A DNA stretch of 64,000 bases from contig NZ_JBCJKP010000001.1 in the NCBI RefSeq assembly GCF_039503195.1, positions 6,138,001 to 6,202,000 of the forward strand, in the 5' to 3' direction. Origin of the DNA: Streptomyces mirabilis. Its GTDB lineage: Bacteria; Actinomycetota; Actinomycetes; Streptomycetales; Streptomycetaceae. Shown here piece after piece: positions 1 through 64,000 of this stretch; position 1 is the stretch's first letter, and the number at the start of each line of letters is the position of its first letter. The notes below the pieces were generated by a model. That model had not been told where the DNA came from and did no database searches. It saw only the letters and a list, made by a program, of their open reading frames with translations. The position numbers and the translations under genes are program-made.

Positions 1-3000
1 GCCGAGGTGCGCGGTGACCTTGGCGGTCTGACCGTACGCGTATGTCGCGTGGTCGGTGGCGATGGTCAGGGACGTCGAGGTCCGGGAGACCTGGACGGTC
101 GCGCTGGCGCTGCCCGGCTTGTGCGAGACGTCGCCGCCGTAGGTCACCTTGTAGGTGTTGGCGCCGCCGATCTGCGGGGTGTCCGAGAAGGTGAACGAAC
201 CGTCCGCGGAGACCTTGGCGTCGGCGAGTGCGGTGCCTGACGTGTGTCCGAGGTCGGTCTTCGTCACCTTGACGACCCCACCGGCGGCGAAGGGCGAGCC
301 GGAGAGCTTGCCGGACACCGTCAGCTTCTGCGCGCGGGTGGCCGTCGCCGGAGCGGTCAGACTGACCGAGGTGGCCAGCTTGGACACCTGGACGAGGGTC
401 GTCGTGCTCGCCGTCCCGTGTGTCGCGTCCCCCGCGTAGCTCGCGGCGTAGGTGTACGTGCCCTCGGCGGGCGGGGTGTCGCTGAAGGTGAAGGAGCCGT
501 CCGCCCCCGTCGTCACGTCGGGCAGCGCCGTTCCGTTCCGCGTGATGTGCGCGACCTGGCCCGCGGGAAGCGCCGCGGACGAGGTCAGGGTGCCGGTGAC
601 GGTCAGCGTCCGGCCCGGGACGCCCGTGCTCGGGGCGGTGAGGTGGAGCGAGGTGGCCGCCGGCGGCCCCTTGCTGACGACCGGGGCGCTCACCGTCTGC
701 ACGTCGGCGCTGTCGGCGTTGGCAGCGGAGAAGGCGAGGAGCGCGGTGGATGTCAGCGTCGGTGTCGCGTCCACCACCTGGGTCCCGTCGACCCAGACGT
801 ACAGATGGCCGGTGGCCACCTGGATGTCGACCTGGTGCGTGCCCTGGCGCAGGGAGCCACTGAGGGGGACCACCGACTGGTAGTCGATCGTCGACGAGTC
901 GGCCGAACTGCGCCCGACGCCCACGAAGTTCTGTGCCTTGAGAGTGTCGTTCCAGCCGGTGGCGAGTGCGATCACCGTGCCCGGCCGCCCCGCGATGCCG
1001 AGGCTGTCACCGGCTCCGCCCAGCGCCGAGGGGGAGTTCTGGTCCGGGTCGAGGAGAGCGAGCGTCATGCCCTTCCCGCCGGTGCCGGGGCCGAACTTCG
1101 TGGTGAAGGTGGCCCGCAGACCGTCGGTGCGCAGCGGCTTGGTGTACACCGCCGTGCCCGCCTGGTTGCTGGTGGCCGGGGTCAGCTGGACGCCGCCGCC
1201 GTCGGCCTGCACCGCCGAGCCGTTGGTCTGCCACAGTCCGTCGGCGGTCGAGGTGGTCGTGGCGGTGCCGGTACCGGTGCCCTTGACCTGTACGTACATG
1301 GCGCCCTGGGCGTTGCCGTTCGTGTCGGTCCCGGTGCCGGTGACCTCGTAGGAGGCGCTCAGATCCGCGGCCGAACGCGGAGTGAACGTCACGCTCTGCA
1401 CCGCGGTCTGCTCGGGACCGATGATCAGGCCCTCCGAGAGCTGTACCGGGCTGTTGAAGTCACCGGTCGGTGCCTTGGCCTTGGTCACCGTCACCGGGAT
1501 GTTGCCGGTGTTGGTGATGGTGAACGACAGCGACTTCGAGCTGCCGATCGGGACCTGGCCGAAGTCCAGCGAGCTCGTGGAGAACTCCAGGTGCCCCTGC
1601 CCGGTGATGGCCGTCGCGTTGACCGGCACGCTCAGTGTGTGCGTGGCGCCGCCGCCGCTGCTGCTGACCACGAGCGCGTCGCTGTCGACCTGGTCGCCGG
1701 CCGGCGTGTAGGTGACCGAGAGCACGAACGAGCCACCGGCCGGTACGACCGTCCCCGCACTCGGCAGCCCCGAGGCGGAGAAGGCGCCGCGGGGTGCGTC
1801 GACCGAGTCGATGGTCTCCGGTTCGGTACCGGTGTTGGTGATCTGGAGGTTCAGCGTCGAGGTGCTGCCGGTGGGGACCTCCCCGAAGTCGAGGGCGGTG
1901 GGCGCCGCCCCGAAGCCGGGCCTGGTGCCGATGCCGTGGAGGGCGAAGACCAGCTTCTGGCCGTCCGAAAGGTTCGCGGTCAGCGTGCCGTTGATGCCGC
2001 CGGTGGTGGTGGGGGCGAAGCTGATCGGTACGTCCAGGGTGGCGTCCGCCGCCAGCGCCGTGGGCTGCTCCGGAGTGGGTACGGCGGACGGGTCAACCGT
2101 GAACGCGCCGGAGGCACTGAGCCCGGTGACGCTGACGTCCTGCGTGGCCGTCAGTTTCATCTCGGCGGAGCCGCTGTCGCCCACACCGACCTGGCCGAAG
2201 TCCAGCGCGGCCGCGGTCAGGGCGGTCCTGGCCGGGCTGCCGAAGCCATAGAGCACACCGTCCCGGGTGCCGACGTACACCTTGCCGCCCTCGGCGGTCG
2301 GCGTGCTGAACTTCGTCGCGGTGCCGATCGGTGCCGACCACAGCAGCTGGAGACGGCCGTTGCCGTCGGGCGTGGGGCTGTAGGCGCGCAGGGTGCCGCC
2401 GGCGCCGGAGGCGTTGTTCGCGGAGGTCATCCACACCAGGGCACTGGACTCGTCGCTGCCGTTCGACGTGACCAGGGGAGAGCCGCTGGTGTAGCCGAAG
2501 GTGTCCTGGCTCTGGCCGGTGAGGGTGAGTGTGGGCGTACCGCCGTTGCGCACGCCGTACTTGAGGGCGCGCAGCGGACCCTGGTTGCCGACGACGTAGA
2601 CATAGCCGCCGTCGCCGCCCCAGAACGCGGGGTGCCCCCACATGCCCTGGTAGGGACCGGACACGCTCACCGCCGCGTCGCCGCCCTGGGGCCCCTGGCC
2701 CATGCCGCCGAGGTCGTCGCGGTCGAGCAGGAACACCCGCCCGTCCTTGCCCTGCTGGACCAGCAGATGCGGGTGTTCGGTGGTACCGAAGCCGGCCGGC
2801 AACGCCATCGGGGCACCCGAGGAGATGTCCTGGTCGTTGAGGTCGAGGGTGGCGGCGTTGCTCGGGCTGAAGAAGTCGGCCGTACTGAGGCTGTTGTCCG
2901 CGCCGACCTGGAGGCGTACGACGGACTCGGCCAGGGTTCCCTGCACGGTCTTGCCCGGTCCGGGCGCGGGGCTGATGCCGTTGCCGGTGCTGAAGAAGAT

Positions 3001-3852
3001 CCGGCCGGACCCGTCCGAGACCAGTCCGCCGCCCGCCTGCCAGATGCCGGCGCCGCCGGTGCCGGCACCGGTCGCGGTGGCCCACATCGAGGTGATGCTG
3101 TGCCCGGTGGTGCTCACCCCGACCACATAGCCGCGGTACGGCCATGCGTCACAGTGGGCGCCGAAGCCCGCGTAGACGACGCCGTCCATCAGCAGCAGGC
3201 CGGGGCGCTGCTGTTCGTAGTAGGCGTCGAACTTGGCGCTCGGGTCGTTGACGGGGCTTCCGGCGATGGTGACCGGCCACCCCGGGCGCTCGGCTCCGGA
3301 GGCCGGGTCCACTGCGTGCATCAGCCACGTCGGGTGGCGGTGCGTGGAGGTGCCGTCGTCGACCTTGGTGGTGAAGTAGAGGGCGTTGGTGGCCGGGTCG
3401 TAGACGGGAGTCGCGGTCGCGCCCACATTGGGTGTCAGGTCCCCGCAGCCGATCGCCGAGGCCGGCCATGAGGGTCCGTAGTTCTTGCTCCACTCGATCG
3501 CGCCGGTGGTGCGGTCGAGGCCGTACAGGGTGTTGCTCTCGGTGACGGCGATCACCTGGTCGCCCAGCACCAGGGGCTGGGCGTATATCTGCCCGTCCAG
3601 TTTCGTGGCGAAGAGCCGGCCGAAGGCGGACGACTGGACAACAGCCGGGGAGAGCCCGGCCTCGTTCTGGTCCCAGTTGGTGCGCAAATTGTCGATGCCC
3701 TGGGTGGTCTGGTCGGCCTGGGCCGAGGATGCCACCAGGCTGATCGTCGTGCCGATCAGTGCCGCAGCGGCCACGGCCACTGTGGCGAACAACCATCTGC
3801 GCCGCCGGTTGCGATGGCGGCCACCGCGTGCGGGCACGGAAAACCCGGGCAA
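1..3852 (-). CDS. Secreted PQQ-like beta-propeller / Ig-like repeat protein (C-terminus beyond window)
   Basis: An open minus-strand frame runs 1,284 codons from the edge of the window with no stop, so the C-terminus is missing. The N-terminus has an Arg-rich stretch, then a hydrophobic segment (about residues 17-40) ending in an AQA-like signal peptidase site, so export is likely. Residues about 45-530 look like a PQQ/quinoprotein-type beta-propeller, with strings such as TNALYFTT and GKVYVGTRDGVLYGFG. Three immunoglobulin-like repeats follow, each opening with LDFGxVxxG (near residues 547, 654 and 759), then a lectin/LamG-like stretch (about 870-1055, GKGMTLALLDP) and at least three further Ig-like repeats to the edge. 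I infer a large extracellular or wall-associated protein that binds surfaces or glycans. Start: TTG at 3852 preceded by GAGAGG; GTG at 3837 is an alternative. It is transcribed away from the glycosyltransferase operon at 4150. Confidence 0.8.
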   Translation of the reverse strand, partial: MPGFSVPARGGRHRNRRRRWLFATVAVAAAALIGTTISLVASSAQADQTTQGIDNLRTNWDQNEAGLSPAVVQSSAFGRLFATKLDGQIYAQPLVLGDQVIAVTESNTLYGLDRTTGAIEWSKNYGPSWPASAIGCGDLTPNVGATATPVYDPATNALYFTTKVDDGTSTHRHPTWLMHAVDPASGAERPGWPVTIAGSPVNDPSAKFDAYYEQQRPGLLLMDGVVYAGFGAHCDAWPYRGYVVGVSTTGHSITSMWATATGAGTGGAGIWQAGGGLVSDGSGRIFFSTGNGISPAPGPGKTVQGTLAESVVRLQVGADNSLSTADFFSPSNAATLDLNDQDISSGAPMALPAGFGTTEHPHLLVQQGKDGRVFLLDRDDLGGMGQGPQGGDAAVSVSGPYQGMWGHPAFWGGDGGYVYVVGNQGPLRALKYGVRNGGTPTLTLTGQSQDTFGYTSGSPLVTSNGSDESSALVWMTSANNASGAGGTLRAYSPTPDGNGRLQLLWSAPIGTATKFSTPTAEGGKVYVGTRDGVLYGFGSPARTALTAAALDFGQVGVGDSGSAEMKLTATQDVSVTGLSASGAFTVDPSAVPTPEQPTALAADATLDVPISFAPTTTGGINGTLTANLSDGQKLVFALHGIGTRPGFGAAPTALDFGEVPTGSTSTLNLQITNTGTEPETIDSVDAPRGAFSASGLPSAGTVVPAGGSFVLSVTYTPAGDQVDSDALVVSSSGGGATHTLSVPVNATAITGQGHLEFSTSSLDFGQVPIGSSKSLSFTITNTGNIPVTVTKAKAPTGDFNSPVQLSEGLIIGPEQTAVQSVTFTPRSAADLSASYEVTGTGTDTNGNAQGAMYVQVKGTGTGTATTTSTADGLWQTNGSAVQADGGGVQLTPATSNQAGTAVYTKPLRTDGLRATFTTKFGPGTGGKGMTLALLDPDQNSPSALGGAGDSLGIAGRPGTVIALATGWNDTLKAQNFVGVGRSSADSSTIDYQSVVPLSGSLRQGTHQVDIQVATGHLYVWVDGTQVVDATPTLTSTALLAFSAANADSADVQTVSAPVVSKGPPAATSLHLTAPSTGVPGRTLTVTGTLTSSAALPAGQVAHITRNGTALPDVTTGADGSFTFSDTPPAEGTYTYAASYAGDATHGTASTTTLVQVSKLATSVSLTAPATATRAQKLTVSGKLSGSPFAAGGVVKVTKTDLGHTSGTALADAKVSADGSFTFSDTPQIGGANTYKVTYGGDVSHKPGSASATVQVSRTSTSLTIATDHATYAYGQTAKVTAHLG

Positions 3853-4149
3853 ATCGGGACCTCTCCCTAGTGTTCGCACCCGGAATGGTCACAGGTGCGG
3901 CGCAAACGTGAAGACTGAGTGGTTGTTCTTACCATCAGTTGACCTTTTTGCGCACTGCGGGGGCGTGCTTCGCTGCTGTGCGGCGCCACTGCTACCCCTG
4001 TGACTCGTGATGAAACCATCACGTAACAAGGTTGTTGAGTCTTAAAGGGGAGAGCCGGTTATGCTTTCGCGGTCCGGCTGAAAGTTCGAATTTGGGGCAG
4101 CCGGGCTCGGGGTGGGTTCACAGGTCCGTTCCAGGTCCTGGGGGGGTTC
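3853..4149. promoter_or_regulatory. Divergent intergenic region with an inverted repeat (4006-4023)
   Basis: About 300 bp separate the divergent propeller gene and the glycosyltransferase operon, so promoters for both must lie here. It is less GC-rich than its surroundings. A perfect 7-bp inverted repeat, CGTGATG-AAAC-CATCACG, occupies 4006-4023 and could be an operator or a small hairpin. I see no convincing -35/-10 pair. Confidence 0.4.
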
Positions 4150-5736
4150 ATGAACAGTGCAGTGAGTGCTGCGGCGCGCGCTGAGCGTCCTCATCGGCGC
4201 AGACGCGAGCCGGAGAGCCATGGGCTCTTGCCACAGCCGCCGGACGACGCGGAGAAGTACTCGTACGCGCGGCGTCATCTGTGGATGCTGACGTTCGGCT
4301 CGCTGGTCAGCTTCGCGTGTCTGGCGGTGAGTCAGTTCCTTTTCACGGCGTCCAGCCCGTGGTTCTGGCTGACGATGCCGCTGCTCGCCTTCGTGGTCGC
4401 GGACTACCTGATCTCGTTGTATCTGGACGGGCTGAGCAAGGACTTCGACCTCAAGGCGCACAAGCTGCTGGTGCGCCACTGGCAGCCGGCCGCGTACCCG
4501 AGTGTGGACGTCTTCCTGCCGGTGTGCGGTGAGCCCCTGGAGGTGCTGCACAACACCTGGGTGCATGTGAACCGGCTTGCGGACACCTACCGGGGCGTCG
4601 TGAACGTGTACGTCCTCGACGACGCGGCGGACACCGAGGTCGGGGCCATGGCGCACGACTTCGACTTCAGGTATGTGGTGCGGCCCAACCGGGGCTGGTT
4701 CAAGAAGGCGGGCAATCTGCACCACGCCTTCGGGATCACCGGCGGGGACCACATCCTCATCCTCGACGCCGACTTCGCGCCGCGTGCCGATCTGCTCGAC
4801 GAGCTGCTGCCTTACATGGACGCCGACGAACGGGTCGGGATCGTGCAGTCGCCGCAGTTCTTCCGGATCACCGACCGGCAGAACTGGATCGAGCGCGGCG
4901 CGGGAGCGGTGCAGGAGCAGTTCTACCGGTCCGTGCAGACCTCCCGCGAGGACAAGGACGGATCGATCTGCGTCGGCTCGTGCGCGGTGTACCGGCGCGC
5001 GGCCCTCGCCCAGATCGGCGGCATCACGCTGATCGAGCACTCCGAGGACATGTACACCGGTTTCGACCTGCGGGCGCTGGGCTGGAAGCTGCGCTACGTG
5101 CCCGTCGCGCTGTCGGCCGGTGTGTGCCCGGACACCGCCGGTGCCTTCCACAACCAGCAGTACCGCTGGTGCATGGGCTCGTTGTCGCTGCTGACCAGCA
5201 AGCGGTTCTGGGAGATGGACCTCAAGTTCCAGACGCGGCTGTGCTACGTCTCCGGGTTCCTCTACTACCTGCAGACCGCCCTCGCGACCTTTCTCGCCCC
5301 GCTGATCCCGCTCGGGCTGCTCATCCTGCGGCCCGATCTGCTGCGCGCCGAGGCCTCGCTCTGGGTGCTGCCCAGCGTGGCGTACGTGACGCTGGTGCTG
5401 CCGCTGTGGCACCGGGCGCCGTACCGCCTGGAGGCCTGGTCGGTTCGGGTGATGTACGGGTGGTCGCATGTCTTCGCCGTGTGGGACGTGTTGCGCGGAC
5501 GTCCGATGGGTTGGAAGCCGACCGGCTCGCAGGGCGCCAAGAAGAACGGCATGCGCCGGTACTGGACCGGAATGATCGTGTGGAGCGCCGGGACCGCGGT
5601 GCTGTGGATCGGCGTCGCCGCCTGGCGCATGCTCACGCTCTATCCGCCGGACTTCGCGCTGATGCTGTCCGCCGGCCTCTTCTATGCCATGGTCGTCGGG
5701 CGCGTGCTCGTCCAGCCCCGGGAGCAGATCGCGTGA
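4150..5736 (+). CDS. Cellulose-synthase-like membrane glycosyltransferase (GT2)
   Basis: A 528-residue processive GT2 enzyme of the cellulose synthase/hyaluronan synthase type. Two membrane segments (about residues 48-100) precede a cytosolic catalytic domain with the family motifs in order: DDA near 156, DAD near 206, SED near 298 and QQYRW near 336. Several transmembrane segments follow (about 370-520). Such enzymes polymerise a nucleotide-sugar into a beta-glycan and extrude it through their own membrane channel. No PilZ domain is visible, so c-di-GMP control of the BcsA type is not indicated. It is the first gene of a tightly coupled operon (ATGA overlap with the lipoprotein at 5736). The neighbours differ from the CslA/GlxA pair of Streptomyces hyphal tips, so the product need not be cellulose. 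Sugar specificity cannot be read from the sequence. Confidence 0.88.
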   Translation: MNSAVSAAARAERPHRRRREPESHGLLPQPPDDAEKYSYARRHLWMLTFGSLVSFACLAVSQFLFTASSPWFWLTMPLLAFVVADYLISLYLDGLSKDFDLKAHKLLVRHWQPAAYPSVDVFLPVCGEPLEVLHNTWVHVNRLADTYRGVVNVYVLDDAADTEVGAMAHDFDFRYVVRPNRGWFKKAGNLHHAFGITGGDHILILDADFAPRADLLDELLPYMDADERVGIVQSPQFFRITDRQNWIERGAGAVQEQFYRSVQTSREDKDGSICVGSCAVYRRAALAQIGGITLIEHSEDMYTGFDLRALGWKLRYVPVALSAGVCPDTAGAFHNQQYRWCMGSLSLLTSKRFWEMDLKFQTRLCYVSGFLYYLQTALATFLAPLIPLGLLILRPDLLRAEASLWVLPSVAYVTLVLPLWHRAPYRLEAWSVRVMYGWSHVFAVWDVLRGRPMGWKPTGSQGAKKNGMRRYWTGMIVWSAGTAVLWIGVAAWRMLTLYPPDFALMLSAGLFYAMVVGRVLVQPREQIA

Positions 5737-6752
5737 TGAATCGTTTTCGTGCGCTGGCGGCAGTCCTGCTCGCCGGCGCACTCCTCGCCGGTTGCAGCAC
5801 GTTCTCCGAGCAGGGCAGGGACGACTACCGACGGGCCCAGGGCGAGGCGGCGGACCCCGGCGAGTCAGCGGCCACCGAGACGGCCAAGCCGGAACCCCCG
5901 TATGACGTACGCCCGTTGCTGAAACCTGCGAAGAAGTACCTCGGCCTGGCCGCCGAAGGCGCGCCCGCCGACATGAAGAACGTCGACGCCTTCGCGAAGT
6001 CCGCGGGCAAGAAGCCCAACCTGATCGAGTTCTACTCGGCGTGGGGCGACCGCTACGAGACGGCCGCCGTACAGAACGCCCGGGACTACAAGGCGCTGCC
6101 CTTCATCGCCTGGGAGCCCTTCGACAAGACGCTGGGGCAGATCGCCTCCGGCGCCGACGACGCGTACATCCGCGGCTACGCGAGGTCCGTCAAGGAGCTC
6201 AACCTGCCGGTGGCGATCAGCTTCGCGCACGAGATGAATGCCTTCTGGTACCCCTGGGGCACGAAGAAGGCCACCGCCGCGCAGTTCGTCGCCGCGTACC
6301 GGCACGTCCACGACCTCTTCGACCAGGAGGGCGCCACCCAGGTCATCTGGGTGTGGAGCCCGAACGTGATCAACCCGGTGCCGACCGTGCGCCTGAAGCC
6401 GTACTGGCCGGGCGAGGAGTACGTCGACTGGGTCGGAGTCATCGGCTACTACGCCCGCACCGGCCCCTCCACCTTCTCGACTCTGTACGGGCCGACGACG
6501 ACCCAGATCCGTGCCTTCACCAAGAAGCCCGTGATCATCGCGGAGACGGCGGCCGAGGCCGGGCAGCGCAAGCCGGCCGACATCACCGACCTTTTCAAGG
6601 GGACGGCCGCACACGACGACGTGATCGGCTTCGTCTGGTTCAACTTCGACAAGGAAGCGGACTGGCGCATCACCAGCGGTCCGGCCACGACGCGCACCTT
6701 CCGCGAGCAGGCCGCCGCCTCCCGCTTCGGATTCGATGTGACCAAGCCATGA
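5736..6752 (+). CDS. GH26-like glycoside hydrolase lipoprotein
   Basis: A 338-residue protein with a lipoprotein signal peptide (lipobox LLAGC, Cys near residue 21), a short Glu/Ala/Pro-rich linker and a GH26-like (beta-mannanase/beta-glucanase clan) barrel. Likely catalytic residues are Glu166 in SFAHEMN (acid/base) and Glu270 in IIAETA (nucleophile); conserved aromatic segments such as WEPF and VWSPN support the family. It should sit on the outer face of the membrane. The start at 5736 overlaps the stop of the GT2 gene by one base, so the two are translationally coupled. A hydrolase next to a synthase is typical of polysaccharide systems, where it trims or releases the nascent chain. Mannan or mixed-linkage glucan are plausible substrates, but this is inference. 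Confidence 0.85.
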   Translation: MNRFRALAAVLLAGALLAGCSTFSEQGRDDYRRAQGEAADPGESAATETAKPEPPYDVRPLLKPAKKYLGLAAEGAPADMKNVDAFAKSAGKKPNLIEFYSAWGDRYETAAVQNARDYKALPFIAWEPFDKTLGQIASGADDAYIRGYARSVKELNLPVAISFAHEMNAFWYPWGTKKATAAQFVAAYRHVHDLFDQEGATQVIWVWSPNVINPVPTVRLKPYWPGEEYVDWVGVIGYYARTGPSTFSTLYGPTTTQIRAFTKKPVIIAETAAEAGQRKPADITDLFKGTAAHDDVIGFVWFNFDKEADWRITSGPATTRTFREQAAASRFGFDVTKP

Positions 6753-8518
6753 GCAGCAGACAGCCGCAGCCGCCGCAGGAACACCAGCAGCAGTACCAGG
6801 AGTACCAACAGGAGTCGTACGGGCAGGACTCGTACGCGTGGCCGCCCCAGCAGCAGACGTATCCGCCGTACTACGAGACGTACGACCCGTACGCGGAGCC
6901 CTCGACCCCTTCGAGCCCCGGAAACCCGGTCCGTGCGACCGCACCGGAGCCCGAACCCGAAACCGAACCTGAGCCCGACGACCCCGGCTACACACTGCCC
7001 GCCGTCCCCGAGTCCTCCTGGGCCGTGGACAACCGGCGCGGCAAGCTGCTCGGGCGCGGAGTGCTGGGGTGCTTGCTGCTGGTGCAGGCCGGGCTCTCGC
7101 TGCGGCTGCGGGGGACGGCCTTCCAGGACGAGGCGCTCTACATCGCCTCCGGCCACTACGAACTGAACAACCTGCTGCACGGCACCAAGCTGCCGGTCGA
7201 CTTCGCGGGCTACTTCTCCGGCCACCCGAAGCTGTACCCGGTGCTCGCCGCCGCCGTGGACTCGTACTTCGGGCTGACGGGCGTACGGGTCCTCAGCCTG
7301 TTGTTCATGCTGGCCGCCACCGGCCTGCTGTACGCGGTGACCCGGCGCCTGTTCAACCTGCGGGCGGCGCTCGGCGCGGCCGCCCTCTTCTCCGTCCTCC
7401 AGTCGACGACCGTGCTCGGCAACTTCGCCACGTACGACGCCGCCGCGATCTTCCTGCTCGCCCTGTCGATGTACGCCGTCGTGCGCACCGACCGGATGCG
7501 CTCGGCGGCCGTCCTGCTGGCCGCGCCACCGGCCGCGCTGGCCTTCGCCGTGAAGTACGCCTCCGGCCTGTATCTGCCGACGCTGGTGCTGCTCGCGGTG
7601 GTCACCGCACACCGGCACCGCGGGGTGAAGACCCTGAGCCGCGGGGTGTTCCTCGGCGCGGGCATCGGGGCGCTGCTCGGCGCCGGGTACGTCCTCTCCG
7701 GGCCGCTCGGCGGCATCAGCTCCACCACCACCAACCGGGCCCAGGGGGCCGATTCCGCCATGAAGCTGCTGGAGCACAGCGCCGAGTGGGGCGGTCTGGT
7801 CTTCCTGGCGGCGCTCGTCGGCTCGGTCGCGTACGCGCTGCGCGGGCGGATGGGCGAGATGCCGTGGATCGAGGGGGAGACCGCCGGGCGGGTGCGGCGC
7901 GCCGGGCTCGGAGTGGTGCTCACCGGGACGGCGCTGCTGGCACCGGCGTACCAGATCCATCTGCACACCGAGGTCTCGCTCTACAAGCACGTCGGCTTCG
8001 GCCTGCTCTTCGCCGCGCCCATGGCGGGCCTGGGCATGGCCCGCCTGGTCGGCCCGCACTTCCGGCATCCACAGCTCGGGATCATGGTGTATGTCCTCGC
8101 GCTGGTGTTCGGCATGGTGCAGGCGCAGAAGGCGTACAGCTTCCCGGACTCCTCGCCGATGGTCGCCTATCTGCGCACGGTGGCCCACGTCGACAAGAAG
8201 GGGTTCTACCTGGCAGAGGAGCAGGAGGTGCCCGCGTACTACCTGCGCGACGTCACCGGCTGGAACCAGTGGCAGAACACCTACTTCATGGACTACCGGG
8301 GCAAGGACGGCAAGCAGCACACCGGCCCCGACGCCTTCGAACAGGCGGTGCGTGACGGGCGCTTCGACGTGATCGTGATGCACGGCTCGGTGACTCCGGC
8401 GACGTACGAGGCGGTCAAGAAGGGGCTGAAGGGCAACACGCACTACCGCCTGGCCGCAGTCTTCCCGTTCACGACGAGCAGCGGTCAGAACGCCTACCGG
8501 ATCTGGGTCAAGCGATGA
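6749..8518 (+). CDS. GT39/ArnT-like polytopic glycosyltransferase with Pro/Gln-rich N-terminus
   Basis: A 589-residue GT-C fold protein. The first 90 residues are disordered and rich in Gln, Tyr and Pro, followed by a Glu-Pro tract. The first membrane helix lies near residues 108-122 and is followed by the acidic QDEALY motif expected in the first outside loop of PMT/ArnT enzymes. Many further hydrophobic helices and an extracytoplasmic C-terminal domain follow. These enzymes move a sugar from a polyprenyl-phosphate carrier to an acceptor outside the membrane. The ATG overlaps the preceding stop by four bases, and its own stop overlaps the next start. Donor and acceptor are unknown; the polyprenyl-phosphate sugar synthase three genes on is the obvious donor source. 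Confidence 0.82.
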   Translation: MSSRQPQPPQEHQQQYQEYQQESYGQDSYAWPPQQQTYPPYYETYDPYAEPSTPSSPGNPVRATAPEPEPETEPEPDDPGYTLPAVPESSWAVDNRRGKLLGRGVLGCLLLVQAGLSLRLRGTAFQDEALYIASGHYELNNLLHGTKLPVDFAGYFSGHPKLYPVLAAAVDSYFGLTGVRVLSLLFMLAATGLLYAVTRRLFNLRAALGAAALFSVLQSTTVLGNFATYDAAAIFLLALSMYAVVRTDRMRSAAVLLAAPPAALAFAVKYASGLYLPTLVLLAVVTAHRHRGVKTLSRGVFLGAGIGALLGAGYVLSGPLGGISSTTTNRAQGADSAMKLLEHSAEWGGLVFLAALVGSVAYALRGRMGEMPWIEGETAGRVRRAGLGVVLTGTALLAPAYQIHLHTEVSLYKHVGFGLLFAAPMAGLGMARLVGPHFRHPQLGIMVYVLALVFGMVQAQKAYSFPDSSPMVAYLRTVAHVDKKGFYLAEEQEVPAYYLRDVTGWNQWQNTYFMDYRGKDGKQHTGPDAFEQAVRDGRFDVIVMHGSVTPATYEAVKKGLKGNTHYRLAAVFPFTTSSGQNAYRIWVKR

Positions 8519-10167
8519 GCGGCACGACGGCGGTCGGTGGCGGTACGGCGGCGGGGTACGAGCCCGCCTCGGAGACGTCCGCGGGCGCCGGTTCCGGAGG
8601 ACGGAGGGCGCGGCGCGAGGCCGAGCAGCACACCCGTGACCGCGGCGGGCGCCTCGCTGCGCTGCTCGTCTTCCTGCTGCCCTCGGCCGCAGCGCTGGCG
8701 CTGATCCTGCGCGGGATCGGCCATCGACAGCTGTGGCGTGACGAGCACGCCACCTGGTGGGCGGCGACGCTCTCCTTCCACGACCTGAGCCAGCTGATCC
8801 GCTCCATCGACGTGGTGTTCACCCCGTACTACGTGCTGATGCACTTCTGGGTCTCGCTCGCCGGGGACTCACCGACCGCGATGCGTATCCCGGGGGCCCT
8901 GGCCATGGCCTCCTCCGCGGGACTGCTCGCTCTGCTCGGGCGGCGGCTGTTCACCACGCAGACCGGGCTGCTCGCCGGCTTCCTGTTCGCGGTGGTGCCG
9001 ACGGTGACGCGCTACGGGCAGGAGATCAGGCCGTACGCCTTCGCCCTGGCCGCCGTGCTCCTGTCGACGCTGCTGCTCGCCAGGGCTCTGGAGCAGCCCG
9101 GCTTCAAGGTGTGGGTGGGCTACACCCTCACCGTGCCGATGATCGGCTGGAGCCATCTGGCCTCGCTCGCGGTGCTCGGTGCGCATGTCGTGATGGTCCT
9201 GATGGCCCGGCGTTCGGGGGACCGGATCGTGGGCTGGGCGTACGCGGCGGCGGGCACCGTCGGCCTGTGCTTCGTCATCCCGATGGCGATCCAGGGCACG
9301 GGCCAGAGCGGGCAGATCGCCTGGAACAACCCCGTCATGAAGGACCTGGTCGACTTCCCGAAGAACCTCTTCGGGTCCTGGGCGGTGGCCGCGCCGGTGA
9401 TGGCGCTGGGCGCTCTGGGCCTGTTCTTCGCGGGCCGCCGGGCGCTTCCACTGGCCGTGTGGATCGTGCTGCCGCCGCTGGCGACCTATGTCACCGCGTC
9501 CAAGCTGCATCTCTTTCTGCCGCGCTATCTGCTGTTCACGGCGCCCGCCTGGGTGCTGCTCGCCGCGGTCGCGGTCTGCCGGATCGCCGGGCCGGTGGCC
9601 GGGCCGAAGGCGGGTACGGGGGCCGCGGCCCGGCGTGGGTTCGGCTGGGTGCTTGCCGCGGCAGCGGTCGCAGGGCTCGCCTGGCAGGCGCTCCCGGGCA
9701 TCCGCGAGACCCGTGAGAACGCGCTCGGGGAGCCCGACTTCCGCGGCGCGGCCCAGTTCATCGAGGCCGGTCAGCGCAAGGGCGACGGGATCGTGTTCAG
9801 CGGGGCGCTGTCGGAGCGCCGGGCGATGGACTACGAGCTGCGCGACGACAAGGGGCGTCCGCGGGACGTGCTCATGTACCGCACCCCGCAGGAACTGGGC
9901 TCCTTCGGCGCCGCGGAGTGCCCGCGGCCCGCGAAGTGCCTGGCGAACGCCGACCGGCTGTGGCTGGTGTCCACCACGTTCGACGGACAGCCGCTCAGCG
10001 GTATGCCGAAGGCGACGGCGACCGCGGTCGAGCGAGGCTTTCGCGTCGTGAAGACACGCAAGCTGGACAGCCTCACGCTGGTGCTGTTCGAAAAGTCCGC
10101 CAAGGCGGCCACGGGCGACACGTCAGGGAAGAAGGACGACGCCGCCCGGCGCAAGATCCACACCTGA
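8515..10167 (+). CDS. GT39/PMT-like polytopic glycosyltransferase
   Basis: A 550-residue membrane protein of the GT-C superfamily. A basic N-terminal tail of about 45 residues leads into the first helix, then RDEHATWW (about residues 74-81), the acidic outside-loop signature of dolichyl/polyprenyl-phosphate-mannose transferases. A series of hydrophobic segments follows (to about residue 400), then a soluble extracytoplasmic C-terminal domain of about 150 residues. It overlaps the previous gene by four bases. It is similar in plan but not identical to its neighbour, so the pair may have arisen by an old duplication or may act on different acceptors. Confidence 0.82.
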   Translation: MSGTTAVGGGTAAGYEPASETSAGAGSGGRRARREAEQHTRDRGGRLAALLVFLLPSAAALALILRGIGHRQLWRDEHATWWAATLSFHDLSQLIRSIDVVFTPYYVLMHFWVSLAGDSPTAMRIPGALAMASSAGLLALLGRRLFTTQTGLLAGFLFAVVPTVTRYGQEIRPYAFALAAVLLSTLLLARALEQPGFKVWVGYTLTVPMIGWSHLASLAVLGAHVVMVLMARRSGDRIVGWAYAAAGTVGLCFVIPMAIQGTGQSGQIAWNNPVMKDLVDFPKNLFGSWAVAAPVMALGALGLFFAGRRALPLAVWIVLPPLATYVTASKLHLFLPRYLLFTAPAWVLLAAVAVCRIAGPVAGPKAGTGAAARRGFGWVLAAAAVAGLAWQALPGIRETRENALGEPDFRGAAQFIEAGQRKGDGIVFSGALSERRAMDYELRDDKGRPRDVLMYRTPQELGSFGAAECPRPAKCLANADRLWLVSTTFDGQPLSGMPKATATAVERGFRVVKTRKLDSLTLVLFEKSAKAATGDTSGKKDDAARRKIHT

Positions 10168-10251
10168 GCGGAGCGGCCTTCCGGGTGCCGTGCCGGACAC
10201 GGCCGTCCACCGGGGGGAAATTTAAGATGACATATGGGGAGGAGAAGGGGA

Positions 10252-11004
10252 ATGACGAACAACCTGGGGGCGGGCACTGCCGTCACTGTGGTGATGCCGA
10301 CCTACAACGAGGCGGCCAACCTGCCGAGAATGGCCGAAGCGGTGCTTCAGCTGCCGCTCGACGGGCTTCACCTGAAGATCGTGGACGACTCCAGCCCGGA
10401 CGGCACCGGCAGGATCGCCGACGAGCTGGCGGAGAAGTACAACAGCAAGGGGCGGCGCCGGATGAGCGTGCTGCACCGCACCGAGAAGGACGGACTCGGG
10501 CGCGCCTACGCGGCCGGGATGAGCCTCGCGCTCGACGAGGGCGCCGAGTACGTCGTCCAGATGGACGCCGACGGCAGCCACCCCGTCGAGGCCGTGCCCC
10601 GGATGCTCGGCACGGCCCTGGCCAACGGGGTGGGCCTGGTCATCGGCAGCCGGTACGTCGAGGGCGGCTCGCTGGACGAGGACTGGGGCGCGCACCGCGT
10701 CCTGCTCTCCCGCTTCGCCAACCGGTACGCCCGTACCGTGTTGGGCACCCGGATCCGGGACATCACGGCCGGGTTCAACCTCTGGTCGGCCCAGGCCCTG
10801 CGCGACGTCGACCTGGCCACGCTGGACAGCGCCGGTTACAGCTTCCAGGTCGAGCTGAAGTACAAGGCCGTACGGGCGGGGCACAGCGCCGTCGAGATCC
10901 CGATCCGTTTCGAGGAGCGGACCGAGGGGGTCTCGAAGATGACGCTGAAGACGCAGCTGGAGTCGGCTGTGGTGCCGATCCGGCTGCGCATGAAGAACAA
11001 GTGA
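10252..11004 (+). CDS. Polyprenyl-phosphate mannose (or glucose) synthase, DPM1/GT2-like
   Basis: A 250-residue soluble GT2 enzyme without membrane anchors. It shows VVMPTYNEAANL at the N-terminus, DDSSPDGTG (nucleotide-sugar binding), the catalytic QMDADGSHP near residue 103, and the DPM-type IGSRYVEGG and TAGFNLW segments. Enzymes of this type transfer mannose or glucose from GDP/UDP-sugar to polyprenyl phosphate on the cytosolic side and so supply donors to GT39 enzymes such as the two encoded just upstream. The start was chosen at ATG 10252 because GGAGGAGAAGGGGA immediately precedes it; an in-frame ATG at 10234 lacks such a site. An 84-bp gap separates it from the previous gene. Confidence 0.88.
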   Translation: MTNNLGAGTAVTVVMPTYNEAANLPRMAEAVLQLPLDGLHLKIVDDSSPDGTGRIADELAEKYNSKGRRRMSVLHRTEKDGLGRAYAAGMSLALDEGAEYVVQMDADGSHPVEAVPRMLGTALANGVGLVIGSRYVEGGSLDEDWGAHRVLLSRFANRYARTVLGTRIRDITAGFNLWSAQALRDVDLATLDSAGYSFQVELKYKAVRAGHSAVEIPIRFEERTEGVSKMTLKTQLESAVVPIRLRMKNK

Positions 11005-11037
11005 CCCCGGGCCCGGGTACGGCGGCGGGCGGCCGGC

Positions 11038-11919
11038 CTACTGGTTGGCCGCCGTCGACGCCTGGGCCTCGCCGCGGCGGCGGATCTGGCGGAAGGCGAA
11101 CTCGGCCAGGTCGTCGCCGGTCGTGAAGACCTTGGCGTCCTTCGTCGTCACGTCCTTGCCGTTGGTGAAGCCGGCCAGGGTGAAGTAGGCGTAACGGCCG
11201 TAGGAGTTGGTGGTCGAGCGGCAGATCGACGTGCGGCAGAAGTTGGCGACGCCGTGGCCGGACAGTGAGGTGATGATGCTCTTGCTGTCCGCCTCGGACT
11301 TCGCCTTGGCCGCCTGGGCCGCGGTGTTGAAGACCGCGACGCCGACGGTCACCGAGACGCCGTCCTTGCTGTAGGTGACGCGCATCATCCGGGTGCAGTC
11401 GTTCTTGTTGAGCACCGCGGGCAGGGTGCCCTGCACGGCCGACGCGCAGTTCGTCGTCGAGGCGGTGGGGCCCTTGCGATAGACGCGGTCACCCATCGTG
11501 AGCTGCGAACCGGGGAAGAGGATGTCCGGGCTGAGCGGCGCGGTGTCCTTCTGCACGCTGGATATGAAGTCCATCGGATCCAGCGGCGGCGGCGCCGAGG
11601 TCGGCGCGAACGTCGGCACCGGCGCCGTGCTGTCGCTCGGGATGCTCGCGGTGGCGGGCAGCTTGCTGGGCGCGTTCCCGGCCTGGTTGTCCCCGTTCGA
11701 GGAGACGACGGCCACGGCGACGGCAGCGCCGACCGCGATCGTGGCGACCGCCGAGCCGACGATCACCAGCAGTCTGCGCCGACGGTTGCGCGCCTCGGAC
11801 GCATCGGCGAGTGCCGCCCAGTCCGGAGTCTGGTTCCGACGTCCCCAATCGGGTTGCTGAGAACCAGGCTTCCAGGGATCCCACGGAGGCTCCCCCTGCC
11901 CACCCTGCCCATAACTCAT
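11038..11919 (-). CDS. Single-pass membrane protein with Pro/Trp-rich cytoplasmic N-terminus, unknown function
   Basis: About 293 residues. The first 45 are rich in Gly, Pro, Gln and Trp; a basic patch (RNRRRR) then precedes one membrane helix (about residues 50-72). A Pro/Ser/Thr linker follows, then an extracytoplasmic domain with four Cys (contexts NCASA, DCTRM, FCRTSIC) that could form two disulfides. I do not recognise a catalytic motif. The architecture is common among uncharacterised Streptomyces surface proteins. The start was set at ATG 11919; ATG 11928, three codons upstream, is equally possible and neither has a clear ribosome-binding site. It converges on the glycosyltransferase operon and diverges from rplM. 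Confidence 0.7.
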   Translation of the reverse strand: MSYGQGGQGEPPWDPWKPGSQQPDWGRRNQTPDWAALADASEARNRRRRLLVIVGSAVATIAVGAAVAVAVVSSNGDNQAGNAPSKLPATASIPSDSTAPVPTFAPTSAPPPLDPMDFISSVQKDTAPLSPDILFPGSQLTMGDRVYRKGPTASTTNCASAVQGTLPAVLNKNDCTRMMRVTYSKDGVSVTVGVAVFNTAAQAAKAKSEADSKSIITSLSGHGVANFCRTSICRSTTNSYGRYAYFTLAGFTNGKDVTTKDAKVFTTGDDLAEFAFRQIRRRGEAQASTAANQ

Positions 11920-11928
11920 GGGCCGCAT

Positions 11929-12392
11929 CTTAGACGGGGTCCGGGGGGTGGCGTTCCGCACCGGAGGACACTTGAGCCCCTAGCGTGACCTGAGCGCGCA
12001 CGGGCAAAACTGACATCTCCGGGTGGTTGGTGCGACACGCTTCGACAGGGTTCCGGGCACCGGCCGTCCGGTGACGCCGGGTAGTCGGACCGTTGCGGAG
12101 GAAAGGACTGCCTTACTCTGTTTCCAGGGACTGTTGGCGTGGCCCTGAGTGCCGAGGTGCTCGGGTCGCGAACCCGCGTTTTGACCCGTCCGGGCAACCG
12201 CGGGTACTCTTGCAGTTCGTTATGTGTATTGGCTTGCTCATTCTCACGTGAGGGGCCCTTACACCGGTCCACCGGGGCCGATGACCAGCGACCAGCACTC
12301 GGTATGCGTCACCGAGGTGCGGTCAGGGCTGTCGTGATCGTCCGTGGTGGCCATGTCAGGACCCACTCACTGAAGAAGCGAAGGCTACGACC
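11929..12392. promoter_or_regulatory. rplM operon upstream region with a vegetative-type promoter (12181-12210)
   Basis: This 460-bp gap holds no gene that I can support. On the plus strand TTGACC (12181-12186) and TACTCT (12205-12210) are separated by 18 bp, a good match to HrdB-dependent Streptomyces promoters. That would give rplM a leader of roughly 175 nt, rich in short self-complementary segments. Autogenous control by L13 is possible, but no known leader motif was recognised. Confidence 0.65.
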
Positions 12393-12836
12393 GTGCGTAC
12401 GTACAGCCCCAAGCCCGGCGACATCACTCGCCAGTGGTACGTCATCGACGCCCAGGATGTCGTCCTGGGTCGTCTGGCGACCACTGCCGCGAACATCCTG
12501 CGGGGCAAGCACAAGCCGATCTTTGCGCCGCACGTCGATGCTGGTGACTTCGTCATCATCATCAACGCCGACAAGGTGCACCTCTCCGGCAACAAGAAGA
12601 CCCAGAAGCTGGCGTACCGCCACTCCGGCTACCCGGGTGGTCTGCGCTCCGTCCGTTACGACGAGCTGCTGGCCAAGAACCCCGAGAAGGCCATCGAGAA
12701 GGCCATCAAGGGCATGATCCCCAAGAACACCCTGGGCCGTCAGGTGCTCTCGAAGCTGAAGGTCTACGCGGGCGAGAACCACCCGCACGCTGCTCAGCAG
12801 CCGGTCCCGTTCGAGATCACCCAGGTCGCGCAGTAG
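12393..12836 (+). CDS. rplM: 50S ribosomal protein L13
   Basis: A 147-residue protein of normal length for actinobacterial L13. Recognisable segments are the N-terminal [22 protein letters not shown], the SGYPGG loop and [10 protein letters not shown]. It binds 23S rRNA early in large-subunit assembly. The start is GTG at 12393. It is the first gene of the rplM-rpsI operon, with a 45-bp gap to rpsI and a vegetative-type promoter about 180 bp upstream. Confidence 0.97.
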
Positions 12837-12881
12837 TTCCGGCCACCACCCCCTAAGACAGAAAAGAATCTGAGGAGAATC

Positions 12882-13403
12882 GTGGCCGAGACCACCGTTG
12901 AGCAGCCGGTCGAAGAGACTGAGCTCGTCGACATCGAGAACTACACCACCGAGTCCGAGGTCCCCGTCGAGGGCGAGTACACCTCGGAGTCGCTCGCGGG
13001 CCGCTTCGGCGACCCGCAGCCGGCGGCCGGCCTGGGCCGTCGCAAGAACGCCATCGCCCGCGTCCGGATCGTCCCGGGCACCGGCAAGTGGAAGATCAAC
13101 GGTCGCACCCTTGAGGACTACTTCCCCAACAAGGTGCACCAGCAGGAAGTCAACGAGCCCTTCAAGGTGCTCGAGCTCGACAACCGCTACGACGTCATCG
13201 CCCGCATCTCGGGTGGCGGCGTCTCCGGTCAGGCCGGTGCGCTCCGTCTCGGTGTCGCCCGCGCGCTGAACGAGGCGGACGTGGACAACAACCGCCCGGC
13301 CCTGAAGAAGGCCGGCTTCCTCAAGCGCGACGACCGTGCGGTCGAGCGCAAGAAGGCCGGTCTCAAGAAGGCCCGTAAGGCTCCGCAGTACAGCAAGCGT
13401 TAA
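12882..13403 (+). CDS. rpsI: 30S ribosomal protein S9
   Basis: A 173-residue protein. The first 45 residues are an acidic extension (many Glu/Thr/Val) typical of actinobacterial S9 and absent from the E. coli protein. The core shows [25 protein letters not shown] and the invariant C-terminal QYSKR tail that reaches the P-site tRNA. The start is GTG at 12882 after TGAGGAGAA. It is the second and last gene of the operon; a strong hairpin terminator lies 32 bp beyond the stop. Confidence 0.97.
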
Positions 13404-13434
13404 TCACTGGCTGCTGCGTATTCGTACGACCGTT

Positions 13435-13467
13435 CGCCCCGGCGGCACGCTGTGTGCCGCTGGGGCG
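13435..13467 (+). terminator. Rho-independent terminator of rplM-rpsI
   Basis: The CGCCCCGGCGGCAC arm pairs with GTGCCGCTGGGGCG around a 5-nt loop and is followed by TTCGTTT. It sits just after rpsI and upstream of the glmM start. Confidence 0.8.
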
Positions 13468-13566
13468 TTCGTTTATCACAGCCCAAGGCGTATAACGGCA
13501 CAAGGCGCTCAAAGGCTTGCATGATCGGATGACTTCCGAAAACTGAGCTTCATCAGGAGGACACCA

Positions 13567-14925
13567 GTGGGACGACTCTTCGGCACGGACGGCGTGCGCG
13601 GTGTCGCCAACGCGGATCTGACGGCCGAGCTGGCGCTCGGTCTCTCCGTGGCGGCGGCACATGTGCTGGCCGAGGCGGGTACGTTCGAGGGCCACCGGCC
13701 GGTGGCAGTGGTCGGGCGGGACCCACGTGCGTCCGGGGAGTTCCTGGAAGCCGCCGTGGTCGCGGGCCTGGCCAGCGCAGGTGTGGACGTCCTGCTCGTC
13801 GGTGTGCTGCCCACCCCCGCGGTGGCGTACCTCACCGGCGCGCTGGGCGCCGACCTCGGCGTGATGCTCTCGGCCAGCCACAACGCCATGCCCGACAACG
13901 GCATCAAGTTCTTCGCCCGCGGCGGCCACAAGCTCGCCGACGAGCTGGAGGACAGGATCGAGGGCGTCTACGAGGAGCACCGCACCGGCGCGCCCTGGGA
14001 CCGGCCCACCGGCGCCGGGGTCGGGCGCGTGCGCGCGTACGACGAGGGGCTCGACCAGTACGTCGCCCACCTCCTCGGCGTGCTCCCGAACCGTCTCGAC
14101 GGCCTGAAGGTCGTCCTCGACGAGGCGCACGGCGCCGCCGCCCGGGTGTCTCCCGAGGCCTTCACGCAGGCCGGTGCCGAGATCATCACGATCGGCGCCT
14201 CGCCCGACGGCCTGAACATCAACGACGGCTGCGGCTCCACCCACCTCGACCTCCTGAAGGCCGCCGTCGTCGAGCACGGGGCCGACCTCGGCATCGCGCA
14301 CGACGGCGACGCCGACCGCTGCCTCGCCGTGGACCACACAGGTGCCGAGGTGGACGGCGACCAGATCCTGGCCGTGATCGCGCTGGCGATGCGGGAGCGT
14401 TCCGCACTGCGCTCCGACACGGTTGTCGCGACGGTCATGTCCAACCTGGGCTTCAAGCTCGCCATGGAGCGCGAAGGTGTCTCCCTCATCCAGACCGCGG
14501 TCGGCGACCGCTATGTCCTGGAGGAGATGAAGGAGCACAACTACGCGCTCGGCGGCGAGCAGTCCGGGCACGTGATCATCCTCGACCACGCCACCACCGG
14601 CGACGGCACGCTGACCGGCCTGCTGCTGGCGGCCCGGATCGCCCAGACCGGCCGTACGCTCCGGGACCTCGCGTCCGTCATGGAGCGGCTGCCGCAGGTC
14701 CTCATCAACGTCCCCGACGTCGACCGCTCGCGGGTGAACAGCTCCGCCGAACTGGCGGCCGCGGTCGCCGAGGCCGAGCGGGAACTCGGCTCCACCGGCC
14801 GGGTGCTGCTGCGCCCCTCCGGCACCGAGCCGCTCGTCCGGGTCATGGTCGAGGCCGCCGACATCGACCACGCGCGGTCGGTGGCGGGGCGGCTCGCGGA
14901 CGCGGTGAAGTCGGCGCTGGGCTAG
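13567..14925 (+). CDS. glmM: Phosphoglucosamine mutase
   Basis: A 452-residue alpha-phosphohexomutase that converts glucosamine-6-phosphate to glucosamine-1-phosphate for UDP-GlcNAc and peptidoglycan synthesis. It opens with [11 protein letters not shown]. The phosphorylated active-site Ser104 lies in SASHN, the metal-binding loop is DGDADR (about residue 245), and the C-terminal phosphate-binding loop RPSGTEP is present. The GTG start at 13567 has AGGAGGA upstream. It substitutes for the missing adjacent step of glmS at 17120, which makes glucosamine-6-phosphate. The 3' end overlaps the convergent DUF389 gene by four bases. Confidence 0.97.
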
Positions 14926-15869
14926 AGCCGACCTGTTCTGGCGGTACGTTCACGCTGCTGGGCCCAGAGCCACTTCTGGACGACCAGCGTGAACGTACCG
15001 GCCAGCACGATGCCCAGCAGGTTGAGCAGCAGCTGCTCGGTGGAGCCCCAGGCCTGCCGGTACTCGCCGTAGGCGAAGGCCACGGCAGCGTTCGCCGCCG
15101 CCGGCACCGTGGTCACCGAGATGGCGACACCGACCAGCGCGCCCGACTTCGCCGAGGTCAGCGAGAGGGTGCCGGCCACGCCGGCCAGGACCGCGACGAC
15201 GAACGAGAAGGCGTCGGGACGGTAGATGAAGTTGGTGTTGGGTCGCTCGGCGTCCAGCCTGACCGCGCTGAACAGGCCCACCGCGTCCATGAGGTACGTG
15301 AAGCCGACCGTCACCACCAACGCCACCGCGAAGCCCACGAGCAGCGCGTTCACCGAGCGCCACGCCAGTCGTGGGACGCGTTGGACCAGCGCCGTGCAGA
15401 TGCCGGCCAGCGGCCCGAACTCCGGGCCCACCGCCATCGCGCCCACGATCAGGATCGCGTTGTCGAGGACCACGCCGCAGGCCGCGATCATCGTGGCGAG
15501 CGTGAGGAAGGCGACGTAGGTCACCGAGAGCGTCGACTCCTCGTGCGTCGCGTCGGCCAGGTGCTCCCACAGCACCGCGTCCGCGCTCTCGCCCGGCGCC
15601 TCGTCCTCCGCCTTGTCGGCGCGCTTCGACAGCGACAGATCGATGTTCTCGACGGCGATCGAGCCGGTCCGGTCGAGCTCCATCTCCCGTAGCCCGCTGA
15701 TCAGTTCGTCGCCCGCTTCACGCGCGACGTCGCACGTCACGACGTCCCCCGCCGGGTTGCGGGCGGCACCCGTGAGCACGACGAGATGGGTCGTGCCCAC
15801 GGTCCTCTCGATCAGCCGTACGACGTCGTCGGTGCGGTCGGCCGGGGTGATCAGACGCAGATGCAGCAT
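14922..15869 (-). CDS. DUF389 family membrane protein
   Basis: A 315-residue protein with an N-terminal ferredoxin-like cytosolic domain (about residues 1-90, [12 protein letters not shown]) and a membrane domain of six or so hydrophobic segments (about 120-300). The strings [16 protein letters not shown] and [27 protein letters not shown] are typical of DUF389. The family is widespread but its transport substrate is unknown. It overlaps the glmM stop tail to tail, a conserved Streptomyces arrangement with no obvious functional link. Confidence 0.85.
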
Positions 15870-15941
15870 GCGGCGCAGGGTATACGCACGGGATGACGGC
15901 GTTGCGGCGTGCGATCACAGCCGGCGTCGGGGGCCTCGCGG

Positions 15942-16931
15942 CTACAGCTTGCGCAGGCTCAGGCGCTGCACCTTGTGGTCCGGGCCCTTGCGCACGACGA
16001 GGGTGGCGCGGCCCCGGGTGGGAGCCACGTTCTCCAGCAGGTTCGGCTTGTTGATGGTGCGCCAGGTCGTGCGCGCGTAGTCGAGCGCCTCCTCCTCGGA
16101 GACCTGCGTGTACCTGCGGAAGTAGGAGTCGGGCTTCTGGAAGGCGGTCTGGCGGAGCTTCTTGAACCGGTTGAGGTACCAGCGCTCGATGTCCGCGGCG
16201 CGGGCGTCGACGTACACGCTGAAGTCGAAGTAGTCCGCGAGGCCGACGCGGGTGCGGCCGTCCTTGCCGGGGAGGGCGGGCTGCAGGACGTTCAGGCCCT
16301 CGACGATGAGGATGTCCGGACGGCGGACGGTGAGCCGCCGGTCGGGGACGATGTCGTAGATCAGGTGGGAGTAGACGGGGGCCGTGACCTCGTCCTTCCC
16401 CGCCTTGATGTCGGCGACGAACCGGGTGAGGGCGCGACGGTCGTACGACTCGGGGAAACCTTTCCTCGACATCAGACCGCGTGCCTCCAGCTCCTTGGTG
16501 GGGAGCAGGAAACCGTCCGTGGTCACCAGTTCGACGCGCGGGTGTTCGGGCCAGCGGGAGAGCAGGGCCTGCAGCAGGCGCGCGACGGTGGACTTGCCGA
16601 CGGCGACCGACCCGGCCACCCCTATGACGAACGGGGTGCCGGACTGTGAGCCCTTCTCGCCGAGGAAGGTGTTCAGCGCGCCCCTGAGCCCGTCCGTGGC
16701 GCCGACGTACAGATTGAGCAGTCTGGACAGCGGCAGATAGATGTCCCGCACCTCGTCGAGGTCGATGACATCGCCCAGACCGCGCAGCTTCTCGACCTCC
16801 TCGGCGGTCAGTGGCAGCGGCGTCTTTTCACGCAGCACGCTCCACTCGGCTCGGGTGAGGTCGACGTAGGGAGTCGCCTCCGGCCTGTGCCGGTGGGCGC
16901 TCCGGGGCATCGGGGAGACCGGAGAGATCAC
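15942..16931 (-). CDS. coaA: Type I pantothenate kinase
   Basis: A 329-residue CoaA enzyme that phosphorylates pantothenate with ATP in the first step of coenzyme A synthesis. The P-loop [12 protein letters not shown] lies near residues 103-114, followed by [16 protein letters not shown], the ligand-binding SHLIYDI and the FDFSVYVDA strand. The length is normal. It is a monocistronic minus-strand gene that diverges from glmS, with about 190 bp between them. Confidence 0.95.
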
Positions 16932-17119
16932 AGTCCATTGTTACGGGAGTGTGGACTGGGTGGGGGGTGGGGTGGGTCACGTAGTCGGCTGCTCGGGGTC
17001 ACGTGGAGCGTCCAGAGGCGTCCAGGGGGCCGGGGGACCCACCAAAAGGTGGCTGGAATTTCCGAATTCGGGCACGGAGTGCCGGGTTCGGGGGGCTGTT
17101 GGCGCTTAGGCTGCGGCGC

Positions 17120-18966
17120 ATGTGCGGAATCGTGGGATACGTGGGGTCGCAGTCGGCGCTTGATGTGGTGATGGCCGGGCTGAAGCGGCTGGAGTACCGG
17201 GGGTACGACTCGGCGGGCGTCGCCGTGTTGGCGGACGGGGGGCTCGCCGCCGCGAAGAAGGCCGGGAAGCTGGTCAACCTGGAGAAGGAGCTGGTCGGCC
17301 GGCCGCTGCCGACCGGGTCGACGGGGATCGGGCACACGCGCTGGGCCACGCATGGAGGGCCCACGGACGCGAACGCCCATCCGCATCTCGACAACGCCGG
17401 GCGCGTCGCCGTCGTGCACAACGGGATCATCGAGAACTTCGCGCTGCTGCGTGCCGAGTTGGCCGAGCGCGGGCACGAGCTGGCCTCCGAGACCGACACC
17501 GAGGTGGTCGCACACCTGATCGCCGAGGAGTTCTCGGCGTGCGACGACCTGGCGGAGGCGATGCGGCTGGTGTGCCGCCGCCTGGAGGGTGCGTTCACGC
17601 TGGTCGCGGTGCATGCGGACGATCCGGACGTGGTGGTGGGGGCGCGGCGGAACTCGCCGCTCGTGGTGGGCGTGGGAGAGGGCGAGGCCTTTCTCGCCTC
17701 GGATGTCGCCGCGTTCATCGCCCACACGCGGTCGGCGATCGAGCTGGGGCAGGACCAGGTGGTGGAGCTGCGCCGGGACGGCGTGACGGTGACCGGTTTC
17801 GACGGCCGTCCGGCGGACGTGCGCAAGTACCACATCGACTGGGACGCGTCGGCCGCGGAAAAGGGGGGTATGACTACTTCATGCTCAAGGAGATCGCCGA
17901 GCAGCCCAAGGCGGTCGCCGATACCCTCCTGGGCCGAATCGACGCGGCGGGTTCACTGACGCTCGACGAGGTGCGGATCCCGGTTCACGAGCTGCGCGAG
18001 GTCGACAAGGTCGTCATCGTGGCCTGCGGGACCGCCTTCCACGCCGGACTGATCGCCAAGTACGCCATCGAGCACTGGACGCGGATCCCGTGCGAGGTGG
18101 AGCTCGCGAGCGAGTTCCGGTACCGGGATCCGATTCTCGGTACGCGGTCGCTGGTGATCGCCATCTCCCAGTCCGGCGAGACCATGGACACGCTGATGGC
18201 GCTGCGGCACGCCCGCGAGCAGGGCTCCAAGGTGCTGGCGATCTGCAACACGAACGGTTCGACGATCCCGCGCGAGTCGGACGCGGTGCTGTACACGCAC
18301 GCGGGTCCTGAGGTCGCCGTCGCGTCCACCAAGGCCTTCCTGACGCAGCTGGTCGCCTGTTACCTGGTCGCGCTGTACCTGGGCCAGGTCCGCGGTACCA
18401 AGTGGGGCGACGAGATCCAGGCCGTCATCCGGGACCTGTCCCAGATCTCCGGCGAGGTGGAACGGGTCCTGGAGACCATGGAGCCGGTGCGGGAGCTCGC
18501 ACGATCGCTCGCCGACAAGAAGACCGTGCTGTTCCTGGGGCGGCACGTCGGTTATCCGGTTGCCCTGGAAGGTGCCCTCAAGCTCAAGGAGCTCGCCTAC
18601 ATGCACGCCGAGGGCTTCGCGGCGGGTGAGCTGAAGCACGGGCCGATCGCGTTGATCGAGGACGATCTGCCGGTCGTGGTCGTCGTGCCGTCCCCGCGCG
18701 GGCGCTCGGTTCTGTACGACAAGATCGTGTCCAACATCCAGGAGATCCGGGCGAGGGGTGCGCGCACGATCGTGATCGCGGAGGAGGGGGATGCGGCGGT
18801 GGTGCCTTACGCCGACCACCTGATCCGGATTCCGGCCACGCCGACGCTGCTTCAGCCGCTGGTCGCGACGGTGCCGTTGCAGGTGTTCGCGTGTGAACTG
18901 GCGACGGCGCGGGGGAACGAGGTGGATCAGCCTCGGAACCTGGCGAAGTCGGTGACGGTCGAGTGA
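17120..18966 (+). CDS. glmS: Glutamine--fructose-6-phosphate aminotransferase (frameshift as sequenced)
   Basis: This enzyme makes glucosamine-6-phosphate from fructose-6-phosphate and glutamine, the entry to cell-wall amino sugars. The N-terminal glutaminase domain starts MCGIVGYVG (Cys2 nucleophile) and shows GHTRWATHG and NGIIENF. The two SIS isomerase domains contain CGTAFHAG, ISQSGETMD, CNTNGS, ELKHGPIALI, and the C-terminus ends PRNLAKSVTVE. The frame breaks near residue 249: after SAAEKGG the ribosome would read into a stop at 17959, while the rest (YDYFMLKEIAEQ onward) is in the -1 frame. One extra G in the G6 run (17863-17868) restores a 615-residue protein of exactly normal length. 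A missed base is the likeliest cause; the heptamer GGGGGGT could also support -1 frameshifting. Confidence 0.9.
17863..17869 (+). other. Frameshift site in glmS: slippery-type heptamer G GGG GGT
   Basis: In the upstream frame the codons read AAG-GGG-GGT, so GGGGGGT fits the X XXY YYZ pattern for simultaneous -1 slippage, which would place TAT-GAC-TAC next in frame. The glutaminase and isomerase domains are joined exactly by this shift. I favour a homopolymer sequencing deletion because other genes in the window show the same defect. Confidence 0.6.
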
Positions 18967-19139
18967 GTCGTTTTCAGGGCGCCGATGAAGGTGGCGAAGG
19001 CTCCGGTCGGGAAGGTGAGGGTGGCCCTGGCCGGGGCCTTGGAGTCGCGGATGGCTATGTGGGTGGGTGAGTTCGCGATTTCCACGCACTCGTTGCCGTC
19101 GTCGGGGCCTGAGTAGGACGACTTCCGCCAGTTGTCCAT
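18927..19139 (-). CDS. DUF397 family small protein
   Basis: A 70-residue protein that opens with the family hallmark WRKSSYSG, followed by NECVEIA and IRDSK. DUF397 proteins are found almost only in actinomycetes, beside WhiJ-like XRE-DUF5753 regulators, and are thought to antagonise or modulate them. Start: ATG 19139 (preceded by GTGAGG); GTG 19151, which overlaps the stop of the upstream regulator, is an alternative. The last 13 codons run into the 3' end of glmS on the other strand (40-bp tail-to-tail overlap), so its natural stop may have been lost and the tail extended. Confidence 0.85.
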   Translation of the reverse strand: MDNWRKSSYSGPDDGNECVEIANSPTHIAIRDSKAPARATLTFPTGAFATFIGALKTTHSTVTDFARFRG

Positions 19140-19147
19140 GGGATGCC

Positions 19148-19984
19148 TCACAGCTCTTTCGCCAGCCGGTGGATGAAGTCACGCGACCGATCAGGGTCGA
19201 GTGATACGGCCTCCACCTTACGGAAGCGCGTTCGGAAGGCGCTCAGTTGTGCTTCGGAGTCGATGAAGGCCGAGCCATGGGGTACGTCACGCACCACCGT
19301 GTCCAGTTTGGGTACGGGGCCGCCCACGTAGGTCATGGTGCTGGCGGCCCTGGCGAAGCCGTCCAGATCGAAGGGGATGACGCGCACGGTGATGTGGTCC
19401 GCTTCGGAGATCTCCAGGAGCCGGACAAGCTGAGCCCGGGAGGCGACGCGGTCACTGACCCTGATGTGTAGGGCCGCCTCGTGGATCACCAACTCGTACG
19501 GGATGGTGATCTCCTGGCGTGCCATTCGGTGACGGACACGCAATTCAAGCTCTTCATGGGTGAGTTCGGGCACTCTGGAGGAGAAGACGGCACGGGCGTA
19601 TTCCTCCGTCTGCAGCAGGCCCGGTACGTACAGGACCGCCACATCGCGCCGGAAGCAGGCGTGGTGGTTCAGTTCGGAGAGGTCCAGGAACGACGTGGGC
19701 AGCAGGCCCCGGTACTCCTCCCACCAGCCGCGCGTCCGATCGGTGGCCAAGGAGACCAAAGCATCGATGAACTCGCTGTCTTCGCAGGCGTAGTGGGACG
19801 CAAGTCGGCGCAGACGTTCCTCGCTCACCCCTGAGAGACCGGACTCGATATGGCTGAGCTGGACGGGGCTCACTCCCAGCAGCGCTGCCGCCTGACGGCC
19901 GCTGAGGCCTGCCGCCTCGCGGAGTCTGCGCAGTTCGACCGCCAGGCGCATCTGGCGTGCCGTTGGGTCGCGCCTCGTCGTCAT
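19148..19984 (-). CDS. XRE-family regulator with DUF5753 (WhiJ-like)
   Basis: A 278-residue protein. The N-terminal helix-turn-helix spans about residues 12-68 (LRRLREAAGLSGRQAAALLGVS, then QLSHIESG). The DUF5753 domain (about 90-270) carries VPGLLQTEEYARAVF, the usual hallmark. Regulators of this kind include WhiJ of Streptomyces, which with its small partner represses development until released. The coding end overlaps the possible GTG start of the DUF397 gene, so the pair is likely co-translated. It diverges from the HATPase gene at 20219. The target genes cannot be predicted. Confidence 0.9.
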   Translation of the reverse strand: MTTRRDPTARQMRLAVELRRLREAAGLSGRQAAALLGVSPVQLSHIESGLSGVSEERLRRLASHYACEDSEFIDALVSLATDRTRGWWEEYRGLLPTSFLDLSELNHHACFRRDVAVLYVPGLLQTEEYARAVFSSRVPELTHEELELRVRHRMARQEITIPYELVIHEAALHIRVSDRVASRAQLVRLLEISEADHITVRVIPFDLDGFARAASTMTYVGGPVPKLDTVVRDVPHGSAFIDSEAQLSAFRTRFRKVEAVSLDPDRSRDFIHRLAKEL

Positions 19985-20218
19985 CGACTGCTCCTCGGTG
20001 CAACGCGCCTGTGAGCGCGACTCGTTCGGGGTCAGATTACGCGGTCGACTTGCCCAACCGAAACATTAACCCCTACCGTCGGTGACGCAACGCACACTCT
20101 GCGACACCCCGGGGCACCGGAAGCGCACCGCTCCGTCCTGCCACGACGGCTGCGTCAATGCCACCGCCCGGAATCGCCGCGTATCCCCAACCCCCCACCG
20201 CCCGAACGGAGTTCACCC

Positions 20219-20632
20219 ATGTCCGAAACCGTCGCCGAGCCCTGGGAGTACATGATGTACATCCCCCACGACCTCCGTGCCGTGACCGTCAGTCGCCGTA
20301 CCGTCCGCCTGATCCTCACCCTGCACGGACTGATCCGCCTCGCCGACGTCGCCGAGCTGGTCGCGGCCGAGCTGGTCTCCAACGCCGTACGGCACACGAA
20401 GGGCCAGGCGGCGCTACGGGTGCAGTGGCGGGCCGGGGTCCTGCGCATCGGCGCCTGGGACGCGGACCCGCAGCCCCCGGAGCCTTCCCTGCCGTGGGAC
20501 CGGGTCGTCGACGCGGAGGAGGGCCGCGGCCTCGCCCTCGTACGGGCCTGCGCGGATCTGTGGGGCTGGCAGCCGCTGGCCAGGAACGGACAGCGCGGCA
20601 AGTACGTGTGGTGCGAGCTGGCGGCGGCCTAG
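20219..20632 (+). CDS. Anti-sigma-factor-like ATP-binding protein (HATPase_c, AbaA/RsbW type)
   Basis: A 137-residue GHKL ATPase domain protein. ELVSNAVRHT (about residues 45-54) is the N box that coordinates Mg-ATP; WDADP (about 80) and EEGRGLALV (about 101) match the G1 and G2 boxes. Proteins of this size are either RsbW-type serine kinases that bind sigma factors or partners in WhiJ/AbaA-like loci. It is divergent from the XRE-DUF5753/DUF397 pair, completing the classic three-gene set. A good ribosome-binding site (GGAG) precedes ATG 20219. Confidence 0.85.
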   Translation: MSETVAEPWEYMMYIPHDLRAVTVSRRTVRLILTLHGLIRLADVAELVAAELVSNAVRHTKGQAALRVQWRAGVLRIGAWDADPQPPEPSLPWDRVVDAEEGRGLALVRACADLWGWQPLARNGQRGKYVWCELAAA

Positions 20633-20713
20633 TTTCGGGCGGGCGTCCTGTGGGGCCCTCCCCCTGAGAGGATCACCCGCACCGTACGGATATGCGAATG
20701 CAGGGTGGGGAAC

Positions 20714-20911
20714 ATGGGCGTTCTGGTGCTGGCCGGCCTCCTGGTGCTTGTCATCGGTGGGTGCGTGTGTGTGGTGTGGGCGTCGCGAGGCGGGCCCCGC
20801 TGGGTCCGGGGCGTGGCGGCGGTGACGCTCGTCGTGGGGCAGCTGGTGCGCGCCGCCGTGAAGAGCAACGGGCGGCGGAGTGTGCATCGGTCCAGCGGTG
20901 ACGGTGACTAG
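20714..20911 (+). CDS. Small single-pass membrane protein, unknown function
   Basis: About 65 residues: a hydrophobic helix at residues 2-22, a short basic stretch, a second mildly hydrophobic segment (VAAVTLVVGQLV) and a polar tail. GGTGGGG precedes ATG 20714; GTG at 20705 is in frame. I do not recognise the family. Codon third-position GC is consistent with a real gene. Confidence 0.55.
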   Translation: MGVLVLAGLLVLVIGGCVCVVWASRGGPRWVRGVAAVTLVVGQLVRAAVKSNGRRSVHRSSGDGD

Positions 20912-21070
20912 GGCCTGACCCGCCGGACAGGCCCCAGGGGGCGGCCGGGAGGCTCGTCCCGATGGTGGCGTTAGGCCGTTTGTCCCGCTGTGGGGGTTCC
21001 CGCTGCGACCCGTGGGCCGGTGCCCTCTTATTCTCGGACACGACCTTTCGAATACAAGAGGAGCAGTGCC

Positions 21071-21562
21071 ATGGGACAGAACGTCTTCTTCGAGGTGTCC
21101 GCGGACGGGGAGCCGCTCGGCCGGATCGAGTTCAAGCTGTACGACGACGTGGTCCCGGAGACGGCCCGCAACTTCCGTGAGCTGGCCACCGGCCAGAACG
21201 GGTTCGGCTACAAGGGCTCGCCGTTCCACCGTGTCATCCCGGACTTCATGCTGCAGGGTGGTGACTTCACCAACCAGAACGGGACCGGCGGCAAGAGCAT
21301 CTTCGGCGCGAAGTTCCCGGACGAGAACTTCAAGCTCAAGCACACCAAGCCGGGTCTGCTGAGCATGGCCAACGCCGGCCCGAACACCAACGGCTCGCAG
21401 TTCTTCATCACCACGATCGTCACCGACTGGCTCGACGGCAAGCACGTCGTCTTCGGTGAGGTCGTCGAGGGCATGGACGTCGTCAGGGCCGTCGAGAAGC
21501 TCGGCAGCCGTTCCGGCGCCACGTCCAAGAAGATCGTCATCGCGGACTCCGGCACCGTCTGA
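21071..21562 (+). CDS. Peptidyl-prolyl cis-trans isomerase (cyclophilin)
   Basis: A 163-residue single-domain cyclophilin that catalyses proline isomerisation in the cytosol. The catalytic core is clear: [15 protein letters not shown] (Arg and Phe/Gln of the active site), [18 protein letters not shown] and [10 protein letters not shown]. No signal peptide is present. A strong ribosome-binding site (AGAGGAG) precedes ATG 21071. It is followed by a near-perfect terminator, so it is probably monocistronic. Confidence 0.96.
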
Positions 21563-21601
21563 GAGATCCGGGCCAGGACTCGTCCGGGCGTACAGCACAG
21601 A

Positions 21602-21639
21602 GATCGAGCGGGAACGGCTGCGGCCGTTCCCGCTCGATC
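21602..21639 (+). terminator. Strong hairpin terminator after the cyclophilin gene
   Basis: Two perfectly complementary 17-nt arms (beginning GATCGAGCGGG) are separated by a 4-nt loop. The hairpin probably ends the cyclophilin transcript, although no long T-run follows, as is common in Streptomyces. Confidence 0.8.
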
Positions 21640-21766
21640 CGTATGGGGCACCCTCGCCTCTCCTCGGCGTGACACGGACCACACCGCATGAATTTCGGCT
21701 CGCCCTGTAAGAAGTGGGCCGTCACACGCATTGCTTGGTGACAGAGCCGATATGAGGGGATGGCGT

Positions 21767-22396
21767 GTGACACATGCCCAACGCTTCAGGGATGTCTACG
21801 AGGAGTGCTATCCGCGCGTCCTCGCCTATGCCACGAGTCTGGTGGGTCGACAGGTAGGCGAGGACATCACGAGCGAGACGTTCACCGTCGCCTGGCGGCG
21901 CGTGCGGGACATTCCGCACCCCGCACTGCCCTGGCTGCTGGGAGTGGCCCGCAACCTGGTGCGCGAACTGCGCCGCCGGGACAGCCGCCAGTACGCCCTC
22001 GCCGCGGAGGAGGCGCAGCGCATCAGCAGTGGTGCCCGGGGCGACGTCGGTGACGTCGCGGCGGATGTGACCGACCGGGAAGCCGCGTTGCAGGCCCTGG
22101 CGAGTCTGTCCGACGCCGACCGGGAGCTGCTGACCCTGATCGCCTGGCACGGGCTGAGCCCCAAGCAGGCGGCACGGGTCCTGGGCTGCACCATCGCGAC
22201 GCTGACCGTCCGGCTGCACCGGGCCCGCCGCCGTCTGGAGAAAGCCCTGGAGGTGGTGTCCCCGGCGGAAACGGCGTCCGTAGCCCCCGCACAAGCGCCG
22301 CCCGCACAGGCGTCACCCGCACACGCGTCGGCCACGCAAGTGCCACCGGCTCGGGCCCCGCACCGCAGCACCGATCGCAAAGGAGCACTCACATGA
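21767..22396 (+). CDS. ECF-type RNA polymerase sigma factor
   Basis: About 209 residues. Region 2 (about residues 5-70) includes YEECYPRVLAYATSLVG and the -10 recognition helix TSETFTVAWRRV. Region 4 (about 110-165) has ELLTLIAWHGLSPKQAARVLGC and VRLHRARRRLEKAL. A Pro/Ala/Thr-rich tail of about 45 residues follows, with no obvious function. The GTG at 21767 was chosen because AGGGGA precedes it; ATG 21752 is also in frame. The ATGA overlap with the next gene, a membrane protein of the CU044_5270 type, suggests a sigma/regulator pair. Confidence 0.9.
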   Translation: MTHAQRFRDVYEECYPRVLAYATSLVGRQVGEDITSETFTVAWRRVRDIPHPALPWLLGVARNLVRELRRRDSRQYALAAEEAQRISSGARGDVGDVAADVTDREAALQALASLSDADRELLTLIAWHGLSPKQAARVLGCTIATLTVRLHRARRRLEKALEVVSPAETASVAPAQAPPAQASPAHASATQVPPARAPHRSTDRKGALT

Positions 22397-23640
22397 AGAA
22401 CACCCCCGCACGGTCCGGGCGGCCCGACGTCCTGAGGGTGCTCGCGGACGCCCGACCCGACGAACTCGACCCGGCCCGGCTGGCCGACTCCCCGCGGCAG
22501 CACGACGAGCTGGCACGCATCCTGGCCGGAGCGACGGACAGTGGCGCGGCACGCTCCCAGGAACCGCGGCGCCTCTGGGTCGGGATCCGGCCGCTCGGGA
22601 CCGTCGTGGCGGTCGCGGCCGTCGCGGCGTCGGTGGTGGTCGTGAGCACGCTCGACGGGCAGGATCCTTCAGGCGTGCGCGCGAGCGCACGCCCGCAGTC
22701 CTCGGCCGCCACGCCGGGGTCGGCGGCGTCGGACGGTCGCGCCGACGTCCAGGTCGACGGCCGCCTCGAACTGCTCAGCGTGGCGAAGAAGGCGGAGACA
22801 CCGGCGGCCGAGGGAACGTACTGGCAGACCACCACGCGCTCGCAGGACGTGAACGTCGTCGGTGCGAAGGGACAGCTCTTCGCCGTGCGCACCACGTCGA
22901 GGGGGGAGTGGTCGGTGGGTGTGCGTCCGGGAACCCGGAGCCTGATGGTCTCCGGTCTGGACGACGTGACCGCGCCCCGCACCGAGGCGGACCAGGCGCG
23001 CTGGCGGGCCGCGGGCTCGCCCGCCACGGTGCAGGCCGAAGCCTCGACCGCGGCCGGACAGGGCACGCTGGGGTACAGGATCGGAACCGGGCGACCGATG
23101 GTCATGCGGACGGACGCCGGCGACAAGATCTACGCCCTCGGCCCGCGGAACGTCTCGTACCAGGATCTGCGTGAACTGCCCTCCGACAGTGGGGAGTTGC
23201 GCCGTCAGCTGGAGAAGCTGTACGGGGAGGACAGCAGCGGTGCCGAGACCGGCGACGGCCGCACGGCCTCTGTGCTGCGCCAGGCGGCCGACCTCATCAC
23301 GATGCCGGTGAAGCCCGCCGTACGGGCGGCCGCGTATCGGGTGATCGCGGACCTGCCCGGCGTCCGGGGGCTGGGGCGTGTCACCGATCCTCTGGGGCGT
23401 GAGGGCGTCGGTGTCGCGTTCCCCGGCACGGCGCGGACCCCGCTGGGGAGTGTGCAACAGCGGCTGGTCGTGGACCCGTCCACCGGCGCGATGCTCTGCG
23501 AGCAGAGCGTGCTGGTCGAACCGTCGCCCAGGGCCCGGGAGGCGGGTCTCGACGCGGGTACGACGGTGAACTACGAGGCGACGACGCGGATGAGCTGGGG
23601 TGAGCACCAGATCACCGTGCCGAAGAACGCCGGCCACTGA
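22393..23640 (+). CDS. CU044_5270-type single-pass membrane protein, probable partner of the ECF sigma factor
   Basis: A 415-residue protein with an N-terminal cytosolic stretch of about 65 residues, one membrane helix (about 66-85) and a large extracytoplasmic domain. The domain matches the plan of the CU044_5270 family found after ECF sigma genes in actinomycetes ([53 protein letters not shown]). The start overlaps the sigma stop by four bases. An anti-sigma role is inferred from position. I see no zinc-binding HxxxCxxC motif, so it is not a ZAS-type factor. Confidence 0.75.
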
Positions 23641-23704
23641 GCTCGCGCAATCAACGCCGAGAGGTCGGCACGTCGGCGGCCGTCCGGCCCATAGGGTGCT
23701 GGGC

Positions 23705-24076
23705 ATGAGCATCATCGGGGTCGGTATCGACGTGGCCGAGATCGACCGGTTCCTGGCGGCGCTGGAGCGTACGCCGGGGCTGGCCCATCGGCTCTTCCTG
23801 GATCAGGAGTTGCACCTGCCGAACGGGGAGCGCCGCGGCATCGCGTCCCTGGCCGCGCGCTTCGCCGCGAAGGAGGCGGTCGCCAAGGCGCTGGGCGCCC
23901 CGGCCGGCATGCACTGGACGGACGCGGAGGTCTACGTCGAGGACAGCGGCCGGCCGCGGCTGCGGGTGACGGGGACGGTGGCGGCGCGCGCGGCCGAACT
24001 GGGCGTCCGCTCGTGGCATGTGTCGCTGAGCCATGACGCGGGGGTGGCCTCGGCCGTGGTGGTGGCCGAGGGGTAG
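23705..24076 (+). CDS. acpS: Holo-[acyl-carrier-protein] synthase
   Basis: A 123-residue AcpS-type phosphopantetheinyl transferase. [12 protein letters not shown] (Asp binding Mg) and [13 protein letters not shown] (Glu and Lys of the active site) are both present, and the SLSHD segment lies near the C-terminus. It loads 4'-phosphopantetheine from CoA on acyl carrier proteins for fatty-acid synthesis. The length is that of the family. It lies just upstream of the NAD(P)H-hydrate repair gene, a conserved actinobacterial pair. Confidence 0.96.
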
Positions 24077-24144
24077 GGCGGGGGAGGGGCCGATGTCCGG
24101 CGGCCGGGGCGGCGCGGTGAGCCCGTGTACGGGAGACTCGACCC

Positions 24145-25583
24145 ATGCGTACTGCGTACAGCGTGGAGACGGTCAGGGCGGCGGAGCGTGAGCTGATGGC
24201 GCGGCTTCCGGAGGGTGCGCTGATGCAGCGCGCCGCGGCCGGACTCGCCGCTGCCTGCGCGGACTTGCTGGGACATGTGTACGGCAGCCGGATCGTGCTG
24301 CTCGTGGGCAGCGGGGACAACGGGGGCGATGCCCTGTACGCCGGGGCCCGGCTGGCGCGGCGGGGGCGGGGGTCACCGCCGTGCTGCTCGTGCCCGAACG
24401 GACGCATGGCGCGGGCCTGGCCGCGCTGCGGCGGGCCGGGGGCACGGTGGCCGGGTCCGGCGCCGCCGAGAAGTCGATCCTGCGGGCCGACCTCGTCGTG
24501 GACGGGATCGTCGGCATCGGGGGCAAGGGCGGCCTGCGGCCCGAGGCGGTGCCGCTGGCCGCGTACGCGGCGGACTCCCGGGCGGCCGTGGTCGCCGTGG
24601 ACCTGCCGAGCGGGATCGAGGCCGACACGGGAGAGGTCCTGGGTACCGCCGTCCGCGCCGATCTGACGGTGACCTTCGGGACGCACAAGCCCGGGCTGCT
24701 CATCGACCCGGGGCGTGAGTACGCCGGTTCGGTACGCCTCGTCGACATCGGGCTCGAACTGCCCGAGGAGGCCGAACAGGAGGCCCTTCAGCACGCGGAC
24801 GTGGCGGCGCGGCTGCCGGCGCCGGGAGCCGAGAGCGACAAGTACCGGCGCGGCGTCGTCGGGATCGCGGCCGGGTCCGCGAGGTATCCCGGGGCCGCCG
24901 TGCTCGCCGTGTCCGGGGCCTTGCGGGGTGGGGCGGGGGCGGTGCGGTACGTCGGGCCCGCGGCGGATGCCGTGATCTCCCGCTTTCCCGAGACGCTCGT
25001 GTCGGACCAGGGGCCCGCACGGGCCGGGCGCGTCCAGGCGTGGGTGGTGGGGCCCGGGGTCGGGGACGACGCGTCGGCGGTGGCGCAGGTGCTCGGGGCG
25101 GATGTGCCGGTGCTGGTGGACGCGGACGGGCTGCGGCTCGCGGACCGGTCCGCCGTACGGGCCCGTACCGCGCCCACGCTGATGACTCCGCACGCCGGGG
25201 AGGCGGCGGCGTTGCTCGGGGTCTCGCGGGAGTCGGTGGAGGCGGCTCGGCTGGCGTCGGCGCGGGAGTTGGCGCTTCGGTACGGGGCGACCGTGCTGCT
25301 GAAGGGGTCGACGACGCTGGTCGCCGATCCGGCGGGCGGTGCGGTGCGGGTGAATCCGACGGGGACGGCGTGGCTGGCCACGGCCGGGAGCGGGGACGTG
25401 CTGTCGGGGCTTGCGGGGTCGTTGCTCGCGGCCGGGTTGTCGGCGTTGGACGCGGGAAGTGTGGGCGCGTATCTGCATGGGCTGGCGGGGAGGCTCGCGG
25501 CGGACGGGGCGCCCTTGGGGGCGCATGATGTCGCGGCGGCGATTCCGGAGGCCTGGCGGGACGTCCGCGACGCGCTGCGCTGA
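24145..25583 (+). CDS. nnr: Bifunctional NAD(P)H-hydrate epimerase / ADP-dependent dehydratase (frameshift as sequenced)
   Basis: This enzyme repairs hydrated NADH and NADPH. The N-terminal YjeF domain (residues 1 to about 210) has GSGDNGGDALYAGA and VDLPSGIEADTGE; the C-terminal ribokinase-like dehydratase (about 225-479) has KYRRGVVGIAAGS, PHAGEAAALL and the ATP-site ATAGSGDVLSG. The frame breaks near residue 74: codons up to ARLARRG are in one frame, and VTAVLLVPE onward in the -1 frame. One additional G in the first G5 run (24362-24366) gives the expected RRGAGVTAVLLVPE and a 479-residue protein of normal length. A sequencing deletion is much more likely than gene decay because every catalytic motif is intact. 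Confidence 0.88.
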
Positions 25584-25613
25584 CTGCGCCGTTCTTTGGC
25601 TGCGGGGCGGTGG

Positions 25614-25740
25614 GGGCCGGGCGCGCACTTCCTCGCGCCCCTGGGGCGGGGCTTCGCCCCAGCCCGCTCCGGGTGGGTTCTTCGGCCGCGGGTGGTAGGG
25701 GCTCGGCGCGCAGTTCCCCGCGCCCCTTGAGGGGCGCTGC
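25614..25740. repeat. Two copies of a dispersed GC-rich Streptomyces repeat, one with a terminator hairpin
   Basis: Copies at about 25614-25662 and 25697-25740 share the core GCGCAGTTCCCCGCGCCCCT (the first is degenerate). The hairpin CTGGGGCG-GGGCTT-CGCCCCAG at 25641-25662 probably terminates the hydrate-repair transcript. Related cores recur at about 30163 and 34667. Confidence 0.7.
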
Positions 25741-25812
25741 GTTGCCCATTACGGGGGACCCCGTCCGCGCGGCGCACCCCCGCTCGCCCCGGGGTTGCGT
25801 ATCGCTGGTCGC

Positions 25813-26709
25813 ATGATGATGAGCAGACGAATGAGATGCGGGAGCGTGGGGGTGCTCTTCGCGCTGCTGGTGGTGATGCCGGTGGAGGGGGCGGCGGCGG
25901 AGGCCGGGCCCCCGGCGCCCGGGCCGGGAAGCGAGCTGGTGCCCGGCGTGCCGCCGGGGCCCCAGCAGCCGTGGCAGGTGGACACGCCGGACCAGATGCT
26001 GCCGCCCAAGGCGTACACGCCGAGCGCGAAGGAGGACGCCGTCGAGCCGAGGGACGCCCCCGCGCAGACGGATGCGCTCATCGAGTACGTCCCCCTCAGC
26101 GAGGCCGTCGCGGGCAAGTCCGTGACGTGCAGCAAGCTGACCGGGCCGTACCAGCGGCAGGTCGAGCGGTGGCTGAAGCTGAAGGTCGACGGGAAGCAGT
26201 CGAAGGGCGACTGCGCCGCCATCCGGGCGTTCCAGAAGAAGCAGGGGATCAAGCCGAACACGGGCTTCGCTGGCGCCGTCACCTGGGGCTGGATGCGGCT
26301 GCTGTCCGCGAAGAAGAACCCGAACGCGGCCGGGAAGTGCCCCGTGCGGTCGTACCGCGTCGCGTGTGTGGACCTGACCCGGCAGCTCACCTGGGTGCAG
26401 AAGGGGAAGAAGGTGCTGTGGGGACCGGTGCCGATGCGCAGCGGGCGGGCCGGGTACCGGACCAGGACCGGCTGGTTCAAGATCTACTGGAAGCACAAGA
26501 ACCACTGGTCGACGCTGTACAACACCCCGATGCCGTACAGCCAGTTCTTCAGCGGCGGAGAGGCCTTCCACGCCATCTACGGCAGCGTCTACGACCCGAA
26601 CGGCTCGTACGGCTGTGTCAATCTGCGCCTCGCCGACGCCCGCTCCCTGTGGAACGTCACGAAGACGGGCGACCACGTGTACGTGTGGGGCCGCAGGGCC
26701 GGCACCTGA
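25813..26709 (+). CDS. Secreted L,D-transpeptidase with N-terminal peptidoglycan-binding domain
   Basis: About 298 residues: a signal peptide (about 1-28), a Pro-rich linker, a peptidoglycan-binding-like helical domain (about 100-165, CAAIRAFQKKQGI, GAVTWGWM) and a C-terminal YkuD domain. The catalytic signature is clear, with HAIYGS supplying the His and SYGCVNLRLADA the Cys nucleophile. Such enzymes make 3-3 meso-DAP cross-links and act outside the membrane. The start is ATG 25813, the first of two clustered Met codons. It lies just upstream of alr, which makes D-alanine for the same wall. Confidence 0.9.
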   Translation: MMMSRRMRCGSVGVLFALLVVMPVEGAAAEAGPPAPGPGSELVPGVPPGPQQPWQVDTPDQMLPPKAYTPSAKEDAVEPRDAPAQTDALIEYVPLSEAVAGKSVTCSKLTGPYQRQVERWLKLKVDGKQSKGDCAAIRAFQKKQGIKPNTGFAGAVTWGWMRLLSAKKNPNAAGKCPVRSYRVACVDLTRQLTWVQKGKKVLWGPVPMRSGRAGYRTRTGWFKIYWKHKNHWSTLYNTPMPYSQFFSGGEAFHAIYGSVYDPNGSYGCVNLRLADARSLWNVTKTGDHVYVWGRRAGT

Positions 26710-26755
26710 CCGTCCTCCGGGGGCTCTCGGGCCGCTCTGAGACACTGGGGGCGCG

Positions 26756-27910
26756 ATGAACGACACAGCACCCCTGCGCGCCCGCGCAGAGATCGACCTG
26801 GCCGCCCTGCGGGCCAACGTGCGGACCCTGCGCGCCCACGCGCCGTCCGCGGCCTTGATGGCCGTGGTCAAGTCCGACGCGTACGGCCACGGCGCGGTCC
26901 CGTGCGCCCGCGCGGCGCTGGAGGCGGGCGCCACCTGGCTCGGCACCGCCACCCCCGAGGAGGCCCTCGCGCTGCGCGCGGCCGGCCTGACCGACAGCCG
27001 GATCATGTGCTGGCTGTGGACGCCGGGCGGGCCGTGGCGGGAGGCCATCGAGGCCGACCTCGACGTGTCGGTGAGCGGGATGTGGGCCCTGCGGGAGGTC
27101 ACCGCGGCGGCCGAGGCGGCCGGGACGGCCGCCCGGGTCCAGCTCAAGGCCGACACCGGGCTCGGGCGCGGCGGCTGCCAGCCCGCCGACTGGCCCGAAC
27201 TCGTGCGCGAGGCGCTGGGCGCCGAGGAACGCGGGCTGATCGACATCACCGGTCTGTGGTCGCACTTCGCCTGCGCCGACGAACCCGGGCATCCCTCCAT
27301 CCGCGCCCAACTGGACCGTTTCCGCGAGATGGTGACGTACGCCGAGGAGCGGGGCGTGCGCCCCGAGGTGCGGCACATCGCCAACTCGCCGGCCACGCTG
27401 ACCCTCCCCGAGAGCCACTTCGACCTCGTACGGACGGGGATCGCGGTCTACGGCGTCTCGCCCAGCCCCGAGATCGGCACGCCGGCCGACTTCGGGCTGC
27501 GCCCGGTGATGACGCTGAGCGCGTCCCTCACGCTGGTGAAGCACGTACCGGGGGGCCACGGGGTCAGTTACGGGCATCACTACGTCACCGCGGGTGCCAC
27601 CACCCTCGGCCTCGTCCCCGTCGGCTACGCGGACGGCGTGCCGCGCCACGCCTCCGGCACCGGACCGGTGCTGGTGGGCGGCAAGTGGCGGACGGTGGCG
27701 GGGCGGGTCGCGATGGACCAGTTCGTGGTCGACCTGGGCGGGGACGAGCCGGTGCCCGGTTCGGAGGCGATCCTGTTCGGCCCGGGCGACCGGGGCGAGC
27801 CGACCGCCGAGGACTGGGCGCGGGCGGCGGGGACGATCGCGTACGAAATCGTCACCCGGATCGGAACTCGAGTGCCGCGCGTATACGTGAATAAGGAACA
27901 AGGCGGGTAA
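26756..27910 (+). CDS. alr: Alanine racemase
   Basis: A 384-residue fold-type III PLP enzyme that supplies D-alanine for peptidoglycan. The PLP-binding Lys39 lies in VVKSDAYGHG; further family segments are KADTGLGRGG, the HIANSPA strand, YGVSPSPE and the C-terminal catalytic Tyr region VSYGHHYVT. VPVGYADG and RVAMDQ complete the barrel and C-terminal domain. The length is normal. It starts the alr-hydrolase-tsaE-tsaB-rimI-tsaD block conserved in Streptomyces. Confidence 0.96.
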   Translation: MNDTAPLRARAEIDLAALRANVRTLRAHAPSAALMAVVKSDAYGHGAVPCARAALEAGATWLGTATPEEALALRAAGLTDSRIMCWLWTPGGPWREAIEADLDVSVSGMWALREVTAAAEAAGTAARVQLKADTGLGRGGCQPADWPELVREALGAEERGLIDITGLWSHFACADEPGHPSIRAQLDRFREMVTYAEERGVRPEVRHIANSPATLTLPESHFDLVRTGIAVYGVSPSPEIGTPADFGLRPVMTLSASLTLVKHVPGGHGVSYGHHYVTAGATTLGLVPVGYADGVPRHASGTGPVLVGGKWRTVAGRVAMDQFVVDLGGDEPVPGSEAILFGPGDRGEPTAEDWARAAGTIAYEIVTRIGTRVPRVYVNKEQGG

Positions 27911-28068
27911 TCCGCAAGGAGTACGGGGGGTGCCCCGCGCAGGACAACAGGGCAACAGGACATAGTTGCACCATCAGCGGTACCTCCGGCACCGCCCGGA
28001 GCACGACCGGCACCACCCCCAGCACGACCTTCTGAAGTGAAACGACACCCGGCGAAGAGGAGCGGTAC

Positions 28069-29307
28069 GTGAGCGAGAGCAGCGCGGAGGCCGTCACGGA
28101 CGTCGCCGCGGCGGCCGTCGCCTCCGCCGCCGGGAACTGGCGCAAGGCCGGTATCGCCGGCGTCGCCATAGGCGTGGTCGCCGCGGGGGCCGCCGCCGGA
28201 GTCGCCATAGAGCGGCTGACGGTGGGCCGCGGTATGCGCAACAAGGCCCGCCTCGCGCTCGACTCCACGGGCCCGTACGGCTCGCTGCGCGGCACGCCGG
28301 GCAAGGCGTACGCCGACGACGGCACCGAGCTGTACTACGAGGTGGACGACATCGAGCAGGATGTGACGTTCACCCCACGCCGGCGCCGGCTCTTCGGGCG
28401 CAAGGCCCCGGCCCCCGTCACCGTCGTCTTCAGCCACGGGTACTGCCTCAACCAGGACTCCTGGCACTTCCAGCGGGCCGCGCTGCGCGGGGTGGTGCGC
28501 ACGGTGCACTGGGACCAGCGCAGTCACGGCCGCTCCGGGCGCGGGGTCGCGCAGACGAAGGACGGCACGCCCGTCTCCATCGACCAGCTCGGCCAGGACC
28601 TGAAGGCCGTCATCGACGCGGCCGTGCCGGAGGGGCCGATCGTGCTGGTGGGGCACTCCATGGGCGGCATGACCGTCATGGCGCTGGCCGAGCGGTATCC
28701 GGACCTCGTCCGCCAGCGGGTCGTCGCCGCCGCGCTCGTCGGTACGTCGTCGGGGCGGCTCGGCGAGGTCAACTTCGGGCTGCCCGTCGCGGGCGTCAAC
28801 GCGGTGCGCCGGGTGCTGCCCGGTGTGCTGAAGGCGCTCGGTCAGCAGGCCGCCCTGGTGGAGCGGGGGCGGCGGGCCACGGCCGACCTGTTCGCGGGGA
28901 TCATCAAGCGGTACTCGTTCGCGTCCCGGGACGTCGACCCGGCCATCGTGCGGTTCGCCGAACGGATGATCGAGGGCACCCCGATCGACGTCGTCGCGGA
29001 GTTCTACCCGGCGTTCACCGAGCACGACAAGACCGAGGCCCTCGCGTACTTCGCCGAACTGCCGGTGCTGGTGCTGGCCGGGGTCGGCGACATGGTGACA
29101 CCGAGTGAGCACAGCGAGGCGATCGCGGACCTGCTGCCGGACGCCGAACTGGTGCTCGTCCCGGACGCCGGGCATCTGGTCATGCTGGAGCACCCCGAGG
29201 TGGTCATAGACCGTCTCGCCGACCTTCTGATGCGCGCGGGCGCCGTCCCGGCAGGGGCTACCGTGGGTGGCTATGGAAGCACCAGCAGCAGCACACAACC
29301 CGGCTGA
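28069..29307 (+). CDS. Alpha/beta hydrolase with N-terminal membrane anchor
   Basis: A 412-residue protein. A hydrophobic Ala/Gly-rich helix (about residues 25-48) may anchor it in the membrane. The hydrolase domain shows VVFSHGYCLN (oxyanion hole), the nucleophile elbow GHSMGG (Ser near residue 199), VGDMVTPSEH (acid) and DAGHLVMLE (catalytic His). The substrate is unknown. GAGGAG precedes GTG 28069. The 3' end overlaps the tsaE start, so the two are co-transcribed; conserved neighbourhood with t6A genes is common but gives no clear functional clue. Confidence 0.88.
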   Translation: MSESSAEAVTDVAAAAVASAAGNWRKAGIAGVAIGVVAAGAAAGVAIERLTVGRGMRNKARLALDSTGPYGSLRGTPGKAYADDGTELYYEVDDIEQDVTFTPRRRRLFGRKAPAPVTVVFSHGYCLNQDSWHFQRAALRGVVRTVHWDQRSHGRSGRGVAQTKDGTPVSIDQLGQDLKAVIDAAVPEGPIVLVGHSMGGMTVMALAERYPDLVRQRVVAAALVGTSSGRLGEVNFGLPVAGVNAVRRVLPGVLKALGQQAALVERGRRATADLFAGIIKRYSFASRDVDPAIVRFAERMIEGTPIDVVAEFYPAFTEHDKTEALAYFAELPVLVLAGVGDMVTPSEHSEAIADLLPDAELVLVPDAGHLVMLEHPEVVIDRLADLLMRAGAVPAGATVGGYGSTSSSTQPG

Positions 29308-29806
29308 GACCGCCGCCGAGGGCGTGAACGTCCGGATCACCGTCAACTCGCCAGAACAGATGCGGGAGTTGGGCCTTCACCTGGCCAAGCTGCTGCGCGC
29401 GGGCGATCTCGTGATGCTGAACGGGGAGCTCGGCGCGGGCAAGACGACGCTGACCCGTGGCCTCGGCGAGGGGCTCGGCGTACGGGGCGCGGTCACCTCG
29501 CCGACGTTCGTCATCGCCCGTGTGCACCCCTCCCTCGGCGACGGTCCGCCGCTCGTGCACGTGGACGCGTACCGGCTGGGCGGCGGCCTCGACGAGATGG
29601 AGGACCTCGACCTCGACGTGTCGCTCTCCGACTCGGTGATCGTCGTGGAGTGGGGCGAGGGCAAGGTCGAGGAGCTCACCGACGACCGGCTCACCGTCGT
29701 CATCCACCGGGCCGTCGGTGACACCACGGACGAGGTACGGCACGTCACGCTCACCGGGCTCGGGGAGCGCTGGGCGACGACCGATCTGAGCGTGCTCGCG
29801 GCTTGA
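29273..29806 (+). CDS. tsaE: tRNA t6A biosynthesis ATPase TsaE
   Basis: About 177 residues. The Walker A motif GELGAGKTT lies near residues 50-58, followed by SPTFVIARV, the HVDAYRL strand and VVEWGEG. TsaE hydrolyses ATP to drive the TsaB-TsaD complex that transfers threonylcarbamoyl to A37 of ANN-decoding tRNAs. Its start lies inside the 3' end of the hydrolase gene; ATG 29273 is preferred, with GTG 29267 also in frame. tsaB and tsaD lie 1-2 kb downstream. Confidence 0.95.
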   Translation: MEAPAAAHNPAETAAEGVNVRITVNSPEQMRELGLHLAKLLRAGDLVMLNGELGAGKTTLTRGLGEGLGVRGAVTSPTFVIARVHPSLGDGPPLVHVDAYRLGGGLDEMEDLDLDVSLSDSVIVVEWGEGKVEELTDDRLTVVIHRAVGDTTDEVRHVTLTGLGERWATTDLSVLAA

Positions 29807-29909
29807 TCACCCTGGGTGAGGGTTCCGGGGGACGTGAAGGTTCCGACAAGCCGTCGGCAAGATGTTGCGTTCGGTGTCCCGGCCGTGGTCACATGGACCT
29901 CAGTCCGTA

Positions 29910-29925
29910 GTTAGGTCTACCTAAC
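29910..29925. promoter_or_regulatory. Perfect palindrome upstream of a conserved small gene
   Basis: GTTAGGTCTACCTAAC is a perfect inverted repeat with a 2-bp centre, 33 bp before the ATG at 29959. It looks like a dimeric repressor operator. It resembles an iron box in its half-sites, but the spacing (2 instead of 7 bp) does not fit DmdR/IdeR sites. Confidence 0.5.
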
Positions 29926-29958
29926 CACGCTTGCCCCCGAATCCCCCAGGAGGCGTCC

Positions 29959-30123
29959 ATGTCGGCTTCGGAACGTGACGCGCCGGTGCAGCAGCCGTGC
30001 GGTGGGGTGTCGATGCGGGACCTTTTGGCGTCGTGTGCGGCGGCCGACGCGGTGTCCAGGCCGCCTCGGGCGCCGATGCCGGAGGCGCCGCGTGCGGAGG
30101 CGCGGCCGCGCAAAGCTGCGTGA
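29959..30123 (+). CDS. Small conserved Streptomyces protein (54 residues)
   Basis: A 54-residue protein with AGGAGG placed perfectly before ATG 29959. The middle segment PCGGVSMRDLLASCAAADAV is distinctive and I recall close relatives in many Streptomyces genomes; the tail is Pro/Ala/Arg-rich. It has two Cys and no signal peptide or membrane helix. No function is known to me. It stands alone after tsaE, with its own palindromic element upstream, and is short enough to be missed by automatic annotation. Confidence 0.7.
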   Translation: MSASERDAPVQQPCGGVSMRDLLASCAAADAVSRPPRAPMPEAPRAEARPRKAA

Positions 30124-30162
30124 GCGCTCCGCTGGAGGGGCGGTACTTCGTCTGCGGGTGGG

Positions 30163-30230
30163 TGGGGGCTGGTCGCGCCCCGCGGCGGAGCCGCTGATGT
30201 ACACAGCCCCGCGCCCCTGAGGGCGCGCCT
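30163..30230. repeat. Dispersed GC-rich repeat copy
   Basis: A copy of the GC-rich intergenic repeat (CTGGTCGCGCCCCGCGGCGG, then CCCCGCGCCCCTGAGGG) sits between two convergent genes, where it probably acts as a bidirectional terminator. Confidence 0.55.
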
Positions 30231-30247
30231 CCGCACAGGTCCGCCGA

Positions 30248-30799
30248 CTAGCGGATGACGACCACCTTCACGCCGATCGTCGCGAAGTTCCACATCGCGG
30301 TGCCGTTCTTGCGGGTCTCCCGGATACCGCCGAGTTTCTTGGTGGAGTCGGGGGAACCCGTGGAGCCGTCTGTGGCGGAGCTGAAGCCGATCGCCACGCC
30401 GTCGACGACGGCGAAGCGGACGACGTGCTCGATCTGGGCGCCGTCCGATCCGGTGACAGCCTTGGACCGGGAGGTGACGGCGTAGGTGCCGACTCCCGGG
30501 TCCACCGTGCCGGGGGTGACCTTGAAGGTGCGCTCGGTCCTGTTGTTCGCGGCGACCAGCCACACGCGGTCGTCGTCGATCGAGTAGACGACCCGCTCAC
30601 CGCTGCCCGAGGCGGTCGGCAGCGCCACCGGGTTCTTCTTGTCCCGGGGTGCCTTCGTGGTGGGGACCTTGGACGCGCCCGCGAGGGGCTTGCCCAGGGT
30701 GTCGGGCACGTTCGCGGACGCCTGGTAGGCGAGGAAGCCGACCACCGCGACAGCCGCCGCGGTGAGCCCGGCCACGAATCCCGAGCTGCTCCTAGCCAC
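30248..30799 (-). CDS. Membrane-anchored protein resembling an L,D-transpeptidase without catalytic Cys
   Basis: A 183-residue protein with an N-terminal helix (about residues 8-28), a Lys/Pro-rich linker and a C-terminal domain of about 115 residues. Its order of segments recalls a YkuD domain: VWLVAANNR, GTYAVTSRS, a VAIGFSS strand where the catalytic His segment would lie, and LGGIRETRKNGTAMW where YkuD enzymes have SHGCIRL. The Cys is replaced by Gly and the His is missing, so it would be inactive and perhaps substrate-binding. This relationship is inferred by eye. The start is GTG 30799; it diverges from tsaB. Confidence 0.65.
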   Translation of the reverse strand: MARSSSGFVAGLTAAAVAVVGFLAYQASANVPDTLGKPLAGASKVPTTKAPRDKKNPVALPTASGSGERVVYSIDDDRVWLVAANNRTERTFKVTPGTVDPGVGTYAVTSRSKAVTGSDGAQIEHVVRFAVVDGVAIGFSSATDGSTGSPDSTKKLGGIRETRKNGTAMWNFATIGVKVVVIR

Positions 30800-30921
30800 C
30801 TTGTGTACCCGCCTCTCGTACCGCGTTCGTGTCCATTACGTCCTTTGTGGTGACGGTAGCAGCCGCCGTCCCGCAGACCGGGGCGGCCGTGCGTCCCGCT
30901 CGGGCGCCGTAGGCTGTTTGC

Positions 30922-31584
30922 GTGCTCTTGCTCGCTCTGGATACCGCAACCCCCGCCGTGACCGTCGCCCTGCACGACGGCACGTCCGTCATCGCCTCGT
31001 CGAGCCAGGTGGACGCGCGCCGGCACGGAGAGCTGCTGCTGCCGGCCGTCGACCGGGTGCTCGCCGAGGCAGGCCTCACGCTGGACGCCGTCACCGGCAT
31101 CGTCGTGGGTGTGGGCCCCGGCCCGTACACGGGGCTGCGCGTCGGCCTCATGACCGCCGACACCTTCGGCCTCGTGCTCGGCGTGCCCGTGCACGGCCTG
31201 TGCACCCTCGACGGGCTCGCGTACGCCGCCGACGGCACCGGCGTCGAGGGCCCGTTCGTCGTCGCGACGGACGCCCGGCGCAAGGAGGTGTACTGGGCGC
31301 TGTACGACGACCCTCGTACGCGTGCCTCCGAGCCCGCGGTCGACCGGCCCGCCGACATCGCCGGGACGGTCGCCGGTCTGCCCGCCGTGGGTGCGGGTGC
31401 GCTGCTCTATCCCGACACCTTCCCGGACGCCCGTGCTCCCGAGCACGTCTCGGCGGGCGCGCTCGCGTCCCTGGCGGCGGAGAAACTCGCCGCGGGCGAG
31501 GAGCTCGAGGCGCCCCGGCCGCTCTACCTGCGCCGCCCGGACGCCCAGGTGCCCAAGAACTACAAGGTGGTCACCCCGAAGTGA
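30922..31584 (+). CDS. tsaB: tRNA t6A biosynthesis protein TsaB
   Basis: A 220-residue ASKHA-fold protein. LLLALDTATPAVTVAL at the N-terminus and VGVGPGPYTGLRVGL (about residues 67-81) are the family signature. TsaB is the inactive paralogue that scaffolds TsaD and binds TsaE. The GTG start at 30922 gives the usual N-terminus. Its stop overlaps the GTG of rimI by four bases. Confidence 0.95.
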   Translation: MLLLALDTATPAVTVALHDGTSVIASSSQVDARRHGELLLPAVDRVLAEAGLTLDAVTGIVVGVGPGPYTGLRVGLMTADTFGLVLGVPVHGLCTLDGLAYAADGTGVEGPFVVATDARRKEVYWALYDDPRTRASEPAVDRPADIAGTVAGLPAVGAGALLYPDTFPDARAPEHVSAGALASLAAEKLAAGEELEAPRPLYLRRPDAQVPKNYKVVTPK

Positions 31585-32108
31585 CCGCCGAGCTGCGCGA
31601 GATGCGCTGGTGGGACATCGATCCCGTACTGGAGCTGGAGAAGGACCTCTTCCCCGAGGACGCCTGGTCGCGGGGGATGTTCTGGTCCGAGCTGGCCCAC
31701 GCCCGCGGGCCCGGGGCGACGCGCCGGTACGTGGTGGCGACCGAGAGCGGCCGACTCGTCGGATACGCCGGACTGGCCGCCTCCGGTGACCTGGGCGACG
31801 TACAGACCATCGCCGTACGACGTGATCAGTGGGGCACCGGCCTCGGCGCCCGGCTGCTGACCGAGCTGCTGCGGGCCGCGACCGCGTTCGAGTGCGCCGA
31901 GGTCATGCTCGAGTGCCGGGTGGACAACGTCCGAGCGCAGAAGCTGTACGAGCGCTTCGGCTTCGAGCCCATCGGCTTCCGTCGCGGTTACTACCAGCCT
32001 GGCAACGTCGACGCCCTGGTGATGCGGATGCGCACCGCGTCCGACAGCGGCTCCGCCCCGGGTTCACCCTCCGTAAACGGCGTACAAGGAACAGAGAGCA
32101 ATGGCTGA
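31581..32108 (+). CDS. rimI: Ribosomal protein S18-alanine N-acetyltransferase
   Basis: A 175-residue GNAT acetyltransferase. The acetyl-CoA binding motif A is seen in [20 protein letters not shown], followed by [25 protein letters not shown], typical of RimI. It acetylates the N-terminus of S18 and, in some bacteria, other proteins. The start is GTG 31581, inside the tsaB stop (GTGA); its end overlaps the tsaD start by eight bases, so tsaB-rimI-tsaD are translationally coupled. The C-terminal 25 residues are Ser/Gly-rich and probably disordered. Confidence 0.93.
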
Positions 32109-33222
32109 CGAACCGCTGGTCCTGGGTATCGAGACCTCCTGCGACGAGACCGGCGTCGGCATCGTCCGCGGCAACACGCTGCTCGCGGACGCCGTCGCGT
32201 CCAGCGTCGACGAGCACGCCCGCTTCGGCGGCGTCGTGCCCGAGGTCGCCTCCCGCGCCCACCTGGAGGCGATGGTGCCGACCATCGACCGGGCGCTCAA
32301 GGACGCGGGGGTGAGCGCCAGGGACCTGGACGGCATCGCCGTCACCGCGGGGCCCGGGCTGGCCGGCGCGCTGCTCGTCGGGGTGTCGGCGGCGAAGGCG
32401 TACGCCTACGCGCTGGGCAAGCCCCTGTACGGCGTCAACCACCTCGCCTCCCACATCTGCGTGGACCAGCTGGAACACGGCCCGCTGCCGGAGCCGACGA
32501 TGGCCCTGCTCGTGTCGGGTGGCCACTCGTCCCTGCTGCTCTCGACCGACATCACCTCCGACGTACGGCCCATGGGCGCGACCATCGACGACGCCGCGGG
32601 CGAGGCCTTCGACAAGATCGCGCGCGTGCTCAACCTCGGCTTCCCCGGCGGTCCGGTCATCGACCGGTACGCGAAGGAGGGCGACCCCTCCGCGATCGCC
32701 TTCCCGCGCGGACTCACCGGGCCGCGCGACCCGGCGTACGACTTCTCCTTCTCCGGCCTGAAGACGTCCGTGGCCCGCTGGATCGAGGCCAAGCGGGCGG
32801 CGGGCGAGGAGGTGCCGGTGCGTGACGTGTCGGCCTCCTTCCAGGAGGCGGTCGTCGACGTGCTGACCCGCAAGGCCGTACGGGCCTGCAAGGACCAGGG
32901 AGTCGACCACCTGATGATCGGCGGCGGCGTGGCCGCGAACTCACGGCTGCGGGCGCTCGCGCAGGAGCGCTGCGAGGCCGCGGGGATCCGGCTGCGGGTG
33001 CCGCGGCCGAAGCTGTGCACGGACAACGGGGCGATGGTGGCCGCGCTGGGAGCGGAGATGGTCTCCCGCAACCGGGCCGCCTCCGACTGGGACCTGTCGG
33101 CCGACTCCTCGCTGCCGGTGACGGACCCGCATGTGCCCGGCCGTTCCCAGGAGCACGGCCACGACCACGGCCCCGGCCATGATCACGTGCACGAGGTCTC
33201 CAAGGAGAACCTGTACTCGTGA
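32101..33222 (+). CDS. tsaD: tRNA N6-threonylcarbamoyladenosine synthase TsaD, with His-rich C-terminal tail
   Basis: A 373-residue metalloenzyme that transfers the threonylcarbamoyl group to tRNA A37. [14 protein letters not shown], the metal-binding HLASH (about residues 115-119), [10 protein letters not shown] and [11 protein letters not shown] match the family. The family core ends near residue 345. Beyond it lies an unusual tail of about 25 residues rich in His and Asp ([15 protein letters not shown]), probably able to bind Ni or Zn. It is co-transcribed with tsaB and rimI; GTGA couples it to the next small gene. Confidence 0.96.
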
Positions 33223-33470
33223 GCGTCGCGCTGATGTGGGAGGCGCGGGCCGTCTCCGGACGGGGCGAGGAACTGCTCGCCTGGGTGCGGGGGCAGGAGC
33301 TGGCGAGCGAGCCGCTGCGGCGGGAGGTCCTGCGCGCGCCGCAGGACCGGGTGCTCGTCATCACCTGGTGGGATGCGCCCTACGACGCCGAGTTGCCCGA
33401 ACTCCCTGAGCCGGACGGAGAGTTGGTGACCCGGGCGGTCCATCGGTGGCGGTTCGAGTCGGTCTCCTGA
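33219..33470 (+). CDS. Small conserved protein downstream of tsaD, unknown function
   Basis: An 83-residue protein whose GTG overlaps the tsaD stop. The sequence is rich in Trp, Arg and Glu ([29 protein letters not shown]) and suggests a small alpha/beta fold resembling dimeric ferredoxin-like barrels. No signal peptide. I recall similar small genes after tsaD in other Streptomyces. Function not assigned. Confidence 0.7.
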
Positions 33471-33570
33471 GGCTTTCGTCTCCGGCCGGGCTTCACGACG
33501 AACTCGCTTTTCCGGAAGACTCCTGCAAAGTTTCGTATGTGGGTGTGGAACGGTAGAGGGGCGGTTCGAC

Positions 33571-34611
33571 GTGTCGACGGAGGTGGGCGCTGTGGCCCGG
33601 GAGAGCATCAAGAACAAGGTGACGATCACCGAGATCGCCCGGCAGGCCGGCGTCTCGGTGCCCACCGTGTCGCGTGTCGTCAACGGCCGCTCCGACGTGT
33701 CGCCGGAGACCCGGGCCCGCATCGAGGACCTGCTGCGGCGCCACGGCTACCAGCGCAGGTCGTCCGCGCCCGGTGACCGGGCGGCCCTGATCGACCTGGT
33801 CTTCAACGACCTCGACAGCCCTTGGGCCGTGGAGATCATCCGGGGGGTCGAGGAGGTCGCGCACGCCTCCGGAGTGGGTACGGTCGTCTCCGCCATCCAC
33901 GGTGCGTCGGGCTCGGCCCGGCAGTGGATGACCAATCTGCGGGCCCGCGCCTCGGACGGCGTGATCCTCGTGACCTCGGTCCTCGAACCCCGGCTGCACG
34001 AGGAGTTGCGGCGGCTCGGGGTGCCGCTGGTCGTGATCGATCCGGCGGGATCCCCGACCCTCGACGTGCCGACCGTCGGCGCCGCCAACTGGGCGGGCGG
34101 GATGGCGGCGACGGAGCATCTGCTCGGGCTCGGGCACCGGCGGATCGGCTTTGTCGCCGGGCCCGTGCGGTTGCTGTGCTCGCGGGCGCGGCTCGACGGG
34201 TACCGGGCGGCGCTGGACGGCGCGGGGGTCGCGGTCGACGACGCCCTGATCGTGCCGGGGGACTTCTACCATCAGGCCGGCTTCGACGGCTGCAACACGC
34301 TGCTCGACCTGGAGGAACCGCCGACCGCCGTGTTCGCGGCGAGTGACCAGATGGCGCTCGGGGCGATCGAGGCGTTGCGGCGGCGGGGGCTGCGGGTGCC
34401 CGAGGACATGAGTGTCGTCGGGTTCGACGACCTGCCGGAGGTCCGGTGGTCGGCGCCGCCGCTCACGACGGTGCGGCAGCCGCTCGCGGACATGGGGAAG
34501 CTGGCCACGCGCACGGTGCTCCGGCTGGCGCTGGGCGAGGACCCGGTCTCTCCGAGGGTTGAACTGGCTACCGAGCTGGTCGTTCGGGCGAGTACGGCGC
34601 GACGGGGTTGA
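33571..34611 (+). CDS. bxlR: LacI-family regulator of the xylobiose operon (BxlR-like)
   Basis: A 346-residue LacI repressor. The HTH (about residues 17-37, TITEIARQAGVSVPTVSRVVNG) is followed by the hinge and a periplasmic-binding-like effector domain (ALIDLVFNDLDSPWAVEIIRGVE, PVRLLCSRARLDGYRAAL, VVGFDDLPEVRWSAPPLTTVRQP). The gene order LacI, sugar-binding protein, two permeases, GH3 matches the Streptomyces bxl locus, so xylobiose or a xylo-oligosaccharide is the likely inducer. GTG start at 33571; TTCCGGAA (33510-33517) and a near-palindrome around 33525-33535 upstream may be autoregulatory sites. Confidence 0.82.
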   Translation: MSTEVGAVARESIKNKVTITEIARQAGVSVPTVSRVVNGRSDVSPETRARIEDLLRRHGYQRRSSAPGDRAALIDLVFNDLDSPWAVEIIRGVEEVAHASGVGTVVSAIHGASGSARQWMTNLRARASDGVILVTSVLEPRLHEELRRLGVPLVVIDPAGSPTLDVPTVGAANWAGGMAATEHLLGLGHRRIGFVAGPVRLLCSRARLDGYRAALDGAGVAVDDALIVPGDFYHQAGFDGCNTLLDLEEPPTAVFAASDQMALGAIEALRRRGLRVPEDMSVVGFDDLPEVRWSAPPLTTVRQPLADMGKLATRTVLRLALGEDPVSPRVELATELVVRASTARRG

Positions 34612-34666
34612 GGGGCGCCTCAGGGGCGGGGTGTCTGAGACGGTTCGGCGGCTGCGGGTGATGCGT

Positions 34667-34755
34667 GGCCGGTCGCGCAGTTCCCCGGCGCCCCTGACGG
34701 GGCGCTGATCCCGGCGTGCCCGAAGAGGCGGGGGAACTGCGCGATCAGCCCACCG
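34667..34755. repeat. Inverted pair of the dispersed GC-rich repeat between bxlR and bxlE
   Basis: A forward copy of the repeat (GGTCGCGCAGTTCCCCGGCG, near 34673) is followed by an inverted partner (GGGGGAACTGCGCGATCAGC, near 34729). Together they form a large stem-loop that should separate transcription of bxlR from that of bxlE. Confidence 0.65.
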
Positions 34756-34793
34756 GCCCGCACGCGAAGAACTTCCGATATTTGTCAGGGGCG

Positions 34794-34863
34794 TTGACAC
34801 GGCTGTCCCGCACCCGTAACTTCCGGCGCACTCGGCCGATAATTATCGGCCCTCTTCCGGAAG
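34794..34863 (+). promoter_or_regulatory. bxlE promoter and operator-like palindromes
   Basis: TTGACA (34794-34799) and TAACTT (34817-34822) are separated by 17 bp. Just downstream, over the predicted start site, lies the perfect 18-bp palindrome GGCCGATAATTATCGGCC (34834-34851), then CTTCCGGAAG (34854-34863) abutting the start codon. This is the expected layout of a LacI-repressed promoter. Confidence 0.65.
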
Positions 34864-36180
34864 GTGTGCGATGCGAGCGTTGGGCAACACCTACACCTCT
34901 TCTCCCGCCGGAGGTTCCTGGCGGCATCCGCGGCGACCGGACTGGGGGCGGCCGCCCTGAGTGCGTGCGGTTCCTCCGACAGCGGGAACAGTTCGGGCAA
35001 GACCACGATCGAGTGGTGGAACATCACCACCACCCAGCCCGCGAAGAAGCTGTGGGCCCAGCGCGCCAAGGACTTCGAGGCCGCGCACCCGGACGTGAAG
35101 GTCAAGGTCGTCACGCTGGAGAACGAGGCGTACAAGTCGAAGATGACCGCGCTGACCACCTCCGGGAAGCTTCCGGACGTCTTCCACACCTGGGGCGGCG
35201 GGGTCCTCAAGCAGCAGATCGACGCGGGTCTGGTCGAGGACCTGACCGACAAGACCGCCTCCTGGACGAAGGACTATGTGCCCGCCTCGCTGGCGGCCTA
35301 CCAGTTCGACAAGAAGACGTACGCGGTCCCGTTCGACATCGGCATGGTCGGCTTCTGGTACAACAAGGCGCTCTTCAAGAAGGCCAAGATCGACACCCCG
35401 CCCACCACCTGGTCCGGCTATCTCGACACCATCAAGGCCCTCAAGAGCGCCGGAATCACGCCCATCGCGCTGGCCGGCAAGGAGAAGTGGCCCGGCATGT
35501 ACTACTGGGCGTATCTGTCGATGCGCGTCGCCGGACTGGAGGCGATGCAGAAGGCGGCCACCGACGCCGACTTCACCGGCGAGGGGTTCGTCACGGCCGG
35601 CCAGCACCTCAAGGACCTCGTCGCGCTCGAACCCTTCCAGAAGGGTTTCCTCGGCGGGGCCTACTCCGACCCCAACGGTGAGGCGGCCCTGATGGGCAAC
35701 GGCAAGGCGGCCATGGAACTGATGGGCCAGTGGGCGCCGACCGTCGAGAAGGACTCGGGCAAGGGCATCGGCGACGACCTGGGCTTCTTCTCCTTTCCCT
35801 CCGTGGAGGGCGGAAAGGGCGCGCTCACCGAGGTGTTCGGCGGGGGCGGCGGCCACGCGGTGCGCAAGGGGGCGCCGGACGCGGCGGTGGAGTTCCTGAA
35901 GTTCTTCGCGGAGAAGCAGTTCGCCGAGACCCTCGTCAAGGAGACCGGCCTGATACCGGTGTCCAAGGACGCGCGCCCCGCGCTGACCGACCCCAACCTC
36001 ACCGCCGTGTCGGACGCCCTGAACAACGCCACCGGCTTCCAGCTCTACCTCGACCAGGCGTACGCCCCCGCCGTCGGCCAGGAGATCAACGACAGCGTCG
36101 CCGCGCTCATCGCCGGCTCCAAGTCACCCGAGCAGGTCACCCGTTCGGTGACCCAGGTCGCCAAGAGCGAGAAGAGCTAG
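34864..36180 (+). CDS. bxlE: Xylobiose-type ABC transporter sugar-binding lipoprotein
   Basis: A 438-residue family 1 solute-binding protein. The N-terminus has a twin-arginine-like SRRRFLAASA and a lipobox LSAC (Cys near residue 35), so it is a Tat- or Sec-exported lipoprotein. The mature part shows IEWWNITTTQPAKKLW, GKLPDVFHTWGGG and VPFDIGMVGFWYN, typical of oligosaccharide binders. It delivers sugar to the two permeases that follow. No ATPase is encoded in the operon; the multipurpose MsiK-type ATPase encoded elsewhere would energise it. The start is uncertain: GTG 34864 gives the Tat motif but has only GGAAG immediately before it. Confidence 0.85.
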   Translation: MCDASVGQHLHLFSRRRFLAASAATGLGAAALSACGSSDSGNSSGKTTIEWWNITTTQPAKKLWAQRAKDFEAAHPDVKVKVVTLENEAYKSKMTALTTSGKLPDVFHTWGGGVLKQQIDAGLVEDLTDKTASWTKDYVPASLAAYQFDKKTYAVPFDIGMVGFWYNKALFKKAKIDTPPTTWSGYLDTIKALKSAGITPIALAGKEKWPGMYYWAYLSMRVAGLEAMQKAATDADFTGEGFVTAGQHLKDLVALEPFQKGFLGGAYSDPNGEAALMGNGKAAMELMGQWAPTVEKDSGKGIGDDLGFFSFPSVEGGKGALTEVFGGGGGHAVRKGAPDAAVEFLKFFAEKQFAETLVKETGLIPVSKDARPALTDPNLTAVSDALNNATGFQLYLDQAYAPAVGQEINDSVAALIAGSKSPEQVTRSVTQVAKSEKS

Positions 36181-36189
36181 CGGCCGGCG

Positions 36190-37206
36190 ATGACGCACTC
36201 GACCTCGACCTCGACCGCGTCGACGTATGTGCCCGATCGCGGCAAGTCGACCGGCGTGACGGCCGTTTCACCGGGCGGGGGGCCCCGCCGTCCCGTCCTG
36301 CGGCGCGTGCGCGACTGGTTCGCGGCCTTCGTCTTCACGGTCCCGGCGCTCGCCCTGTTCGGGATGCTCGTCCTCCTGCCGATGGGCTACGCCTTCTACA
36401 TCAGCTTCTTCAACTGGGGCGGATTCGGCTCGCCCACCGACTCCGTGGGGTTCGACAACTACACCCGGCTCTTCCAGGACCCGGTGTTCCTCGGGGACCT
36501 GTGGCGCGGCGTCCTGCTCGTCGCCTTCTCCCTCGTCCTCCAGCTGCCGTTCGCGCTCGCCATGGCCGTGCTGCTCAACCAGAGACTGCGCGGCCGGGCC
36601 GTCTACCGGATGCTGTTCTTCGCGCCGTACATCCTGTCCGAGGTCATCACCGGCGTGCTGTTCAGCATGATCTTCGCGCCGGGCGACGGACTCGCCGACA
36701 AGGTCCTCGGCGCGGTCGGTCTCGACGGCCTGGGCGGGCTCTGGTTCGCGGGCCAGAACACCGTCCTGCCCACCCTCTTCCTGGTCATGACCTGGAAGTA
36801 CTTCGGCTTCCACATGATGCTCTACCTGGCAGGCCTTCAGGGCATCCCGGCGGAGCTGCACGAGGCGGCACGCATCGACGGCGCCGGCGGCTGGCAGCGC
36901 TTCCGCCACGTCACGCTCCCGCTGCTCGCGCCGACCCTGCGGATCAGCGTGTTCCTGTCCGTGATCGGCGCCATCCAGCTCTTCGACCTGGTGTGGGTGA
37001 TCTCCGCGGGCGGTCCCGACCACCACTCCGAGACCATGGTCATCAGCATGTTCCAGTACGGCTTCAAGCGCTACCAGATGGGCTACGCCAGCGCGATCAG
37101 CGTGGCGATGTTCCTGATCAGTCTCGTCTTCGCCCTCGCCTACCAGCGTTTCGTGCTGCGCCGCGACACCGAAGGAGCCATCACCACCATGCGAGCCAAC
37201 CGATGA
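36190..37206 (+). CDS. bxlF: Sugar ABC transporter permease (first subunit)
   Basis: A 338-residue MalF-type inner-membrane permease. After a 35-residue Ser/Thr-rich cytosolic tail there are six predicted helices. The EAA loop that docks the ATPase is LHEAARIDGAGGWQRFRHVTLP (about residues 223-244). It forms the translocation pore with the next gene product. It lies 9 bp after bxlE and overlaps the following start by four bases. Confidence 0.88.
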   Translation: MTHSTSTSTASTYVPDRGKSTGVTAVSPGGGPRRPVLRRVRDWFAAFVFTVPALALFGMLVLLPMGYAFYISFFNWGGFGSPTDSVGFDNYTRLFQDPVFLGDLWRGVLLVAFSLVLQLPFALAMAVLLNQRLRGRAVYRMLFFAPYILSEVITGVLFSMIFAPGDGLADKVLGAVGLDGLGGLWFAGQNTVLPTLFLVMTWKYFGFHMMLYLAGLQGIPAELHEAARIDGAGGWQRFRHVTLPLLAPTLRISVFLSVIGAIQLFDLVWVISAGGPDHHSETMVISMFQYGFKRYQMGYASAISVAMFLISLVFALAYQRFVLRRDTEGAITTMRANR

Positions 37207-38084
37207 GCGCGGTCGTGAAGAGCGCGGTCGTGAAGAACACGGTCCCCAAGAGCGTCGTACGCCGTCGCAGGCTGCGCACGCTGCCCGTGTACGTGATCCT
37301 GTGGCTGGTCGGCGCGGTCATGGTGACCCCACTGCTGTACGCCCTGGTCTCCGGCTTCAAGTCCACCGACCAGCTCTCCAGCAACACCTTCGGCCTTCCC
37401 CACCCCTGGGTGACCTCGAACTACACCTCGCTGCTCGCCTCGGGACCGTTCTGGCGGTCCGTCGGCAGCAGCACCCTCATCGCGGTCGCCACCGCCCTGC
37501 TGACCGTGGGGGCGTCGGCGCTCGCCGCCTACGCGCTCGCCCGGTTCGCCTTCCGGGGCAGGGAAGTGCTCTTCACCGTCTTCACCATGGGGCTGATGTT
37601 CCCCTTCGCGGTGGCGATCCTGCCGCTGTTCATCCTGCTGCGCACCTTCGGGCTGCTGGACAACCCCTGGGGTGTGATCCTGCCCCAGGCCGCGTTCGGC
37701 CTGCCCATGACGATCGTCATCCTGCGCGGCTTCTTCCGGGAGATCCCCGGCGAACTGGAGGAGGCCGCCACCCTCGACGGCTGCTCCCCGTTCGGCTTCT
37801 TCTGGCGCATCCTGCTGCCGCTGGCCCGTCCGGCGCTCGGCACCGTCTCCGTCCTCGCCATCGTGGGCAGCTGGAACAACTTCCTGCTCCCCCTGCTCGT
37901 CTTCAGCGAACCCACCTGGTGGACCGTCCCTGTCGGCATCCAACAGTTCCAGGGCCAGTACGCCTCCGACGTGGCCCGCATCTTCGCCTATCTGGTCCTC
38001 GCCATGGCGCCCGCCCTGGCCTTCTACGCGGTCGCCGAACGACAGCTGATCGGCGGCATCACGCTCGGCGCGACCAAGGGCTGA
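37203..38084 (+). CDS. bxlG: Sugar ABC transporter permease (second subunit)
   Basis: A 293-residue MalG-type permease with six helices and the EAA loop LEEAATLDGCSPFGFFWRILLP (about residues 186-207). The first 18 residues contain a curious repeat (SAVVKSAVVKNTVPKSVV). The ATG at 37203 overlaps the previous stop. The GH3 gene starts 42 bp downstream with its own good ribosome-binding site. Confidence 0.88.
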   Translation: MSAVVKSAVVKNTVPKSVVRRRRLRTLPVYVILWLVGAVMVTPLLYALVSGFKSTDQLSSNTFGLPHPWVTSNYTSLLASGPFWRSVGSSTLIAVATALLTVGASALAAYALARFAFRGREVLFTVFTMGLMFPFAVAILPLFILLRTFGLLDNPWGVILPQAAFGLPMTIVILRGFFREIPGELEEAATLDGCSPFGFFWRILLPLARPALGTVSVLAIVGSWNNFLLPLLVFSEPTWWTVPVGIQQFQGQYASDVARIFAYLVLAMAPALAFYAVAERQLIGGITLGATKG

Positions 38085-38126
38085 ACACCAGCCCCTCCAG
38101 ATGCCCCTGTGGATGTGAGGAGTTAC

Positions 38127-40352
38127 ATGACCGACCCCTGGCAGGACCCTGCTCTGCCCGCAGGCGTCCGCGCCGCCGATCTGCTCGCCCGTATGACCAC
38201 GGAAGAGAAAGTCGCCCAGCTCTACAGCGTCTGGCCCGGCTCGAACCAGACCCCGGGCGGGGACATGGCGCCGCTGCAGCACGCGCTGTCCGAGGACATC
38301 GACCTGACGCGGCTGCTCCCGCACGGGCTCGGCCAGCTGACCCGCCCCTTCGGCACCGCACCGGTCGACCCGGCCGAGGGCGCCGCCCGTCTTGCCGCCC
38401 TCCAAGAGCGCATCCGATCCGCGAACCGCTTTCGGCTGCCGGCGCTCGCCCACGAGGAGTGCCTCACCGGGTTCACGGCCTGGCGGGCGACGGTCTTCCC
38501 GACCCCGCTCGCCTGGGGCGCGAGCTTCGATCCGGCCCTGGTGAAGGAGATGGCGGCGGCGATCGGCGCCTCGATGCGCTCGGTCGGCGTCCACCAGGGC
38601 CTCGCCCCGGTCCTCGACGTCGTACGCGATCCCCGCTGGGGCCGAACGGAGGAGTCGATCGGGGAGGACCCCTACCTCGTGGCGACCGTCGGCACCGCCT
38701 ATGTCCAGGGCCTGGAGTCGGCGGGTGTCGTCGCCACCCTCAAGCACTTCGCCGGCTACTCGGCCTCCCGAGGCGCCCGCAACCACGCGCCCGCCTCGCT
38801 CGGCCCGCGCGAACTCGCGGACGTCATCCTGCCGCCGTTCGAGATGGCCGTACGGGAGGGCGGGGCGCGCTCGGTGATGGCCTCGTACAACGACCTCGAC
38901 GGACTGCCCGCCCACGCTCACCGTCGACTGCTGACCGAACTCCTGCGGGAGGAATGGCGGTTCACCGGCACGGTCGTGGCCGACTACTTCGGGGTGTCCC
39001 TCCTGGAGTCCGCGCACGGGCTCACCGACTCACCTTCGGGGGCGGCCGCGCTCGCGCTCGCGGCGGGCGTGGACGTCGAGCTGCCCGCCGTGCGCTGCTA
39101 CGGCTCCGGGCCCCTCGACGAGGAGTTCGTGGACCGGGCCGCGCTGCGGGTGCTGACGCAGAAGTGCGAACTGGGGCTGCTGGACCCCGACTGGGCGCCG
39201 CCCGCCGACTCCTCTTCCGCCGATCTCGATCCGCCGCACATGCGGGCGCTGGCCCGGCAGCTGGCGGAGGAGTCGGTCGTCCTGCTGGCCAACGGGGGTA
39301 CGTTGCCGCTGGCGCCCGGGGTGCGGCGGATCGCCGTGCTCGGTCCGCTCGCCGACGATCCCGCGGCCATGCTCGGCTGCTACACCTTCCCCCGTCATGT
39401 CCTCCTCGACCACCCCGAGGTCGAGATGGGGGTGGACGTGCCGACGCTGCTGGAGGCGCTGCGCGCCGAACTGCCGGACGTGGAGTTCACGGACGATCCG
39501 GTGGCCGCCGACGTGTGTGTGGTCGCGGTCGGCGACCGCTCGGGACTGTTCGGGCGGGGCACCTCGGGCGAGGGGTGCGACGCGGCCGACCTCGAACTGC
39601 CCGAGGGGCAGGGAGAGCTGGTCGACAAGACGCTGGCCTCCGGCATACCGGTCGTGCTGGTGCTGCTGTCGGGGCGGCCGTACGCGCTCGGGCGCTGGGC
39701 GGACCGGTGCGCGGCGGTGGTGCAGGCGTTCTTCGCGGGACAGGAGGGAGGTCCCGCGGTGGCCGGGGTGCTGTCCGGGCGGGTGAACCCGTCGGGGCGG
39801 CTCCCGGTGAGCGTGCCGCGGGAGCGGGCCGGACAGCCGTGGACGTATCTCGCGCCGCCGCTCGGACAGCTCAGCGGGGCCAGCAACCTCGACCCGACGC
39901 CGCTGTTCGCCTTCGGACACGGGCTGTCGTACACGACGTACGACTGGCAGGCGCCGTCGGTCGACGACACCGCGTTCCCGACGGACGGCGAGACGACCCT
40001 GCGGCTGATCGTCCGCAACACGGGGGAGCGGGCCGGTACCGAGGTCGTGCAGCTCTATCTCCACGACCCGGTCGGCAAGGTGGCGCGTCCGGTGGCCCGG
40101 CTGGTGGGCTACGCGCGGGTGCCGCTGGCGGCGGGCGCGTCGGCGGAGGTCCACTTCACGGTCCCGGCGGACCTGGCCGCGTACACCGGCCCGGACGGCG
40201 ACCGGATCGTCGAACCGGGGGAGCTGGAGCTGCGGTTGGGGGCGTCCAGTGCCGAGGGCGGGGTGCGGTACGCGGTGCCGGTGACGCTGACCGGGCCCGA
40301 GCGGATGGTGGGCCGGGAGCGGCGGATGCGGTGCGAGGTGCGCGTGAAGTGA
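38127..40352 (+). CDS. bxlA: GH3 family beta-xylosidase, intracellular
   Basis: About 741 residues without a signal peptide, so it works on imported xylobiose in the cytosol. Domain order: TIM barrel (about 1-330) with VHQGLAPVLDVVRDPRWGR, KHFAGYSASRGARNHAP and the nucleophile Asp in TGTVVADYFGV; then the alpha/beta sandwich (about 370-590) and a fibronectin-III-like domain (about 620-735). The length and opening MTDPWQDPALPA resemble Streptomyces BxlA. GAGGAG precedes ATG 38127. It is the last gene of the bxl operon. Confidence 0.88.
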   Translation: MTDPWQDPALPAGVRAADLLARMTTEEKVAQLYSVWPGSNQTPGGDMAPLQHALSEDIDLTRLLPHGLGQLTRPFGTAPVDPAEGAARLAALQERIRSANRFRLPALAHEECLTGFTAWRATVFPTPLAWGASFDPALVKEMAAAIGASMRSVGVHQGLAPVLDVVRDPRWGRTEESIGEDPYLVATVGTAYVQGLESAGVVATLKHFAGYSASRGARNHAPASLGPRELADVILPPFEMAVREGGARSVMASYNDLDGLPAHAHRRLLTELLREEWRFTGTVVADYFGVSLLESAHGLTDSPSGAAALALAAGVDVELPAVRCYGSGPLDEEFVDRAALRVLTQKCELGLLDPDWAPPADSSSADLDPPHMRALARQLAEESVVLLANGGTLPLAPGVRRIAVLGPLADDPAAMLGCYTFPRHVLLDHPEVEMGVDVPTLLEALRAELPDVEFTDDPVAADVCVVAVGDRSGLFGRGTSGEGCDAADLELPEGQGELVDKTLASGIPVVLVLLSGRPYALGRWADRCAAVVQAFFAGQEGGPAVAGVLSGRVNPSGRLPVSVPRERAGQPWTYLAPPLGQLSGASNLDPTPLFAFGHGLSYTTYDWQAPSVDDTAFPTDGETTLRLIVRNTGERAGTEVVQLYLHDPVGKVARPVARLVGYARVPLAAGASAEVHFTVPADLAAYTGPDGDRIVEPGELELRLGASSAEGGVRYAVPVTLTGPERMVGRERRMRCEVRVK

Positions 40353-40372
40353 GCCGTCGGTTCTCACGGCGG

Positions 40373-40402
40373 CCGAATGTTTCCAGTCAGTCTCCGAATG
40401 TT
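40373..40402 (+). promoter_or_regulatory. Paired CCGAATGTT direct repeats upstream of the second LacI gene
   Basis: CCGAATGTT occurs at 40373-40381 and 40394-40402, 21 bp apart, which is two helical turns. The second copy extends into an imperfect palindrome (TCCGAATGTTACGGA). The likely role is autoregulation of the LacI gene starting at 40465. Confidence 0.4.
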
Positions 40403-40464
40403 ACGGACCTCGCTGGGGTCGGAGAGGGGTCGCCCGGCGTGCACCCGGGGATACGATCGCGCCC

Positions 40465-41541
40465 ATGAATCCCGCGAAGCCCGTGGAGAATCGGATGGCG
40501 GACCGTTCCTCGGGGACCGCGACCCTCGCCGAGATCGCCCGCGAGGCCGGCGTCTCCGCGCCGACTGTTTCGAAGGTGCTCAACGGCCGGGCCGATGTCG
40601 CCCCGGCCACCCGCACCCGGGTCGAGGAGCTGCTGCGCGCGTACGGCTACCGGCGCCGCCGGGCCGAGGCGACCCGCTCGCCCCTCATCGACGTGGTCTT
40701 CCACGAGTTGGAGAGCGCCTGGGCGATGGAGGTGATCCGGGGCGTCGAGAACGTGGCGCGGGAGGAGGGGCTGAGCGTCGTCCTCTCGGAGAGCGCGGGG
40801 CGGCTGACTCCCGGGCGTACCTGGGCCGACCAGGTCGCCGCCCGCCGCCCGCACGGCGTGATCCTCGTCCTGTCCCGGCTGGACGAGTCCCAGCGCGCGC
40901 TGCTGACCAGCAGGTCCATCCCGTTCGTGGTGATGGACCCGGCGGGCGACCCGGGCGACGACGTGCCGTCCATCGGCGCCACCAACTGGCACGGCGGGCT
41001 GGCCGCGACCCGCCATCTCGTCGACCTGGGGCACCGGCGGATCGGCGCGATCAGCGGGCCCTCGCGGATGATGTGCAGCCGCGCGCGCATCGACGGATAC
41101 CGGGCGGCGCTGGAGACGGCGGGACTGCCGGTGGACCCGGAGCTGATCAGAGTCGGGAACTTCCACCACGAGGACGGCTACCGGCTGGGCCTCGACCTGC
41201 TGCGCCGCCCCGACCGCCCGACGGCCGTCTTCACCGGCAACGACCTCCAGGCGCTCGGCCTGTACGAGGCCGCCCGCGAACTGGGCCTGCGCATCCCGGA
41301 GGACCTGAGCGTCGTGGGGTTCGACGATCTGCCGGTGGCACGCTGGGTCGGGCCGCCGCTGACGACCGTACGACAGCCGCTGACGGAGATGGCGGAGGCG
41401 GCGGCCAAGCTGGTGCTGGAGCTCGGGCGCGAGGAGCGGCCTGCGGCGGGGACCAGAGTGGAGCTGGCGACGAGTCTGGTGGTGCGCAGCAGTACGGGGG
41501 CGCCTCCGGCACAGGGAACGGATTGCTGTTCCTGTCATTGA
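40465..41541 (+). CDS. Second LacI-family regulator, probable xylanase regulator
   Basis: A 358-residue LacI protein with HTH near residues 21-45 (TLAEIAREAGVSAPTVSKVLNG) and a full effector domain (LIDVVFHELESAWAMEVIRGVE, MMCSRARIDGYRAAL, VVGFDDLPVARWVGPPLTTVRQP). It is clearly paralogous to the regulator at 33571. The last ten residues are Cys-rich (TDCCSCH). It lies between the GH3 and xylanase genes, so control of the xylanase, of bxl or of both is likely. ATG 40465 was chosen; ATG 40495 is also in frame. Confidence 0.88.
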   Translation: MNPAKPVENRMADRSSGTATLAEIAREAGVSAPTVSKVLNGRADVAPATRTRVEELLRAYGYRRRRAEATRSPLIDVVFHELESAWAMEVIRGVENVAREEGLSVVLSESAGRLTPGRTWADQVAARRPHGVILVLSRLDESQRALLTSRSIPFVVMDPAGDPGDDVPSIGATNWHGGLAATRHLVDLGHRRIGAISGPSRMMCSRARIDGYRAALETAGLPVDPELIRVGNFHHEDGYRLGLDLLRRPDRPTAVFTGNDLQALGLYEAARELGLRIPEDLSVVGFDDLPVARWVGPPLTTVRQPLTEMAEAAAKLVLELGREERPAAGTRVELATSLVVRSSTGAPPAQGTDCCSCH

Positions 41542-41589
41542 CGAGTGGGGCGCTCGGCCCGACACTCTCCGAGTCAATCGGTTGCATGA

Positions 41590-41602
41590 CCGAAACTTTC
41601 GG
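41590..41602 (+). promoter_or_regulatory. CGAAACTTTCG-type palindrome upstream of the xylanase gene
   Basis: CCGAAACTTTCGG is a perfect odd palindrome that overlaps the ribosome-binding site of the xylanase gene. Elements of the GAAANTTTC type are known in front of Streptomyces xylan-degradation genes as repressor sites. A promoter candidate lies upstream (TTGACG 41538-41543, then GACACT at 41561). Confidence 0.7.
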
Positions 41603-41613
41603 AGGCACCCGCA

Positions 41614-42984
41614 ATGAGAACCTCCCGAACCTCCCGAACTTCCTTACGTGCGCGCCTCACGGCGCTCCTCACCGGCGGCGCGGTGGTGGGCGCCCTGCTC
41701 GCGGTCGCAACGACCGCTCACGCGGCCGACACCCCGCTGCGCGACCTCGCCGCCGCCAAGGGCAAGGTCATCGGCACCGCCGTCACCGGGTCCAAGCTGA
41801 CGGGGACGTACGGCGACATCGCCGGGGCCCAGTTCAACTCGCTCACTCCTGGCAACGCCATGAAGTGGGAGACCGTCGAACCCACCCGGGGCACCTACAA
41901 CTGGGCCGAGGCCGACCAGATCGTGGCCTTCGCGCAGGCCCACAACCAGCAGGTGCGCGGCCACACACTGGTCTGGCACAGCCAGAACCCGAGCTGGCTG
42001 ACGAACGGCACCTGGACGTCGGCCCAGCTCAGCGCCCTCCTCCAGGACCACATCAGCACCGAGGTCACCCGCTACAAGGGCAAGCTGGCCGCCTGGGACG
42101 TGGTGAACGAGCCCTTCAACGAGGACGGCACCTACCGCTCGACCCTCTGGTACAACGGCCTCGGCTCCGACTACATCGCGCAGGCCCTGAGCTGGGCGCA
42201 CGCGGCCGACCCGAGCGCCAAGCTCTACATCAACGACTACAACGTCGAGGGCGTCAACGCCAAGAGCACCGCCCTCTACAACCTGGTCAAGTCGCTGAAG
42301 GCGCGCGGCGTCCCGATCGACGGGGTCGGTCTCCAGGCCCACCTCATCCTCGGCCAGGTGCCGTCCACGCTCCAGCAGAACATCCAGCGCTTCGCCGACC
42401 TCGGCGTCGACGTGGCGGTCACGGAGCTGGACATCCGTATGCAACTCCCCTCCGACAGCGCGAAGCTGACGCAGCAGGCCGCCGACTACAAGGCCGTGTT
42501 CGACGCGTGCGTGGCGGTGTCCCGGTGCTACGGCGTCACCGTCTGGGGCTTCACCGACTCCGACTCCTGGATCCCGGACGTCTTCTCCGGCTACGGTGCG
42601 GCGACCCCGTACGACGAGAACTACGTACCGAAACCGGCGTACCACGCGATCGCGGGCTCACTGGGCGGGACCACGACACCACCGCCCGCGGGTGTCTGCA
42701 CGGCGGCGTACAGCATCCAGAGCCAGTGGAACTCGGGGTTCACGGGACAGGTGAGGATCGCCTGTTCGGGGGCCGCGCTGTCGTCGTGGAAGGTGAGCTG
42801 GACGTACGGCGCGGGCCAGCGGATCACCCAGGCCTGGAACGCCGACTGCACCCAGTCCGGTGTGGCGGTGACGTGCGCGAACGCCTCCTACAACGGAACG
42901 GTACCGAACGGCGGATCAGCGACGTTCGGGTTCAACGCGTCATGGAGCGGGAGCAATCCGGTGCCCACGGTGACGCTGGGCTGA
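41614..42984 (+). CDS. Secreted GH10 endo-1,4-beta-xylanase with CBM2
   Basis: A 456-residue secreted enzyme with a signal peptide of about 40 residues (twin-Arg-like basic start, ending AHA). The GH10 barrel (about 41-345) shows the acid/base Glu in WDVVNEP and the nucleophile Glu in VTELDIRM. A short Thr/Pro linker follows, then a family 2 carbohydrate-binding module (about 360-456) with the expected Trp residues (SQWNSGFTG, SSWKVSWTY) and bracketing Cys. It cuts xylan outside the cell to xylo-oligomers for import by the adjacent ABC system. The operator-like palindrome just upstream implies induction by xylan products. Confidence 0.95.
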   Translation: MRTSRTSRTSLRARLTALLTGGAVVGALLAVATTAHAADTPLRDLAAAKGKVIGTAVTGSKLTGTYGDIAGAQFNSLTPGNAMKWETVEPTRGTYNWAEADQIVAFAQAHNQQVRGHTLVWHSQNPSWLTNGTWTSAQLSALLQDHISTEVTRYKGKLAAWDVVNEPFNEDGTYRSTLWYNGLGSDYIAQALSWAHAADPSAKLYINDYNVEGVNAKSTALYNLVKSLKARGVPIDGVGLQAHLILGQVPSTLQQNIQRFADLGVDVAVTELDIRMQLPSDSAKLTQQAADYKAVFDACVAVSRCYGVTVWGFTDSDSWIPDVFSGYGAATPYDENYVPKPAYHAIAGSLGGTTTPPPAGVCTAAYSIQSQWNSGFTGQVRIACSGAALSSWKVSWTYGAGQRITQAWNADCTQSGVAVTCANASYNGTVPNGGSATFGFNASWSGSNPVPTVTLG

Positions 42985-43069
42985 GGGCGGCGTGAGAAGT
43001 CTTAGATTTTCCGAAGGAAACCCCAGAAGAGGTTCCTGCTCGTAATAATTCGGACTTACGTTCCTCCGC

Positions 43070-44185
43070 GTGACTGCAGAAGAGGAGCGCGGGGGCGGAC
43101 GTGGGGCCGGGCGCGGGGACGGGGACGGGGTCGAGAGCGGGGACGGGAACGAGGGCGCCGCGAGACGTGCCGGACGGCGGAGAGGTCTGCTGAAAGCCGC
43201 CGGCATTTCGCTCGCCGGCGTCCTCGTGCTCTCCGTGGCGGGGGCGGGCTGGGTCTACTGGCATCTGAACCAGAACATCAAGAGCGTGGACATCAACAGC
43301 GCGCTGGGCGACGACCGTCCGGCGAAGGCGGTGTCGACGCCGTCGGCGGCCGTGTCCGCCTCGGCCGCGCCGCTGCCGAGCGGCGCCGTGAACATCCTGG
43401 TCCTCGGCTCCGACTCGCGCAGCGGGAAGGCGAACGCCGCGCTCGGGGGCGGTGACAGCTCGGGCGCCCGTTCCGACACGGCGATGGTCGTCCACATCGA
43501 CGAGGGCCGCACCGAGGCGACGGTGGTGAGCATCCCCCGGGACACCCTGGTGACCCGCCCGTCGTGCCCGACCTCGTCCGGCGGGGCGACCTCGGTGGCG
43601 TACAGCGCGATGTTCAACAGCGCGTACTCGGTGGGCGGTCCGGTCTGTGCGGTGAAGACCGTCGAGTCCCTCACCGACGTCCGCATGGACCACTACATCG
43701 AGATCGACTTCTCCGGGTTCGCGAAACTGGTGGACGCGCTCGGCGGCGTCACGGTGACGACGGACCAGAACATCGACGACGACAAGAGCCATCTGCACCT
43801 GAAGGCGGGCACGCACCACCTGGGCGGCACCCAGACCCTGGCGCTGGCCCGCACCCGGCACGGCATAGGTGACGGCAGCGACCTCGGGCGCATAGGCCTC
43901 CAGCAGAAGCTGGTGAAGGCACTCCTGGAACAGATGGCGTCGACGTCCCTGCTGACCGACCCCACCAAGCTCTACAAGGTCGCCGACGCCGTCACCGGCA
44001 GTCTGACGACGGACACCGGGCTCGACTCGCTGGGCGAACTGATGAAGCTCGGCCAGAGTCTGAAGTCCCTCTCCTCCGACAAGGTCAAGACGATCACCAT
44101 GCCGGTGGTGACGGCTCCGTCGAACCCCAACCGGGTGGTGGCCGACGAGCCGGAGGCGAGCGACCTGTGGGCCTCGCTCAAGTGA
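43070..44185 (+). CDS. LytR-CpsA-Psr (LCP) family glycopolymer ligase
   Basis: A 371-residue type II membrane protein with a charged Gly/Glu-rich cytosolic tail of about 40 residues, one helix (about 45-65) and an extracytoplasmic LCP domain (about 105-330). Family motifs are ILVLGSDSRSG, SDTAMVVHID, VSIPRDTLV, HYIEIDFSGFAKLVDALGGV and LARTRHGIGDGSDLGRIGLQQ. LCP enzymes attach teichoic-acid-type or other glycopolymers from a lipid carrier to peptidoglycan. GTG start at 43070. Its 3' end overlaps the interrupted methyltransferase gene on the other strand by eight bases. Confidence 0.93.
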   Translation: MTAEEERGGGRGAGRGDGDGVESGDGNEGAARRAGRRRGLLKAAGISLAGVLVLSVAGAGWVYWHLNQNIKSVDINSALGDDRPAKAVSTPSAAVSASAAPLPSGAVNILVLGSDSRSGKANAALGGGDSSGARSDTAMVVHIDEGRTEATVVSIPRDTLVTRPSCPTSSGGATSVAYSAMFNSAYSVGGPVCAVKTVESLTDVRMDHYIEIDFSGFAKLVDALGGVTVTTDQNIDDDKSHLHLKAGTHHLGGTQTLALARTRHGIGDGSDLGRIGLQQKLVKALLEQMASTSLLTDPTKLYKVADAVTGSLTTDTGLDSLGELMKLGQSLKSLSSDKVKTITMPVVTAPSNPNRVVADEPEASDLWASLK

Positions 44186-44511
44186 CCCGGTCGACCCCGC
44201 CGACCCGGTACGTCAACAGATAACGCCAGTAGAGGAGTTGGCGGACGCGGGAGCCGGGCAGCAGCCGGTCCGCCTCGCTCCGGACGTCCGCCAGCGACAT
44301 CCGCGGCTCGCGCACCGGCGCCCGCGGGGGCACGGCTCCGCCTCCGCGCAGCCGCTCACCCACCGCCACCCCCGCCCGTGCCACGGCATTGGCGGGCACG
44401 GCGGCGAGGTCCCACCAGGTGATCCCCGCGTAGCAGCCCAGCAGCAGCAGCACCCCGCCGGGCGCGAGCGCCTCCCGGAACCTGGTCACCGTGCCGAACG
44501 GCATGTGGTGC
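44178..44511 (-). pseudogene. C-terminal part of a SAM methyltransferase split by a transposon
   Basis: This is the C-terminal 111 codons of a small class I methyltransferase (HHMPFGTVTRFREALAPGG, LLLLGCYAGITWWDLAAVP). The N-terminal part lies 8.5 kb away at 53064-53334. Removing the transposon and one copy of the GGTGC duplication joins the halves in frame as GHYDVITCLASLHHMPFG, a normal methyltransferase sequence. The intact gene would code for about 201 residues, counting one base missing in a C5 run of the other half. Confidence 0.88.
44507..44511. repeat. Target site duplication, left copy (GGTGC)
   Basis: The 5-bp GGTGC directly flanks the left inverted repeat and recurs at 53059-53063, as expected for Tn3-family insertion. 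Confidence 0.85.
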
Positions 44512-44561
44512 CGGCCTTGGGGACTAGCGGAACAGCCAGTAACGCTAAGCACTTGATCTTG
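44512..44561 (+). repeat. Left terminal inverted repeat of the transposon
   Basis: A 50-bp repeat beginning CGGCCTTGGGGACTAGCGGA, matched in inverted orientation at 53009-53058 with one T/C difference at position 14. It is longer than the usual 38-bp Tn3 repeat. Confidence 0.9.
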
Positions 44562-44571
44562 CTACGTTCGC

Positions 44572-44910
44572 CTACAACTCAAACGTCAGCTGCCCGCCGG
44601 TTTCGAGCGCGGTATGCCGGGTCTGGGCCCGGGTACGGGCGTGGTGGTTACGGTCGTAGTGCAGGTGGCAGCCCTGGCATGGCTTTGAGGTTGGCCGGGT
44701 GACAGTTCTCCGGCGTGTGGTCGAGGTGCGCGCTCTCGTCGTCAGGATGACCCGCGAACCGGTGCCGTACACGGGCTGTCCGTGCCGGTTGGGACACCGG
44801 CCGGGGTGACTGCCGCGTCCGCACTCGCCTTCACACTCGCACCGCCAGCCGGCGCGTTCCTTGATGGCGTTGGAGATGTCCGGCCAGTCGGCGGGACAAC
44901 GCTCGCGGTC
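44572..44910 (-). pseudogene. HNH endonuclease-like remnant
   Basis: Translation gives GWRCECEGECGRG near the start, then AHLDHTPENCHPANLKAM in a second frame and CQGCHLHYDRNHHARTRA in the first again. Together these are the Cys/His pattern of a Streptomyces HNH nuclease domain. Two small indels disrupt it, a stop codon (44911-44913) precedes it in frame, and no start is visible. It seems to be a leftover C-terminal fragment beside the left transposon end. Confidence 0.6.
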
Positions 44911-44934
44911 CTAGGGACGGATCGGCACGTGGGG

Positions 44935-45606
44935 TCACCGTTCCGCAGCGTCGAGCTGGTGGGGGACGGCGGAGGCGCGCAGGTCTTGGAGGTCGGGGAT
45001 GTGGTTGTAGAGGGTGCCCGGGGAGATGCCCAGCATTTTGGCGATCGAGGTGATGGAGCGGCCGGGGTCGGGCAGCAGGTCGCGGGCGGCGCGGATGACT
45101 TCCTCGGTAGCGACGGTGGGGCGCCCGCCGACCCGGCCGCGGGCGCGGGCGGCGGCCAGGCCCTCGCGGGTGCCCTGGACGATGAGTTCGCGGATGAACT
45201 CCGCCAGAGCGGCGAAGACGTGGAAGACGAGTCGGCCGCCGGGGGTGGTGGTGTCGAGGTTCTCGTGCAGCGAGGTGAAGCCGATCCCGCGCGTCCGGAG
45301 TTCGGCGACCATGTTGATGAGGTCCTGGAGGCTGCGGCCGTAGCGGTCGAGCGACGGGACGACGAGGGTGTCGCCAGCGTCGAGGAAGGCGTGGCACGCC
45401 TTCAATTCCGGGCGGAGGGCGTTCTTTCCGGACTTCTTGTCCGAGAAGATCTTCCGGCATCCGGCGGTGGTGAGGGCGTCGATCTGCCGGTCGAGCTTCT
45501 GTCCGCCGCTGGACACCCGCGCGTACCCGATCTTGATCTCGGTGCAGACAAGCGGTTCGGCAACGAGGAGTTCGGGGTGGCCGGACGGCTCCGGAGTGTC
45601 ACTCAT
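44935..45606 (-). CDS. tnpR: Serine resolvase (TnpR)
   Basis: A 223-residue serine recombinase of resolvase size. The catalytic Ser lies in GYARVSS (about residues 26-32); IFSDKKSGK, LVVPSLDRYGRS (Arg residues of the active site) and GGRLVFHVFAALAEFIREL complete the catalytic domain. The helix-turn-helix is at the C-terminus (SITSIAKMLGISPGTLYNHI). It resolves the cointegrates made by TnpA. Its N-terminal extension of about 20 residues is slightly longer than usual. The res-like region lies immediately upstream. Confidence 0.93.
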   Translation of the reverse strand: MSDTPEPSGHPELLVAEPLVCTEIKIGYARVSSGGQKLDRQIDALTTAGCRKIFSDKKSGKNALRPELKACHAFLDAGDTLVVPSLDRYGRSLQDLINMVAELRTRGIGFTSLHENLDTTTPGGRLVFHVFAALAEFIRELIVQGTREGLAAARARGRVGGRPTVATEEVIRAARDLLPDPGRSITSIAKMLGISPGTLYNHIPDLQDLRASAVPHQLDAAER

Positions 45607-45615
45607 GACCCCGGA

Positions 45616-45740
45616 TCATGTCAGAAAACGGTGGTCGAGGGTTCTTGAATGACCCAGGTTTTTGAAGGGTTTTTTGAAGGGGCTGCGGGGTGTGCGGACC
45701 CCCGCACGGTGATCTTCAGAAAACGTTCGTTTTTTGAAGG
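45616..45740. promoter_or_regulatory. Putative res site / tnpR control region
   Basis: Repeated motifs fill this AT-richer stretch directly upstream of tnpR: TCAGAAAACG at 45621-45630 and 45716-45725, and TTTTTGAAGG at 45660, 45671 and 45731. At 45715-45740 two of them face each other as an inverted repeat. Serine resolvases bind three such subsites of unequal spacing. The bases up to 45883 hold nothing else that I recognise. Confidence 0.6.
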
Positions 45741-45883
45741 CGAGGCTCGTCGACCCGCATCGTCTTCTTTGTTGGATGGGAGTGTCGCAGTAAGGGCGGT
45801 TGGTGCGATGCCGGGCCCTCATCAGCACCCCGGGCGAGACTCTGACGGCACGGTCGGCGGCAGCCCGGCGGGGACGCAAGGGG

Positions 45884-46366
45884 TCATCCCGGTTTCTGAT
45901 CGATCTCGGCGAGTCGCGCCTCCACCTGGTCTCCCAATTCGATCAGCAGGTCCATCTGCGCAGGGGTCACGTGGTCGATCAGCACATTGCGCACGTCAGC
46001 CAGGTGGAGCGGGGCGGCTGCCTCGACGAGGGTGCGGCCCTGTTCGGTGATGACCACGACGGCCCCTCGCTGGTCGGTCGCGCATCGCTCGCGGCGGATG
46101 AGGTTGCGGTTCTGCATGCGGGTCAGATGCTGCGACAGACGGCTCTTCTCCCATTGCAGCGCATCTCCGAGTGCGAACGACCGCAGGCGTCCCTCGGGCG
46201 CCTCAGACAGGTGCGCCAGCACCTGGTAGTCGGCGGTGGACAGCCCGCTGTGGGTGCGCAGCTGCCGCTCGATGTATTCGGACAGGCCGGCCTGCATCTT
46301 CATGAGGCTGCGCCAAGCCCGCTGTTCACGCTCGTCCAGCCATCGCGGTTCGTCCATGAAGCCCAT
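45884..46366 (-). CDS. MarR-family transcriptional regulator
   Basis: A 160-residue winged-helix protein. The recognition region is about residues 60-85 (LGDALQWEKSRLSQHLTRMQNR), the wing follows (RRERCATDQRGAVVVITEQGR), and helices at both ends should form the dimer. It diverges from the reductase gene, with two palindromic operators between them, so it probably represses itself and the redox genes until a phenolic, quinone or other electrophile binds. No conserved Cys pair of the OhrR type is evident (a single Cys in RRERCATD). Confidence 0.9.
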   Translation of the reverse strand: MGFMDEPRWLDEREQRAWRSLMKMQAGLSEYIERQLRTHSGLSTADYQVLAHLSEAPEGRLRSFALGDALQWEKSRLSQHLTRMQNRNLIRRERCATDQRGAVVVITEQGRTLVEAAAPLHLADVRNVLIDHVTPAQMDLLIELGDQVEARLAEIDQKPG

Positions 46367-46376
46367 CCTACCGCTT

Positions 46377-46429
46377 TGGTTGACATGTTAACCAGTCCGT
46401 CGTACGGTTTGGTTAACACCTCAACCAAA
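46377..46429. promoter_or_regulatory. Two MarR-type operators between divergent genes
   Basis: TGGTTGACATGTTAACCA (46377-46394) is a palindrome with a single mismatched pair. A second 22-bp palindrome at 46408-46429 starts TTTGGTTAACA and ends TCAACCAAA. The shared half-site is TGGTTRA. Centre-to-centre distance is 33 bp, about three helical turns. Confidence 0.7.
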
Positions 46430-46541
46430 TGGACTTGCGGAGGTCGGAGCCGCCTACAGAAACGCGGCGACAACAGGCCGGACGACGAAGCTGCTCTGCC
46501 GCCTCGACAGCCTTCAGCAATTACTGGAACAGGGAGCACTC

Positions 46542-47153
46542 ATGTCTGCAGACACCCGCTACGCCATCGTGGGCACCGGAAACATCGGTTCGGCGCTGGC
46601 GCGCGTCTTCGCCCGGGCCGGAGTCGAGGTCAGCATCGCCAACACCCGCGGACCGGGCTCGATCAGCGAACTCGCCGCCTCCTGGGGTTCCACGGTCCGG
46701 GCCGTGACGCTCACCGAGGCACTGGCGAGCGACGTCATCTTCATGGCCATCCCGTTCGGCGCAGTCGAGACGTTCGGCAACGCCCTGCCCGACTGGAACG
46801 GGAAGATCGTCGTCGACACCACCAACGCGCACTACGCGCCCAACGCGGGCGACGTCCTCAAGGGTCGGCTCTCCTCGCAGTACGCGGCCGAGGTCCTGCC
46901 CGGCGCCCAGATCGTGAAGGGCTTCAACCACCTTCCCGCCCAGACGCTCGCCGCCGAAGTGCCCTCCGGCCAGGGCAAGCGCGTGGTCTTCGTCTCCAGC
47001 GACTCCGGGGAGGCCAGCTCCCAGATCGCCGAGCTCGCCCGCACGCTCGGCCTGTCGCCGGTGGAACTCGGCAGGATCGACGAAGGCGGACGCCTCATCG
47101 AGGTTCCCGGCGCACTGGTGCTCAGGAACTTCACCGAACAGCCCCTCACCTGA
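46542..47153 (+). CDS. NADP/F420-type oxidoreductase (NAD-binding domain protein)
   Basis: A 203-residue protein of the F420-dependent NADP reductase family. The Rossmann motif GTGNIGSALARVFARAG opens the sequence (about residues 10-26), followed by ANTRGPGS (a pattern that suits NADP), MAIPFGAVETF and VKGFNHLPAQ. Members pass hydride between NADP and F420 or a flavin, and many are of unknown substrate. First gene of the MarR-controlled set, with good GGAG-like spacing before ATG 46542. Confidence 0.85.
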   Translation: MSADTRYAIVGTGNIGSALARVFARAGVEVSIANTRGPGSISELAASWGSTVRAVTLTEALASDVIFMAIPFGAVETFGNALPDWNGKIVVDTTNAHYAPNAGDVLKGRLSSQYAAEVLPGAQIVKGFNHLPAQTLAAEVPSGQGKRVVFVSSDSGEASSQIAELARTLGLSPVELGRIDEGGRLIEVPGALVLRNFTEQPLT

Positions 47154-47155
47154 TC

Positions 47156-47188
47156 GGCCGCATTCCGCCTTCCACAGGCGGTGCGGCC
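47156..47188 (+). terminator. Hairpin terminator after the reductase gene
   Basis: GGCCGCATTCCGCCT pairs with AGGCGGTGCGGCC around TCCAC, with a small internal mismatch, two bases after the stop codon. The rest of the gap to 47417 shows no gene; it is GC-rich and self-complementary at first. Confidence 0.6.
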
Positions 47189-47417
47189 GGCGCCGACGAG
47201 CCGTCCCGCCTCAGCGTCTGCCGTCACCGGCCGCACCGCGGCGGCCGGCGCCCGGCCCGCGGCCGGGTTGCCGCGCAGCAGCGCTCTCCATCGATGAGAC
47301 CGCACTACAGCAACGCTCACGCGTGAGCAGCAAAACCCGCCGGCACACCCATCCTCCACGGATGCCGGTCCCTCACAGCTCGGGCGGTCCGAATCACTCT
47401 CCAGAAAGGCATGACCC

Positions 47418-47789
47418 GTGTTTGTCTTCGCCGCCGTACTGAGCGTTCTGCTCGCCGTTGTCGGGCTGGCCGCCGGACTACCGAAAGCCCTGCTCAAGGG
47501 CAGCATTCCAGCCCAGTTGCAGTCTCCCGGAGGCTTCAGCGCCCCGCTGGTCCGGTTCATCGGGCTGGCCGAGCTGGCCGCAGCCGCAGGGCTCATCGCC
47601 GGTCTCTTCTGGCAGCCCATCGGCGTTGCCGCCGCCCTGGGATTCGCAGTCCTGCTCGTCGGAGCCGTCGGCTTCCACGCCAAGTCCGGCGACTACGCCA
47701 ACCCCGAGACCCGCGGCAACGCGATGGCACCCATCATCCTCACCGTCATCGCGATCGCTGCCGCCGCCACGCTCGTCCTCGCCTCCTGA
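47418..47789 (+). CDS. DoxX family membrane protein
   Basis: A 123-residue protein with four hydrophobic helices. GLPKALLKG, FIGLAELAAAAGLIAGLFW and GAVGFHAKSGD match the DoxX family. Family members associate with oxidoreductases in the membrane and are linked to thiol/oxidative-stress resistance; the chemistry is unresolved. GTG start at 47418 after AGAAAGG. It lies between the reductase and the azoreductase, so a common electron or quinone-related role is plausible. Confidence 0.87.
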   Translation: MFVFAAVLSVLLAVVGLAAGLPKALLKGSIPAQLQSPGGFSAPLVRFIGLAELAAAAGLIAGLFWQPIGVAAALGFAVLLVGAVGFHAKSGDYANPETRGNAMAPIILTVIAIAAAATLVLAS

Positions 47790-47924
47790 CCAGCGCCTGA
47801 ATCCGAGGCGCCACAGCTCACCTTCCGCCCGGCAAACCCGGCCGGGTGATCGCGACGCCCTCGCCACGCGGACCGTCACCGATCATCCGCATTCCCGACC
47901 ACTGCTACACCTGAGGAACATCCC

Positions 47925-48578
47925 ATGACCACTCTTCTGCACCTCGATTCCTCGCTGTTTTCCGGCGACGCCTCCTCCTCCCGCGCCGTGACCGCCGCCT
48001 TCCGCCGGACCTGGCAGGAGCACCACCCCGAGGGCACGGTCATCTACCGTGACCTCGCCACGAACCCCGTACCGCACCTCACCGCCGACGCCCACACCGC
48101 CGGCCAGACCGACCCGGCCACGCACACCCCCGCCCAGGCCGCCGCCCTCGCCCACCGGCTGACGCTGATCGACGAGCTGGAGAACGCCGACGCCATACTG
48201 ATCGGCGCTCCGATGTACAACTACTCGATTCCCTCGACCCTCAAGGCGTGGCTCGACAACATCGTCCTCGTCGGCCGCACCGCCGGCGTGGAAAGCTCCA
48301 GGCTCAAGGGCACCCCCGTCACCGTCGTCGCCAGCCGCGGCGGCTCCTACGCCCCGGGCACGCCCCGCGAGGGCTACGAATACGTGCAGAACTACCTCAC
48401 GGCCGTTCTGGCCGACGCGCTCGCCCTGGACGTGAACTTCATCGTCCCGGAACTCACGATGGCCGTACACAACCCGGCGATGTCCCAGCTGATCCCCCTC
48501 TTCGAAGCCTCCCGCCAGCAGGCACTGGACGACGCAGCCTCCACGGCCAAGGCGATAGCCCACCGCATCGCCGCCTAG
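47925..48578 (+). CDS. azoR: FMN-dependent NADH-azoreductase / quinone reductase
   Basis: A 217-residue flavodoxin-like enzyme. LLHLDSSLFSGDASSSR binds the FMN phosphate, APMYNYSIPSTLKAWLDNIV is the family hallmark around residues 94-113, and VVASRGGSYAPGTPREG binds the isoalloxazine ring. AzoR enzymes reduce quinones, azo dyes and nitroaromatics by two-electron transfer and protect against thiol-reactive electrophiles. ATG 47925 follows GAGGAAC. A long hairpin terminator follows. Confidence 0.92.
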   Translation: MTTLLHLDSSLFSGDASSSRAVTAAFRRTWQEHHPEGTVIYRDLATNPVPHLTADAHTAGQTDPATHTPAQAAALAHRLTLIDELENADAILIGAPMYNYSIPSTLKAWLDNIVLVGRTAGVESSRLKGTPVTVVASRGGSYAPGTPREGYEYVQNYLTAVLADALALDVNFIVPELTMAVHNPAMSQLIPLFEASRQQALDDAASTAKAIAHRIAA

Positions 48579-48595
48579 AAACAGCGCCCTCCGGA

Positions 48596-48627
48596 CGGCG
48601 GCCGTGAAGCACGCTTCACGGCCGCCG
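48596..48627 (+). terminator. Long perfect hairpin after azoR
   Basis: Two perfectly complementary 15-nt arms (CGGCGGCCGTGAAGC and its complement) with a 2-nt centre lie 17 bp after the stop of azoR. It also marks where the following oxidoreductase remnant begins. Confidence 0.75.
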
Positions 48628-48646
48628 TGGGCGAACTCCAGCGGGG

Positions 48647-48949
48647 ACAGGCGGCTGGCTGCCCTCGAAGGAATTTCTCGCCCCGGAGGAGCTGGACGAC
48701 GCGAACCGGCGAATCGACGAGGCGGCCGGCGCTGCCGGGCGGGACCCGAGCCGGACCAACCGGGTCTACAACCTGGTCGGTGACCGTTCGACTACGCAGC
48801 GGGTCGACCTGCTGACGAGCTGGTCGGTCGAGCACGGCATGAACGGCTACATCTTCAGCGGCCCGGTCGACGAGTCCGCGCTGCGCCCCATCATCGAGAA
48901 GGTCGCGCCCGCCGTGCGCGAGGCAGTCGCAAAGGAGCATCGACGATGA
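48647..48949 (+). pseudogene. C-terminal remnant of an LLM-class flavin-dependent oxidoreductase
   Basis: About 100 codons encode GGWLPSKEFLAPEELDDANRRI, DEAAGAAGRDPSRTNRVYNLV and a C-terminal IIEKVAPAVREAVA. This is the end of a luciferase-like monooxygenase. The first 200 or so residues are absent, replaced by the azoR terminator, and no start codon or ribosome-binding site is present. Its stop overlaps the hemerythrin start (ATGA), so the original operon was oxidoreductase-hemerythrin and a deletion joined it to azoR. Confidence 0.72.
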
Positions 48950-49464
48950 CACAGCCGCAGGCGGGAACTGTCGCCGGCCGCCAGATGGTGCAGCAGCTGC
49001 TGATGGCGCATGCGCCGCTGCGCAGCGACGTCGCCGCCCTGCGCAAGGGGCTTGAGGTGCTCGATGCGGCGACCACACGCGCAGAGGACATCGAGGAGCT
49101 GCTCGGCGGTCTGACTGTCGCGGACCTCACCTGGCAGCTCAAGGTGGGCTGCCAGCATTTCTGCGCCCACCTGGACGCCCACCACACGATCGAGGACGCT
49201 CGGATGCTGCCGGTCATGCAGCACCGGTTCCCCGAGCTCACCGATCAGATCGGGCGGCTCCGGCGCGAGCATGAGGAGGTCAAACAGATGATCGTGAGCA
49301 TCCGCGCCGACGCGCGGCAGCTGAACCCCAAGGACGAGCGCTCCGTCCACGTGGTGCTGGAACAGATCGTCGCGCTTGCCGACCACCTCCAGGCCCATCT
49401 CGACTTCGAGGAGCGCACCCTCTTCCCGTACTTCCTGCGGATGGACCACGACTGGCACGCCTGA
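48946..49464 (+). CDS. Hemerythrin-like (HHE) domain protein
   Basis: A 172-residue helical protein with the conserved His/Glu iron ligands spread as in hemerythrins: HAPLRSD (about residue 26), HFCAHLDAHHTIED (about 66-79), RREHEEV (about 107) and HLDFEERTLFP (about 149-159). Such domains bind O2, NO or peroxide, or act as iron sensors, in the cytosol. AAGGAG precedes ATG 48946. With azoR, DoxX and the reductase it makes an oxidative or electrophile stress module. Confidence 0.88.
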   Translation: MTQPQAGTVAGRQMVQQLLMAHAPLRSDVAALRKGLEVLDAATTRAEDIEELLGGLTVADLTWQLKVGCQHFCAHLDAHHTIEDARMLPVMQHRFPELTDQIGRLRREHEEVKQMIVSIRADARQLNPKDERSVHVVLEQIVALADHLQAHLDFEERTLFPYFLRMDHDWHA

Positions 49465-49582
49465 GCTGTTCTGGCCGGGAGGGTGAGTTTGGAGCCGCGG
49501 ACGGCCGTGCCGCCGCGCCATGGAGGCTTTGAAGCTGGACGCTGAGCTTGACTCTGACACGAAAATTGAGGCTTCGTGGAGG

Positions 49583-49705
49583 TCAGGTCGCCTCGATGGG
49601 TTCGAAGCGGATGGCCATCGGCGCGTCCCTGCGGTCGGCGGCGAACCGCTCGTTGGCCTCCCGCAGGTGCTCCCTCATCTCGTCGTGCGAGTCCGTCACG
49701 GTCAT
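49583..49705 (-). CDS. Orphan 40-residue frame in the transposon, unknown
   Basis: MTVTDSHDEMREHLREANER opens a 40-codon frame rich in charged residues, predicted helical, ending in a Phe/Pro/Ile/Glu tail. AGAAGGGGG lies 6-8 bases before the ATG. It may be a small protein or a remnant of a longer gene. The rest of the interval between hemerythrin and tnpA shows nothing else. Confidence 0.4.
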   Translation of the reverse strand: MTVTDSHDEMREHLREANERFAADRRDAPMAIRFEPIEAT

Positions 49706-49790
49706 ACCGGCGCCCCCTTCTCACTGCCCCGCCGGTCGGCGGTGGTCTTCTCGAAGTACAACGACCCGCCCCGGACGGCGGATGCGGCGC

Positions 49791-52700
49791 TCACTCCTCC
49801 TGGCCGTCGTCGTCATCGTCGAGGTCGACAGCATCCGGGTCGCGCAGGGGCCGCAGCCCCTTCACCGGCTGGGAGGCGGTGAAGTTGTACCGGCCCAGGA
49901 CGTTCAGATTCTTGTGCTTGAGCGGGGAGAGCCGGGCGACGTCCTCGTCGCGGATCTCGTAGCCCTCCGCGCGGAGCTGGGCGACGGCGGCGTCGATGTA
50001 GCGCGTCGTCCAAAGGACCACGGCGTTCAGCACGAGCCCCAGCGCCCCGAGCTGGTCCTCCATCCCGTCCCGGTACGCCTGGTGGATGGTGCCCTTCTTG
50101 CCGTGGCAGATGTCGCGGGCGAGCTTGTGGCGGGATTCCTGGACGGTGAGCTGTTTGTGCATCTGGCGGCGGTAGGTGTCGTCGACCGGGTCGACGACGG
50201 CGAGCAGGTGCAGGGTTTTGGCGATGCGCCCGTACTCGGCGAACGCCTGCCCCAGCGGGGCGGGATGCCCTTCTCTGCCGAACATCCTCAGCAGGTCGTA
50301 GGCGCGGACCTGGTTGGTGACCAGGGAGCCGGCGACCCGCAGCATGTCCGGCCAGTGCGTGATCACCTTCTTCACGTTCACCTTGTTCCGCGCGATCGCC
50401 TCCAGCGGCCCGTACTCGCCGGCCGTCTCGGCGCCGGGCATCTGGGCCTTCCAGAACCTCTGGTCTTGAAGGTCCTTGAAGCGCGGGGAGAAGCGGTAGC
50501 CGAGCAGCTTGAAGATGCCGAAGACCATGTCGGAGTAGGAGGCGTTGTCGGTGGCGACCATCTCCGGCTTCACTCCGCCGTCCAGGTTCAACAAGGCGTC
50601 CAGGATGAACAGGGAGTCACGCGGGGTGCCGGGCACCACCATCTGTCCGATGCCGATGACCTGGTCGTTGATGGCGTTCAGCCATGTGATGCCGGTCTTC
50701 TTCGCGAAGTACTTGGGTGAGGGGGCGGCGTTGATGGTGCGGACGGGGACGACGAACCGCAGGCCGTCGACGGAGGCCAGCAGCCCCTTTCCCCAGTGCT
50801 CGACGATGGGCACCTGGGCCTGGGCGGCGATCAGGGCCGCGTTCGCCGCGGCGATGGTGTCGGCGCGCAGATAGTACTGGTCGACGTGGACCAGCCGGGA
50901 GCGGGTCAGAGCCTCGTGGTTGGGGTTGATGACCGGGGTCATCCCGATGTTGCACGCCTCGCTCACCAGCAGGGCGACGACCGAGGTGGTCAGGTCCTTC
51001 ATCCGGGTTCTGCCGTCGTCCAGATGCACGAAAGCGTCCAGGAACCCGGTCCATGAGTACACCTCGAACAGCAGGTCCGGCAGGTCGATCTTCGGAAGCA
51101 TCTTCTCGACACGCTCGCGCAGCCACTTCAGCGACTTCGGCTCACCGAGCGCATGGAGCTTCTCCACGTTCAGCTTCGCCCGGCCGTTGGGCTGCACCTC
51201 GATGCTGATCTTCGCGTCGGAGCCCGCCTCCTGAAGGCGCTCGGCCATCTGCTTCCACGTCGCGTCCAGCACGGCGACCAGTTCCCGAAGGTGCTGTTCG
51301 GCGTCCTCGGCCAGGCTCAGGCCGGCCAGGACGTCCTCGCGCACCGCCTCCCACCCTTGCCCTGAAGCAGCCGGGCTCGCGGGTCGGACCAGCGGTGCGA
51401 GGGCGAGGCGAAGATGTCGCGGCGCCTCAGCGCGCCGAACAGCTGCTCCAGCACACACACCACGTACGCATCCCGGTCCACCGCCCCCTGCGGCAGCTCC
51501 GCGTTCGCGTACACGGCCTTGCGCCAGTGCGCCGGCACCAGCTTGTCGTCGACCTCGCGCGGCAGCAGCGGCTTCTCGCCCACCTTCCGCCGGGAGAGAG
51601 CCGGGAGCCGCTGCACCCCAGTGAGGATCCGTCTGCCGGCGGGCGCCGCGTCCAGCGCCTTCGACTCACCCAGCAGCGACAGGAACGGCCTGACGGTGTT
51701 GTAGCGCAGCGCCAGCGCCCCACGCAGCGCGGTCTCCGCCGTGTCGTCGTCCTCCGGCACCAGGCTCACCACCGTGGCCGCCGCGCTGGAGAGCGCGGCC
51801 CGAGGCGCGACCTCCTCCAAGGCCCGCCACAGCCCGGCCACGTCGACATCGCAGCCGCTCCCCTCGATGAGCTCCAGCTCCTCGATGATCACCTTCGAGA
51901 CCCGGGCGGTGATCCGTGCCGCCTTCTCCAACTGCGGCAGCGTGGACAGGCGCTGCTTGTCCGTGGACCGCCTCGCGGAGCTGATCAGCCGGGTGGCCAT
52001 CAGGATCTCGAAAAGGTCCAGCGCGTCGTCGATCGCCTTCGCCTCCAAGTGGCGCATCACCGCGGTGAGCATCGCCGTGCGCTTGGGCTCCGGGGTCCGC
52101 TCCAGCTTCGGCGCCTTGGTGCCCAGCCCGTACCGGGCCAGCGCGGACAGCCGGTTCGGCGGAACCTGCTCCAGCCTGAGACGGCCCAACTGGAAGGCGG
52201 CGATGTCCTCGACCCGCTGCAACGCGGCCTTCATCGCGGTGCCGGTGGTCCGCGTCGGCGGCCGGCGCATCCGCTCCAGCTCCGAATGCCGTTTGCCCTC
52301 CGGCGTCTTCAGCGTGGCAACCAGGTCGCCGGGCAGAGCCGGGTCCGCCCGCCGGGCCGCCCTGGCGACCGTGGCGTGCAGCCGCTTGTCCGCGACGCCG
52401 CGGACCTCGGCGACCTGCCGGGCCAGCACACTCACTCCCGGCAGCAGCACCCGGTTGCGGCGCAGCCAGCCCACCGCGTGATCGAACAAAGCCTTCGGCC
52501 CCTCCGCGTGCGCCGTCCACGCCCGGCCGTGCAGGAAGGCCCTGAACTTCCGGCCCTGGTCGTGGTCCTCATACTGGTGATAGCCGTACGCGTCACGTAT
52601 CTCCCACGCGTGCTCGTACGGCGTCGGCCTGCGCTCGGTATACCGCTTGATCTGGGAGACATCCCCGATCCCCAGCTGCTCGGCCAGATGCTCGACGACC

Positions 52701-52941
52701 GGCCACGGCACCGCGAGGGGGCCTCCAGGAACAGCCCGATGTACCGCACCGTGCACATCTGAAGCGCGAAGCCGAGACGGTTGTGGTCGCCGCGCCGCTT
52801 CGCGATCAGCTTCAGGTCCTCGTCATCAAGGAAGAAGAACCGCTCCAGCTCGGGCTTCGTCGGCTCCTCGGCGAACTTCCCATACGCCTCAGCCTGCTCA
52901 TCAGTCAGAAATTCCACCGGCATGCGGCGGACCGTAGCCAT
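49791..52941 (-). pseudogene. tnpA: Tn3-family transposase (two apparent frameshifts)
   Basis: Joined, the frames give about 1,050 residues, near the usual TnpA size. The N-terminus reads [17 protein letters not shown] (ATG 52923, or 52941). The DDE catalytic residues are in MVATDNASYSDM, THWPDMLRVAGSL and MEDQLGALGLVLNAVVLW. Frame break 1: a G5 run (plus strand 52717-52721) lacks one base, which would restore [17 protein letters not shown]. Break 2: at 51354-51356 one base more would restore LLQGKGWEAVREDV. The catalytic part (49791-51458) is intact. The C-terminus ends in an Asp/Glu-rich tail. Confidence 0.9.
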
Positions 52942-53008
52942 CCCCCACCAGCGATCGGGGACCTTCCGCCGAATCCCCGCACGGCACCGATCACCTGTGC
53001 TAGAAGCC

Positions 53009-53058
53009 CAAGATCAAGTGCTTAGCGTTACTGGCTGTTCCGCTGGTCCCCAAGGCCG
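53009..53058 (-). repeat. Right terminal inverted repeat of the transposon
   Basis: The 50-bp inverse of 44512-44561 with one mismatch; it lies about 70 bp upstream of the tnpA start, the position expected for Tn3-family ends. Confidence 0.9.
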
Positions 53059-53063
53059 GGTGC
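53059..53063. repeat. Target site duplication, right copy (GGTGC)
   Basis: It matches 44507-44511 exactly. Deleting everything from the left repeat through this copy restores the methyltransferase reading frame across the junction. Confidence 0.85.
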
Positions 53064-53334
53064 AGGCTCGCCAGACAGGTGATGACGTCGTAGTGCCCCT
53101 TCGGCAGCGCGGCGGAGGCCACGTCCGTCCGCCGGAACCGGGGGCCACCCCGATCCGCCGCGCCACGGCGATCACCTCGGCCGACGGATCGACGGCGTCG
53201 ACCTCATAACCCCGCGCCGCCATCCGCCGCGCGAAACCCCCGGTGCCACAGCCGACGTCGAGGGCGACACGCCCGTGTTTCGGCAACTTCCGCAGCAGCA
53301 TCCGGTGGTAGTGATCGTTGTGGTCGAAGGGCAT
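53064..53334 (-). pseudogene. N-terminal part of the split SAM methyltransferase
   Basis: It starts MPFDHNDHYHRMLLRKLPK at ATG 53334 and contains the SAM-binding motif ALDVGCGTGGFARRMAARG and VDAVDPSAEVI. The frame then shifts: after RRIGVAP one extra base in a C5 run (plus-strand G5, 53140-53144) would lead to RFRRTDVASAALPKGHYDVI, which continues into the C-terminal half at 44511. It is therefore interrupted by the transposon and, as sequenced, also frameshifted. Confidence 0.85.
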
Positions 53335-53403
53335 ACGAGGACCCTGCCCACACGAACCCCGCGGCAGCGCCCGGCGAGAAAGTTCCAAGATTTTCGGGGA
53401 CGG

Positions 53404-53427
53404 TGTCGAAACGGGCGTCTCCCGTTC
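53404..53427 (+). promoter_or_regulatory. ECF42-like promoter candidate for the DGPF gene
   Basis: TGTCGA (53404-53409) is the -35 type described for ECF42 sigma factors in Streptomyces, and CGTTC follows at 53423-53427. The 13-bp spacing is shorter than ideal, so the -10 assignment is weak. Confidence 0.4.
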
Positions 53428-53491
53428 GACGCACGGGTGAGAGGCAGGGAGAAGCCCCGCCTCCGAGGCACCACGCACACGAGGAGTCACC

Positions 53492-53848
53492 ATGCCGCGT
53501 TACCTGTCGCTGGTCCAGATCGACGAGAGCACCGCGCCCGCCGAAGGCCCGAGCCCGGAGCTGATGCAGCGGATGGGCGAGCTGATCGAGGAGATCACCA
53601 AGGCGGGGGTCATGCTCGACACCGCCGGGCTGACGCCGTCCGCCCAGGGCAAGCGGGTGCACTGGTCGGGCGGGCAGCTGTCCGTCACCGACGGGCCCTT
53701 CACCGAGTCCAAGGAGGTCGTCGGCGGCTACGCGCTCATGCAGTGCAAGGACATGGCCGAGGCCCTGGAGTGGACCAAGCGGTTCCTGAAGGTGCACGAG
53801 GAGCACTGGACGGTGACCTGCGAGGTGCGGGAGATCGCCGAGGGCTAG
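53492..53848 (+). CDS. YCII/DGPF-domain protein
   Basis: A 118-residue protein with a dimeric ferredoxin-like YCII fold. The DGPF signature is present (VTDGPFTESKEVVGGYAL, about residues 67-84). DGPF proteins are encoded beside ECF42 sigma factors and are their main known targets; their biochemical role is unknown. ATG 53492 has GAGGAG upstream. The sigma gene follows 149 bp downstream. Confidence 0.9.
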   Translation: MPRYLSLVQIDESTAPAEGPSPELMQRMGELIEEITKAGVMLDTAGLTPSAQGKRVHWSGGQLSVTDGPFTESKEVVGGYALMQCKDMAEALEWTKRFLKVHEEHWTVTCEVREIAEG

Positions 53849-53997
53849 GGCCTGTCCGGCGGCTCATGCCGCAGACGCGGGGCTTGGCACGCACACCTGC
53901 GCCGGTGAGGCACCGTTGCTTCCCTCCGGCCTGATCCGCCGGAAAGGCCCTGGCCATTCCTTGGCCTGCGGTCGCCGTGGGTGTCTGATGGTGGGTT

Positions 53998-55314
53998 GTG
54001 GAAGAGCAACAGCCCACCGTCACGCCCGTCACGCAACCCGTCGCGTCCGGGGCCACCCGAGATGCCGTCGAAGCGGTCGAAGCCGTCGAGACGATCTTCC
54101 GGATCGAGTCGCCCCGCGTCATCGCGGGCGTCTCCCGCATCGTCCGCGACGTCGGCATCGCCGAGGAGCTCGCGCAGGACGCCCTGGTCGCGGCGCTGGA
54201 GCAATGGCCCCGGGACGGCGTCCCGGACAACCCGGGCGCCTGGCTGACGACCACGGCCAAGCGTCGTGCGATCGATCTCGTACGCCGCCGGGAGCAGTAC
54301 GCGCGCAAGCTGGCGGAGGTGGGGCGGGACCTCTCGGTGACCGCCCCGCACCACCTCGACGAACCCTCCGACCCGGACGACATCGACGACGACCTGCTGC
54401 GGCTCGTCTTCACCGCCTGCCACCCCGTCCTCTCCGCCGAGGCCCGCATCGCTCTCACCCTGCGCCTCGTCGGCGGTCTGACCACCCCCGAGATCGCCCG
54501 CGCCTTCCTCGCCCCGGAGGCGACCGTCGCCCAGCGCATCGTGCGCGCCAAGCGGACCCTGGCGGCGAAGGGCGTCCCCTTCGAGGTCCCCTACGGCCCG
54601 GACCGCGAGGCCCGCCTCGGATCCGTGCTCGAGGTCATCTACCTGGTCTTCAACGAGGGGTACGCGGCCACGGCGGGCGACGACCTGCTGCGCCCCGCCC
54701 TGTGCGAGGACGCGCTGCGACTGGCCCGCGTACTCGCCGAGTTGATGCCCAAGGAGCCCGAAGTGCACGGGCTGGTGTCCCTGTTGGAACTCCAGGAGTC
54801 CCGCGCCGCCGCCCGCACCGGCCCCTCGGGCGAGCCCGTCCTCCTCAAGGACCAGAACCGGCGCCGCTGGAACCGCCTGCTGATCCGCCGCGGCTTCGCC
54901 GCCCTCGGCCGGGCGAGCGCCGTCACCACCGGACCCCCTGGCCCGTACGCCCTCCAGGCCGCCATCGCCGCCTGCCACGCCCAGGCGTACGCGTACGAGG
55001 ACACGGACTGGCGGCAGATCGCCACCCTGTACGGACTGCTGGCGACCCGTTCCCCGTCTCCCGTGGTGGAGTTGAACCGTGCCGTCGCCGTCTCCATGGC
55101 CGAGGGCCCCGCCCCGGCGCTGGAGATCGTCGACCGGCTGGCCGGCGAACCGGCCCTGCGCGACTACCACCTGCTGCCCAGCGTCCGGGGCGACCTGCTG
55201 GCCCGCCTCGGCCGCACGAAGGAGGCCCGCGCGGAGTTCGAACGAGCCGCGGGCCTGGCCCGCAACGAACGGGAACGCGAGCTGCTGGAGACGAGGGCGC
55301 GGGCCTGCCGCTAG
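53998..55314 (+). CDS. ECF42-type sigma factor with C-terminal TPR-like extension
   Basis: A 438-residue protein. Sigma region 2 (about residues 25-95) has SPRVIAGVSRIVRDVGIAEELAQDALVAALEQWP; region 4 (about 130-185) has ARIALTLRLVGGLTTPEIARAFL and VAQRIVRAKRTL. The C-terminal 250 residues are alpha-helical with FNEGYAAT, LLALLELQESR-like and NRAVAVSMAEGPAPALEIVDRL segments typical of the DUF6596/TPR-like domain of this group. No anti-sigma gene is adjacent; the C-terminal domain is thought to control activity itself. GTG start at 53998. Confidence 0.9.
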   Translation: MEEQQPTVTPVTQPVASGATRDAVEAVEAVETIFRIESPRVIAGVSRIVRDVGIAEELAQDALVAALEQWPRDGVPDNPGAWLTTTAKRRAIDLVRRREQYARKLAEVGRDLSVTAPHHLDEPSDPDDIDDDLLRLVFTACHPVLSAEARIALTLRLVGGLTTPEIARAFLAPEATVAQRIVRAKRTLAAKGVPFEVPYGPDREARLGSVLEVIYLVFNEGYAATAGDDLLRPALCEDALRLARVLAELMPKEPEVHGLVSLLELQESRAAARTGPSGEPVLLKDQNRRRWNRLLIRRGFAALGRASAVTTGPPGPYALQAAIAACHAQAYAYEDTDWRQIATLYGLLATRSPSPVVELNRAVAVSMAEGPAPALEIVDRLAGEPALRDYHLLPSVRGDLLARLGRTKEARAEFERAAGLARNERERELLETRARACR

Positions 55315-55361
55315 GCCCTGTCGTCACATTCCCGTCCGCCCCGCGACGCCGTGCACGCCCT

Positions 55362-56543
55362 CTAGGAGCGCTGGGCCGGGTGGCCGAGCAGCATCGTCGG
55401 TGCCCCCGCGACCCTGGTCAGGAAGACGGTGGCCGCGTGGGGGCCGTGCTGCTTGGGCAGGGCCTTCTTGCGGAGTTCCTCCGGCTCGACCGCCGACCCC
55501 CGCTTCTTCACCGTCAGTACCCCGACGCCCCGCTCCCGCAGCAGCGCCTTCAACTTCTTCACGTTGAAGGGAAGCCGGTCGGTGATCTCGTAGGCGGCGG
55601 CGTACGACGTCGGGCGGAGTTCGTCCGCCGTGATGTACGCGATCGTCTCGTCGACGAGGCCGCCGTCGACTTCCTCGGCGACCTCGGCGACCAGATGGGC
55701 GCGGATGACGGCGCCGTCGGGCTCGTACAGGTAGCGCCCGACCTCTCGCACCGCGGGGTCGGGCAGGCCGCGGCCGCGCAGCTCGCGCGGGCCGGGCAAC
55801 AGGGTGGCCCGCACCAGCCCCGGCTCGGTGCCGAACCACAGCACCGCCTCCTTCACGTCACCGGCGTCCGAGATCCACTCGGCCTCGGCCTCGGCGGGGA
55901 CCGCCTCGTGGGGGATGCCAGGGGCGATCTTCAGGGCGGCGAGCGGGGCCTTCAGGGCCGTCGCGATCGCCCACGAGAGCGGGGGCGAGTACGCCTCCGG
56001 ATCGAAGATGCGGCCGCGTCCGCCGCGCCGCGCCGGGTCCACGAAGACCGCGTCGTACGCCTCCGTGCCGACCTCGGTGACATCGGCCTCGCGCACCTCG
56101 ATCAGGTCGGCGAGCCCGAGCGCCTCGGCGTTCGCGCGCGCCACCGCCACCGTCAGCGGGTCGCGGTCGACGGCGAGGACGCGGATCCCGGCACGGGCCA
56201 GCGCGATCGCGTCGCCGCCGATGCCGGAGCACAGGTCGGCGACCGAGCGCACACCCAGGGACCGCAGCCGCCGCGCGCGATGGGCTGCGACCGTGGTGCG
56301 CGTCGACTGCTCGACCCCGTTCGGGGTGAAATACATCCGCTCCGCGTCCTCGGCGCCGAACTTCGCCGCGGCCCGCTGCCGCAGCCGCGCCTGCCCGAGT
56401 GCCGCCGAGACCAGGTCGGCCGGATGGTCGCGGCGCAGCCGGGTGGCGACGGCGAGCTCCTGGGCCGGTTCGGTGCCGCGCACCTCGTCGAGCAGGGCGC
56501 GGCCCTCGGGGGTGAGGAGAGAGGCGAAGGAGACGTCGTTCAC
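55362..56543 (-). CDS. Class I SAM methyltransferase with THUMP-like C-terminal domain
   Basis: About 393 residues. The central Rossmann domain carries VADLCSGIGGDAIALARAG (SAM motif I, near residues 97-115) and AVFVDPARRGGRGR (motif IV, DPAR, near 165). The C-terminal part (about 290-385) resembles the THUMP-like domain, ending KKRGSAVEPEELRKKA. The domain pairing suggests RNA as substrate, but none is established. The start was set at GTG 56543 (VNDVSFASLL); the frame remains open upstream. It overlaps nothing and diverges from the deacetylase pair. Confidence 0.85.
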   Translation of the reverse strand: MNDVSFASLLTPEGRALLDEVRGTEPAQELAVATRLRRDHPADLVSAALGQARLRQRAAAKFGAEDAERMYFTPNGVEQSTRTTVAAHRARRLRSLGVRSVADLCSGIGGDAIALARAGIRVLAVDRDPLTVAVARANAEALGLADLIEVREADVTEVGTEAYDAVFVDPARRGGRGRIFDPEAYSPPLSWAIATALKAPLAALKIAPGIPHEAVPAEAEAEWISDAGDVKEAVLWFGTEPGLVRATLLPGPRELRGRGLPDPAVREVGRYLYEPDGAVIRAHLVAEVAEEVDGGLVDETIAYITADELRPTSYAAAYEITDRLPFNVKKLKALLRERGVGVLTVKKRGSAVEPEELRKKALPKQHGPHAATVFLTRVAGAPTMLLGHPAQRS

Positions 56544-56653
56544 CGGCCCATTGTCGGTCAGCGCGGGTGGGTGTGGGCCAGTCGGTGGACGGTGCGTCCC
56601 CGGTCGCGGTGTCGGAGCCCCGGACGAGCGGTGGCCTGCGAGGATCCGACACC

Positions 56654-57583
56654 ATGCGACCAGTACGACAAAAGTACAAAAACAACGCAAAGAGGGTGCG
56701 CGTGTGGGGCGGGGTGGCCGTCCTCGCCGTCGCCGCCCTCGCGTCCGGTTGCGCCGACGACGACACCAACGGCGCCCGTCCCGTCGAGGGACCCCAGCAG
56801 GCGCTGCACGCGCCCCCGGCCCGCGCTCTCGACTCCTACGCCGCCAGACTCCGCGCGCAACAGGCCGCCCGGGCCGTCGCGGCCAAGCACTGGGGGCTCG
56901 CGAAGGTCCCGTTGGCCGCGCCGCCGGCCCCGGCGAGGAAGCCGGTCATCGGACCCCGCGACGGCTTCGAGGTCACCGATCAGGAAGAGCTCGGCCTGCC
57001 GCCGGTCTTCACGACCGTCCCCACCAAGGACAAGGTCGTCTTCCTCACCATCGACGACGGCTCCGAGAAGGACCCGGCGTTCCTCAGGATGATGAGCGAC
57101 CTGAAGATCCCGTACACCGCCTTCCTGAGCAACTACCTGGTCAAGGACGACTACGGGTACTTCCGGAAGATGCGCGACCGGGGCGTCACCCTCAACAACC
57201 ACACCCTCACCCACCCCTACCTGCCGGGGCTGTCGTACGAGGAGCAGCGGGACGAGATCTGCGGCATGCAGGACATCATGGAGAAGCAGTTCGGCAAGCG
57301 TCCGAAGGTCTTCAGGCCGCCCTACGGCAACTACAACCAGGACACCCTGCGTGCCGCCAAGTCCTGCGGCATCAAGTACGCGCCGATCTGGGACGAGGAG
57401 GTCTTCGTCGACCACTGGGAGTACCGCGACTGGGACCGCGACCTGCACCCCGGCGACATCGTCCTCACCCACTTCCGCGGCAGGGAGGACTGGGACGGCA
57501 CCATGCCCGACATGGTCCGCCGATTCCTGAAGCTGGTCACCGACAAGGGGTACGCGGTGGCACGGCTGGAGGACTACCTGTGA
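56654..57583 (+). CDS. NodB-domain polysaccharide deacetylase, lipoprotein
   Basis: About 309 residues: a basic N-terminus, hydrophobic segment and lipobox LASGC (Cys near residue 31), then a spacer with LRAQQAARAVAAKHWGL and a NodB homology domain (about 130-305). Motif 1 is FLTIDDGS (Asp-Asp pair), motif 2 NNHTLTHPYL (two metal His), motif 3 RPPYGNYN and the C-terminal IVLTHFRG. It should remove N-acetyl groups from a cell-surface glycan such as peptidoglycan or chitin-like polymer on the outer membrane face. ATG 56654 was chosen because it gives a compact signal peptide. It is coupled to a second deacetylase by an ATGA-like overlap. Confidence 0.9.
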   Translation: MRPVRQKYKNNAKRVRVWGGVAVLAVAALASGCADDDTNGARPVEGPQQALHAPPARALDSYAARLRAQQAARAVAAKHWGLAKVPLAAPPAPARKPVIGPRDGFEVTDQEELGLPPVFTTVPTKDKVVFLTIDDGSEKDPAFLRMMSDLKIPYTAFLSNYLVKDDYGYFRKMRDRGVTLNNHTLTHPYLPGLSYEEQRDEICGMQDIMEKQFGKRPKVFRPPYGNYNQDTLRAAKSCGIKYAPIWDEEVFVDHWEYRDWDRDLHPGDIVLTHFRGREDWDGTMPDMVRRFLKLVTDKGYAVARLEDYL

Positions 57584-58359
57584 GAACGCGGGCGCTGGTC
57601 GCGGGGGCGCTCACCGCGGCGCTCCTGACCAACTGCACCGGCTGTGCCCAGTCCGTCGACCCGATCGAACGGCTGGGCAAGAAGGCCGCGCAGGAGGTGC
57701 GCAGGTCCAGGCCGAACGGCCCGACCCCGGCGACGTACCGGCACTGGGGGCTGCCCACCCCGCTCGCCGCCGCGCCGCGGCAACCCGCCCGGCCCGCCCT
57801 CCGCGGCGCGGCGCCGGGGCTGGCCCCTGTCGTGGACCGCGTACACACCCGCGACAAGGTGGTCTTCCTGACGTACGACGACGGTGCCGAGCGCGATCCG
57901 CGGTTCGTCGACATGGTCCGTGACCTGCGGCTGCCGGTCAGCATGTTCCTCACGGACAGCGTCGTCGGGCCGGGGTACGGGCACTTCGCCCAGCTGCGGA
58001 CGGTCGGCGCGAGCGTGCAGAACCACACCCTGCACCACGCCTCGCTGCGCGGACTGCCGTACGCGGGCCAGCGGGCCGAGATCTGTGGCCAGCAGGAGAA
58101 GCTCAAGGCCCGCTTCGGCGTCCGCCCCCGGCTCTTCCGTCCCCCCTACGGCACCTACGACACCACCACGCTGCACGCCGCCGCCGACTGCGGGGTCGCG
58201 GCCGTCGTCCTCGGCCGGGAGCCCGACGCCCGCCGTCTGCGACCGGGTGACATCCTCTCCGGCTTCGAGGAACCCAACCTCACGGAGGCGACGATCAGAC
58301 TCCTGCGGCGCATCCAGGCGGAGGGCTTCACACCGGCGCGCCTGGAGAACTACCTCTAG
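57580..58359 (+). CDS. Second NodB-domain polysaccharide deacetylase (tandem paralogue)
   Basis: A 259-residue protein whose GTG start overlaps the first deacetylase stop by four bases. The N-terminus is a signal or lipoprotein peptide with Cys near residues 19-22 (TNCTGCAQ). It repeats the plan of its neighbour: YRHWGL spacer, FLTYDDGA, QNHTLHHASL and RPPYGTYD. The C-terminal catalytic His segment seen upstream as LTHFRG is not conserved here (ILSGFEEPN), so activity may be reduced or its substrate different. Confidence 0.85.
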   Translation: MRTRALVAGALTAALLTNCTGCAQSVDPIERLGKKAAQEVRRSRPNGPTPATYRHWGLPTPLAAAPRQPARPALRGAAPGLAPVVDRVHTRDKVVFLTYDDGAERDPRFVDMVRDLRLPVSMFLTDSVVGPGYGHFAQLRTVGASVQNHTLHHASLRGLPYAGQRAEICGQQEKLKARFGVRPRLFRPPYGTYDTTTLHAAADCGVAAVVLGREPDARRLRPGDILSGFEEPNLTEATIRLLRRIQAEGFTPARLENYL

Positions 58360-58461
58360 ACCTTCGAGAGGGCAAGGGCTTGAGGGTGGCTCGCGCCGTG
58401 CGCCCCGGGCGCGCCGACACGCGCGCTGGGTGCCCAAAAACCCCACGCCACGCCGGACGCT

Positions 58462-58488
58462 TTGGCACTCCGCTTGACCGAGTGCTAA
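58462..58488 (+). promoter_or_regulatory. CIRCE element 1, overlapping a groES promoter
   Basis: TTGGCACTC-N9-GAGTGCTAA is a CIRCE operator bound by HrcA. TTGACC (58474-58479) inside it and CATAGT (58496-58501) form a vegetative promoter with 16-bp spacing, so repressor binding would block polymerase. Confidence 0.9.
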
Positions 58489-58508
58489 CCGCGGTCATAG
58501 TCTCGGCC

Positions 58509-58535
58509 CTGGCACTCCCCCCTGGAGAGTGCCAA
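58509..58535 (+). promoter_or_regulatory. CIRCE element 2
   Basis: CTGGCACTC-N9-GAGTGCCAA lies 20 bp downstream of the first element, at or just after the transcription start. Paired CIRCE sites before groES are typical of Streptomyces. Confidence 0.92.
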
Positions 58536-58632
58536 TAGCGACGGGCAGGTCCGGCACCCGCGACGACGGATCCACCTGGTCGCCACCTCAGACAGTTAAC
58601 CCCGTGAGATCTCCGAAGGGGGAGGTCGGATC

Positions 58633-58941
58633 GTGACGACCACCAGCTCCAAGGTTGCCATCAAGCCGCTCGAGGACCGTGTTGTGGTCCAGCCGCTGGA
58701 CGCCGAGCAGACCACGGCTTCTGGCCTGGTCATCCCGGACACCGCGAAGGAGAAGCCCCAGGAGGGCGTCGTCCTCGCCGTGGGCCCGGGCCGCTTCGAG
58801 AACGGCGAGCGCCTGCCGCTCGACGTCAGCACCGGCGACATCGTGCTGTACAGCAAGTACGGCGGCACCGAGGTGAAGTACAACGGCGAGGAGTACCTCG
58901 TCCTCTCGGCTCGCGACGTGCTCGCGATCATCGAGAAGTAG
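58633..58941 (+). CDS. groES: Co-chaperonin GroES
   Basis: A 102-residue protein of normal length. [22 protein letters not shown] and the mobile loop ([18 protein letters not shown]) are unmistakable, as is VLAIIEK at the end. It caps the GroEL ring during folding. GTG start at 58633; controlled by two CIRCE elements upstream, and followed after 130 bp by groEL1. Confidence 0.97.
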
Positions 58942-59061
58942 TTCGCCGAGCTTCACCGTTTGACCCAGTTTTGCAGTGAACTGCGCCCCTGGCCCCCGCG
59001 ACCATAACCAGCCGGGCGTCGGGGGCGCGGTTCGTTCACCCCAGTTTTCCGAGAGGGCTGA

Positions 59062-60699
<1,638 letters not shown>

Positions 60700-60715
60700 G
60701 TCTCGTACTCCCGAA

Positions 60716-60747
60716 GAAGCCCTCGTTCCGCACGGAACGGGGGCTTC
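60716..60747 (+). terminator. Rho-independent terminator of groES-groEL1
   Basis: GAAGCCCTCGTTCCG pairs with CGGAACGGGGGCTTC around a 2-nt loop, 17 bp after the groEL1 stop. Confidence 0.8.
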
Positions 60748-60791
60748 TCCCGTACGCGGCACCACCGGCTACCGCGTCACCGAGCACCGCA

Positions 60792-61499
60792 CTACTGCTC
60801 CAGCTCGTCCAGCGCCCCCAGTTGAGCCAACAGCCCCAGCCGGTCGTACTGCCACCAGCCCTCGGCGATCTTCCCGTCCTCCTGGCAGCGGAAGACGGTC
60901 GTGCCGGTCATGGTGACCTGCTTCCCGGTCGCCGGGATCCCCATGAAGTCGCCCTTGTGGGTACCGTTCCAGGCCCACCGGGTGCAGACCCGGTCGCCCT
61001 GGGTGAGCTGGTCCTCGACGGTGAACGTGAAGTCGAAACCGCCGCGCCACATCTCGATCTCGCGTCGCATCGCGTCGAGGCCGATGGTGTCCTGCTCGTT
61101 GGCGGGATCGTGGTCGTGGTAGCTCTCCACCATCAGACCGTTGAGCGGCGGCAGTTCACCCGGGCCGGCCAACGTCTCGAAGAACCTGCGGATGTTCGCC
61201 GCGAACAACTGCTCGTCCCGCACCACGTCCAGGTCGGTGAACGTCGGCAGCCCGTCGCAGAGCGCCACCATCTCCTGGAAGATCCTTTCGGTCTCGGGGA
61301 GGTTCGAGTTCCGCATCGCGTCCTCGAACGAGGGGAACTCCACGATCTCTACGAAGTGGGTCGCGTCGGAGCGGTCCTTGCCGATCACACTGTGCGTCGC
61401 GGTCCGCTTGCCCCTGGTCCTCTCGACCCATGTGTCCATCAGCTGGTTCATCTCGTCGAACCGGCTGGTCCTGCAATCGATGAGCTGTACGAATGTCAT
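60792..61499 (-). CDS. ABM-like plus SnoaL-type ester cyclase fusion protein
   Basis: About 235 residues in two halves. Residues 1 to about 100 look like a ferredoxin-fold ABM/monooxygenase-like domain (FVQLIDCRTSRFDEMNQLMDTW, HFVEIVEFPSFEDAM). Residues about 105-230 resemble the SnoaL-like ester cyclase fold (MVESYHDHDP, DQLTQGDRVCTRWAWNGTHKGDFMGIPATGKQV, GKIAEGWWQYDRLGLLAQLG). Substrates are unknown; the combination suggests an aromatic or polyketide-like small molecule. ATG 61499 has GGAGG upstream. An SDR gene follows the same direction further on. Confidence 0.78.
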   Translation of the reverse strand: MTFVQLIDCRTSRFDEMNQLMDTWVERTRGKRTATHSVIGKDRSDATHFVEIVEFPSFEDAMRNSNLPETERIFQEMVALCDGLPTFTDLDVVRDEQLFAANIRRFFETLAGPGELPPLNGLMVESYHDHDPANEQDTIGLDAMRREIEMWRGGFDFTFTVEDQLTQGDRVCTRWAWNGTHKGDFMGIPATGKQVTMTGTTVFRCQEDGKIAEGWWQYDRLGLLAQLGALDELEQ

Positions 61500-61583
61500 G
61501 GCGTCGCCTCCGGCCCCCTGGGTCCGGTTGAACACCCTCAGTTTCCCACCGGAGGGACGACACCACCCACTGCGCGGTGGCCC

Positions 61584-62357
61584 TTACCGGGGGCCGTACT
61601 TCCGGCCCGTCTTCGACGTGATCCCGCCCAGCAGTCCTCGCGGCGCCACCTTCACCAGGCCCATCAGCGCCTTGTAGCGGGGGTCGGGGATGGACAGCGA
61701 CTTGCCGCGGGCCAGGTCCGCGAGCGCCGCCGCGACCAGCTTGTCCGCATCCAGCCACATCCAGTTCGGGATGTTGTCCGTGCCCATCCCGGCCCGCTGG
61801 TGGAACTCGGTGCGGACGAAGCCGGGGGCCAGCGCCATCAGCCGTACGCCGCTGCCCGCCAGATCCCGCGCCGCGCCCTGCGTGAACTGCACGACCCACG
61901 CCTTGGACGCCCCGTACGTACCCCGCGGCACGAACGCGGCCACCGACGCGACGTTGACGACTCCGCCCCGGCCGCGCTCCCGCATGGCCTCGGTCGCCGC
62001 CGACGTCAACCGCAGCACCGCCTCGCAGTGCACCTTGAGCATCGTCAGCTCGTCGGCCATCGACACCTCGAGATAGTGGCCCTTGTTGCCGAAGCCCGCG
62101 TTGTTGATCAGCAGGTCGACCGGGTTCTTGCGGTCGGAGAGGCGGGCGGCCACCGCATCGATGCCCTCGTCGGTCGACAGGTCGGCGGTCAGCACCTCCG
62201 CCTCGATGCCGTGCCGGTCGTGCAGTTCGGTCGCCTGCTCGCCCAGCCGCTCGGTGTCGCGCGCCACCAGCACGAGGTTGTGCCCGTCAGCCGCCAGCCG
62301 CCGCGCGAAGGCGGCGCCGATGCCCGCGGTCGATCCCGTAATCAGAGCCGTTGTCAT
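61584..62357 (-). CDS. Short-chain dehydrogenase/reductase
   Basis: A 257-residue classical SDR. The cofactor motif ITGSTAGIGAAFARRLA lies at residues 6-22, the structural NNAGFGN near 86, and the catalytic YGASK (Tyr/Lys) near 151. DDR/RDTERLGE suits NADP. The SDR reduces or oxidises a carbonyl/alcohol; substrate unknown. ATG 62357. Probably its own unit, although it lies in the same direction as the ester cyclase gene. Confidence 0.9.
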   Translation of the reverse strand: MTTALITGSTAGIGAAFARRLAADGHNLVLVARDTERLGEQATELHDRHGIEAEVLTADLSTDEGIDAVAARLSDRKNPVDLLINNAGFGNKGHYLEVSMADELTMLKVHCEAVLRLTSAATEAMRERGRGGVVNVASVAAFVPRGTYGASKAWVVQFTQGAARDLAGSGVRLMALAPGFVRTEFHQRAGMGTDNIPNWMWLDADKLVAAALADLARGKSLSIPDPRYKALMGLVKVAPRGLLGGITSKTGRKYGPR

Positions 62358-62487
62358 GGCCCAAGGCTAGTGACCTGACCAGCCGCGCCGCGCGCCCGCC
62401 ACCCAACGCCCATCTTGCTCCACGAGTTCCCCGCACGCCCCGGACGCCCCGCCTCGCGCCCCCGCGCCGCGCCCCCGCTCCGAGCGG

Positions 62488-63156
62488 CTAGCCGCTGTGC
62501 CGTGCCACGTACTTCTCCGCCATCTCCAGCAACTCCGGGTGCAGCGCGTCGCCCGCGGCCAACACCCTTTTCAGCAGCGCCCGTTCGGTCGTCTCGGCGC
62601 GGAAGGCGAGGGCGACCGTCACCTCGTGGTCGGGCCGGTGCACGACCTCGATCGGGTCGCCCGCCCGTATTTCGCCCGGCTCGATCACCCGCAGATAGGC
62701 GCCGGGCGCGCCCTTCTGGGTGAACCGCTTCACCCAGCGCTGCTCACCGACGTGCCCCTGGAACGTACGGCAGGGGATGCGCCCGCAGGTGACTTCGAGG
62801 ACCACCTCGGAGCCGACGCGCCAGCGCTCGCCGATCCGCGCGCCGGACACGTCGAGCCCCTGGGTCGTCAGGTTCTCGCCGAACGCGCCGCTCGCCACCG
62901 GCCGGCCGAGCTCGCGCCCCCAGTCGTCGAGGTCCTCGCGCGCGACCGCGTACACCGCCTGGTCGTTCCCGCCGTGATGGCGCAGGTCGCACACCGCGTC
63001 TCCGGCGAGGCCGCTCGCGCCGACCCCCTTGGGCCCGGGTGCCGCCACCCGCACCGGCCCGCCCACCGGTCGCTTGTCGATGCCGGTCACGCCCTCGGGC
63101 TGGTCCGTGTACGGGACGGCCCGAGGACGGCCGATGTTCAGGGACAGAAGCTTCAT
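62488..63156 (-). CDS. MOSC domain protein (YiiM-like)
   Basis: A 222-residue protein with a MOSC domain, related to the C-terminal part of molybdenum cofactor sulfurases and to YiiM. Recognisable segments: AVYAVAREDLDDWGRELGRP, GAFGENLTTQGLDVS, GERWRVGSEVVLEVTCGRIPCRTF (with the conserved Cys) and GAYLRVIEPGEIRAGD. YiiM-type proteins reduce N-hydroxylated compounds with molybdenum cofactor. ATG 63156. Divergent from the LysR gene, which may regulate it. Confidence 0.9.
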   Translation of the reverse strand: MKLLSLNIGRPRAVPYTDQPEGVTGIDKRPVGGPVRVAAPGPKGVGASGLAGDAVCDLRHHGGNDQAVYAVAREDLDDWGRELGRPVASGAFGENLTTQGLDVSGARIGERWRVGSEVVLEVTCGRIPCRTFQGHVGEQRWVKRFTQKGAPGAYLRVIEPGEIRAGDPIEVVHRPDHEVTVALAFRAETTERALLKRVLAAGDALHPELLEMAEKYVARHSG

Positions 63157-63235
63157 GACAGCACGCTAGGCGATGAGAACCAAAGCAGCGACGCAATATT
63201 CGCCGCCGTACCCAAGACTCACTTATGCTCGGAAG

Positions 63236-64000
63236 GTGATCGAGGCCCGTCATCTCCGTGTCCTGCGCGCCGTCGCCGCCACCGGCTCCTTCTCGGCGGC
63301 GGGACGTGAACTGGGCTGCACCCAGCCCGCCGTCAGCCAGCAGATGAAGGCGCTCGAATCGTCCGTAGGCACCCCGCTGCTCGTCCGCACCGGCCGCGAG
63401 ATGCGCCTCACCCAGGCGGGCGAGGCGCTGGTCCGGCACGCGGCGGGCATCATCGCGGGCCTGACCGCGGCCGAGGAGGAGGTCGCCGCGATCGCGGGCC
63501 TGCGCGCGGGCCGGGTCCGGCTCGTCTCCTTCCCCAGCGGCAGTTCCACGCTCGTCCCCACGGCCCTCGCCGCGCTGCGCGCCGCGCATCCCGGCACTCG
63601 TGTCTCCCTCGAGGAGGCCGAGCCGCCGGAGTCCGTCGAGAAGCTCCGGGCGGGGGACTGCGACATCGCCCTCGCGTTCCGCTACGAGGGAGCCGCGGGT
63701 GCCGAGGAGTGGGACGACCTGGTCGTACGGCCCCTGCTGCGGGACCGGCTCGTCGGGCTGGTCCCCGAGAAGCACCGGCTCGCGCGGGCCGGATCGGTCG
63801 CGATCGCCGAACTCGCCGGGGAGCCGTGGATCGCGGGCTGTCCGCGCTGTCGCGGACAACTGGTGGAGGTCTGCCGTGCCGCGGGCTTCGTGCCCCGCAT
63901 CGACTTCGCCACCGACGACTACCCGGCCGTGGTCGGGCTGGTCGGCGCGGGCCTCGGGGTCGCGGTCCTGCCCGAGCTCGCGATCGAGTCCGTACGCCCC
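63236..64000 (+). CDS. LysR-family regulator (3' end beyond window)
   Basis: 255 codons are visible before the edge. The N-terminal HTH reads LRAVAATGSFSAAGRELGCTQPAVSQQMKALE (about residues 9-40), followed by the linker helix and a type 2 periplasmic-binding domain (RVRLVSFPSGSSTLVPTAL, DIALAFRYEG, GLVPEKHRLA). Start GTG 63236 after GGAAG. A HxCxxC-like cluster (AGCPRCRGQ) in the effector domain might sense a metal or redox change, but this is speculative. It diverges from the MOSC gene across a 79-bp gap. Confidence 0.9.
   Translation, partial: MIEARHLRVLRAVAATGSFSAAGRELGCTQPAVSQQMKALESSVGTPLLVRTGREMRLTQAGEALVRHAAGIIAGLTAAEEEVAAIAGLRAGRVRLVSFPSGSSTLVPTALAALRAAHPGTRVSLEEAEPPESVEKLRAGDCDIALAFRYEGAAGAEEWDDLVVRPLLRDRLVGLVPEKHRLARAGSVAIAELAGEPWIAGCPRCRGQLVEVCRAAGFVPRIDFATDDYPAVVGLVGAGLGVAVLPELAIESVRP

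What the first reader, a model, noticed from the sequence alone, without database searches (positions are those of the whole stretch)
44512..53058. Tn3-family transposon carrying a MarR-controlled redox/electrophile module in a Streptomyces core region
The ends (50-bp inverted repeats, one mismatch), the 5-bp GGTGC duplication, tnpR with a res-like region, and tnpA are all visible. Between tnpR and tnpA is a set of cargo genes: MarR with two operators, an NADP/F420-type reductase, DoxX, azoreductase, an LLM-oxidoreductase remnant and hemerythrin. Known Tn3-family cargo is usually drug or metal resistance. A detoxification module for quinones, nitro- or azo-compounds in an actinomycete Tn3 element would be new to me.
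Basis: partly seen in the sequence, partly recalled or inferred. Interest (0 to 1): 0.85.

Follow-up and report, generated by a model that had tools for sequence, protein, structure and literature searches.

The report
Jumping gene carrying chemical-detox cassette
A soil bacterium's chromosome carries a Tn3-type jumping element that has carried a small switchable set of redox-enzyme genes, probably for disarming reactive chemicals, to several unrelated places in Streptomyces genomes; the vehicle is a known kind, the load is new for it as far as searched.

Summary
Window 44512-53058 is a Tn3-family transposon: 50-bp terminal inverted repeats (1 mismatch), GGTGC duplication, serine resolvase with a repeat-rich res-like region, and TnpA (PF01526, E 3.3e-127). 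It interrupts a methyltransferase gene that runs through the junction in all 6 other Streptomyces loci checked. The same element (98-99% DNA identity, same cargo) sits at two other sites with its own 5-bp duplications (CTTTT in S. mirabilis, GGTCA in G376); five further copies are partial or share a site. So this cargo moves. MarR, an Fno-like NAD(P) reductase, DoxX and an azoreductase are readable in 8 of 8 copies, while tnpA is broken or missing in 6 of 8. Two 18-bp palindromes straddle a promoter-like sequence; with up to one mismatch the motif occurs nowhere else in the 11.1-Mb genome, and it is conserved in relatives down to about 70% protein identity. Corrections: tnpA is frameshifted here, F420 binding is unsupported, the hemerythrin gene is dispensable, and the core module also occurs outside recognisable elements. 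Streptomyces Tn3 elements with non-resistance cargo are known (Tn4556). A MarR-repressed quinone/nitro/azo detoxification cassette is the likeliest function; the inducer is untested.

The parts
44507..44511 (.). left target-site duplication GGTGC
   Evidence: sequence; repeated at 53059-53063
44512..44561 (+). left terminal inverted repeat (50 bp)
44935..45606 (-). tnpR, serine resolvase, 223 aa
   Evidence: PF00239 E 2.5e-42
45607..45745 (.). res-like region with repeated GTTTTTTGAAGG / TCAGAAAACG motifs
   Evidence: an 86% DNA match to the NBC_00873 element covers tnpR and this region, 44948-45740
45884..46366 (-). marR, 160-aa MarR-family regulator (single Cys, residue 95)
   Evidence: PF12802 E 3e-13; translation; nearest solved chains 3zmd and 3zpl
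46377..46394 (.). operator-like palindrome 1, TGGTTGACATGTTAACCA (contains the -35-like TTGACA, 46380-46385)
46403..46408 (+). -10-like TACGGT, 17 nt after TTGACA; TA.GGT invariant in the 8 aligned sequences; promoter inferred
   Evidence: the generic sigma-70 scan did not list it
46410..46427 (.). operator-like palindrome 2, TGGTTAACACCTCAACCA
46542..47153 (+). Fno-like NAD(P)-binding reductase, 203 aa
   Evidence: PF03807 E 1.1e-19; nearest 4huj and STEAP domains; below npdG cut-off
47418..47789 (+). DoxX-family membrane protein, 123 aa (GTG start)
   Evidence: PF13564 E 4.4e-16
47925..48578 (+). azoreductase / quinone reductase-like flavodoxin-fold enzyme, 217 aa
   Evidence: PF02525 E 1.4e-33; nearest 7awv, then 9l10 'FMN dependent NADH:quinone oxidoreductase'
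48585..48633 (+). strong RNA hairpin, probable end of the azoR transcript (no T run)
   Evidence: -40.3 kcal/mol, z -6.0
48650..48949 (+). C-terminal remnant of an LLM (luciferase-like) oxidoreductase gene, overlapping the hemerythrin start
   Evidence: 38-49% to the C-end of longer ORFs in 22 other genomes; two of those tested are PF00296
48946..49464 (+). hemerythrin-domain protein, 172 aa
   Evidence: PF01814 E 2e-14; cut or absent in 4 of 8 copies
49791..52941 (-). tnpA, Tn3 transposase, interrupted by two frameshifts in this copy
   Evidence: PF01526 and PF13700; alignment to an open copy
53009..53058 (-). right terminal inverted repeat (50 bp)
53059..53063 (.). right target-site duplication GGTGC
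53064..53334 (-). N-terminal part of the interrupted SAM-dependent methyltransferase gene
   Evidence: PF13649 on 53076-53493; spanning orthologues
44178..44511 (-). C-terminal part of the interrupted methyltransferase gene
   Evidence: spanning orthologues

Best explanation
It is a Tn3-family transposon that has taken a MarR-linked redox operon (Fno-like NAD(P) reductase, DoxX, azoreductase) into the slot between its resolvase and transposase, and has carried it to several places in Streptomyces chromosomes and large plasmids. Shown: ends, duplications, uninterrupted sites in other species, the same cargo at other sites, gene intactness, and conserved paired palindromes. Inferred: MarR binds the two palindromes that straddle the operon promoter and shuts it; a small electrophile (quinone, nitro- or azo-compound) releases it; the azoreductase then does two-electron reduction of the compound with NAD(P)H, while the Fno-like protein and the membrane protein DoxX supply or handle reducing equivalents. 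The hemerythrin gene is a dispensable addition dragged in with the tail of an LLM oxidoreductase gene. In this strain the element is probably no longer self-mobile, because tnpA is frameshifted.
For: Same element at other sites, each with its own 5-bp duplication: window GGTGC, S. mirabilis NBC_01248 plasmid CTTTT, G376 GGTCA. No element at the junction in all 6 spanning loci examined, 70-76% identical. marR, Fno-like, doxX and azoR readable at full length in 8 of 8 copies, hemerythrin in 4 of 8; tnpA is frameshifted in the window and in G376, partly deleted in MBT65, and the element's own tnpA was not found in the G193, G226 and NBC_01462 loci, so 6 of 8; it is open in S. mirabilis, and I did not test S. 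diastatochromogenes. dN/dS is 0.10-0.62 against Actinacidiphila (four genes) and NBC_01549 (three genes; no MarR match there). The operator motif occurs only at these two places in the genome; both palindromes match it perfectly in L114/L115 and have at most one mismatch each in L083, L084, L085, L086 and L117. Solved relatives of the azoreductase are mostly named azoreductases or NADH:quinone oxidoreductases. In B. subtilis and S. aureus, MarR-type repressors control azoreductases, nitroreductases and dioxygenases for quinone detoxification (PMC6798810, passages read).
Against: No substrate or inducer evidence exists. MarR lacks the N-terminal cysteine used by YodB/QsrR (one Cys only, residue 95), so a thiol switch of that type is unlikely. 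The nearest solved MarR chains (3zmd, 3zpl) are, from memory, Streptomyces regulators not known for quinone ligands. The host already has three azoreductase paralogues (69-72% identity). Between the near-identical copies there are too few changes, and several pairs give dN/dS near or above 1. Copy counts are biased: the S. diastatochromogenes and MBT65 copies were found with the Fno-like protein as query, and two of the eight copies probably share one insertion. The generic promoter scan found 0 sites.
Confidence: 0.62

Rival explanations
1. The transposon is real, but the cargo's job is specific metabolism of one natural product or plant/soil aromatic (for example a quinone antibiotic or siderophore-like catechol), with MarR sensing that single ligand; general electrophile defence is a side effect.
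For: A sibling cluster on Streptomyces plasmids (L114/L115) keeps MarR, Fno-like and DoxX but has a gene annotated VOC (Pfam glyoxalase, just below its cut-off) and the N-terminal part of an LLM oxidoreductase where azoR sits here, as expected if the downstream enzymes are swapped to fit substrates.
Against: No biosynthetic or transport gene was recognised in the element; the core set is generic redox.
Confidence: 0.25
2. The cargo is a neutral passenger: genes caught by chance between resolvase and transposase, kept only because the copies are young.
For: Copies are 98-99% identical, so perhaps too young for decay to show, and several close pairs have dN/dS near or above 1; the hemerythrin and LLM pieces look like scrap.
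Against: tnpA is broken or missing in 6 of 8 copies while the four cargo genes are readable in 8 of 8; the operator-like sites are conserved in clusters at about 70% protein identity.
Confidence: 0.2
3. Not a transposon cargo but an ordinary chromosomal cluster flanked by chance by repeats.
For: The core module, or part of it, also occurs without detected ends in L083, L084 and L114 and L085/L086.
Against: Same boundaries at unrelated sites with matched 5-bp duplications, and uninterrupted sites in other species.
Confidence: 0.01

Closest known systems
Tn4556 (Streptomyces Tn3-family transposon, PMC6403206; passages and section 5 read)
   Different: 6625 bp, 38-bp repeats, a resolvase of 324 aa with the PF00589 (phage integrase) motif, and methyltransferase and isoprenyl diphosphate transferase cargo. 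The window element has a PF00239 serine resolvase and a MarR/redox operon. The two TnpA sequences were not compared here.
Streptomyces Tn3 elements with 81-88% identical tnpA DNA (plasmids of NBC_01727, S. anulatus YINM00001, NBC_00046, S. californicus)
   Same: Similar ends (4 to 12 mismatches in 38 bases to the window's left end), 5-bp duplications AGATC, GACAT, TGCAC and AACCC, recombinase - cargo - tnpA order.
   Different: Cargo is TetR + MFS transporter, merB with a heavy-metal regulator, alpha/beta hydrolase, or hypothetical genes; all four have a longer recombinase gene (about 0.9-1.0 kb against 0.67 kb).
Streptomyces sp. NBC_00873 Tn3 element (L011)
   Same: tnpR and adjacent res-like DNA 86% identical, tnpA about 74%.
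   Different: A GNAT acetyltransferase gene as cargo; only one weak end was found (13 of 38 mismatches).
MhqR / YodB / CatR quinone regulons of B. subtilis and S. aureus (PMC6798810, passages read)
   Same: MarR-type repressor with an operator at the promoter, azoreductase-type enzymes; a gene annotated VOC in the sibling cluster L114.
   Different: No transposon mentioned in the passages read; no YodB-type N-terminal cysteine here; Fno-like and DoxX partners are not among the genes named in those passages.

Membership tests
Tn3-family transposon | Tn3-type DDE transposase (TnpA) | tested here: met
   PF01526 full-length, E 3.3e-127; this copy frameshifted, S. mirabilis copy open over 1073 codons
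Tn3-family transposon | long terminal inverted repeats | tested here: met
   50 bp, 1 mismatch; same ends in copies elsewhere
Tn3-family transposon | 5-bp target-site duplication | tested here: met
   GGTGC, CTTTT, GGTCA in three insertions
Tn3-family transposon | site-specific resolvase with adjacent res site | tested here: met
   PF00239 resolvase; repeat-rich region next to it; res activity itself not testable
Tn3-family transposon | replicative transposition through a cointegrate, target immunity | not testable with these tools
   needs experiment
Tn3-family transposon | assignment to a named subgroup or listing in ISfinder/TnCentral | not tested
   those databases are not on hand
Quinone-sensing MarR regulon (MhqR/YodB type) | MarR-family repressor with operator over the promoter of a detoxification operon | tested here: inconclusive
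   MarR domain and conserved, genome-unique palindromes found; binding not shown
Quinone-sensing MarR regulon (MhqR/YodB type) | conserved N-terminal redox cysteine (YodB/CatR/QsrR only) | tested here: not met
   only one Cys, residue 95 (translation); in S. aureus MhqR its cysteine was not required for quinone sensing (PMC6798810)
Quinone-sensing MarR regulon (MhqR/YodB type) | induction by quinones or diamide | not testable with these tools
   needs experiment
NADPH:F420 oxidoreductase (Fno/npdG) | score above the npdG equivalog cut-off | tested here: not met
   36 bits against 149.8

The most novel reading that the evidence does not exclude
Streptomyces have a mobile, inducible electrophile-defence cassette: one MarR-controlled promoter with twin operators, whose downstream enzyme slot (azoreductase here, VOC and LLM enzymes in the sibling plasmid cluster) is swapped as the module moves on Tn3 elements and large plasmids, so that tolerance to natural quinones or nitro-compounds spreads between soil strains much as drug resistance does elsewhere.
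Probability: 0.3. Interest if true: 0.6.

Novelty: new member of a known kind. Interest (0 to 1): 0.42.

Why it matters
It adds a regulated redox operon to the list of loads that Tn3-family elements carry and gives a naturally replicated case (three sites with matched duplications, near-identical copies) in which the cargo seems to outlast the transposase. It also gives an unusually clean regulator test: two operator-like sites, nowhere else in the genome at up to one mismatch, directly next to a repressor gene, so the unknown inducer could be sought with one reporter strain.

Tried and rejected
Rejected: F420-dependent reductase (below cut-off). Hemerythrin as a core member (hairpin in front, cut or absent in 4 of 8 copies; 3 of 295 Streptomyces genomes matched 48629-49470 at E<=1e-15, and all three, G000, G193 and G226, are copies of the element). 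Chromosomal cluster at its home locus (independent insertions). Wide native occurrence of the whole cargo: of 392 Streptomyces genomes, 125 match at E<=1e-100, but only G000, G376, G193 and G226 match beyond the azoreductase gene and its edges. In the genus searches one or two candidate stretches per genome were scored in the rows shown, so weaker clusters can be missed. The generic sigma-70 scan found 0 promoters in 45600-49700, and the terminator scan did not list the azoR hairpin. Rows not used in counts: L087 (53% Fno-like relative in a Propionibacteriaceae MAG) and L088 (partial match in Nonomuraea); in L084 marR and the Fno-like gene are followed by a Mutator-type transposase gene. Paper searches for this cargo in a Tn3 element and for MarR+DoxX+azoreductase+quinone listed nothing that by title or abstract describes it; only open-licence PMC papers were searched. 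Not settled: whether the tnpA frameshifts and an apparent frame loss in the interrupted methyltransferase gene are real or assembly errors.
Full report
OBSERVATION. The ends are as described: a 51-nt, 98% complementary pair at 44511-44561 / 53009-53059; the next-longest inverted pair in the region is 44 nt at 73%. Taking the outermost base pair as part of the duplication gives 50-bp repeats and GGTGC on both sides. The same outer ends (CGGCCTT...AAGGCCG, with one base changed at one end in G376) bound copies at other sites, so the boundary is not a guess.

ELEMENT PROTEINS. Pfam: resolvase PF00239 (E 2.5e-42), Tn3 transposase PF01526 (E 3.3e-127) with DUF4158, MarR_2, F420_oxidored, DoxX_2, Flavodoxin_2, Hemerythrin, all above cut-off. 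TnpA is spread over three frames by two single-base frameshifts relative to the S. mirabilis copy, which is open for 1073 codons; a relative, L012, is open for 1067.

EMPTY SITE. The joined flanks (542 bases) were searched in 392 Streptomyces genomes: 35 had a match at E<=1e-25, own genome included, several of them spanning almost the whole query. Six spanning loci (L098-L103) were aligned and all 6 run through the junction without the element (alignment gaps of 5 to 32 bases in all); for 5 of the 6 the script printed an open methyltransferase reading frame across it. The identity is 70-76%, so these are other species, not the same strain before insertion. An earlier search with the N-terminal flank alone in 61 genomes gave 2 matches, own included.

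OTHER COPIES. (a) S. mirabilis NBC_01248 plasmid NZ_CP108478.1: 98.5% identity, 97% of the element, 8304 bp, duplication CTTTT. S. diastatochromogenes ATCC 12309 shares the right-hand junction, hence probably the same insertion; its sequence ends within tnpR. (c) Partial copies: NBC_01462 plasmid (left part; its tnpR is also interrupted by a stop), G193 (left part without the outer end), G226 (left part, lying next to tnpA-like DNA of another Tn3 element), MBT65 (right end present, tnpA partly deleted, left end not found). In PLSDB 117 records match part of the element and 1 covers 80% or more. Of 392 Streptomyces genomes, 65 have some match at E<=1e-200, mostly to tnpA or tnpR, and only G000, G376, G193 and G226 carry the cargo as a block at E<=1e-100; the other matches of that search are to azoreductase paralogues (one or two candidates scored per genome in the rows shown).

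CARGO INTEGRITY. In the 8 copies compared (window, G376, G193, G226, S. mirabilis, S. diastatochromogenes, NBC_01462, MBT65) marR, the Fno-like gene, doxX and azoR are readable at full length in 8 of 8; the hemerythrin gene is full-length in 4 of 8, altered at its 3' end in 3 and absent in 1, where the copy breaks off before it. tnpA is frameshifted in the window and G376, partly deleted in MBT65 and not found as the element's own gene in the G193, G226 and NBC_01462 loci; it is open in S. mirabilis; I did not test it in S. diastatochromogenes. S. diastatochromogenes and MBT65 were found with the Fno-like protein as query, so that gene's presence there is not independent, and two of the eight probably share one insertion. 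Between near-identical copies changes are few and several pairs give dN/dS near or above 1; against Actinacidiphila (four genes) and NBC_01549 (three genes; no MarR match) the values are 0.10-0.62.

REGULATION. The motif TGGTTNACNNNTNAACCA occurs at two places in the genome with up to one mismatch, both between marR and the Fno-like gene; control 0. Both palindromes match it perfectly in L114 and L115 and have at most one mismatch each in L083, L084, L085, L086 and L117; in the last three the Fno-like protein is about 70% identical. In the NBC_01562 region L116 only weaker matches (2 mismatches) were seen. Palindrome 1 contains TTGACA, and TACGGT follows 17 nt later, just before palindrome 2; TTGAC and TA.GGT are invariant in the 8 aligned sequences, three of them copies of this element. 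That geometry is the usual one for a repressor that blocks polymerase. The scan for generic promoters does not list it.

ANCESTRY OF THE MODULE. On plasmids of NBC_00055 and NBC_01527 a damaged tnpR, the res-like region, marR, the Fno-like gene and doxX align with the window over 2.7 kb at 90%, but azoR is replaced by a gene annotated VOC (Pfam glyoxalase at 18.8 bits, cut-off 20.6) followed by an N-terminal LLM piece. That piece is 36% identical to the N-end of L119, a member of the family whose C-end remains in the window. No element end was detected in L114 within 13 of 38 mismatches. I read this as the tnpR-marR-Fno-doxX block being older than the present element and its downstream enzymes being exchanged; this is inference.

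WHAT IT LIKELY DOES. Solved relatives of the azoreductase are mostly FMN-dependent azoreductases and NADH:quinone oxidoreductases. The Fno-like protein is nearest to 4huj and STEAP NADPH domains; a true F420:NADP oxidoreductase (5n2i) comes after them, and it is below the npdG cut-off. MarR is nearest to 3zmd and 3zpl. PMC6798810 (passages read) describes MarR-type repressors of quinone reductases, nitroreductases and dioxygenases in B. subtilis and S. aureus. I therefore favour an inducible detoxification cassette for quinone-like electrophiles, at about 0.5-0.6 for the function and near certainty for the anatomy.

COMPARISON. Tn4556 shows that Streptomyces Tn3 elements with non-resistance cargo are known. 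Eight related plasmid regions were opened (L011, L012, L091-L096). In four (L091, L093, L094, L096) paired ends with a 5-bp duplication were found, with different cargo; in L012 both ends but no duplication; in L092 and L095 one end; in L011 one weak end. PMC7157771 (passages read) states that Tn3 passengers include virulence and organic catabolite degradation genes besides resistance. So this is a new cargo, as far as these searches reach, in a known kind of vehicle.

Noticed in passing
49791-52941: tnpA carries two single-base frameshifts relative to an open copy; the interrupted methyltransferase gene also seems, by eye, to lose frame near 53140 against orthologues. Real decay or assembly indels not settled.
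   Followed up: partly
L042:3877-5666: G376 copy: an insert with a 390-aa transposase-like ORF sits just inside the right terminal repeat; the junction repeats four bases.
   Followed up: partly
L093:6082-12260: S. anulatus plasmid Tn3 relative carrying a heavy-metal-responsive regulator and organomercurial lyase merB, duplication GACAT.
   Followed up: no
L114:7641-11471: Plasmid cluster with damaged tnpR, marR, Fno-like, doxX, then a gene annotated VOC and an N-terminal LLM piece: a sibling of the window cargo with exchanged enzymes.
   Followed up: partly
L048 (G000:C1:1082000-1094000): Two further tnpR relatives (78-80% protein identity) and a distant tnpA (23%) lie near 1.082-1.090 Mb of the same chromosome.
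   Followed up: no
L044:11886-12211: G226 copy lies directly beside tnpA-like DNA of another Tn3 element, as if inserted into it.
   Followed up: partly
L045, L046, L047: The host genome has three more azoreductase paralogues (69-72% identity), one of them on the 170-kb second contig.
   Followed up: no
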